Shown here: one piece after another, positions 1 to 33,927 of the stretch
How the letters are laid out: each line of letters starts with the position of its first letter
How positions within the stretch are numbered: position 1 is the stretch's first letter
Assembly (NCBI GenBank): GCA_017881905.1
Contig: JADGQI010000127.1
Span: forward strand, 1-33,927
Direction: 5' to 3'
DNA from: Chloroflexota bacterium
GTDB taxonomy: Bacteria > Chloroflexota > Limnocylindria > Limnocylindrales > CSP1-4
Length of the DNA: 33,927 nucleotides
Notes under the pieces: generated by a model
Told to the model about the DNA's origin: nothing
Database searches by the model: none
What the model saw: only the letters and a program-made list of their open reading frames with translations
Translations under genes and position numbers: made by a program

Positions 1-136
1 GGGCAAGACCTACTGTATGGGCGGGCCGCCCACGCTGGCTATGGGGTTATCCACGAACTTCGGCACCGGGCCGGCCATTCCTCGGTCGTTGTCCACGGTC
101 CGTCCACGTCCCCGGCCCGGTCGAGCGAGGGAAGGC
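1..136. other. Non-coding stretch with DnaA-box-like 9-mers
   Basis: No convincing gene is visible. The stretch holds two same-direction 9-mers close to the DnaA box consensus TTATCCACA: TTATCCACG at 47-55 and TTGTCCACG at 89-97. A weaker CCGTCCACG lies at 100-108. A GC palindrome (GGGCGG-G-CCGCCC) lies around 20-32. A 7-bp inverted repeat (121-127 with 141-147) straddles the stop codon of the next gene and could help end its transcript, but it has no T-tract. Neither dnaA nor gyrase genes are in view, so calling this an origin would be speculation. Confidence 0.3.
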
Positions 137-712
137 TCAGCGCTCGAGGGGCCAGACGGTCCGAGCGGTCGTGAGCAGATCGTCCGCGTCGAGCGTCACG
201 ACGACCTCGCCGTCCGGTCCGGCGCCGCTCGACAGCCGCCACGCACGCGGTCCGAGACGCTCGATCCGCATCGAGCCTGCCTCCGGGCCCAGCCGGTCGT
301 CGATCCGCAGCACGCTGACCTCAGCCGAACGACCGTGCTCCAGACTGCGGCCGAGCCACGCCACGGCGATGGCCGTGATCGCTGGCGAGCCATCGACCAG
401 GACGAGCCGGTCGGACCCCCAGGCGAACGACAGGTGACGGATCCCGTCGGGCGTCACGACATTCCCATGGAGGGTCGTGCCGGAATCGTCGGGATGGACG
501 GTCAGCAAGCCGGCTGCGGTCGACATCTCCAGGCGACGAAGTGCACCGCCGGGATCCGTCTCGACGAGGACCGTGCGCACGACGACCCCGTGCCGTGAGG
601 TCGACTCGCGCAAGCGGCGTCCGCGCCGGCCGTCGGCGACCGACCAGACGACGACGTCGCCTGACGGGAGGTTCGTCCGTCCGCCGAGCCGGGTGGGCTG
701 AGCGCCGGCCAC
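137..712 (-). CDS. Hypothetical protein downstream of hflX
   Basis: This encodes 191 aa that I do not recognise. The GTG start lies 2 nt after the hflX stop, so it is probably translated as the last gene of an hflX transcript. No signal peptide, membrane segment, cysteine pair or nucleotide-binding motif is visible. The sequence alternates short hydrophobic stretches with charged turns (for example VVVWSVADG near residue 20 and EVVVTLDADD near the C-terminus), which suggests a mostly beta-strand, soluble protein. A small beta-barrel or ligand-binding fold is possible, but I have no family match. The conserved-looking composition and the tight junction with hflX support a real gene; its function is unknown. 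Confidence 0.6.
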   Translation of the reverse strand: MAGAQPTRLGGRTNLPSGDVVVWSVADGRRGRRLRESTSRHGVVVRTVLVETDPGGALRRLEMSTAAGLLTVHPDDSGTTLHGNVVTPDGIRHLSFAWGSDRLVLVDGSPAITAIAVAWLGRSLEHGRSAEVSVLRIDDRLGPEAGSMRIERLGPRAWRLSSGAGPDGEVVVTLDADDLLTTARTVWPLER

Positions 713-714
713 GG

Positions 715-2019
715 TCAGGCCCGGGCCTCCTCGGCGGCCTGCGCAGCGACCATCTCGAGCTCGCCGGCGAGCGCAGGAGCCACGCGGCCGCGGACGTGGA
801 CCCCGTCGGACCGGTAGTCGATGTCGACGGCGCCGCGCTCGCGCAGCCGGGCGAGCAGGTCCCCGGCCGCGTACGGCACGTCGAGATCGACGTCCACCCA
901 GAGCGAGGCGAGGACGGCCGCCAGCTCGGTCCTCAGGGCATCGAGTCCGAAGCCGGTGACCGCGCTGATCGGGACCGTGCCCCCGACGATCGGCGACGGT
1001 GTAGCCGCATCGGTCCGGGCTCGGTCATGGAGCAGATCGACTTTGTTGAGCGCGACCAGCCGCGGCTTGTCGCCTGCCCCCAGCTCGTCGAGCACTGCCT
1101 GGACGGTCTGCCGATGCTCTGCGGCGTGCGCGTCCGACGCGTCGACGACCTCGAGCAGGACGTCCGACCGGTTGACCTCCTCGAGGGTGGCCCGGAAGGC
1201 GTCGACCAGCTGGTGCGGGAGCTTATGGATGAACCCGACGGTGTCGGTCACGATCGCCGTCTGCCCCTCGCCGAGCCGGACCTGGCGGCTGGTCGGGTCG
1301 AGCGTGGCGAACAGCTTGTCCTCGGCCAGCGCGACCTCGCTCCCGACCAGCGTGTTGAGCAGCGTCGACTTGCCCGAGTTGGTGTAGCCGACGATCCCGA
1401 CGGTGGGCATCAGCCGCCGGTCGCGGACGCGGGCGGCGGTCTCCCGCTGCTGGCGGACCTGCTCGACCCGTTCCTTCATCTTCTTGATTCGCTCACGGAT
1501 GAGCCGCCGGTCCGTCTCCAGCTGCGACTCACCGGGGCCGCGCGTACCGATGCCGCCGCCGGTCCGCGACAGGTGCGTCCACATCCGGGTCAGTCGGGGA
1601 AGCTGGTACTCCAGCTGGGCCAGCTCGACCTGGAGCCGGCCCTCGTGGGTCTGCGCGTGCTGGGCGAAGATGTCGAGGATGAGGCGGCTGCGATCGATGA
1701 CCTTGACCTTGAGCAGCTCCTCGAGCGCCCGCTGCTGGCTCGGCGACAGCTCGTCGTCGGCGATCAGGACGTCGAAGCCGGTCTCGCTCTTGGCGGCCAC
1801 GAGATCCTCGGCCTTGCCCTTGCCGACGTACCAGTTCGGGTCGATATGGCGACGGTTCTGCCACTCGGCCCCGACGACATCGGCGCCCGCGGTCGTGGCG
1901 AGGCTGGCGAGCTCCGCCAGGGAGTCCTCGACGGGCCAGCCGGCATCCTGCCCGGTGTCCACCCCGACCAGGAACGCCCGCTCCACGGGCTGGGTCAGGT
2001 CGATCATGGACTTCGGCAT
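715..2019 (-). CDS. hflX: GTPase HflX, ribosome-associated
   Basis: HflX is a translational GTPase that binds the 50S subunit and, in known cases, splits stalled or hibernating 70S ribosomes under stress. The 434-aa product has the N-terminal HflX domain (about 15-200) with the signature GGGIGTRGPGE near residue 154. The G domain follows: P-loop GYTNSGKST at 211-219, DTVGF at 259-263 and NKVD at 325-328. Length is normal for the family. The ATG at 2019 has no Shine-Dalgarno site, but TATCCT lies 7 nt upstream, suggesting a leaderless transcript. The miaA stop is only 35 nt upstream, so read-through from the miaB-miaA operon is also possible. HflX next to miaA is a common bacterial arrangement. 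Confidence 0.96.
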   Translation of the reverse strand: MPKSMIDLTQPVERAFLVGVDTGQDAGWPVEDSLAELASLATTAGADVVGAEWQNRRHIDPNWYVGKGKAEDLVAAKSETGFDVLIADDELSPSQQRALEELLKVKVIDRSRLILDIFAQHAQTHEGRLQVELAQLEYQLPRLTRMWTHLSRTGGGIGTRGPGESQLETDRRLIRERIKKMKERVEQVRQQRETAARVRDRRLMPTVGIVGYTNSGKSTLLNTLVGSEVALAEDKLFATLDPTSRQVRLGEGQTAIVTDTVGFIHKLPHQLVDAFRATLEEVNRSDVLLEVVDASDAHAAEHRQTVQAVLDELGAGDKPRLVALNKVDLLHDRARTDAATPSPIVGGTVPISAVTGFGLDALRTELAAVLASLWVDVDLDVPYAAGDLLARLRERGAVDIDYRSDGVHVRGRVAPALAGELEMVAAQAAEEARA

Positions 2020-2026
2020 CGCCGGA

Positions 2027-2032
2027 AGGATA
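2027..2032 (-). promoter_or_regulatory. Putative -10 box for hflX
   Basis: TATCCT on the minus strand is separated by 7 nt from the hflX ATG. It fits the TANNNT box that precedes leaderless genes, and no ribosome binding site is visible. No clear -35 element. Confidence 0.4.
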
Positions 2033-2054
2033 GCCCTTCGGGTCGAGAGGGACG

Positions 2055-2993
2055 TCAGCCGCCGGCCAGAAACCGGGTCACGACCGCGCGGGCGCGAGCG
2101 TCGGGTTCCTCGGCCCCGCCGACGTCGAGCCAGGTGATGTCCGGCTCAGCGCGGAACCAGGTCCGCTGACGCTTGGCGAACGCGAGATTGCGCGAGGTGT
2201 CGAGCTCGATCGCCTCGTCGAGCGCGCGGGACCCGTCGAGCACCTCCCAGGCCTCCCGGTAGCCGATCGCCGAGAACGCCGGGAGCGCCGGGTCGTACCG
2301 CTCGCGGAGCGCCCGAGCCTCGTCGATGAGGCCGTTCGCGAACTGGGAGCGTGCGCGCTCGGCGATCCATCCGGCGTGGATGCCGGGCGCGGCACGAAGC
2401 CCGAGCCAGGCGATCGGGCCCGGGTAGCCTTCGGGAACGGGCAGCGGGCGATCGCCCCGGAGCTCCGCGATCTCGAGGGTCCGCACGACGCGACGCGGGT
2501 TGCGCAGGTCGATCGGCGCAGCCAGGGTCGGGGCGAGGGCCTGGAGTCTCGCGGCCAGCGCCGGGAGACCGTCGCTGATCAGTTCGGCCTCGATCCGTGC
2601 ACGGACCGCCGCGTCGCTCGGCAGCGCCTCGGTCGCGATCCCGCGCCCGATCGTGCGCAGGTACAGGCCTGTCCCGCCGACGAGCAGGGCGACCCCTCCT
2701 CGCTCGGCGATCCCGGCGAGTGCGAGGCGCGCATCGGTGGCGTACTCGGCCACGCTGAACGGTCGATCCGGATCGACCAGGTCGAGGCCGTGATGCGGGA
2801 CCCGGGACCGGTCGGCCGGACTCGCCTTGGCCGTCCCGATGTCGAGACCGCGGAAGACCTGGCGGGAGTCCGCCGAGATGATCTCCACGGGGCGTCCCTG
2901 CGCGTTCAGCCACTCGGCGAGGCGGATCGCCAGGCCGGTCTTGCCCGTCGCGGTCGCGCCGGCCACGACGACGAGCGGGGGCGCGCTCGTCAC
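2055..2993 (-). CDS. miaA: tRNA dimethylallyltransferase MiaA
   Basis: MiaA transfers a dimethylallyl group from DMAPP to N6 of adenosine 37 in tRNAs reading codons that start with U. This is the first step of ms2i6A synthesis. The 312-aa product begins with a P-loop, GATATGKT at 12-19, followed by the ISADSRQVFRGLDIGTAK block that binds tRNA and DMAPP, and the VGGTGLYLR motif. I chose the GTG at 2993 because it overlaps the miaB stop as GTGA and puts the P-loop at its usual distance from the N-terminus. The reading frame stays open further upstream, but that part is arginine/proline-rich shadow sequence inside miaB. Co-translation with miaB, the next enzyme of the same pathway, fits the function. 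Confidence 0.96.
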   Translation of the reverse strand: MTSAPPLVVVAGATATGKTGLAIRLAEWLNAQGRPVEIISADSRQVFRGLDIGTAKASPADRSRVPHHGLDLVDPDRPFSVAEYATDARLALAGIAERGGVALLVGGTGLYLRTIGRGIATEALPSDAAVRARIEAELISDGLPALAARLQALAPTLAAPIDLRNPRRVVRTLEIAELRGDRPLPVPEGYPGPIAWLGLRAAPGIHAGWIAERARSQFANGLIDEARALRERYDPALPAFSAIGYREAWEVLDGSRALDEAIELDTSRNLAFAKRQRTWFRAEPDITWLDVGGAEEPDARARAVVTRFLAGG

Positions 2994-4639
2994 GCCTCGA
3001 CGACCGATCCCCGGAGCGAGTACGGACCGGCGTGGTCGATCCGCGCCGTCACCAGCCGCCCGACGAGCTCCGGGCCTCCGGCGAGGTGGACGAGCTTGTG
3101 CTCGCGGGATCGACCGGAGACCCACGCGCCGCTCCCCTGCCCGACCGCCGGCACCGCGGCAGGTTCCCTGGTGGGCTCGTCATGGCCGTGCGAGCGAGGC
3201 GCGACGACGCCCTCGACGAGGACCTCGACCGTCCCACCGGCCCAGGCCCGGTTCCGTTCCAGCCCGATCGACTCCTGGACCGCGAGCAGCTCGTTCAGTC
3301 GGCGGCGCTTGTCGGCCGGCGCCACGTCGTCGGCGAGCCGGCTGGCCGGTGTGCCCGGACGGACCGAGTAGGCAGCGGCGAAGACCTGGTCGAAGCGAAC
3401 CTCGTGGAGGAGCTCGACCGTCGCCTCGAATTGCGTCTCGGTCTCACCGCAGAACCCGACGATCACGTCCGTCGAGATCGCGATCCCCGGGACGGCGGCG
3501 CGGATCGCCCTCAACCGCTCGAGGTAGTGGGTGGTCGAGTACTGGCGACCCATCGTCCGCAGCACGGAGTCGTCGCCCGACTGGACCGGGAGGTGGAGGT
3601 GTTCGCAGACCGATGGGCAGTCGGCCATCGCCGCGATCAGCCGGTCCGACAGATCCCACGGATGCGAGGTCACGAACCGGAGACGCGGGATCGCCGGCAG
3701 GCCGTCGGCGGTCCGGATCGCGTCGATCGCGCGGATGAGCTCGGCGAGATCCGGCCGGCCGCCCAGGTCGAGCCGTCGCCCGGCCCAGCGCTCGGTCGCG
3801 ATGTGGGCGAAGCGCGCCTCCACTGGGAGGTCGTGGCCGTACGAGTTCACGTTCTGGCCGAGGAGCGTCACCTCGCGGTATCCGGCAGCCGCCAGCGACC
3901 GCGCCTCGGCGACGATGTCGTCGAACGGGCGGCTGCGCTCAGGGCCGCGGCTGAACGGGACGATGCAGTACGTGCACGTCTTGTCGCAGCCGTAGATGAT
4001 CGGGAGCCAGGCGCTGACGGCGGACCCGCGCGCGACCCGGCCCTCGGCCACGGCCGCCGCTCGGGTCGCCCCAAGTCCGTCGGCCGCCCCGACGACCGTC
4101 CGACCCACCCGTGTCGTGGTCCCGACCGTCCCGATGGTCGGGATCGCCCCGATCGCCGCCTGCGCGGAGGCCAGCCCGAGTCGATCGACGAGCTCGGGCT
4201 CCTCGTCGGGTCGGAGGAACAGGTCGACCGCCGGGTAGCGTCGGCGGAGGCCGGCCCGGTCGGACTCGCGGACCGCGCACCCGGTCAGGACCACCCTGAG
4301 GCCCGGTCGGGCCGCCTTGAGCCGGTTGAGATGGCCCTGGCGCCCGATGACCTTCTGCTCGGCGCCTTCGCGGATCGCGCACGTGTTGATGACGACCAGG
4401 TCGGCGTCGTCGAGGCTGGCCGCCTCGGCGCAGCCGGCCGCGAGCAATCGGCCGGCCATCTCCTCGGAGTCGCTCCGGTTCATCTGGCAGCCAAGCGTCC
4501 ACAGGTGGAAGGTCGGGAGGGCCCGGGGGTCCGGCAGGTACTCGGTCAGGCGTCCGTCGTCCGGCAGGTCTGGCCGCCGGGCGGCGCCACCCGGCGGGGC
4601 CGGCGGGACGATGTCGAAGATCGGCAGCTGGCGGGCCAT
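2990..4639 (-). CDS. miaB: tRNA-2-methylthio-N6-dimethylallyladenosine synthase MiaB
   Basis: MiaB is a radical-SAM methylthiotransferase that adds the 2-methylthio group to i6A37, completing ms2i6A. The 549-aa product has the N-terminal methylthiotransferase domain with three cluster cysteines (C51, C87, C121), the radical-SAM CxxxCxxC (C218, C222, C225, in CDKTCTYC) and a C-terminal TRAM domain (about 468-547). It is roughly 80-100 residues longer than typical MiaB. The extra length is an N-terminal extension of about 40 aa, an Ala/Gly/Thr-rich linker (about 156-208) before the radical-SAM core, a short insert near 275-296 and a spacer inside TRAM (about 481-503). The ATG overlaps the preceding stop as TGATG. 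MtaB-type paralogues are the alternative, but the NTCAIREGAEQK and GCDKTCTYC motifs favour MiaB. Confidence 0.95.
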   Translation of the reverse strand: MARQLPIFDIVPPAPPGGAARRPDLPDDGRLTEYLPDPRALPTFHLWTLGCQMNRSDSEEMAGRLLAAGCAEAASLDDADLVVINTCAIREGAEQKVIGRQGHLNRLKAARPGLRVVLTGCAVRESDRAGLRRRYPAVDLFLRPDEEPELVDRLGLASAQAAIGAIPTIGTVGTTTRVGRTVVGAADGLGATRAAAVAEGRVARGSAVSAWLPIIYGCDKTCTYCIVPFSRGPERSRPFDDIVAEARSLAAAGYREVTLLGQNVNSYGHDLPVEARFAHIATERWAGRRLDLGGRPDLAELIRAIDAIRTADGLPAIPRLRFVTSHPWDLSDRLIAAMADCPSVCEHLHLPVQSGDDSVLRTMGRQYSTTHYLERLRAIRAAVPGIAISTDVIVGFCGETETQFEATVELLHEVRFDQVFAAAYSVRPGTPASRLADDVAPADKRRRLNELLAVQESIGLERNRAWAGGTVEVLVEGVVAPRSHGHDEPTREPAAVPAVGQGSGAWVSGRSREHKLVHLAGGPELVGRLVTARIDHAGPYSLRGSVVEA

Positions 4640-5583
4640 CAGGCGGGGCTCGGTCCTGTCTCGGTCGAGGTCGGGCGACGGCCGAGCGCTGCCGCCAGGC
4701 GGTCGCCGACGTCGGGTGGGACCCACAGCGCTGCGTGGGCCTCGGCGTACGAGCCGGTGTCGCCATGGTAGTCGGAACCGCCCGTCGGGACGAGGTCGAG
4801 CTCTGCGGCGACCGCCCCCACGGAGGCCACGGTCTCGCGATCGAACGACCGGTAGTACACCTCGAGACCGCCCAGGCCCGCGTCGCGCAGCTCGCGGACG
4901 AGCGGGACCCGCTGCGCCGCCTCGGAGAAGTGGGCAAGGGCAGCGAGGCCGCCGGCGGCGCGGATCGCGTCGATCGCCTCCAGGGGCCCGATCCCGTCGC
5001 GCGGCACGTACGCGGGTCGGCCACGTCCGAGATAGCGCGCGAAGCCGTCCTCGACGCTGGTCACGTACCCCTTGGCCTGGAGCAGCCGGGCGATCGTCGG
5101 ACGTCCGAGTGCTGCCGTCTCGTCCGGATCGAGCTGGTCGGCGACGTCGTCGACGGACAGGCCGAGCTCGCGCAACCTGGCCAGGGTTCGGTCGAACCGG
5201 ACGCGGCGTCGGCTGCGCTGCTCGGCGAGGGTCGTCTCGAATGACTCGTCGGTCGGGTCGACCCCGAGCCCGAGGATGTGGAGCTCGCTCTCCCACAGGT
5301 CGGGCAGAGCGCCGGTCAGGCAGTTGATCTCGACGCCGGGCAGAAGGGTCAGCCCATCGCTGACCGCCGGAGTGCCACTCGGTTCGACGAGCTCGCGGTA
5401 GGCGGACAGGTCGTCGTGATCGGTGATCGCGAGCAGACGAACGCCGACGGCAGCGGCAGCCGAGACCAGCGCGGCCGGCTCGAGGACGCCGTCGGACCGG
5501 ATCGTGTGCGCGTGCAGATCGATCGTCGAGGGGCCGGGCGGCGCGACCGGATCATCCGCCGGATCGTGACGCCGGCGCCGCAC
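4639..5583 (-). CDS. PHP-domain phosphoesterase (YciV/RNase AM type)
   Basis: This 314-aa protein has the metal-binding motifs of the PHP family: DLHAHTIRSDG (D22, H24, H26, D31), ITDHDD (D55, H56, D57), GVEI, AHFSEA, and GGSDYHGD near the end. The middle carries the GRPTIARLLQAKGYV stretch typical of the YciV/TrpH subgroup. Characterised members hydrolyse 3',5'-nucleotide bisphosphates and trim short 5' ends of RNA. PHP histidinol phosphatases (HisJ/HisK) are a more distant alternative. I consider that less likely from the motif order, even though no histidinol phosphatase is seen with the his genes. The GTG start follows the ymdB stop by 5 nt, with GAGGT about 9 nt upstream. Lying between ymdB and miaB, it fits an RNA-turnover role. 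Confidence 0.88.
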   Translation of the reverse strand: MRRRRHDPADDPVAPPGPSTIDLHAHTIRSDGVLEPAALVSAAAAVGVRLLAITDHDDLSAYRELVEPSGTPAVSDGLTLLPGVEINCLTGALPDLWESELHILGLGVDPTDESFETTLAEQRSRRRVRFDRTLARLRELGLSVDDVADQLDPDETAALGRPTIARLLQAKGYVTSVEDGFARYLGRGRPAYVPRDGIGPLEAIDAIRAAGGLAALAHFSEAAQRVPLVRELRDAGLGGLEVYYRSFDRETVASVGAVAAELDLVPTGGSDYHGDTGSYAEAHAALWVPPDVGDRLAAALGRRPTSTETGPSPA

Positions 5584-5588
5584 CGGGC

Positions 5589-6464
5589 TCAGACCTCGAC
5601 GAGGCGCTGGATGCGCTCGATCGCGAGGGCACGCCCGGTCGCCGGGTCGACGTCGATCTGGGTGGCGTTGAGGATGACCGACCCCTCCCCCACCTCGAAC
5701 CGGGTCGGCAGCGCGTTCAGGAACCGCGGCAGGACGGTCTTGGGGTCGAACCCGATGACGCTGTGGATCGGCCCGGTCATGCCGAGGTCGGTCTGGTAGG
5801 CGGTCCCGCCGGGGAGGATCCGCTCATCGGCGGTGACGACGTGGGTGTGGGTCCCGACCACGGCGCTGACCCGCCCATCGAGGTACAAGCCGAGGGCATT
5901 CATCTCGCTGGTGACCTCGCAGTGGAAGTCGACCAGACGGACCGGCGGAAGCGGGTCGGCGGCCTCCTCGAACAGGCGGTCTGCCTCGGTGAACGGGTTG
6001 TCGATCGGTTGCATGTTCGTCCGGCCTTGGAGGTTGATCACCGCGATGTCGGTGCCGTCGAGGGCGCCGTGGACGACCATGCCCCGGCCGGGCACGTCGC
6101 GGGTCCCGTAGTTGAGCGGACGGAGGACGCGATCGGACGCGTCGAGGAACGGATAGATCTCGCGCTTGTCCCAGATGTGATTGCCCGAGGTGATGACATC
6201 GACGCCGGCCGCGAACAGCGCCTCGGCGAGCGACGGCGTCAAACCCATCCCGCCTGCCAGGTTCTCGCCGTTGGCCGTGACGAAGTCGATCCCGCGCTGC
6301 TCGCGAAGCTCGGGCAGGAGGCGCTCGAGGGCATGGCGGCCGGGCTTGCCGATCAGGTCGCCGACCATCAGGACCCGACAGGCGCCCTTGGGACGGGGAG
6401 CGTCGCCGTTGGGCGGATTGCCGAGACGGGTCCGCCCTGCGGTCGTCGAGGAGTCGTCGGTCAC
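5589..6464 (-). CDS. ymdB: YmdB-family metallophosphoesterase
   Basis: This belongs to the YmdB family (TIGR00282 type), calcineurin-like phosphodiesterases that hydrolyse 2',3'-cyclic nucleotides and affect RNA turnover and developmental choices in Bacillus. The 291-aa product has the family blocks: VLMVGDLIGKPGR (about 31-43), TANGENLAGGMGLT, ITSGNHIWDK, RPLNYG, VDFHCEVTSEMNA, VVGTHTHVVTADERILPGGTAYQTDLGMTGP split over the metal site, and FEVGEGSVILNA. The first 27 or so residues are a non-conserved extension. The GTG at 6464 is chosen because TAGTAT lies exactly 6 nt upstream. The family is usually next to RNase Y, and rny lies about 0.8 kb upstream here, separated by one plus-strand gene. 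Confidence 0.93.
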   Translation of the reverse strand: MTDDSSTTAGRTRLGNPPNGDAPRPKGACRVLMVGDLIGKPGRHALERLLPELREQRGIDFVTANGENLAGGMGLTPSLAEALFAAGVDVITSGNHIWDKREIYPFLDASDRVLRPLNYGTRDVPGRGMVVHGALDGTDIAVINLQGRTNMQPIDNPFTEADRLFEEAADPLPPVRLVDFHCEVTSEMNALGLYLDGRVSAVVGTHTHVVTADERILPGGTAYQTDLGMTGPIHSVIGFDPKTVLPRFLNALPTRFEVGEGSVILNATQIDVDPATGRALAIERIQRLVEV

Positions 6465-6470
6465 GTCGGG

Positions 6471-6476
6471 ATACTA
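6471..6476 (-). promoter_or_regulatory. Putative -10 box for ymdB operon
   Basis: TAGTAT on the minus strand, then 6 nt, then the ymdB GTG. There is no Shine-Dalgarno site, so a leaderless transcript is expected. It would serve ymdB, the PHP gene, miaB and miaA. Confidence 0.45.
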
Positions 6477-6810
6477 ACGGCCCCGCCGGCGAGGTGGTCG
6501 AACGAGCGGAGCGTCGTCCCCGCATCGCCCACGGTGGTGCCATACATCGCGTGGGCCAGACGCCAGCGATCTGCGACGCACGGACGTTGCAACGACCCCA
6601 TGACGACCGCGCCGTAAGGTCGTCGTCGACCCCCTGAGGAGCATGTGGATGTCACCGTCGACAGCGCGGGGACTTCCGGTTCGTCGTCGCCAGCGACCGA
6701 CCCGACTGGGTCAGCGACGCGATCGGGCAACTATCGTGATGTCGGACCCTGCCACGACGGGGCCCGCCGGGCCGCGGCCGAGAGCGACAGCTGACTCCGG
6801 GAGGAAGACG
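6477..6810. other. Intergenic region between divergent genes, structured
   Basis: About 330 nt without a convincing gene. Open frames here look like shadow sequence: an extension of the following gene to ATG 6643/6649 exists, with GAGGAG at 6635-6640, but it encodes arginine-rich, unconserved-looking sequence. Visible structure: nested inverted repeats 6511-6516 with 6574-6579 and 6527-6533 (GCCCACG) with 6550-6556, the palindrome GTTGCAAC around 6586-6593, and a 7-bp hairpin 6602-6608 with 6618-6624. TATCGT at 6732-6737 could be a plus-strand -10 box. A regulatory or small-RNA role is possible but not shown. Confidence 0.3.
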
Positions 6811-7206
6811 ATGAGAACGATCCGCCCAACACGCTCGCAGATGCTGGCGGCGGCCATCCTCGCGTTGGGCGGCGGGCTGACGATCCTGTACGCCGACTTC
6901 ATGCCCTTCCCACCGTTCAGCGACGCTCCGGTCCCCCTGCTCTGGCGGGGGTTCGGGATCCTCGGGCTGGTCGCAGCCGGCGGGGTGCTCCTTGGCCGGT
7001 TATGGGGTCGCGCGATCGGCCTCGGCGTCATGACCGTGGATCTGGTGCTGCTCGTCTTCCGGATGATGGCCCAGGTACCCGCGCTAGATGCGCTGGACCT
7101 GCTGGCCAACGTCACCGTCAGCATCGTCGTCACGGCAGTGCCCGACCTGTTCGTCGTGTGGTTGCTGCTCCGCCGCTGGCCGAAGGACGCTACCCGGCCC
7201 TCGTGA
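6811..7206 (+). CDS. Small four-helix membrane protein, unknown function
   Basis: This encodes a 131-aa protein with about four predicted membrane helices: about 11-28, 46-63, 68-86 and 96-120. A cytoplasmic-looking basic N-terminus and an RRWPKD tail flank them. I do not recognise the family and see no catalytic motif. The ATG at 6811 is supported by GGGAGGAAG 5 to 11 nt upstream. The longer in-frame starts at 6643, 6649 and 6739 would add arginine-rich sequence that does not look coding. It is the only plus-strand gene inside the long minus-strand repair/RNA block, and it separates ymdB from rny, which are usually adjacent. It ends in a strong hairpin shared with rny. Confidence 0.7.
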   Translation: MRTIRPTRSQMLAAAILALGGGLTILYADFMPFPPFSDAPVPLLWRGFGILGLVAAGGVLLGRLWGRAIGLGVMTVDLVLLVFRMMAQVPALDALDLLANVTVSIVVTAVPDLFVVWLLLRRWPKDATRPS

Positions 7207-7226
7207 GCCGAGGTTGGCCCCGAACC

Positions 7227-7256
7227 GACGTCGTGCCCGACCCCGGGCACGACGTC
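7227..7256. terminator. Bidirectional hairpin between convergent genes
   Basis: A perfect 13-bp inverted repeat (7227-7239 with 7244-7256) with a 4-nt ACCC loop lies between the stop of the membrane protein gene and the rny stop; its right arm runs into the rny stop codon. Neither side has a clear U-tract, so termination would depend on the very GC-rich stem or on Rho. It also could protect the two 3' ends from exonucleases. Confidence 0.7.
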
Positions 7257-8784
7257 ACTTGGCGTATTCGACGGCGCGGGTCTCGCGGATGACGGTGACC
7301 TTGATCTGACCCGGGTAGGTCAGCTGCTCCTCGATCTTCTTGACGATGTCCCGGGCGAGTCGCGTCGCCGTCAGGTCGTCGATCTCCTCGGGGCGAACGA
7401 GGATCCGGACCTCACGGCCCGCCTGGACGGCGAACGACCGCTCGACCCCCGAGAAGCTCTCGGCGATCGCCTGGAGATCCTCGAGCCGCTTGACGTAGGT
7501 GTCCATCGATTCGCCCCGGGCACCCGGCCGCGAGGCACTGATCGCGTCCGCGATCTGGACGATCGGTGCCTCGACGCAGGCGTACTCGACCTCCTGGTGA
7601 TGCGCGGCGATCGCGTTGACCACCTTCATCGGCAGATTGTGCCGCTGGGCGATGGCCGCGCCGATCGCCGCGTGTGGACCCTCGACCTCGTGGTCGACGG
7701 CCTTGCCCATGTCGTGGAGCAGCCCGCCCATCTTGGCGATCTGCACATCGGCACCGGTCTCCGCGGCGATGACGGCTGCCAGGCGGCTCGTCTCGACGAC
7801 GTGGTTGAGGACATTCTGACCGTAGCTCGTCCGGTACTTGAGGCGGCCGAGGAGCTTGACGATCTCGGGCGGGAGCCCCGGGACGCCCGCGTCGTAGGCC
7901 GCCTGCTCACCGGCCTGTCGCATGACCAGGTCGACCTCGGCCCGGGCCTTGGCCACGACTTCCTCGATCCGGCCGGGGTGGATCCGGCCGTCGCTGATCA
8001 GCTTGGCGATCGCCAGCCGGGCGATCTCGCGGCGGACCGGGTCGAAGCCACTCAGCACGACCGTCTCGGGCGTGTCGTCGATGATCAGGTCGATCCCCGT
8101 GGCCTGCTCGAGGGCACGGATGTTGCGGCCCTCGCGGCCGATGATCCGGCCCTTCATCTCGTCGGACGGCAGGTGGATGACCGTGACCGTGTGCTCGGCG
8201 GTGTGATCCGCGGCGACCCGCTGGATGGCCGTGACGATGACGTCGCGGGCCTTCTCGTTGGCGTCCTCACGTGCACGTCGCTCGATCGCGCGGGCGATCT
8301 TGACCGCGTCGTGCTCGGCCTCCTCGCGGACGGCCTCGAGCAGGATCCCCTTGGCCTCCTCGCCGGACAACCCGCTGACGCGTTCGAGCGCCTCGACCTG
8401 CTCCTGGTGGGTGCGTGCGACGTCCTCGCGCGCCTTGTCGATCTCGCGCTCTCGGTCGATCAGCTTCCGGTCGCGGCCCTCGAGCATGTCGGCCCGCTGG
8501 TCGAGCTGCTCGTCCCGCTGGAGCAGCCGACGCTCGAGGTTGGCGAGCTCGGACCGCTTGGCGCGGGCTTCATCCTCCGCCTCGCGCTGGAGCCGGATCT
8601 TCTCCTCTTTCGCTTCGAGGATCAGGTCCTTCTGCTGGGTCCGCGCCTTCTCGACGATGAGCGCCGCCTTCTCCTCGGCGTCCTTCATGGAGCGACTGGC
8701 GAACCGGCCGCGAATCGCGAATCCGAGTACGACTCCGCCGGCGAGGGCCAACAGGCTGGCCGCCGCCACGACGAGCGGATCCAT
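7255..8784 (-). CDS. rny: Ribonuclease Y
   Basis: RNase Y is the membrane-anchored endoribonuclease that starts mRNA decay in bacteria lacking RNase E. The 509-aa product matches the family order: an N-terminal membrane helix (about 4-24), a long charged coiled coil (about 35-200), a KH RNA-binding domain with [10 protein letters not shown] at 212-221, and an HD domain with H328, H357-D358 in LLHDMGKA and H395-H396. The usual family length is about 510-520. The ATG at 8784 has a good ribosome binding site, GGGAGGAAG, and a 6-bp hairpin (8802-8807 with 8812-8817) lies just upstream of it. The recX-recA genes lie upstream on the same strand, 216 nt away, so rny probably has its own promoter. 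Confidence 0.97.
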
Positions 8785-8945
8785 CGTGTCTTCCTCCCGT
8801 CCGACCGTCAGCGGTCGAAGGTGTGTGCATCTACGGTGGCGGTCGTGGAGGGCGAAAGAGAGTGGGCTTCGCTCCCGCGTACCGGCTGTTCCGTTCGAGG
8901 CGCCGCAAGGGCCCGCGGCGCGACTTCTTCTGTGCGTAGCCTACG

Positions 8946-8979
8946 GCCGGGCGGGACGGCGGGTCAAACGCCGCCCGGC
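8946..8979 (-). terminator. Possible hairpin terminator after recA-recX
   Basis: A 9-bp GC stem (8946-8954 with 8971-8979) with a 16-nt loop lies 22-55 nt beyond the recX stop. It has no U-tract, so it is a weak candidate. The rest of the 216-nt gap (8785-9000) holds the rny leader. On the plus strand there is a 25-codon open frame at 8862-8939 preceded by GGAGGG, of doubtful meaning. Confidence 0.35.
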
Positions 8980-9000
8980 GGGCGACCGAAGGCGGGTACT

Positions 9001-9651
9001 TCAGTCGTCCTCGGCCGGACCATCCATCGACGTGGCACCGAACGCGGCCGAAAGCCGCGAGGCGATCTCGGGTCCGAAGCCGTTCCGCGCGAGCAGGGCG
9101 TAGGCACGCGCGCGCCGCTTGCGCGGGTCGGTCACCCGTTCCAGGTCCCGGCGGCGACGCTCGAGCAACCGGACGGCCGCGGCCTCGTCCGGGGCAGTGC
9201 GATCGGTATCCGGCTCATCCGCGCCGGGTCGGTCGGGACCGAACGGGTCCTCCGCCCCGCCCGCTGCGCGTTCCTCGAGGACCGTCGCGATGAGCTGGGG
9301 ATCCACGCCTCGGAGCCGGAGCTCACGTTTGAGCGCGATCTCCCCGCGGGGCCGGGCCCGGTCCCGGGACTCGACCCAGTGCCGGGCGAAGGCTTCGTCG
9401 TCGAGCAGCCCGATCTCGAGAAGGCGAGCGATCGCGCCATCGATGAGCTCGGGCCGGTACCCGGCGTCGCCGAGCCGACGGCGCACCTCGGCGACGGAGC
9501 GAGCCCGCGCCTCGAGGAACCGGAACCCCGCGGCGAGGACGACCTCCGGGTCGTCGATCTCGGCCTTGCGGGCGCGACGCTCCCCGTACGACTCGCGTCG
9601 CGGTCGCCGCCCGGGCGCGGTCACCCGCGATGGCCCGTCGCGACCGGTCAC
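9001..9651 (-). CDS. recX: Regulatory protein RecX
   Basis: RecX binds RecA filaments and limits or modulates RecA activity. The 216-aa product has the tandem three-helix repeats of the family: the [18 protein letters not shown] stretch (about 43-60), then the [15 protein letters not shown] and [18 protein letters not shown] blocks, and a last repeat ending in [15 protein letters not shown]. An acidic, Pro/Gly-rich linker (about 131-155) separates the second and third repeats. The start is GTG at 9651, overlapping the recA stop as GTGA, which gives tight coupling to recA. RecX downstream of recA is the standard arrangement. Confidence 0.93.
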
Positions 9652-10715
9652 TCGGCCTCTTCGATGCCCTCGACCGGTACCTTGACCTCGTCGATCCGAC
9701 CGCGGATCCGGCGATCGATCTCGCCGGCGATCTCGGGGTTCACCTTGAGGAACTCCTTGGACGCCTCCCGGCCCTGCCCGAGCCGCGTCTCGTCGAAGGT
9801 GAACCAGGCCCCGGTCTTGGTCACGACGTCCATCGCGACGCCGACGTCGAGCAGGCCGCCTTCCTTGCTGATCCCTTCGCCGTACATCACGTCGAACTCG
9901 GCCACCCGGAAGGGCGGCGCGACCTTGTTCTTGACGACCTTGACCCGGACCCGGTTGCCGACCGATTCGGTGCCGGTCTTGATCGTCTCGATCCGCCGGA
10001 TGTCGAGACGAACACTGGCGTAGAACTTCAGCGCACGGCCACCCGGGGTCGTCTCCGGATTACCGAACATCACCCCGATCTTCTCGCGCAGCTGGTTGGT
10101 GAAGACGAGCGACGTGTTGGAGCGGCTGACCGCGCCGGTCAACTTGCGCAGCGCCTGGCTCATGAGCCGAGCCTGGATGCCCACGAACGAGTCGCCCATC
10201 TCGCCTTCGATCTCGGCGCGCGGCACGAGTGCGGCGACCGAGTCGAGCACGACGCAGTCGACGCCGCCCGACCGGATCAGGGTCTCGGTGATCTCGAGCG
10301 CCTGCTCGCCGGTGTCCGGCTGGCTGACGAGGAGCTCGTCCACGTTGACGCCGCAGGCGCGGGCATAGCCCGGATCGAGGGCGTGCTCGACGTCGATGAA
10401 GGCGGCGACCCCGCCGCGTGCCTGCGCTTCGGCGATGACGTGCTGGCAGACCGTGGTCTTGCCCGACGACTCAGGGCCGAAGATCTCGGTGATCCGACCG
10501 CGCGGGATGCCGCCGACGCCGAGCGCGAGGTCGAGGGCGATCGAGCCGGTCGGGATCGAGTCGACCGACTGCCGCTCGGCCGACCCGAGCTTCATGATCG
10601 AGCCGCGTCCGAACTGCTTCTCGATCGAGAGGATCGCCGCGTCGACGGCCTTGGTCCGCTCGCCGAGGGACTTCTCGCCGTTGCGCTCGAGCTCGCGGTC
10701 GCCGGTGATCGTCAT
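9648..10715 (-). CDS. recA: Recombinase RecA
   Basis: RecA forms filaments on single-stranded DNA, pairs homologous strands and, where LexA is present, triggers its cleavage. The 355-aa product has Walker [10 protein letters not shown] at 80-88, the catalytic E in FIDVEHALD, Walker B in [12 protein letters not shown], the [27 protein letters not shown] region (L2 loop and following strand, in pieces) and a short acidic C-terminus. Length is normal. The ATG at 10715 is preceded by AGGAG/AGGA. I found no convincing LexA-type box in the 61 nt between this gene and the preceding small gene. RecX follows with an overlapping start. Confidence 0.98.
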
Positions 10716-10776
10716 CGTCCTGTCGCTCCTGTCGTCATGGCTCGACGGAACGGAGCGATGGCGCCCGCCCGATCGA

Positions 10777-10935
10777 TCAGCTCTCCTCGGACTCCTCGGC
10801 CACGGGCTTCGGCTTGCGTGGCTTTCGGATCAGCTCGACGTTCTGCGGCGGATCCATCATCGGCTGCAGCTTCGGCGCGCTCTTGTCCTTGGGCTTCTTC
10901 TTGTGTTCGCGGCTGGGACGATCCCGGGAACCCAT
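10777..10935 (-). CDS. Small basic Lys/Pro-rich protein
   Basis: A 52-codon gene lies in the gap between tgt and recA. It starts at ATG 10935 with a strong ribosome binding site (GGAGG, 7 nt spacing) and stops at 10777. The product starts [18 protein letters not shown] and ends in an acidic EESEES tail. Between them is a motif-like core, [20 protein letters not shown], followed by more Lys/Pro. No hydrophobic core is visible, so it is probably disordered and may bind nucleic acid or the ribosome. It resembles short SREHKK-type hypothetical proteins that I associate with Chloroflexota, but I cannot name a family. It sits where yajC often follows tgt, and it has no membrane helix, so it is not YajC. 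Confidence 0.7.
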
Positions 10936-10977
10936 CGACGAACCTCCGCGATGTGGTGGACGGTACGGCTGACATCT

Positions 10978-12144
10978 TCACGCCGACTGCACAGCCGCTT
11001 CTCCGGCACTTATCCGGCCTGCGCGCGACCGCAGGTCCGGGAGCAGTCCTGGGAACGTTCCGGCGCGCAGCGCGGAGCGGATCCTGGCCATGAAGTCTAG
11101 GGTGAAGGTCAGGTTGTGACAAGTCGCCAGACGGTACGCAAGCAGCTCCCTGGCCCGGAACAGATGGGCCAGATACGCCCGTGAGAAGCGCCGGCAGGCG
11201 AGGCACGGACAACCGTCCTGGATCGGGTCGGCATCGTCGAGGAAGCGCTGGTTCCGGAGGTTCAGGCGACCCTCGGGGACCCAGACCTGGCCGGTCCGGG
11301 CGACCCGCGCCGGAAGGACCGAGTCGAACAGATCGACGCCCCGGTGGACCGCCTCGAGCATGTCGAGCGGCGAGCCGAGACCCATCAGGTAGCGGACGCG
11401 CGGATCGTCGCGGAGGATCGGGACGGACACGTCGAGCGCGGCATTGCGTTCGTCGGCGGTCTCGTCCCCGGCCAGGCCGCCGAGGCAGATCCCGTCGAAC
11501 GGCAAGGATGCGATGAACCGGGTGCTGTCCGCCCGGAGGTCCGCCTCGAGCCCGCCCTGGACGATCCCGAAGATCGCCTGATCGGTGCGCGTATGGGCGG
11601 CGATCGACCGCTCCGCCCAGCGATGGGTCCGGTCGGTGGCTTCGGCGACCGCCGCCCGCGACGACGAACCGGGCCGGACCGGCTGGTCGAACGCCAGCGC
11701 GACATCCGACCCGAGCGCCTGCTGGACGTCGATGGCGTGCTCGGGGGTGAACCGATGCAGCGACCCGTCGATGTGGCTCCGGAACGTGACGCCGTCGTCG
11801 TCGACCACTCTCAGCTCGCCGAGGGAGACGACCTGAAAGCCTCCGCTGTCGGTCAGGATCGGACGGTCCCAGCCCATGAACCGGTGAAGCCCGCCGAGCC
11901 GCTCGATCCGCTCGTGGCCGGGCCGGAGGTAGAGGTGGTAGGTATTGGCCAGGATGATCGACGCCCCGACCTCGTCGAGATCGTCGGGGTGGAGTGCCTT
12001 GACCGTCGCGTTCGTGCCGACCGGCATGAACTGGGGCGTGTCGATCACCCCGTGGCCGACCGTCAGTCGGCCGAGTCGTGCCTGGGTGGAACCGTCGGCG
12101 GGCGGCGGAACGAGAACCTCGAAGCGAGCGGCAGGCGCATTCAT
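10978..12144 (-). CDS. tgt: tRNA-guanine transglycosylase (Tgt)
   Basis: Tgt exchanges guanine 34 of GUN-anticodon tRNAs for a queuine precursor. The 388-aa product has D99 in [10 protein letters not shown]153 in AFDQP, Q196 in VQGG, the nucleophile D274 in [11 protein letters not shown], and the zinc site C312, C314, C317 and H343. Two specificity positions differ from standard preQ1-using bacterial enzymes: the usual FDEC is FDQP (Cys to Pro at 155) and the usual GLAVGE is GLAGDE (Val to Gly at 226). A glycine at the second position is characteristic of queuine-using eukaryotic enzymes. The ATG overlaps the ruvB stop as ATGA. queA, often the neighbour between ruvB and tgt, is missing here. 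Confidence 0.95.
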
Positions 12145-13232
12145 GAGGAGGTCTCGGACTCCTCTAGGACCGAATCTTCCCAGAGCGGCGGCATGTCGGC
12201 TTCAGGCCGGCGTCGCGGTGGGACCTCGTAGCCGAGTCGCCTGAGGTGCGCGCGGCCGCCTTCCGTCAGGATCCGGCCCTGCGGCGTCCGATCGAGGAAG
12301 CCCTGACGGAGCAGGTACGGCTCGTAGACGTCCTCGATCGTCTCGACCTCCTCGGACAGCACGGCGGCGAGGGCCGCGACGCCGACCGGGCCGCTCCCGA
12401 ACTTCTGGGCGATCGCGGCCATCAGCTTGCGGTCCGTGGTGTCGAGTCCGGCGTCGTCGATCTCCATCGCCTGGAGGGCCACGTCGGCCGCCGCCTCGTC
12501 GACTCGCCCGTCCCCGAGGACCTGGGCATGGTCGCGCGTCCGCTTGAGCAGGCGATTGACGACGCGCGGCGTCCCCCGGCCGCGGCGAGCGATGGCGTGC
12601 GCGGCACCGCGGGTGATCTCGACCCCGAGGATCCCGGCCGACCGCTCGACGATCGCGGTCAGGTCGGCCTCATCGTAGAAGTCGAGCCGATAAGTGGCCC
12701 CGAACCGGTCGCGCAGGGGGCTCGAGATCCGGCCGGCGCGGGTCGTGGCGCCGACGATCGTGAACGGCTTGAGGGTCAGCCGAAGGGATCGCGCGGAGGG
12801 TCCCTTGCCGATCATCACGTCAAGGGCGTAGTCCTCCATCGCCGGATAGAGGATCTCCTCCACCGCCCGGTTCAGGCGATGGATCTCGTCGATGAACAGG
12901 ATGTCGTGCTCGTCGAGCGCGGTCAGGATCGCCGCCAGATCCCCGGCACGCTCGATGGCCGGTCCGCTGGTGTAGCGGACGTTGACCCCGAGCTCGCGGG
13001 CGATGATCGTGGCGAGCGTCGTCTTGCCGAGTCCGGGCGGGCCGTACAGGAGGACATGATCGGCCGCCTCTCCCCTGCCGCGGGCTGCTTCGAGCAGGAC
13101 GGACAGGTTCGCCTTGACCTCGCGCTGACCGACGTACTCGTCCAGGCTGCGCGGTCGAAGGGTGCCCTCGACCGCCCGATCGGCGTCGTCGAGAAGGTCG
13201 GCCGCGAGGATGCGTTCGGCGTCGTCGGTCAT
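12141..13232 (-). CDS. ruvB: Holliday junction helicase subunit RuvB
   Basis: RuvB is the hexameric AAA+ motor that drives branch migration of Holliday junctions with RuvA. The 363-aa product has Walker [11 protein letters not shown] (63-72), Walker [10 protein letters not shown] (112-120), sensor GATTRAG, arginine finger LRDRFG, and the C-terminal winged helix with [18 protein letters not shown] placed the start at ATG 13232, which gives the normal family N-terminus; the frame is open upstream, but that sequence lies antisense-like within the next gene and is not RuvB. TAGCAT lies 7 nt before the ATG with no ribosome binding site, so ruvB may have its own leaderless transcript despite the nearby ruvC-ruvA. 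Two redox genes separate it from ruvA. Confidence 0.97.
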
Positions 13233-13239
13233 CGAGCGG

Positions 13240-13245
13240 ATGCTA
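13240..13245 (-). promoter_or_regulatory. Putative -10 box for ruvB-tgt
   Basis: TAGCAT on the minus strand, 7 nt before the ruvB ATG. It matches the TANNNT box of leaderless genes. No clear -35 element and no Shine-Dalgarno site. Confidence 0.45.
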
Positions 13246-13309
13246 CCACGACCGGCGGCGATTTCGCACGCCTGTTCTACAACGGTGCGGGTCCGCTGCG
13301 CCCTACCGC

Positions 13310-13855
13310 CTAGCTCCGGACGGGGACATCGACCACGGTCCGCTCGACCGGCGGGAAGCACACCCCGCTCGACGTGCAGACCATGAAGGTCAGGATCACT
13401 CGGGCCGACGGCCCCGCGTCGGCCGACGTCCGGTGGATCGGGAGCCGGAGGGTCACCGGGCCGTCGGGATAGAGCGGGAACGGGGCGCTGAACCCCGGCA
13501 GGACCTGCTCGTGGGCCGGCACGGACTCGACCGATGGACCGGCGACCGACCACGCACCCGATGCGAGCTCGACCAGGGTCGGCCGGCCGGCGCCGTCGAT
13601 GCCCGTCCTCGGCATCGTCGTCCCGTAAAGGTGGCCGCCTGGGACGGTCGGGCTGAAGGTGACTTCGACCACGGCGTCGTTCGCGCCGGTGGCTTGGGCC
13701 GAGACCGACAGGTGCGCTCGATTGACCGGGAAGTCGAGCTGCGTCGCGCCGGGCTGCCCGCCGTCCGCCCCGAGGAGCACGACGGCCGCCACGGCGCCCG
13801 TGACGACGACTGCGGCGATCGCCAGCGCGATTGCTCGGCGGGTCAGTGGACCCAC
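13310..13855 (-). CDS. Membrane-anchored DsbD-alpha-like protein
   Basis: The likely product is 181 aa with one N-terminal membrane helix (about 8-29) and an extracytoplasmic beta-rich domain. Near the C-terminus, [16 protein letters not shown] carries C160 and C166 in the C-x5-C-[YF]-P-P pattern of the DsbD N-terminal (alpha) domain, whose paired cysteines pass electrons to periplasmic partners. Full DsbD also has a multi-helix membrane domain and a C-terminal thioredoxin domain; both are absent here. I chose the GTG at 13855, inside the end of the upstream thioredoxin gene (13-nt overlap), because it directly precedes the membrane helix. The overlap and the partner gene suggest one functional unit: a redox relay at the outer face of the membrane. 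Confidence 0.75.
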
Positions 13856-14379
13856 CGGCCGAGGTAGTCCAGGACCTGGCTCATCGTCATCGTCCGGGCG
13901 TTGGCGAGGGCGCCGTCGGCGGACGTGCCGGCGATCGAGCCGTCGGGCTCGAGGACGACCACGGCCGGGATCCCTTTGTCGACGACGTTGCCGTAGTCCT
14001 TGGCGACATCGAGGTTGCGATCCCAGTTCCCCACGTCGATGCGCACGACGTGGGCGCGATCGCCGACCCTGGCCCGTCCCTCCGGTGAGTCGAGGTAGGC
14101 CGACAGGACGTGACAGTCGGGACACCAATCGGCCCCGAAGTCGAGCAGGACCGGCAGGCGGTCGGCCTTCGAGCGAGCGAGCGCGGCCGCGATGTCTGCC
14201 CGTGCGTCCGCCGTCGGGTCGTACAGGAAGGACGGCGCGGGCCGGACGGCGGACGTGGACGTCGTCGCCGGCGTGGCCGTCACCGGCCCTACGTTGGCGG
14301 GGCTGCCGCTCGCCCCGGTGCACGCGGCCAGGGTCAGCAGGAGCGACATCGCGACGACGCGATCGACTCGTGGGTGCAT
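13843..14379 (-). CDS. Thioredoxin-like lipoprotein
   Basis: This 178-aa protein has a lipoprotein signal peptide with lipobox LAAC (lipidated Cys 20). A Ser/Thr/Pro-rich linker (about 21-50) leads to a thioredoxin fold with the active site W85-C86-P87-D88-C89 in FGADWCPDC. The [17 protein letters not shown] block follows, and then the cis-proline loop KGIPAVVVL. These features match periplasmic thioredoxins of the Thioredoxin_7 type, which keep substrates reduced. The start at ATG 14379 gives a proper signal peptide. TATCGT lies 6 nt upstream with no ribosome binding site, suggesting a leaderless transcript. It overlaps the DsbD-alpha-like gene and sits between ruvA and ruvB, an unusual location. 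Confidence 0.88.
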
Positions 14380-14385
14380 CCGTTC

Positions 14386-14391
14386 ACGATA
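14386..14391 (-). promoter_or_regulatory. Putative -10 box for thioredoxin/DsbD pair
   Basis: TATCGT on the minus strand is followed by 6 nt and the ATG of the thioredoxin-like gene. It would start a separate leaderless transcript inside the ruv cluster. Confidence 0.4.
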
Positions 14392-14459
14392 GGTCCGGCC
14401 CGTCGAGCGAATGCGACCCAGGGGTACCGGTCGAGCTCGGCGCGAGGTCCCCTCGGCGG

Positions 14460-15056
14460 TCAATCCCGTAAGAGCGTCCGGAGGGCGGCCTTGACCCGCT
14501 CCTCGAGGCTGGCCTCGCCGGCACCAGGCTCGGCCAGAGCCGCCCGCGAGGCGTCGCGCGCCTCGGCCAGCGAGTAGCCGAGCGCCTGGAGGGCGGCGAC
14601 GACCTCGCCCTCCCCGGCCCCGCCGGTCCCTCCCGCGGACCTCGCCGCGACGCCGGCGGCGGCCACCTTCTCCTTGAGCTCGAAGATGATCCGCTCGGCC
14701 AGCTTCTTCCCGATCCCGGGGATGCTGACAAGCATCGCCTGGTCCTGCTCGATGATCGCCAGCTGGAGGTCCGGGACCGGGCGACTCCCCACGATCGCCA
14801 GCGCGACCTTGGGCCCCACGCCCGTCACGGTCAGGAGGAGCTCGAAGAACCCGAGCTCATCCGCCGACCGGAAGCCATACAGGGCCTGCAGATCCTCTCG
14901 GACCAGGTGGTGGGTGTGGAGCTTGAGGGTGGATCCGGGGCGGGCCACCGAGAGCACGGCGGGAGCGGCGAACACCCGGTAGCCGATCCCCCCGACCTCG
15001 AGGACCAGCGAGTCCGCCGCGACCGCACCGACCGTCCCCTCGACCGAGGCGATCAT
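14460..15056 (-). CDS. ruvA: Holliday junction helicase subunit RuvA
   Basis: RuvA is the four-way-junction-binding subunit of the RuvAB branch migration complex. The 198-aa product starts with the OB-fold MIASVEGTVGAV and contains the helix-hairpin-helix motifs TVTGVGPKVALAIV (about 97-110) and SIPGIGKKLAERII (about 130-143). A Gly/Ala-rich linker (about 155-170) leads to domain III, which contacts RuvB (VVAALQALGYS onward). Length is normal. The ATG overlaps the ruvC stop as ATGA, so it is coupled to ruvC. Confidence 0.96.
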   Translation of the reverse strand: MIASVEGTVGAVAADSLVLEVGGIGYRVFAAPAVLSVARPGSTLKLHTHHLVREDLQALYGFRSADELGFFELLLTVTGVGPKVALAIVGSRPVPDLQLAIIEQDQAMLVSIPGIGKKLAERIIFELKEKVAAAGVAARSAGGTGGAGEGEVVAALQALGYSLAEARDASRAALAEPGAGEASLEERVKAALRTLLRD

Positions 15057-15670
15057 CGACCGGGCTTCCCACCCGCGCCGGTCCGGTCGACGCGCTCCCG
15101 GGCGATGGCCTCGCGCACGGCCCGGTCGTAGGCGCTGTCAGCACGAGCGATCGGCGCGATGGCCGAGCGGTCCAGCAGCGCGGAGTCGTCCGGCCCACCG
15201 ACCCGTTCGCTGTTCGCGATGCAGATCGCGACGGCCAGGGCGTCCGCCGCGTCGTCCGGCGTCGGCACGGCCGCCAGCCCCAGGATCGTGGCGACCATCC
15301 GGCCGACCTGGGCCTTGTCCGCGGCGCCGTAGCCGGCAACGGCGCTCTTGACCTCGTTCGGCGTCGCTTCGCGGACGTCGATGTCGTACTGGGCGGCGGC
15401 CAGGATGACGACGCCGCGCGCTTGCCCGACGGCGAACGCCGTCTGGACGTTCTTGCTGAAGAACAGCCGCTCGACCCCGACCAGGTCCGGACGGTGGGTC
15501 GCGATGAGTTCGCTGACCGCCTCATGGATGATCCGCAACCGCTGGCCGAGCGGGAGGTCGGGCGAGGTCACGACGCAACCGACGTCGAGGGACCGGAGCG
15601 TCGCACCGTCGCGCTCGACGACGCCGTATCCGAGCGCGGCGGTGCCGGGATCGATCCCGAGGACGATCAT
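15053..15670 (-). CDS. ruvC: Holliday junction resolvase RuvC
   Basis: RuvC is the RNase H-fold endonuclease that cuts Holliday junctions symmetrically. The acidic catalytic residues are in place: D7 in LGIDPGT, E67 in VGVERLFF, and D140 and D143 in DDAADALAVA. The 205-aa length is slightly above the usual 160-180 because of a C-terminal extension (about 158-205) with no clear motif. The ATG overlaps the yebC stop as ATGA. yebC-ruvC-ruvA is a widely conserved order. Confidence 0.96.
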   Translation of the reverse strand: MIVLGIDPGTAALGYGVVERDGATLRSLDVGCVVTSPDLPLGQRLRIIHEAVSELIATHRPDLVGVERLFFSKNVQTAFAVGQARGVVILAAAQYDIDVREATPNEVKSAVAGYGAADKAQVGRMVATILGLAAVPTPDDAADALAVAICIANSERVGGPDDSALLDRSAIAPIARADSAYDRAVREAIARERVDRTGAGGKPGR

Positions 15671-16410
15671 CCCGCGACTTCGGCGAAGACTTCCTCGGGG
15701 ATGTCGAAGTTGGCCGTGACCCGCTGGACGTCCTCGAGATCCTCGAGCAGCTCGACCAGCCGGAGCGCCTGGCGCGCCTTGGCGGCGTCGAGCTCGACGG
15801 TCTGCTTGGCGATCATCGCCGACTCGGCCTGGTCGACCTCGACCCCGGCCGCCTCGAGCGCCCTGCGGACGGCCTCGAGGTCCGCCGGCTCGGTGTAGAT
15901 CTCGATCGGGTCGGCCGTCGTGTCGACGTCGCTCGCCCCGGCGTCGATCGCCGAGAGGGCGATCGAGTCGGCGTCGTCGCCGGTCGCCGTGATCAGGCCC
16001 TTGGGCTCGAACTGCCAGGCGACCGCTCCGGATCCCGCCAGCTGGCCGCCCGCCTTGGTGAAGATCGAGCGGACCTCGGCTGCCGTCCGATTGCGGTTGT
16101 CGGTCGCCGCCTCGACGAGGATGGCGACCCCGCCCGGGCCATACCCCTCGTAGACGATCTCCTCGAACTGCTCGCCTTCGCCGCCCCCGGTGGCCTTGTC
16201 GATCGTCCGCTTGATGTTGTCGGCCGGCATGTTGACCGCGCGGGCCTTCTCGATCGCCAGGCGCAGCCGGTAGTTCGCGTCGGGGTCGCCGCCGCCCTGT
16301 CGCGCGGCCACCGAGATCTCGCGTGCGACCTTGGTGAAGAGGGCGCCGCGCTTGGCGTCATTGGCACCCTTCTGGCGCTTGATCGTGGACCATTTGGAAT
16401 GACCTGACAT
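15667..16410 (-). CDS. yebC: YebC/TACO1-family protein
   Basis: This is a conserved YebC/PmpR-family protein. Members have been described as transcription regulators and, more recently, as translation factors that help ribosomes through proline-rich stretches. The 247-aa product starts MSGHSKWSTIKRQKGANDAK and contains RGALFTKVAREI, the MPADNIKRTIDKATGG block, EGYGPGGVAILVEA and TDNRNRTAAEVRS, all family hallmarks. Length is normal. Upstream, TATACT lies 8 nt before the ATG and there is no ribosome binding site. It is the first gene of the yebC-ruvC-ruvA unit and is divergent from the EF-G-like gene. Confidence 0.96.
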   Translation of the reverse strand: MSGHSKWSTIKRQKGANDAKRGALFTKVAREISVAARQGGGDPDANYRLRLAIEKARAVNMPADNIKRTIDKATGGGEGEQFEEIVYEGYGPGGVAILVEAATDNRNRTAAEVRSIFTKAGGQLAGSGAVAWQFEPKGLITATGDDADSIALSAIDAGASDVDTTADPIEIYTEPADLEAVRRALEAAGVEVDQAESAMIAKQTVELDAAKARQALRLVELLEDLEDVQRVTANFDIPEEVFAEVAG

Positions 16411-16418
16411 CGCGGCGG

Positions 16419-16424
16419 AGTATA
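16419..16424 (-). promoter_or_regulatory. Putative -10 box for yebC-ruvCA
   Basis: TATACT (5 of 6 to TATAAT) on the minus strand, 8 nt before the yebC ATG; suggests a leaderless or nearly leaderless transcript. Confidence 0.5.
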
Positions 16425-16430
16425 GCGGAC

Positions 16431-16436
16431 TATGAT
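16431..16436 (+). promoter_or_regulatory. Putative -10 box for EF-G-like gene
   Basis: TATGAT (5 of 6 to TATAAT) on the plus strand, 7 nt from the oppositely oriented yebC box, giving a compact divergent promoter. The expected leader is about 90 nt and ends in AGAGGA before the ATG at 16533. No good -35 element. Confidence 0.4.
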
Positions 16437-16532
16437 GGCCGGACTGCCGCTGGCCCCTCTCGATCGGGCGCGTCGCGGCCCCGCCGCCCTCGGTCCAGCG
16501 TCCGTCGATCGCATCATGAGAGGACCCGCTGC

Positions 16533-18638
16533 ATGACGACGAAGAGCGTTGATCTGGCTCACCTCCGAAGCGTCGTCCTGGCCGGTCATTCCGGCTCGGG
16601 CAAGACGACGCTGGCCGAGAACCTGCTGTTCAAGACCGGCGCGATCGCCCGGCTCGGGAAGGTCGACGACGGGACGGCGGCACTCGACTATGAGCCGGAG
16701 GAGCATCGGCGCAAGGAGTCGCTCAGCGCCGCGGTCGCGACGTTCGATGACGACGGGACGATCGTCACGATGGTCGACACGCCCGGATACCCCGACTTCG
16801 TCGCCGAGGTCGTGTCGGCGATGGCGGCCTGCGACGGGGCGCTTCTCGTGGTCGACGCGTCGGGCGGGGTCGAGGCCGGCCTCGAGGCGGCGGTCGCTCA
16901 GGCGCGAGCGTGGGGCCGAGCGGCGTGTTTCTTCATCAACAAGTGCGACCGCGAGAACGCCGACCCGACGTCGGCGCTCGATGCCTTGCGCTCTTCCTTC
17001 GGGCCGAAGGTCGCGCCGCTCCAGCTGGCCATCGGGGCGGCCGAGTCGTTCAGTGGCTATGTCGACCTGGTCCATCGGCGCGCCTGGCAGTGGGACGGTC
17101 GGCAGGAGGTGGAGATCCCGATCCCGTCGGACATGGACGGCGAGGTCAGCCGACGCCGGGACCAGCTCCTCGAAGCGGCGGCCGAAGCGGACGACGTCGT
17201 GCTCGCCAAGTACCTCGAAGGCGAGGAGATCAGCGACCCGGAGCTCGAGGCATGCCTGCGCAAGGGCGTCAAGGAATCCGTCCTGGCCCCCGTCCTGGTC
17301 GGGAGCGCGACCAAGGGGATCGGTCTGCGCGGCCTGCTCGACGCGTTCATCCGCTACCTGCCGTCCCCCGCCGACGAGCCGCCGACCGTGGCGATCGAGC
17401 CGAAGTCGGGCGACGAGATCCGGGTCGAGCCCGATCCCGACGGACCGCTCCTCGTCCGGGTGTTCAAGACGGCGGCGGATCCGTACGTCGGGCGGTTGAC
17501 GTACCTGCGGGTCTACTCGGGCACGCTCCATGGGCAGGGTCACGCCTGGAACGCCAATCGGGACGAGGATGAGCGGATCGGGCAGCTGCTGCTGCTCCAC
17601 GGTAAGGACCAGGAGCCGACCGGTGACCTGAAGGCCGGTCAGATCGGCGCCGTCGCCAAGCTGACGGTGACCGAGACCGGCGACACGCTGACGTCGAAGG
17701 AACGCCCGCTCATGCTACCGGCGATCTCGTTCCCCGAGCCGACCCTGCCGGTCGCCATCGAACCCCAGACCAAGGCCGACCTCGACAAGATGGGCGCCGC
17801 GCTGCAACGGATGCTGGAGGAGGAACCGTCGGCCCGGGTCGAGCGGTCGGCGACCGGCGAGCAGCTTCTGGTCGCCCTCGGCGAGGCGCACATCGCGGTG
17901 ATCGCCGAGCGGCTGAAGCGTAAGTTCGGTGCGGCGATCGTCACGAGGACGCCGCGCGTGCCGTACCGGGAGACGATCCGCGGCAAGACCCAGGTCGAGG
18001 GCAAGTACAAGAAGCAGACGGGCGGGCACGGGATGTTCGGTCACGTCTGGATCGAGCTCGAGCCGAATCCGGGCGGCGGGTTGATCTTCGCCGAGCGCGT
18101 GGTCGGAGGAGCGGTCCCGAAGGGCTTCTTTCCGGGCGTCGAGAAGGGCATCCGCGAAGCTGCTTCCGAGGGCGTGCTCGCGGGATATCCGCTCAACGAC
18201 TTCCGGGCCACGCTCTATGACGGTTCGTTCCACACCGTCGACTCGAACGAGCTGTCGTTCAAGATCGCCGCATCCATGGCGCTCAAGAAAGGTGTCATGG
18301 ACTGCAAGCCCGCACTCCTCGAGCCGATCATGACCGTGCAGGTCTCGGTCCCGGAGCAGTACATGGGCGACGTCAACCGCGACCTCAACACCCGGCGCGG
18401 ACGGGTCCTCGGGATGGACGCCGCCGGCGACGGGATGCAGATCGTCTCGGCCCATGTCCCGCAGGCCGAGCTGTTCACCTACGCGATCGAGCTTCGATCC
18501 TTGACCCACGGGCGCGGGACCTTCCACGCCGAGGTGGACCACTACGACGAGGTCCCGACGCACGTCGCCGAAAAGGTCATCGCCGCGCACCGCAAGGAGC
18601 TTGAAGCCGCGGGCGTCCACGTGGCCGGAGGGCACTGA
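16533..18638 (+). CDS. EF-G-like translational GTPase
   Basis: This 701-aa protein has the five-domain layout of elongation factor G but a divergent G domain. The P-loop is AGHSGSGKT (17-25) instead of AHIDAGKT. Switch I has RRKESLSAAVATF in place of the ERGITI region. G3 is DTPGYPDF, with Tyr 86 where canonical EF-G has the catalytic His, and G4 is NKCD (136-139). Domains II-V follow, including RVPYRETI, KYKKQTGGHGMFGHV and RRGRVLGMD. This pattern matches the second EF-G type found in Thermus and many actinobacteria (EF-G-2-like), whose role is less clear than that of FusA. It lacks the usual rpsL-rpsG-tuf neighbours. Start ATG with AGAGGA upstream. Its stop is 2 nt from the convergent hisA stop. 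Confidence 0.9.
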   Translation: MTTKSVDLAHLRSVVLAGHSGSGKTTLAENLLFKTGAIARLGKVDDGTAALDYEPEEHRRKESLSAAVATFDDDGTIVTMVDTPGYPDFVAEVVSAMAACDGALLVVDASGGVEAGLEAAVAQARAWGRAACFFINKCDRENADPTSALDALRSSFGPKVAPLQLAIGAAESFSGYVDLVHRRAWQWDGRQEVEIPIPSDMDGEVSRRRDQLLEAAAEADDVVLAKYLEGEEISDPELEACLRKGVKESVLAPVLVGSATKGIGLRGLLDAFIRYLPSPADEPPTVAIEPKSGDEIRVEPDPDGPLLVRVFKTAADPYVGRLTYLRVYSGTLHGQGHAWNANRDEDERIGQLLLLHGKDQEPTGDLKAGQIGAVAKLTVTETGDTLTSKERPLMLPAISFPEPTLPVAIEPQTKADLDKMGAALQRMLEEEPSARVERSATGEQLLVALGEAHIAVIAERLKRKFGAAIVTRTPRVPYRETIRGKTQVEGKYKKQTGGHGMFGHVWIELEPNPGGGLIFAERVVGGAVPKGFFPGVEKGIREAASEGVLAGYPLNDFRATLYDGSFHTVDSNELSFKIAASMALKKGVMDCKPALLEPIMTVQVSVPEQYMGDVNRDLNTRRGRVLGMDAAGDGMQIVSAHVPQAELFTYAIELRSLTHGRGTFHAEVDHYDEVPTHVAEKVIAAHRKELEAAGVHVAGGH

Positions 18639-18640
18639 CC

Positions 18641-19399
18641 CTAGGTCATCGGCTCAGTGCGGAGGGTCGCCATGGTCGCCGTGAGGTCCAGCCGGCCCTC
18701 GTAGAGCGCGCGTCCGACGATCGCGCCGGCGCAGCCGGTCCGCCTGGCCGCCAGGACGTCCGCGGTCGAGCCGATCCCGCCCGACGCGACGATCCCGGCG
18801 CGACCGAGCGCGACGAGGCCCGCGAGGAGGTCGAGGTCGGGGCCTTCGAGGAGGCCATCACGCTCGATGGCCGTGACGACGAGGGTAGCCACACCCTCAT
18901 CCGTGATGCGAGTCGCCGCATCGATGACGGGGACGCCGCGCGCGCCGGACTGCCAGCCCGAACCGATCGCGAGGCCGTCGCGGACGTCGAGCGCGACGGC
19001 GATCCTCTCCACTCCGTGACGGGCGATCAGTCGCCCGGCGAACCGAGGATCGTCGATGGCAGCGGTGCCGACGACCGCTCGAGCCGCCCCCGTCGCCAGC
19101 ACGGACGCGACGCTCGCCTCGTCACGCAGCCCGCCCCCGACCTGGACGTCCAGTCGCTCCCCCACCGCCTCGACGATGGCCCCGATGACCGCCGCGTGCT
19201 GCCGCGATCCCGAGCGAGCGCCGTCGAGGTCGACGACGTGAAGCCACGTCGCTCCGAGTTCGGCGAACGCGATCGCGACCTCGACGGGAGCGTCGCCGTA
19301 GATCGTCTCGCGATCGAAGTCGCCTTGTCGCAGGCGGACGACCCGCCCCCCGCGGAGGTCGATCGCCGGCAGGAGTGCGAACGGCTTGACGGGTGTCAT
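18641..19399 (-). CDS. hisA: Phosphoribosylformimino-AICAR-phosphate isomerase HisA
   Basis: HisA isomerises ProFAR to PRFAR, the fourth step of histidine synthesis. The 252-aa (beta-alpha)8 barrel begins FALLPAIDLRGGRVVRL, with the catalytic Asp in AIDL. It continues with VDLDGA, QVGGGLRDE, the second acid region VALDVRDG, TAIERDG and SGGIGS, and ends IVGRALYEG. The ATG at 19399 is chosen over an upstream ATG at 19423 because the extra residues are not part of the family and TACAAT lies 6 nt before this ATG, implying a leaderless mRNA. hisA is split from the other his genes and divergent from them, but the shared operator region suggests joint control. It ends 2 nt from the convergent EF-G-like gene. 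Confidence 0.96.
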   Translation of the reverse strand: MTPVKPFALLPAIDLRGGRVVRLRQGDFDRETIYGDAPVEVAIAFAELGATWLHVVDLDGARSGSRQHAAVIGAIVEAVGERLDVQVGGGLRDEASVASVLATGAARAVVGTAAIDDPRFAGRLIARHGVERIAVALDVRDGLAIGSGWQSGARGVPVIDAATRITDEGVATLVVTAIERDGLLEGPDLDLLAGLVALGRAGIVASGGIGSTADVLAARRTGCAGAIVGRALYEGRLDLTATMATLRTEPMT

Positions 19400-19405
19400 G
19401 CTGGT

Positions 19406-19411
19406 ATTGTA
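19406..19411 (-). promoter_or_regulatory. Putative -10 box for hisA
   Basis: TACAAT (5 of 6 to TATAAT) on the minus strand followed by 6 nt and the hisA ATG. It overlaps the first half-site of the four-part operator at 19410-19435, so a bound repressor would block it. Confidence 0.55.
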
Positions 19412-19435
19412 GCGTTTTAGCACGCTAATATGCTA
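19410..19435. promoter_or_regulatory. Four-half-site symmetric operator (HisR/TrpR-like)
   Basis: Four tetramers lie at exact mirror positions: TAGC 19410-19413, TAGC 19418-19421, GCTA 19424-19427 and GCTA 19432-19435. The pattern is TAGC-N4-TAGC-N2-GCTA-N4-GCTA, with 8-bp steps on each arm. Tandem 8-bp-stepped half-sites are the way TrpR-family dimers bind. The adjacent plus-strand gene encodes a TrpR-family protein, and histidine genes lie on both sides. The site covers the hisA -10 box and the likely plus-strand -10 box TAATAT (19426-19431). I infer autoregulation and histidine-responsive repression of both transcripts. Confidence 0.7.
19426..19431 (+). promoter_or_regulatory. Putative -10 box for hisR-hisGCBHFIE
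   Basis: TAATAT on the plus strand inside the symmetric operator. It would give a leader of about 33 nt ending with GGGAGA before the ATG at 19471. No clear -35 element. Confidence 0.35.
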
Positions 19436-19470
19436 GCAGGCACGGAGCAGACGGGAGATCGGGATCCACG

Positions 19471-19809
19471 ATGGCGACCCAGAACAGCTGGCTGAACGAT
19501 GACACGAGAGCGCTCCTCGAGGCGATCGTCGTCCTCGACGATGCCGACGAGGCCGCGGACTTCCTGCGCGACCTGTGCACCCTCGGCGAGCTCCGCGACA
19601 TGAGCCAGCGCTGGGCGGTCGTCCGGCTGCTCGATGCCGGCCTCCACTACGGGGAGATCTCGCGGGAGACCGGCGCCAGCACAGCGACGATCACGCGCAT
19701 CGCCTCGTGGCTGTATCACGGCGAGGGAGGCTACCGCCGGATGCTCGACCGGCTGGCCGAGCGCAGCAAGGCCGGGACCAAACCATACCCGGCCGGCACC
19801 GAACGATGA
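19471..19809 (+). CDS. TrpR-family regulator (YerC/HisR type)
   Basis: This 112-aa protein belongs to the YerC/YecD branch of the TrpR family. It has the helical core LLEAIVVLDDADEAADFLRDL, LGELRDMSQRWAVVRLLDAG, then a helix-turn-helix YGEISRETGASTATITRIASWL ending in the HGEGGYRRM wing-like tail (read in pieces). In Gram-positive bacteria, TrpR-family proteins of this type have been proposed as histidine-responsive repressors (HisR). Here it is the first gene of the his operon, overlaps hisG as ATGA, and sits beside the four-half-site operator. That makes control of his genes the best inference. Start ATG with GGGAGA 12 nt upstream. Confidence 0.9.
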   Translation: MATQNSWLNDDTRALLEAIVVLDDADEAADFLRDLCTLGELRDMSQRWAVVRLLDAGLHYGEISRETGASTATITRIASWLYHGEGGYRRMLDRLAERSKAGTKPYPAGTER

Positions 19810-20666
19810 GGGAGCGGCTGCGGCTGGCGGTCCCGAACAAGGGCCGGCTCGTCGAGCCGACGCTGGCGCTGCTCCACGACGCCGGACTGGTCTTCGAGGA
19901 GCACGACCGCAGCCTCGTGGCGCGTGTCCAGAACTTCGACCTGGACATCCTGTTCGTGCGGACGAACGACGTGATCGAGTTCGTCGGTGACGGCGTGGCG
20001 GACCTGGGTGTCACCGGCATCGACCTGCTTTCGGAGACCGGGTCGGGGCTGCCGATCGTCCGCGAGCTCCGCTACGGTCGCTGCCGGCTCGCGGCGGCCG
20101 TTCCGACCGACTCCCCGATCGCGACGGTCGAAGCGCTCGCCGGGCATCGCGTGGCCACGGCCCACCCGAACACGACCCGGCGGTACTTCGCCGAGCGAGG
20201 CATCGCCGTCGACGTCATCCCGATCTCAGGTGCGGTTGAGGTCGCGCCACGGCTCGGTCTGGCCGAGGCGATCGTGGACCTCGTGTCGACCGGGTCGACC
20301 CTCCAGATGAACGGCCTCCGGCCGATCGGCGACGTCCTCGCGTCACAGGCCATCCTCATCGCCAACCCCGACGCGCAGGTCGAGCGGGCGATCGACCTCG
20401 GGGCGATCGACACGATGCTATCCGCCGTGCTCGCCGCACGCGGTCGGAAGTACCTGATGATGAACGCCCCCGTGACCAAGCTCGACGAGCTGAGCGGGCT
20501 GCTCCCCGGGCTCGAGTCGCCGTCGGTCATCCCGCTCACGCACCAGGGCATGATCGCGATCCACGCGGTGGTCGACGCGGACGCCGTGTGGAGCCTCCTC
20601 CCCCGTCTCAAAGCCGCCGGGGCGTCGGGCATCCTCGTCCTGCCGATCGAGAAGATCGTCGCATGA
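19806..20666 (+). CDS. hisG: ATP phosphoribosyltransferase HisG, long form
   Basis: HisG joins ATP and PRPP in the committed step of histidine synthesis. The 286-aa product starts LRLAVPNKGRL and has the bilobed catalytic domain with GVADLGVTGIDLLSE and the PRPP-binding EAIVDLVSTGSTL. About 75 extra C-terminal residues (PVTKLDELSGLLPGLESPSV onward, in pieces) form the ACT-like regulatory domain. The long form is inhibited by histidine directly and does not need HisZ, and no hisZ is present. The start ATG overlaps the regulator stop as ATGA, which excludes the longer upstream frame. First enzyme gene of the operon. Confidence 0.96.
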   Translation: MRERLRLAVPNKGRLVEPTLALLHDAGLVFEEHDRSLVARVQNFDLDILFVRTNDVIEFVGDGVADLGVTGIDLLSETGSGLPIVRELRYGRCRLAAAVPTDSPIATVEALAGHRVATAHPNTTRRYFAERGIAVDVIPISGAVEVAPRLGLAEAIVDLVSTGSTLQMNGLRPIGDVLASQAILIANPDAQVERAIDLGAIDTMLSAVLAARGRKYLMMNAPVTKLDELSGLLPGLESPSVIPLTHQGMIAIHAVVDADAVWSLLPRLKAAGASGILVLPIEKIVA

Positions 20667-21817
20667 GCCCGACGCCGTTCACGATGAGCGATCCCGTCGC
20701 ACCGACCGGCTACAGCTGGGAGGCGACGAGCGAGCAGGTCGCCGCTCGATACGGCATCCCGGTCGATCGCGTCGTCCGGTTCGACCTCAACACGAGCCCG
20801 ACCCCGCCCGACCTCGCCGCTCGGATCCTCGCGTCCGGCGAGTTCGAGACGAGCCTGTCCGAGTACCCGCCCTCGGACTATCGCCGGCTGACCGAGGCAG
20901 CCGCCGGTCGGTACGGCGTCCCGATCGAGGAGATCCTGGTCGGAGCGGGCGCCGACGAGATCCTCGACATCGTCGCCAAGACGTTCCTTCCGGCCGGCGG
21001 GGCGGCGATCGTCCCGGTCCCGTCGTATGCCATGTACCGCGTCCTGACCGAGCAGCGCGCGGCGCGGCTGATCGCGATCCCCCGCCTCGGGGCCGATGCC
21101 GGATACGCGATCGACGCGGCACGGATCCGGGCCGCGACACCGGAGGCGGATCTCCTCTGGCTGTGCAGCCCGAACAACCCGACGGGGCTGCCGGAGCCCG
21201 ACGGGACCATCGCTTCCCTGCTGGCCGCGATGCTCGACGATGCTACGGCCGATGGTCGCACCGCTCCGGTCGTGGTCCTCGACGAGGCCTACGCCGAGTT
21301 CACCGGTTCGAGCCTCCACCCGCTTCGCGCGAGCTACCCTCGACTCATCGTCGTGCGGACGCTGAGCAAGGCGTATGCCTTGGCCGGCCTTCGCGTCGGT
21401 TTCGCGCTCGCGGCGCGACCGGCGATCGCCGCGATGGAGCCGTATCGCCCGCCCGGCTCGGTCTCCACCGTGTCGGTCACCGTCGCTACGCGTGCGCTCG
21501 AGGACGACGCGATCGTGCGGGATGCGGTCGAACGAGTGGCGTCCGAGCGCGACCGTCTCACGTCGGCGCTCGACCGGGTCGGCTGGCATCCGGGCCCGAG
21601 CCGGACGAACTTCCTGCTGGTGGCGTTCGAGAGCCCGGAGCGAGTCGCGGAGGTCGCCGATGGGCTCCTGCGCCGCGGGCTCGTGCCGCGCACCTTTCCC
21701 GCGACCCACCCACTGGCGGACCACCTGCGGCTGACGGTCCGGTCGACCGACGAGGACGACCGCCTGATCGCGGCGGCTGCCGAGCTCGAAGCCGTACGCG
21801 AGGGGACCTCTCGATGA
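20663..21817 (+). CDS. hisC: Histidinol-phosphate aminotransferase HisC
   Basis: HisC is a PLP enzyme that transaminates imidazole acetol phosphate with glutamate to give histidinol phosphate. The 384-aa product has the fold-type I pattern: LNTSPTPPD near the N-terminus, GAGADEILD, the CSPNNPTG motif, VVLDEAYAEF, the PLP lysine K236 in TLSKAYALAGLRVG, and the C-terminal RTNFLLV and RLTVRSTDED stretches. The ATG overlaps the hisG stop as ATGA; the open frame upstream inside hisG is not used. Aspartate/tyrosine aminotransferase relatives are the alternative, but the operon position makes HisC nearly certain. Confidence 0.95.
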   Translation: MSPTPFTMSDPVAPTGYSWEATSEQVAARYGIPVDRVVRFDLNTSPTPPDLAARILASGEFETSLSEYPPSDYRRLTEAAAGRYGVPIEEILVGAGADEILDIVAKTFLPAGGAAIVPVPSYAMYRVLTEQRAARLIAIPRLGADAGYAIDAARIRAATPEADLLWLCSPNNPTGLPEPDGTIASLLAAMLDDATADGRTAPVVVLDEAYAEFTGSSLHPLRASYPRLIVVRTLSKAYALAGLRVGFALAARPAIAAMEPYRPPGSVSTVSVTVATRALEDDAIVRDAVERVASERDRLTSALDRVGWHPGPSRTNFLLVAFESPERVAEVADGLLRRGLVPRTFPATHPLADHLRLTVRSTDEDDRLIAAAAELEAVREGTSR

Positions 21818-22446
21818 CCACGCCATCCGGGCCTGGCACCACGATCGTGACGGCCAGATCGGGCCGGCGGGTGAGCCTCGATCGCACGACGCGCGAGACG
21901 ACGATCTCCCTGGCGCTCGACCTCGACGGGACCGGTCGATCCGAGATCGCGACCGGGATCGGGTTCTACGATCATCTGCTCGGCTCGCTCGCCCACCACG
22001 GCCTGTTCGATCTCGAGATCCGGGCCACTGGCGATCTCCACGTGGATGAACACCACACCGTCGAGGATGTGGCGCTCGTCCTCGGGTCCGCGTTCGCCGC
22101 GACGCTCGGTGATCGAGCCGGGATCGCCCGGTTCGGCGACGCCCGCGTCCCGATGGACGAGGCCCTGGCCGGCGCCGTCGTCGATATCGGCGGGCGACCC
22201 TACGCCGTGATCGATCTGCCGTTCCGCGGCGAACGCGCCGGGCAGCTCCCGCTCCAGCTCGTCGAACACGCCCTGGAGGCGTTCGCCCGGACGGCCGGGG
22301 CCACCCTTCATGTCTCGGGGGTCGGTCGCAACGACCATCACCTCGCAGAGGCCGCCTTCAAGGCGCTCGGCCGTGCCCTGCGAGCCGCCTGCGCCCCGGA
22401 TCCGCGGCGGACCGGCGTCGCGTCGACGAAGGGCAGTCTCGGGTGA
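21814..22446 (+). CDS. hisB: Imidazoleglycerol-phosphate dehydratase HisB
   Basis: HisB dehydrates imidazoleglycerol phosphate to imidazole acetol phosphate. The 210-aa product is the monofunctional form. It has TGIGFYDHLLGSLAHHG, the metal-binding DEHHTVEDVALVLG, and the second metal motif NDHHLAEAAFKALGRAL near the C-terminus. There is no N-terminal histidinol-phosphatase domain as in enteric HisB. The ATG at 21814 overlaps the hisC stop as ATGA. About 20 residues precede the conserved RTTRETTISL start of the domain. Confidence 0.96.
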   Translation: MTTPSGPGTTIVTARSGRRVSLDRTTRETTISLALDLDGTGRSEIATGIGFYDHLLGSLAHHGLFDLEIRATGDLHVDEHHTVEDVALVLGSAFAATLGDRAGIARFGDARVPMDEALAGAVVDIGGRPYAVIDLPFRGERAGQLPLQLVEHALEAFARTAGATLHVSGVGRNDHHLAEAAFKALGRALRAACAPDPRRTGVASTKGSLG

Positions 22447-23111
22447 CGCCGGCCGTGCGCGTCGCGGTGGTCGACTACGGGGCGGGCAACCTGGTCAGCA
22501 TCGGCCGGGCGCTCGAGTCCGTCGGCGCCGAGGTGACGGTCGCCGGCGATCCCGCCCTGATCGCCCGGGCGGACGCACTCGTCGTTCCCGGGGTCGGCGC
22601 GGCGGCACCGGCGATGGCCCGCCTCGCCCGCCACCGGCTTGTCGACCCGATCCGGGCCTGGATCCTCGACGACCGCCCGTTCCTCGGGATCTGCCTCGGC
22701 CTGCAGCTGCTCTTCGAGGGCAGCGACGAGGACGGAGCCGAGACGCTCGGCGTACTCGCCGGTCGAACCGTCCCGTTGATCGACGCACCGACGCTCCCCC
22801 ACATCGGGTGGAACCAGGTCGAACGACGCAGACCTCACGCGCTGCTCGAGGGCATCCCGGATGGCGCCGACCTATACTTCGTGCACTCGTATGCGGTCGC
22901 GCCGGCGGATGACACGTTGATCGTCGCGGAGACCGCCCACGGCGGTCGGTTCGCCAGCGTGGTCGCCCGAGACCGCCTTGTCGGGGTCCAGTTCCATCCC
23001 GAGCGAAGCGGCCGCGACGGTCTCAGGCTCCTCGCCAACTTCGTCGGGTTGGTGGGCCGTTCGTCGGAACGCTGGCCGGCCGGCACTGTGGCGACGCTGG
23101 GGGCTCGCTGA
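22443..23111 (+). CDS. hisH: Imidazole glycerol phosphate synthase, glutaminase HisH
   Basis: HisH is the class I glutamine amidotransferase that supplies ammonia to HisF. The 222-aa product has [12 protein letters not shown] at the N-terminus, VVPGVGA, the nucleophile C84 in [13 protein letters not shown], the HIGWNQ and YFVHSY blocks, and the triad H185 and E187 in QFHPE. Compared with typical HisH, the usual ...KS after HPE is RS, a mild change. About 20 extra residues follow the last helix. The GTG start overlaps the hisB stop as GTGA, and the stop overlaps hisF as TGATG, consistent with equimolar production of the two subunits. Confidence 0.96.
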
Positions 23112-23890
23112 TGCTCCGGCGGAGGGTGATCCCGTGCCTCGATGTCGCCGACGGGCGCGTGGTCAAGGGCACCCGGTTCGTCGACCTCGTCGATGAGGGC
23201 GATCCGGCGGAGCTCGCCTCGCGTTATGCGGCCGAGGGCGCCGACGAGCTGGTCTTCCTCGACATCACGGCGGCTCCGGAGCGACGCGGGACCCTTCTCG
23301 ACGTGGTCGAGCGCACGGCGCGGGAGGTGTTCATCCCGTTGACCGTCGGAGGTGGGGTCCGCTCGGTCGACGACATGCGAGCGGTCCTCCGCGCCGGAGC
23401 CGACAAGGTCGGGCTCAACACGGCGGCGGTCGCCGACCCGGACCTGATCGCACGTTGCGCTACCCGGTTCGGTCGCCAGGCGGTCGTCGTGGCGATCGAC
23501 GCCAGAGCCCGCGCCCAGGGACCGGGGTGGGAGGTCGTCGTGCGCGGTGGTCGCGACGCGACCGGGATCGACGCCGTCGATTGGGCCGTCCGATCGGCCG
23601 AGCTCGGGGCCGGCGAGCTGCTGGTGACCTCGATCGACCGGGACGGCACCCAGAGCGGGTTCGACACGAGCCTGCTTCGGGCGATCGTCGACCGGGTTCG
23701 GGTCCCGGTCATCGCCTCGGGTGGAGCGGCCGAGCCGTCCGATTTCGTCGACGCCGTCCGCCTCGGCGGCGCTGACGCCGTCCTCGCGGCATCCGTCTTC
23801 CACCGCCGGATCCATGCGATCGGCGACGTCAAGGCGGCGATGGCCGCCGCCGGCCTGCCGGTCCGGATCGCCCGTGAGGCCGTCGCATGA
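23111..23890 (+). CDS. hisF: Imidazole glycerol phosphate synthase, cyclase HisF
   Basis: HisF uses ammonia from HisH to convert PRFAR into imidazole glycerol phosphate and AICAR. The 259-aa (beta-alpha)8 barrel starts [19 protein letters not shown] with the first catalytic Asp in CLDV; the second is in VVVAIDARA. Other family blocks are [41 protein letters not shown] and VIASGGA. It starts at ATG 23111, sharing one base with the hisH stop, and overlaps hisIE as ATGA. Length is normal. Confidence 0.97.
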
Positions 23891-24639
23891 GCGCGCGTAC
23901 CACGGGGCCTGGGCCCGCGGAGGCATTCGACCCCGCCCGGGTCGTCTACGGCCGGCCCGACGGGCTCGTCCCCGGGGTGGTCCAGGACCGCACGGACGGA
24001 CGGGTCCTGATGGTCGCCTACCTCGATGCCGAAGCGCTTGGGGCGACCCTCGCCACGGGACAGGTCCACTTCCACTCGCGCTCCCGCGGGGCTCTCTGGC
24101 GCAAGGGCGAGACGAGCGGGAACGTGCTCGAGCTGCGGTCCATCGCGCTCGACTGCGATGGCGACGCACTGCTCCTGACCGTCGACCCGACCGGCCCGAC
24201 GTGCCATCGGGGGACCCGGAGCTGCTTCGACCCCGAGGGATCGGACGGTTCCGACCCGACGAACCGTGACGACCGGGCCGGTGAGGCCACGCCCGCCAAC
24301 CGCGTCGTCGCCGATCAGGGCTTCGCCTGGCTCGAGACGCTCTGGACGACCATCGTCGCGCGCGTCGAGAGCCGTCCGGCCGACTCCTACACCGCCCGGC
24401 TCCTCGACGGTGGGGTCGATGCCGTGGCCCGAAAGGTGACCGAAGAGGCGACCGAGGTGCTCATCGCCGCCAAGGACGACGCCGCACTCGCCGAGACCGG
24501 TGGCGACCGCCACGCGACCCAGGCCTCCCTGGCCGGGGAGGCGGCGGATCTCCTGTATCACAGCCTCGTCCTGCTGGCCGAGCGGGGACTCGCCCCGCGC
24601 TCGGTGATCGACGCACTGCGCGCCCGCCACACGGCCTGA
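23887..24639 (+). CDS. hisI: Bifunctional phosphoribosyl-AMP cyclohydrolase / -ATP pyrophosphatase HisIE
   Basis: This is a fusion carrying steps two and three of histidine synthesis. The N-terminal HisI part (about 25-120) has [32 protein letters not shown], the metal-binding [10 protein letters not shown] and [12 protein letters not shown] linker (about 120-145) leads to the HisE part, with [45 protein letters not shown] and [18 protein letters not shown]. The ATG overlaps the hisF stop as ATGA. It is the last gene of the operon. tyrS converges from the other side with only 31 nt between the stops and no visible terminator hairpin. Confidence 0.96.
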
Positions 24640-24670
24640 CGCCGTCGCGCGCGGTCAGTCTCCCCGCCGT

Positions 24671-25981
24671 TCAGTCGCCGTCGATGCGGGTAATCCGGTA
24701 CGTCTTCTTGCCGCTGCGCAGGATCAGATAGCGGCCGACGATCGGAGCCGGGATCGCGGCGTCCGCGCCCGCGAGGCGCTGCTCGTTGACCGACACCCCA
24801 CCCTGGCTCAGCGCCCGTCGCGCCTCGCCGTTTGAGCTGAACAGCCCCGCGGCGACGGTCAGGGCGATCGGCCCAGCCGCGACGTCGTCCGGCCGGACGA
24901 TCGCGTTCGGCAGCTGCTCGAACGCGAACGCGAGGGTCGCCTCCCCGAGCTCGGGCAACCGACGGCTGAAGACGGCTTCGCTGATCTCCGCGACGCGGCT
25001 CGCGACCTCCGCACCGTGGACCCTGGCGGTCAGATCGCTCGCGAGCGCACGCTGGATGACCCGTCGTTCGGGCGATCCGTCCGCCTCCACCTCGAGCGCC
25101 TCGATCGCCGGCCGATCGAAGAGCGTGAACAGCCGGATCAGTCTCCGGACCTCGACGTCGTCGACGTCCAGCCAGAACTGGTAGAAGGCGTATGGAGACG
25201 TCCGCGTCGGGTCGAGCCAGACCGAGGTTCCCTCGGCCGTCTTGCCGAACTTCTGCCCGTCGCTTGCGAGCAGGAGCGGGAAGGACAGGGCGTGGGCCAG
25301 GTCCTCCGCGTCGCCCGAGCCCTCGACACGCCGGATGAGTTCGAGACCGGCGGTGATGTTGCCCCACTGGTCGGCACCGCCGGTCTGCAGCTCGACGTCG
25401 AGCTCGCGATACAAGTGCAGGAAGTCGGCGGCCTGCAGGAGCATGTAGCTGAACTCGGTGTACGACAGGCCGCCGTCCATCCGGCTCTGGACGGAGTCCT
25501 TGGCGAGCATGTAGGGGACCGTGAAGTGCTTCCCGACGTCGCGCAGGAACTCGAGCATGCCCATCGAGCCGAGCCAGTCGAAGTTGTCCACGACCTTCGC
25601 CTGGGCGGGCCCCGGGCTGAAGTCCAGGAAGTGCTCGAGCTGGGCCTGGATCGCCGCCGTGTTGGCGATGACCTGGGCGCGGTCGAGGAGGTTGCGTTCC
25701 GAGGACCGTCCGGACGGGTCGCCGATCATCCCGGTCCCGCCCCCGACGACGACCACCGGCATCCCGCCGTGGCGCTGGATGTGCATCAGCCCGAAGATCG
25801 GCACGAGGTGACCGGCGTGGAGCGATGAGCCGGTCGGATCGAACCCGTTGTAGGCGTTGATCGGCCGCCCGCCGGCCAGTCGAGCATCGAGTCGGGGGGT
25901 CCGGTCCTGGACCAACCCGCGCCAGCCGAGCTCGGCGAGCAGGCCGTCCGGATCGGGGGCGCCCGCGACGGGACCCGTCAC
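24671..25981 (-). CDS. tyrS: Tyrosyl-tRNA synthetase
   Basis: TyrS charges tRNA-Tyr. The 436-aa class I synthetase has INAYNGFDPTGSSLHAGHL with the HIGH motif as H55-A-G-H58, the tyrosine/ATP region SYTEFSYMLLQAADF and QTGGADQWGN, and the KMSKS-equivalent KFGKT at 244-248. The anticodon arm domain follows. The C-terminal S4 RNA-binding domain contains SQGGVSVNEQRL and ends KKTYRITRIDGD. The GTG at 25981 fits the family N-terminus. It overlaps the stop of a possible 18-codon upstream ORF as GTGA and has no clear ribosome binding site of its own, so coupling to that ORF is possible. No T-box leader is visible. Confidence 0.96.
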   Translation of the reverse strand: MTGPVAGAPDPDGLLAELGWRGLVQDRTPRLDARLAGGRPINAYNGFDPTGSSLHAGHLVPIFGLMHIQRHGGMPVVVVGGGTGMIGDPSGRSSERNLLDRAQVIANTAAIQAQLEHFLDFSPGPAQAKVVDNFDWLGSMGMLEFLRDVGKHFTVPYMLAKDSVQSRMDGGLSYTEFSYMLLQAADFLHLYRELDVELQTGGADQWGNITAGLELIRRVEGSGDAEDLAHALSFPLLLASDGQKFGKTAEGTSVWLDPTRTSPYAFYQFWLDVDDVEVRRLIRLFTLFDRPAIEALEVEADGSPERRVIQRALASDLTARVHGAEVASRVAEISEAVFSRRLPELGEATLAFAFEQLPNAIVRPDDVAAGPIALTVAAGLFSSNGEARRALSQGGVSVNEQRLAGADAAIPAPIVGRYLILRSGKKTYRITRIDGD

Positions 25982-26034
25982 AGGGCGCTGGAGCGAGGCG
26001 TCAGAACGCGAGGTGGGGGGCCGAAACTGTCCAT
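25978..26034 (-). CDS. Possible 18-codon leader ORF before tyrS
   Basis: ATG 26034 to TGA 25978 encodes MDSFGPPPRVLTPRSSAL. GGGGAGG lies just upstream (2 nt from the ATG, tighter than usual), and the TAGCAT box lies 10 nt before the ATG, so the transcript would begin only a few nt before it. The stop overlaps the tyrS GTG as GTGA, the same overlap used between real genes in this window. It has no tyrosine codon, so it is not a tyrosine attenuator. The PPP run could slow ribosomes. It may be chance. Confidence 0.35.
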   Translation of the reverse strand: MDSFGPPPRVLTPRSSAL

Positions 26035-26043
26035 GTCCTCCCC

Positions 26044-26050
26044 TATGCTA
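26044..26050. promoter_or_regulatory. Overlapping divergent -10 boxes, tyrS / PBP
   Basis: TATGCT on the plus strand (26044-26049) and TAGCAT on the minus strand (26050-26045) share five bases. They would serve the penicillin-binding protein gene and the tyrS leader ORF. No good -35 element is seen on either side. Confidence 0.4.
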
Positions 26051-26064
26051 TCGTGACCCAGCTC

Positions 26065-28740
26065 ATGCAGACCAGCCTCGCGCGGCGTCGGCGGCACCGT
26101 CGGAACGGTGGTCGACCCCGGAGTAGCGGCGTCGCCTCGAAGGTGGCCATCGCGCTCCCCCTGTTCCTATTCGGGACTTTCGTCGTCCTCGGCCTCGTCG
26201 GGGCCAGCGCGGCGGTCGGTGCGTACGGCTACTACAGCCAGGGTCTCGAGGACCCCAAGAACCTGCTCGAGAAGCTCGACTTCGCCGAGGAGACCGTCGT
26301 CTACGATCGGACCGGAAAGATCGAGCTCGCGCGGTTCGGGCAGGTCAAGCGCGACGTCGTCGACTACGACACCATCCCGGCCTGGCTGATCGATGCCACG
26401 ACCTCGACCGAGGACAAGACCTTCTGGGACAACGCCGGCTTCGACCCGGTAGGGATCGTCTCGGCGGCGATCGACACGGCGCAGGGCAACGAGCGCGGCG
26501 CCTCGACCATCACCCAGCAGCTCGTCCGCGCCCGGCTCCTCCCGCAGAGTGCGTTCGCGGGCACCCGCTACGAGCGCAAGGTTCGCGAGATCATCCAGTC
26601 GATCCGGCTGACCCAGGAGTACCAGGGGATCGACGGCAAAAAGAAGATCATGGCGGCCTATCTCAACCAGAACTTCTACGGCAACCGGAGCTACGGGATC
26701 AAGGCGGCCGCCAAGGGCTATTTCGGGATCGACGACCTGTCGAAGCTGACCCTCGCTCAGGCGGCGATCCTGGCCGGCATCCCCCAGTCGCCGACCTCCT
26801 ACGACCTGATGAAGAACGCCGAGGAGGTCTGCACGGTCCAGGTCGCGGCGGGTAAGGACTGCCCCGACGGCAAGACCGTCCTCCAGGTCCCCGACGACTC
26901 GCCGATCGTCGAGCGCCGGAACAAGATCCTCGACCTGATGAAGACGCGCAGCGTGTTGACGGTCGGCCAGTTCACGGACGCCGACTTCGAGGCGGCCAAG
27001 AAGGAGCCGGTCATCCTGACCCCGCCGGCGAGCGCGAACTGGCTCGCCCCCCATTTCGTCTGGCAGGTCCGCCATCAGCTCGGCTCGATCCTGTGCGGCC
27101 CGGACCAGGCGGACACCTGCGAGGCGGTCGATACCGGCGGATACAAGGTCATCACCTCGCTCGACTGGGGGCTCCAGAGGAAGGCCGAGAAGTGGGTGAA
27201 GGCGGCGGCCATCGCCCCCAACCGCGGGAACACGGCCGCCTACCTCCGCAGCATCGGCGTGTCCTACGCGCCCTGGATCCGCGATCTCAAGGGCCGCGGC
27301 ATCTACAACGCCGCGCTCGGAGCCGTCGACTACCGGACCGGCCAGATCCTGGCGTATGTCGGCAGCGGGTCGTACTACGAGAAGCCCCGCGGCAAGAAGT
27401 TCCAGCCCAAGTTCGACGTCCTGGGCGACGGCTGGCGCCAGGCTGGATCCGCGTTCAAACCGATCAACTACCTGACCGGGATCGAGGACAAGACCCTCAC
27501 GGCGTCGTCGCTGTTCATGGACGTCGTGACGAACTTCGGCGGCGGTTATGCCCCGGGTGACGCCGACCTGGCCGAACGCGGCCCGCTCCGTCTCCGCCAG
27601 GCCATCCAGCTGTCGCTCAACATCCCGGCGATCAAGGCGGCCCTCATCAGCGGGCCGGACCACGTCTACCAGTTCGCCAAGAAGCTCGGGATCCAGTGGC
27701 AGTCAACCAAGAACCCGGCCGGCGGCTCGATCGGCATCGGGACGGTCGAGCTCCACTACATCGACCTGATCAGCGCCTATGGCTCGATCGCCGACTCCGG
27801 CGTCCTGATGCCGCGGACGGCGATCCTGTCGGTCCAGGCGACCGACAACAAGGGTGCGCCGACGACGGTCTGGCCGACCACGGCCAAGAAGCCGACCGGG
27901 ACGCAGGCGATCAGCGCCGGTGGGGCCTGGATCATGAAGGACATTCTCCAGTCGAACACGGACCCACGGAGCAACCCGTTCTGGTCGCGGCGCGCGTTGT
28001 ACAGCGGCGGCCGGCGGCGACCGGCGGCGCTCAAGACGGGGACGACGAACGACGAGATCGACCTGGCCGCGATGGGCTTCGTCGCGGCCCCAAGGGATCC
28101 GAAAGCCGCGGCGCTGGTCGTCGGGGCCTGGATGGGCAACTCGGACAACAGCGCTCCGCCTCGCGGCACGGTGGCCCTCGAGACGGCGGCCAGCCTGTGG
28201 CAGGCGTTCTTCCAGGATGCTCTCAAGGGCGAGCCGATCGCCCAGTTCGAGAGCAAGCCCAAGAACGTCATCCAGGTCGCGGTCGACGCCAACAGCGGGA
28301 TGCTGCCCGGACCGTTCACCCACAAGACGTTCAAGGAGTACTTCATCCAAGGCACCGCACCGAAGCAGGCCGACGACACCAAGACCGGGATCGCGATCGA
28401 CAAGGCCACGGGCAAGCTGTGGCAGGACGGCTGCCTCGGTCCGAAGGTCACCAAGGGCGTCATGGACCTGTCCGGCGTGGAGGCCGGTTGGCCGAACTGG
28501 CAGAAGTTCGACCGTGCCTGGGCGGGCCGGGCGGCCAAGGGCGTCGGTGTCCGTGGCGGCCCGAAACACACACCGACCGAGTACTTCGGCTTCGGGAGCT
28601 ACTTCCCGTTCGGCGCCACCTGGGGTGCGCCGTTCGCGCCGACGAAGATGTGTCCGATCGGTGGACCGCACCCCACGCCTCCCCCGTTCCCCAGCGGGAG
28701 CCCGTTCCCGACCGAGAGCCTCCCGCCGGCCCAACCCTGA
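26065..28740 (+). CDS. Class A penicillin-binding protein (PBP1A-like)
   Basis: This bifunctional peptidoglycan synthase polymerises glycan strands and cross-links peptides outside the membrane. From the ATG at 26065 (891 aa), a basic N-terminus is followed by one membrane helix (about 28-51). The glycosyltransferase-51 domain has the catalytic Glu 116 in STEDKTFWD and the GASTITQQLVR motif. The transpeptidase has S462-A-F-K465 (SxxK), S517-L-N (SxN) and K657-T-G-T (KTG). The C-terminus ends in a Pro/Ser-rich tail. A GTG at 26053 is an alternative start, but it lies within the promoter-like TATGCTATCG. No ribosome binding site. The gene is divergent from tyrS and converges on mutS2 with 16 nt between stops. 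Confidence 0.95.
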   Translation: MQTSLARRRRHRRNGGRPRSSGVASKVAIALPLFLFGTFVVLGLVGASAAVGAYGYYSQGLEDPKNLLEKLDFAEETVVYDRTGKIELARFGQVKRDVVDYDTIPAWLIDATTSTEDKTFWDNAGFDPVGIVSAAIDTAQGNERGASTITQQLVRARLLPQSAFAGTRYERKVREIIQSIRLTQEYQGIDGKKKIMAAYLNQNFYGNRSYGIKAAAKGYFGIDDLSKLTLAQAAILAGIPQSPTSYDLMKNAEEVCTVQVAAGKDCPDGKTVLQVPDDSPIVERRNKILDLMKTRSVLTVGQFTDADFEAAKKEPVILTPPASANWLAPHFVWQVRHQLGSILCGPDQADTCEAVDTGGYKVITSLDWGLQRKAEKWVKAAAIAPNRGNTAAYLRSIGVSYAPWIRDLKGRGIYNAALGAVDYRTGQILAYVGSGSYYEKPRGKKFQPKFDVLGDGWRQAGSAFKPINYLTGIEDKTLTASSLFMDVVTNFGGGYAPGDADLAERGPLRLRQAIQLSLNIPAIKAALISGPDHVYQFAKKLGIQWQSTKNPAGGSIGIGTVELHYIDLISAYGSIADSGVLMPRTAILSVQATDNKGAPTTVWPTTAKKPTGTQAISAGGAWIMKDILQSNTDPRSNPFWSRRALYSGGRRRPAALKTGTTNDEIDLAAMGFVAAPRDPKAAALVVGAWMGNSDNSAPPRGTVALETAASLWQAFFQDALKGEPIAQFESKPKNVIQVAVDANSGMLPGPFTHKTFKEYFIQGTAPKQADDTKTGIAIDKATGKLWQDGCLGPKVTKGVMDLSGVEAGWPNWQKFDRAWAGRAAKGVGVRGGPKHTPTEYFGFGSYFPFGATWGAPFAPTKMCPIGGPHPTPPPFPSGSPFPTESLPPAQP

Positions 28741-28756
28741 CGCTGTCGACCGACCG

Positions 28757-31210
28757 TCACAGGCTGACGATCGTCGCCCCGTCTCCGCCCTCGCCCCGCT
28801 CGCCGGGCCGGAGCTCGCGGACGAGCGGGTTGGCGGCGGCGCCGACCCGGACGGCATCTCGCAACGCGCCGGTCCCGAGGCCGTGGATGACGGTCACGCG
28901 GTCGAGCCCGGCCAGCGACGCATCGTCGAGATAGCGGCCCAGGATCTCGAGCGCCTCGTCGACCCGAGCCCCACGCAGGTCGAGCGACGAGGCGACCGAC
29001 CGGGTCCGCGACGCCGCGACACCGGCGGTCGGTCCGCGATCGGGGGACGAGCCGGCCGAGGACTCCGCGGACGACCCTTCGCGGGGCTCATGACGCCGGG
29101 ACGCACGCATCGCCGAGCGCTCGCTCGGCCAGATGGCGGCCAGCGTCTCCCCGACCGGCATCGTCGGCTCCGGACCGGGCGACGGCTCGAGGTCCGCGGC
29201 GTCGACCGTGATGCGCAGGCCCCCGGCCTCGAGCGTCACGCGCTTGCCGTTGCGTTCGAGGGCGGAGATCCGGCCTTCCCACCCCTGGCTCCGGCTTCGA
29301 GCGCGGTCGCCGAGCTGCCACTCTCGCGGGACGTCGGCCGCGAGCGGTTCGACGGGTAGCGCGACCACCTCCGGTACCGCGACGAGGAGCGCCTCTGCAT
29401 CGGCGATCGCGCTGTCGAGCGCCTTGGCCGTCACGGTCTCGCGCTCCAGCGCCCGACGCGTCGACCGGATCTCCTCGCGCAGGTCCGCCACGCTCCGCTC
29501 CGCCTCGGCGCGGGCAGCGGAGACGACCTCGTCACGTTCGCGGCGGGCGGACCGCCGCTCGTCCTGCGCCTGGCGCAGCGCGTCGAGCGCGCGGACCTCG
29601 GCGGCGCGGGCACGTTCCAACGCATCGCTCGTCTCGTCCTCGGCCGCCCGCAACGAGGCGAGGGTCGCCTCGAACGTCCGTTGGTTCTCGGTCAGCCGGG
29701 ACCGCGCATCGTCGACGATGGCGGTGGGAAGGCCGAGGCGCTCGGCGATCGCGAACGCCTGGCTCCCGCCCGGGAGTCCGATCGTCAGCCGGTAGGTCGG
29801 CGTGAGTGACTCGAGGTCGAACTCCACCGACGCGTTCCGGGCGGCTGGCGTCGTGTGGGCGTAGGCCTTGAGCTCGGCGTAGTGGGTCGTCGCGGCAACG
29901 AGCGCACCCGCCCGGATGAAATGGTCGAGGAGGGCCTGGGCCAGCGCGGACCCCTCGGTCGGGTCCGTCCCGGCGCCGAGCTCGTCGAGCAGGACGAGCG
30001 TCCCGGGTCCTGCCGAATCGACGATCCGGATGATCGATCGCAGGTGCCCGGAAAAGGTCGACAGGCTCTGGGCCACCGACTGCTCGTCGCCGATATCCGC
30101 GAACACGTCGCCGAACACCGGGAGTCGCGAACCGGCCTCCGCGGGGACGTGCAGCCCGGCCTGGTGCATCAGGGCGAGCAGCCCGAGCGTGCGCAGCGTC
30201 ACGGTCTTGCCACCGGTGTTCGGACCGGTGACGACGAGCGCGGTGTAGCCATCGCCGAGCCGGATGTCGATCGGGACCACCCGACCCGAAAGTCCGGGAT
30301 GGCGGGCACCGAGCAGGATGACCTCCGGTCGGTCGGCGGTCTCCGCCCGGACACCATCCATCTCGGCGGCGAGGCGCGCCTTCGCCGCCCACAGGTCGAA
30401 GCAGGCGAGGGCGCCGAGCGACGAGCGGAGCATGACCGCGTTCGCCGCGACGAGCGCCGACAGCTCATCGAGGATGCGTTCGATCTCCTCGCGCTCGGCG
30501 GCCTGTGCTTCGCGCCAGGCGTTGCCCAGCTCGACGGCCACGAGCGGCTCGACGAACAGGGTCTGGCCGCTCCCGGACGCGTCGTGGACGATGCCCTTGA
30601 CCCGGCTCCGGGCGTCGGCCCGGACCGGCACGACGTAGCGGCCGTTGCGAAGGGTGATGATCGGCTCCTGGAGCGCCCCGGAGGCGGTCTCGGACTGGAC
30701 GAGCGCGTCGAGCCGACGTCGCAGGCGGTCGTAGGCGACCCGGACCGCGGCGCGCAGCCCCCCGAGGCGAGGCGACGCGCTGTCGAGCAGCTCGCCGACG
30801 GGGTCGAAGCTCCGGGCCAGCGTGCCGCGCAGCGCGGGCAGCGGATGGAGCTCTCGGCCGAGCTCGTGGAGCAGCGGTCGCCGCTCGTCGGCCAGGGCCG
30901 TCCCGAGCCGACCGACCGCGTCGAGGGTCTCGGCGATCTCGAGGAACTGGCCCGGATCGAGTCGGCCGCCCCGCGCGGCCCGTTCGATCGACGGTCCGAT
31001 GTCGTGGGCCGCCCCGATCCCGACCGTCGACCGTTCCTCGAGCAGGGAGCGGGCCTGATCGGTCTCGTCGAGTCCGCGGGCGACGAGGACGGGGTCGTCC
31101 CAGGGCACGATGGACTCGGCCAGGCGTCGGCCGGGCGGGAACGTCGTCAGCCCGGCCAGGCGCTCCCGGATCGACGGGAACTCGAGGAGCTGGACGGACT
31201 TGTCATCCAT
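28757..31210 (-). CDS. mutS2: Endonuclease MutS2
   Basis: MutS2 is a MutS homologue without the mismatch-recognition domain. It acts on recombination intermediates and, in Bacillus, on collided ribosomes. The 817-aa product has the core/lever region, the ATPase with Walker A GPNTGGKT (329-336) and the VLLDELGAGTDPTEGSALAQ Walker B/ABC signature, a long Arg/Glu-rich coiled coil (about 510-620), a KOW-like segment (WQLGDRARSRSQGWEGRI) and a C-terminal Smr nuclease domain (about 735-817) with LDLRGARVDEAL and the HGLGTGALRDAV motif. I placed the start at ATG 31210, giving the family N-terminus MDDKSVQLLEFPSIRERL; the frame upstream lies in mpg. Gap to mpg 14 nt. Confidence 0.97.
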   Translation of the reverse strand: MDDKSVQLLEFPSIRERLAGLTTFPPGRRLAESIVPWDDPVLVARGLDETDQARSLLEERSTVGIGAAHDIGPSIERAARGGRLDPGQFLEIAETLDAVGRLGTALADERRPLLHELGRELHPLPALRGTLARSFDPVGELLDSASPRLGGLRAAVRVAYDRLRRRLDALVQSETASGALQEPIITLRNGRYVVPVRADARSRVKGIVHDASGSGQTLFVEPLVAVELGNAWREAQAAEREEIERILDELSALVAANAVMLRSSLGALACFDLWAAKARLAAEMDGVRAETADRPEVILLGARHPGLSGRVVPIDIRLGDGYTALVVTGPNTGGKTVTLRTLGLLALMHQAGLHVPAEAGSRLPVFGDVFADIGDEQSVAQSLSTFSGHLRSIIRIVDSAGPGTLVLLDELGAGTDPTEGSALAQALLDHFIRAGALVAATTHYAELKAYAHTTPAARNASVEFDLESLTPTYRLTIGLPGGSQAFAIAERLGLPTAIVDDARSRLTENQRTFEATLASLRAAEDETSDALERARAAEVRALDALRQAQDERRSARRERDEVVSAARAEAERSVADLREEIRSTRRALERETVTAKALDSAIADAEALLVAVPEVVALPVEPLAADVPREWQLGDRARSRSQGWEGRISALERNGKRVTLEAGGLRITVDAADLEPSPGPEPTMPVGETLAAIWPSERSAMRASRRHEPREGSSAESSAGSSPDRGPTAGVAASRTRSVASSLDLRGARVDEALEILGRYLDDASLAGLDRVTVIHGLGTGALRDAVRVGAAANPLVRELRPGERGEGGDGATIVSL

Positions 31211-31224
31211 CAGGGCGTCGCGAC

Positions 31225-31914
31225 TCAGCGGGGAGGGCCGGACAGCGCCCGACTCCCGATCGCCACGTAGCGCCATGGCACGCTCGTCCACGGCTCCCCG
31301 GCGTACCCGATGCCCACGCGCGGGGTCGCCTCGACCACCTCGGGCGTGGCGTCCGAGCCTGCCGGCTCGAGGCGAAGGCGGGACGACGGATCGCACAGGT
31401 CGAGGCCGTTCGACGACGTATCCAGCCCGAAGGCGGCGCCGACGAGACCGGGCCCGGCGGCGAGCCGGTCCGCCGGGAGCGCTTCGATCCGTCGGAGCTC
31501 GCGAGCCAGCGCCGCACCGTCGGGCACGCGCCGCCGGCGAGTCTCGGCGCGACGGACCCGCAGCATCCGGGCGGCGGCGATCCCAGTATCGAGCTCGACC
31601 GCACGGATGAGGATCGCGGCGGGACGCCCGGCCGGTTCGGTCACGACGTTGAGACAGGTGTGCATGCCGTAGACAAGGTACAGGTAGGCGTGGCCCGGGT
31701 CCCCGTACATCACGGCGTTCCGGTCCGTCTGCCCGAACCTGGCATGCGACGCGCGGTCGTCCTCGCCGATGTACGCCTCGACTTCGACGATCCGTCCGCC
31801 GACCCGACCGATCGTCGGATCGTCCGCGACGAGGCGCGACCCGACGAGGGTTCGCGCCGCAGCCAGTGTGGAGCCGGCGAGCAGCTCGCGGGCGATCGTC
31901 GGGTTCGGGCTCAG
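31225..31914 (-). CDS. mpg: 3-methyladenine DNA glycosylase (AAG/MPG family)
   Basis: This enzyme excises alkylated and deaminated purines to start base excision repair. The 229-aa product has the AAG-family blocks: LVGSRLVADD, the catalytic Glu in IVEVEAYIGEDDRASHA, NAVMYGDPGHAYLYLVYGMH, CLNVVTEPAGRPAAILIRAVE, the LAAGPGLVGAAFGL DNA-binding loop, and RVGIGYAGEPW near the end. No ATG, GTG or TTG lies in frame near the expected N-terminus. The best start is CTG 31914, which overlaps the cvpA stop as CTGA and gives LSPNPTIARELL, the usual beginning of the domain. The frame stays open further upstream but is cvpA antiframe sequence. It sits between cvpA and mutS2, where polX often lies in Firmicutes. 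Confidence 0.92.
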   Translation of the reverse strand: MSPNPTIARELLAGSTLAAARTLVGSRLVADDPTIGRVGGRIVEVEAYIGEDDRASHARFGQTDRNAVMYGDPGHAYLYLVYGMHTCLNVVTEPAGRPAAILIRAVELDTGIAAARMLRVRRAETRRRRVPDGAALARELRRIEALPADRLAAGPGLVGAAFGLDTSSNGLDLCDPSSRLRLEPAGSDATPEVVEATPRVGIGYAGEPWTSVPWRYVAIGSRALSGPPR

Positions 31915-32495
31915 GATCGCGGGAACAGTGCGCGGATGTCCGAGGGGACGAGCGGGCCGGTCACGGCCACGAAGATCGGGATGAGGGTGTCGCGGAAGAC
32001 CGAGGCGGTGCCCGACGCGTTGATCGCGCCATACAGGTCCTTGAGCTGGGTGACCTGCTGGTCGCCGATCCCGATCGGGAGGCGGAAGAACGAGTCGAGG
32101 ATGGCGATCCCGCAGCCGATGATCAACAGCGCTTCGACGACGCCCAGGATCCCGCCCAGGAGCTCGTCGACGATGGGCCACTTGGCCAGGATCGGGGTCC
32201 GCTTGTAGAACGCCTGGATGGCGATCGCGAAGACCACCGCGAACACGATGAACATGACCCCGAAGGCGATCATGAACGAGTACTCGCGCGGGAACTGCGT
32301 CCAGCTGTCGGCCAGGAACGAGCCGAGCGTGTCGCGCAGGTTGGCCGCGAGCAGGAACGAGAAGGCGATCGAGGCGATCCCCAGGAGCCGACGGATGACG
32401 CCCTGGGCGAAGCCGACCACGAACATCAGGACGCAGAAGCCGATGACGAGCCAGTCGAACGTCGCCGTGTTCGTGATCGTCTGGACGATGTCCAC
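31911..32495 (-). CDS. cvpA: CvpA-family membrane protein
   Basis: This 194-aa protein has about four membrane helices (about 13-32, 37-54, 72-97 and 109-132), with the family start FDWLVIGFCVLMFVVGFAQG and a GVIRRLLGIASI stretch after helix 1. CvpA proteins are linked to colicin V export and envelope stress in enterobacteria; their molecular role is not established. The last 60 residues are predicted to be non-membrane. The GTG at 32495 is preceded by GGGAG at 6 nt. Its place between pheT and mutS2 is a conserved setting in Firmicutes, and its stop overlaps the likely mpg start. Confidence 0.88.
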   Translation of the reverse strand: MDIVQTITNTATFDWLVIGFCVLMFVVGFAQGVIRRLLGIASIAFSFLLAANLRDTLGSFLADSWTQFPREYSFMIAFGVMFIVFAVVFAIAIQAFYKRTPILAKWPIVDELLGGILGVVEALLIIGCGIAILDSFFRLPIGIGDQQVTQLKDLYGAINASGTASVFRDTLIPIFVAVTGPLVPSDIRALFPRS

Positions 32496-32545
32496 GAAGT
32501 CTCCCTAGAACGGATCGAGACTCGCGGCCCGCCGGGCAGGCTGCG

Positions 32546-32574
32546 AAGCGGCGCAAGGGTAACGCGTGACTATC
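32546..32574 (-). promoter_or_regulatory. Possible promoter for cvpA-mpg-mutS2
   Basis: In the 101-nt gap between pheT and cvpA the minus strand shows TTGTTG, 17 nt, TACCCT, a spacing typical of sigma-70-type promoters but with weak hexamers. Positions are approximate. The remaining leader ends in GGGAG before the cvpA GTG. Read-through from pheT is an alternative. Confidence 0.25.
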
Positions 32575-32596
32575 GGCGCAACAAGCAGGACGATGG

Positions 32597-33927
32597 TCAG
32601 GTGCGCAGGCGCGACCCCACCTGCGCGGCGAGCGCAGCGGTGATCGCCCCGAGCTCAGCATCGATCTCGGCGTCGGTCAGCGTCCGGTCCGCTGCCTGGA
32701 AGACGAGGCGCTCCGCCAGGCTCTTCTCCCCGGCCGCGAGCGGAGCCCCGCGGTACACGTCGAACAGCCGGACGTCGACGAGCAGCGGGCCAGCCGCCCC
32801 ACGGATGGCGGCTTCCACGGCGCCCGCTGCGACCGTTTCGGAGACCACCACGGCGAGGTCCCGCTCCACCGCCGGCTGACGGACGATGGGAGCGATCCTG
32901 ACCACCGGCAGCTGCCCGTTCGTCAGTCCGGCGATGGACAGCTCGGCGACGATCAGCCGATCGACCCGGAGCTCCCACCGTTCGACCAGTGACGGGTGCA
33001 GCTCACCGATCCGTCCGCTCAGGCCGAGCCGGCCGTCATCGGTGCGAGCCTCGACCGAGGCGGCCCGGCCGGGATGGAGGATCGGCTCGTCGCCGAGCGG
33101 CGTCCAGGACGGGCGACCGAGACCGGTCCGGGCCGCCAGCAGCTCGACCAGGCCCTTGACGTCGTCGAGGTCCGCCGGGCGGCTCGGTCGGTTCCAGGCG
33201 GCCGGTTCGCGATCCCCGGCCAGGCCGATCGCCAGGCGCCACCACTCGGAGGCCGTCTCGTGATCGCGACCGTAGCCCTTGCCGATCTCGAACAGGGCGA
33301 GGTCGGAACGACCATTGCGGGCATTCGTGGCGACGACCTCGGCCAGGCTGCCGAGCAGACCCTGGCGCATGACCGAATGGTCGGGCGCCAGCGGGTTGAG
33401 GATCGCGATCGGCGTCCCGCCGGCGGGGAGCTCGCCGTCGGCCGGTCCGGCCGGCGATCTCCAGCCGAACGCCTCGAGGTGGCGCGGGGACACCAGGGCG
33501 TGGGTCACGATCTCGGTGACTCCGGCCCCGACGAGCGTCTCGCGGACCGCGTCGCGAAGCTCGAGCGGGCTCGGACTCCAGGGCGGCGGGGCGGTGTCCG
33601 GGACGGTCGGAGGGATGGATTCGTACCCGTGGACCCGGGCGATCTCCTCGGCGATGTCGCCCTCGATCGCGAGATCGCGGCGCCAGGTCGGGATCCGCGC
33701 GACCAGGACCTCGCCCGCTGCGACCTCCACCGTGAGTGGGTCGGTTCCGCCGGCCACGGCCACGGCCGTCGGGCTCGTCGCCTCGGCGGTCTCGATCGCC
33801 GCCCGGGCGAGGACGTCCCGCTGGGCCTCGGGCGCGAGGTCCAGGCCGAGCAGACGCGTGACCCGTCCCGGGCGGAAGGCGACCGTCTGCTCGACCGGCT
33901 CCTCCGGGGCGCTGTCGACCCGTCCGA
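32597..33927 (-). CDS. pheT: Phenylalanyl-tRNA synthetase beta chain, 3' part
   Basis: This is the C-terminal 442 residues of the large subunit of the PheST heterotetramer, which charges tRNA-Phe; the 5' part (roughly 360 residues) and pheS lie beyond the window. The visible part starts inside the B5 domain (RPGRVTRLLGLDL). It continues with PTWRRDLAIEGDIAEEIARVHGYESIPPT (in pieces), the catalytic-core-like domain with LVGAGVTEIVTHALVSP and NPLAPDHSVMRQGLLGSL, and ends in the FDX-ACB anticodon-binding domain (QPAVERDLAVVV, VRLFDVYRGAPLAAGEKSLAERLVFQ). The frame is open to the window edge, and GTG 33763 is an internal codon rather than the start. Confidence 0.96.
   Translation of the reverse strand, partial: GRVDSAPEEPVEQTVAFRPGRVTRLLGLDLAPEAQRDVLARAAIETAEATSPTAVAVAGGTDPLTVEVAAGEVLVARIPTWRRDLAIEGDIAEEIARVHGYESIPPTVPDTAPPPWSPSPLELRDAVRETLVGAGVTEIVTHALVSPRHLEAFGWRSPAGPADGELPAGGTPIAILNPLAPDHSVMRQGLLGSLAEVVATNARNGRSDLALFEIGKGYGRDHETASEWWRLAIGLAGDREPAAWNRPSRPADLDDVKGLVELLAARTGLGRPSWTPLGDEPILHPGRAASVEARTDDGRLGLSGRIGELHPSLVERWELRVDRLIVAELSIAGLTNGQLPVVRIAPIVRQPAVERDLAVVVSETVAAGAVEAAIRGAAGPLLVDVRLFDVYRGAPLAAGEKSLAERLVFQAADRTLTDAEIDAELGAITAALAAQVGSRLRT

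Follow-up and report, generated by a model that had tools for sequence, protein, structure and literature searches.

The intergenic region between hisA and a divergently oriented gene of the TrpR family raises the question of which protein acts there, and on which transcripts. The window, that is, the whole stretch of DNA that was analysed (33,927 nucleotides), comes from a Chloroflexota bacterium, an origin already suspected in a preliminary description and in agreement with its named relatives, which are Ca. Limnocylindrales. That description had proposed a four-part operator serving both histidine transcripts and the regulator itself. The tandem half-sites of TrpR are spaced in 8-bp steps.

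The regulator gene and the symmetric element

The gene facing hisA encodes a regulator of the YerC/HisR type, as had been suggested. Its product scored 74.6 bits against TIGR02531 (YerC/YecD, HisR), above the cutoff of 42.2, and 25.7 bits against the TrpR model TIGR01321, below the cutoff of 67.25. It also matched PF01371 and, at 5e-18, the structure PDB 3g1c from Eubacterium eligens, which is called a HisR in PMC9413887. The gene is the first of the series hisR-hisG-hisC-hisB-hisH-hisF-hisIE, in which neighbours overlap by 1-4 bp (Table 1). Divergent hisA and downstream hisG flank hisR at 122 of the 123 loci compared, although many loci enter this count twice, once from each of two collections.

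Table 1. Features of the hisA-hisR region and of the downstream genes
Feature	Position	Strand	Basis or remark
hisA, divergent, ATG at 19399	18641..19399	-	possibly leaderless; TACAAT box 6 nt before the ATG, at 19411-19406
-35 hexamer TTGACG, predicted hisR-his operon promoter	19386..19391	+	conserved TTGAC-like/17-18 bp/TANNNT pattern
Predicted HisR operator, four 8-bp half-site units	19407..19438	.	core pattern 19410-19435; sequence, conservation, profile match
Left outer half-site TTGTAGCG (reverse complement CGCTACAA)	19407..19414	-	sequence and conservation; overlaps hisR-operon -10 hexamer
-10 hexamer TAGCGT, predicted hisR-his operon promoter	19410..19415	+	inside left half-sites
Left inner half-site TTTTAGCA (reverse complement TGCTAAAA)	19415..19422	-	sequence and conservation
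Right inner half-site CGCTAATA	19423..19430	+	sequence and conservation
Right outer half-site TGCTAGCA	19431..19438	+	sequence and conservation
hisR, YerC/YecD-family TrpR-related regulator, 112 aa	19471..19809	+	TIGR02531, PF01371, PDB 3g1c
hisG, 4-bp overlap with hisR	19806..20666	+	TIGR00070
hisC	20663..21817	+	best match TIGR01141, 236 bits, under its cutoff of 276
hisB	21814..22446	+	named from translation and position alone, without family-library search
hisH	22446..23111	+	TIGR01855
hisF	23111..23890	+	TIGR00735
hisIE	23887..24639	+	NF002747, above cutoff

The 26-bp element TAGCGTTTTAGCACGCTAATATGCTA lies exactly where it had been placed and matches TAGC-N4-TAGC-N2-GCTA-N4-GCTA at all 16 specified bases. 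It is an inverted repeat with its dyad between 19422 and 19423; the mirror symmetry, which had been called perfect, holds for these 16 bases and not for the N4 spacers, which are asymmetric. Read as 8-bp units, 19407-19438 consists of TTGTAGCG and TTTTAGCA to the left of the dyad and of CGCTAATA and TGCTAGCA to its right. Of all 50-bp stretches of the window, the one beginning at 19386 has the highest AT content, and the element lies in it, also in keeping with the preliminary description.

In the 2.58-Mb genome of the window (78% complete), this was the single match to the pattern at up to 2 mismatches, and the next-best had 3. At the base composition of the window, 1.7e-6 matches are expected per window and 1.3e-4 per genome, figures that serve as a guide only since the pattern was picked post hoc. 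The decisive independent evidence against chance comes from sequence comparison, namely the repetition at 8-bp intervals in 87 upstream regions of relatives and the match to a family profile that hits nothing else in this genome.

Half-site rows in related genomes

The relatives compared are genomes of the same family; its named records belong to Ca. Limnocylindrales or are other MAGs of Chloroflexota. HisR was detected in 90 of 107 of them; among the other 17, 15 were also without a detected hisG, and in the remaining two hisG lay at a contig edge. Nearly all relatives carry rows of TAGC/GCTA-like half-sites upstream of hisR. In an alignment-free count over the 87 upstream regions, identical 4-mers occurred 432 times at lag 8, where dinucleotide shuffles gave 79.7 (z=40); harmonics followed at lag 16 (z=18) and lag 24 (z=7). 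A further peak at lag 18 was discarded as an operator signal, as it comes from the word TCGA, probably in the hisA coding region.

Runs of at least three consecutive half-sites were found in 69 of the 87 regions and in 0 of 1740 shuffles, and runs of 4-6 in 26 regions. By this run criterion the operators of the relatives contain 2 to 6 half-sites, so that the term four-part is correct for the present locus and does not hold as a general rule. When 82 operators were aligned on the dyad, information content stayed high to +-16, corresponding to four half-sites, and faded beyond; the family half-site consensus is YGCTANNA. In the relatives L005, L007 and L010 the half-sites continue in the 8-bp register. 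The half-sites anticipated from the single sequence are thus kept in relatives, and tandem half-sites at this spacing are compatible with two or three dimers, as had been supposed.

A 36-bp family profile was run over the genome of the window and the relatives for a regulon search. It matched 19407-19439 with an E value of 4e-8, the sole match in this 78%-complete genome, and its matches in relatives were mainly at the hisR locus. Most of the inspected matches outside hisR fall inside coding sequence and were set aside; two of them lie in a conserved ...LARYNVKLLGT... stretch that we take to be carB.

The preliminary description had named hisD as a place to look for the same pattern, and the outcome was negative. 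The hisD gene of the genome lies on another contig (C86, L046), where it stands outside the his operon and diverges from a urocanase-like neighbour; no second operator near hisD was seen by eye, and none was found by the profile in L046, L289, L290 and L293. The lack of any second operator in this 78%-complete genome is a point against the reading as a HisR operator. Several relatives have hisD on the same strand as hisR, some 1-1.5 kb further downstream and hence probably inside the operon, so the missing hisD site does not damage that reading. One relative, G011, has an operon-type hisD plus a second, lower-scoring hisD.

In another relative, G087, five more near-exact copies of CGTGNTAGCACGNTANCGTGCTANCACG, with an 8-bp step like the predicted HisR operator, were observed with unrelated flanks. 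They are intergenic (L265-L269; contigs C6, C16, C25 and C56) and lie near genes resembling mraZ, polA, aconitase, phosphotriesterase-like and LLM-type genes. Including the hisR operator, this sequence occurs at six places in G087 and at none in the genome of the window. These extra copies may mean that the HisR regulon is enlarged there; otherwise they are a dispersed palindrome.

Promoter overlap and the proposed mode of repression

A TTGAC-like hexamer followed after 16-19 bp by TANNNT was found in 39 of the 87 regions, compared with 0.64 expected from mononucleotide shuffles. The predicted hisR promoter of the window is TTGACG-N18-TAGCGT. Measured from the array centre, the first base of TANNNT falls at -13 in 22 matches and at -21 or -29 in another 8, so that 30 of the 41 promoter-like matches keep the 8-bp register of the array. 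In these comparisons, the conserved hisR -10 hexamer belongs to the row of half-sites. This offers a direct route to repression, since a bound dimer would hide the -10 box. A consensus promoter scanner found no promoter over the region because TAGCGT matches TATAAT weakly; the assignment proposed here rests on conservation. TAATAT, previously named as the box of the regulator-his operon, is not conserved, and TTGAC-N17/18-TANNNT with its -10 at a left half-site is conserved instead. The TACAAT box of hisA is present here, six nt before the ATG, but is not generally conserved; TANNNT preceded only 8 of 56 usable hisA starts in relatives, and the idea of a conserved hisA -10 box was dropped. In relatives, the distance between the array centre and the hisA start is mostly 10-45 bp, so that bound proteins would also cover the predicted hisA promoter region.

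The central 20-mer of the element matches the published HisR consensus cacTTTAnnnnnnTAAAgtg at 10 of 14 positions overall and 7 of 8 in the core; the family consensus is made of YGCTANNA units and not of TAAAgtg. Taken together, the identity of the adjacent regulator, the conserved gene arrangement, the 8-bp array, the four conserved half-sites, the promoter overlap and the partial likeness to the published palindrome suggest, with good confidence, that the element is a HisR operator of four 8-bp-stepped half-sites for two or three HisR dimers side by side. In Ruminococcus gnavus, HisR binds a TTTAN6TAAA-type site only with histidine (PMC9413887), and it is for this HisR only that histidine has been shown to be the co-repressor. 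TrpR occupies synthetic operators as pairs of dimers in tandem (PMC8745587). By analogy, histidine would be the signal, and histidine-bound HisR would occupy the array with two or three dimers on adjacent half-sites. Bound in this way, it would lie over the -10 element and the start region of the hisR-hisGCBHF-IE operon and also over the DNA just upstream of divergent hisA, and both transcripts and hisR itself would be shut off. The position of the array between hisA and hisR, over the hisR -10, fits the original idea that a single site controls the two histidine transcripts together with the regulator. Multi-dimer binding is proposed from the conserved outer half-sites and the longer rows of relatives; as the number of half-sites varies from 2 to 6, some relatives may bind one dimer only.

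Alternatively, one HisR dimer could bind the central 20-bp palindrome, the outer TAGC/GCTA being promoter hexamers or chance flanks. The published HisR motif is indeed a single 20-bp palindrome. Moreover, the -10 box falls on the left outer half-site, and class-level sister genomes (L199-L203) carry essentially one palindrome. However, the right outer unit, which contains no hisR promoter hexamer, is conserved like the left one (T12 0.74, A13 0.90, A16 0.89), and the runs of 4-6 half-sites and the registers continuing in three relatives extend past a single palindrome. One dimer is therefore unlikely to account for the element. It is considerably less probable still that the site serves another regulator and that HisR acts elsewhere: the consensus departs from that of Firmicutes HisR outside the TTTA/TAAA core, but the core itself fits, the array adjoins hisR across families and in Acidimicrobiia, no further conserved array was seen, and the helix GASTATITR keeps those residues with which, according to PMC9413887, TrpR contacts DNA. 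An RNA hairpin or attenuator in the his leader can practically be dismissed, for although the DNA is palindromic and a 35-nt stretch folds at -9.1 kcal/mol, the folding signal is weak (z -1.3), the part downstream of the predicted start behaves like shuffles (z 0.07), conserved direct 8-bp repeats are unlike a hairpin pattern, and the full repeat would escape transcription because the predicted hisR start is near the dyad.

Other lineages and known systems

Across the phylum Chloroflexota, HisR was found in 49 of 400 sampled genomes, three of them by marginal scores only. A sister family of the same class carries TGCTTTAGCGTGCTAAAGCA, the published canonical HisR form, and other Chloroflexota families carry GTGTTAGCATATTAACATGTTAAAACG or CATGCTACCATGCTAACATGATAAAGTG, again in 8-bp steps; one hisR (L229), located after a transporter-like gene, has no array. 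Acidimicrobiia and other Actinomycetota MAGs encode HisR proteins 55-65% identical, with similar 8-bp rows upstream. Limnocylindrales-like HisR and rows in L175, L177, L187, L190, L193 and L194 hint at horizontal transfer or mis-binning.

In the recognition helix, compared in a HisR alignment and over the loci L199-L228, SATISR in sister-class HisR goes with the canonical TTTA/TAAA operator and TATITR with TANNA half-sites. The residue that corresponds to Thr83 of TrpR might be a switch of specificity. Upstream of hisR in a Staphylococcus aureus record from a plasmid collection (L232, 3853-3970), the word TTAA is repeated with an exact 8-bp step, three copies in all (ACTTTAATAGATTAATGCGTTAAAATG), which suggests that Firmicutes HisR sites may extend past one palindrome.

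The HisR (YerC) regulons of Firmicutes, Coriobacteria, Synergistetes and Proteobacteria described in PMC9413887 share with this locus the TIGR02531 regulator, control of the his operon, autoregulation and a TTTA-N6-TAAA-type core. The published site is one 20-bp palindrome, whereas the present one is an 8-bp-stepped row of 2-6 YGCTANNA half-sites that also faces divergent hisA. As far as the available part of that paper goes, Chloroflexota are not among the HisR phyla named. The proteobacterial hisR-first his operons in the same paper have a different, TrpR-like consensus (TGTAnTArnnnnyTnTTACA) and a single site, with no divergent hisA described. The operators of E. coli TrpR (Lawson and Carey 1993, cited in PMC7248756; PMC8745587) share a related helix-turn-helix protein, room for several dimers in a row and an end product as co-repressor, which is predicted here; in contrast, the present regulator is a HisR by profile, its target is histidine synthesis, and the arrays reach 5-6 half-sites. 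HisR control of his genes is thus already known. No report of a multi-half-site HisR operator, or of a HisR operator in Chloroflexota, was found in the open-licence papers searched, and both the multi-half-site form and the occurrence in Chloroflexota are apparently new.

As a more tentative extension, HisR might lay down dimer rows of variable length, with array length (2-6) tuning repression, and tandem binding might be general to HisR and missed by single-palindrome models. If the proposed operator is real, Chloroflexota, and Acidimicrobiia as well, would be added to the groups in which HisR governs histidine synthesis. Natural operators ranging from 2 to 6 half-sites would make tandem, cooperative binding in the TrpR family, a question of long standing, directly testable, and 20-bp HisR motif models may capture only the middle of longer sites.
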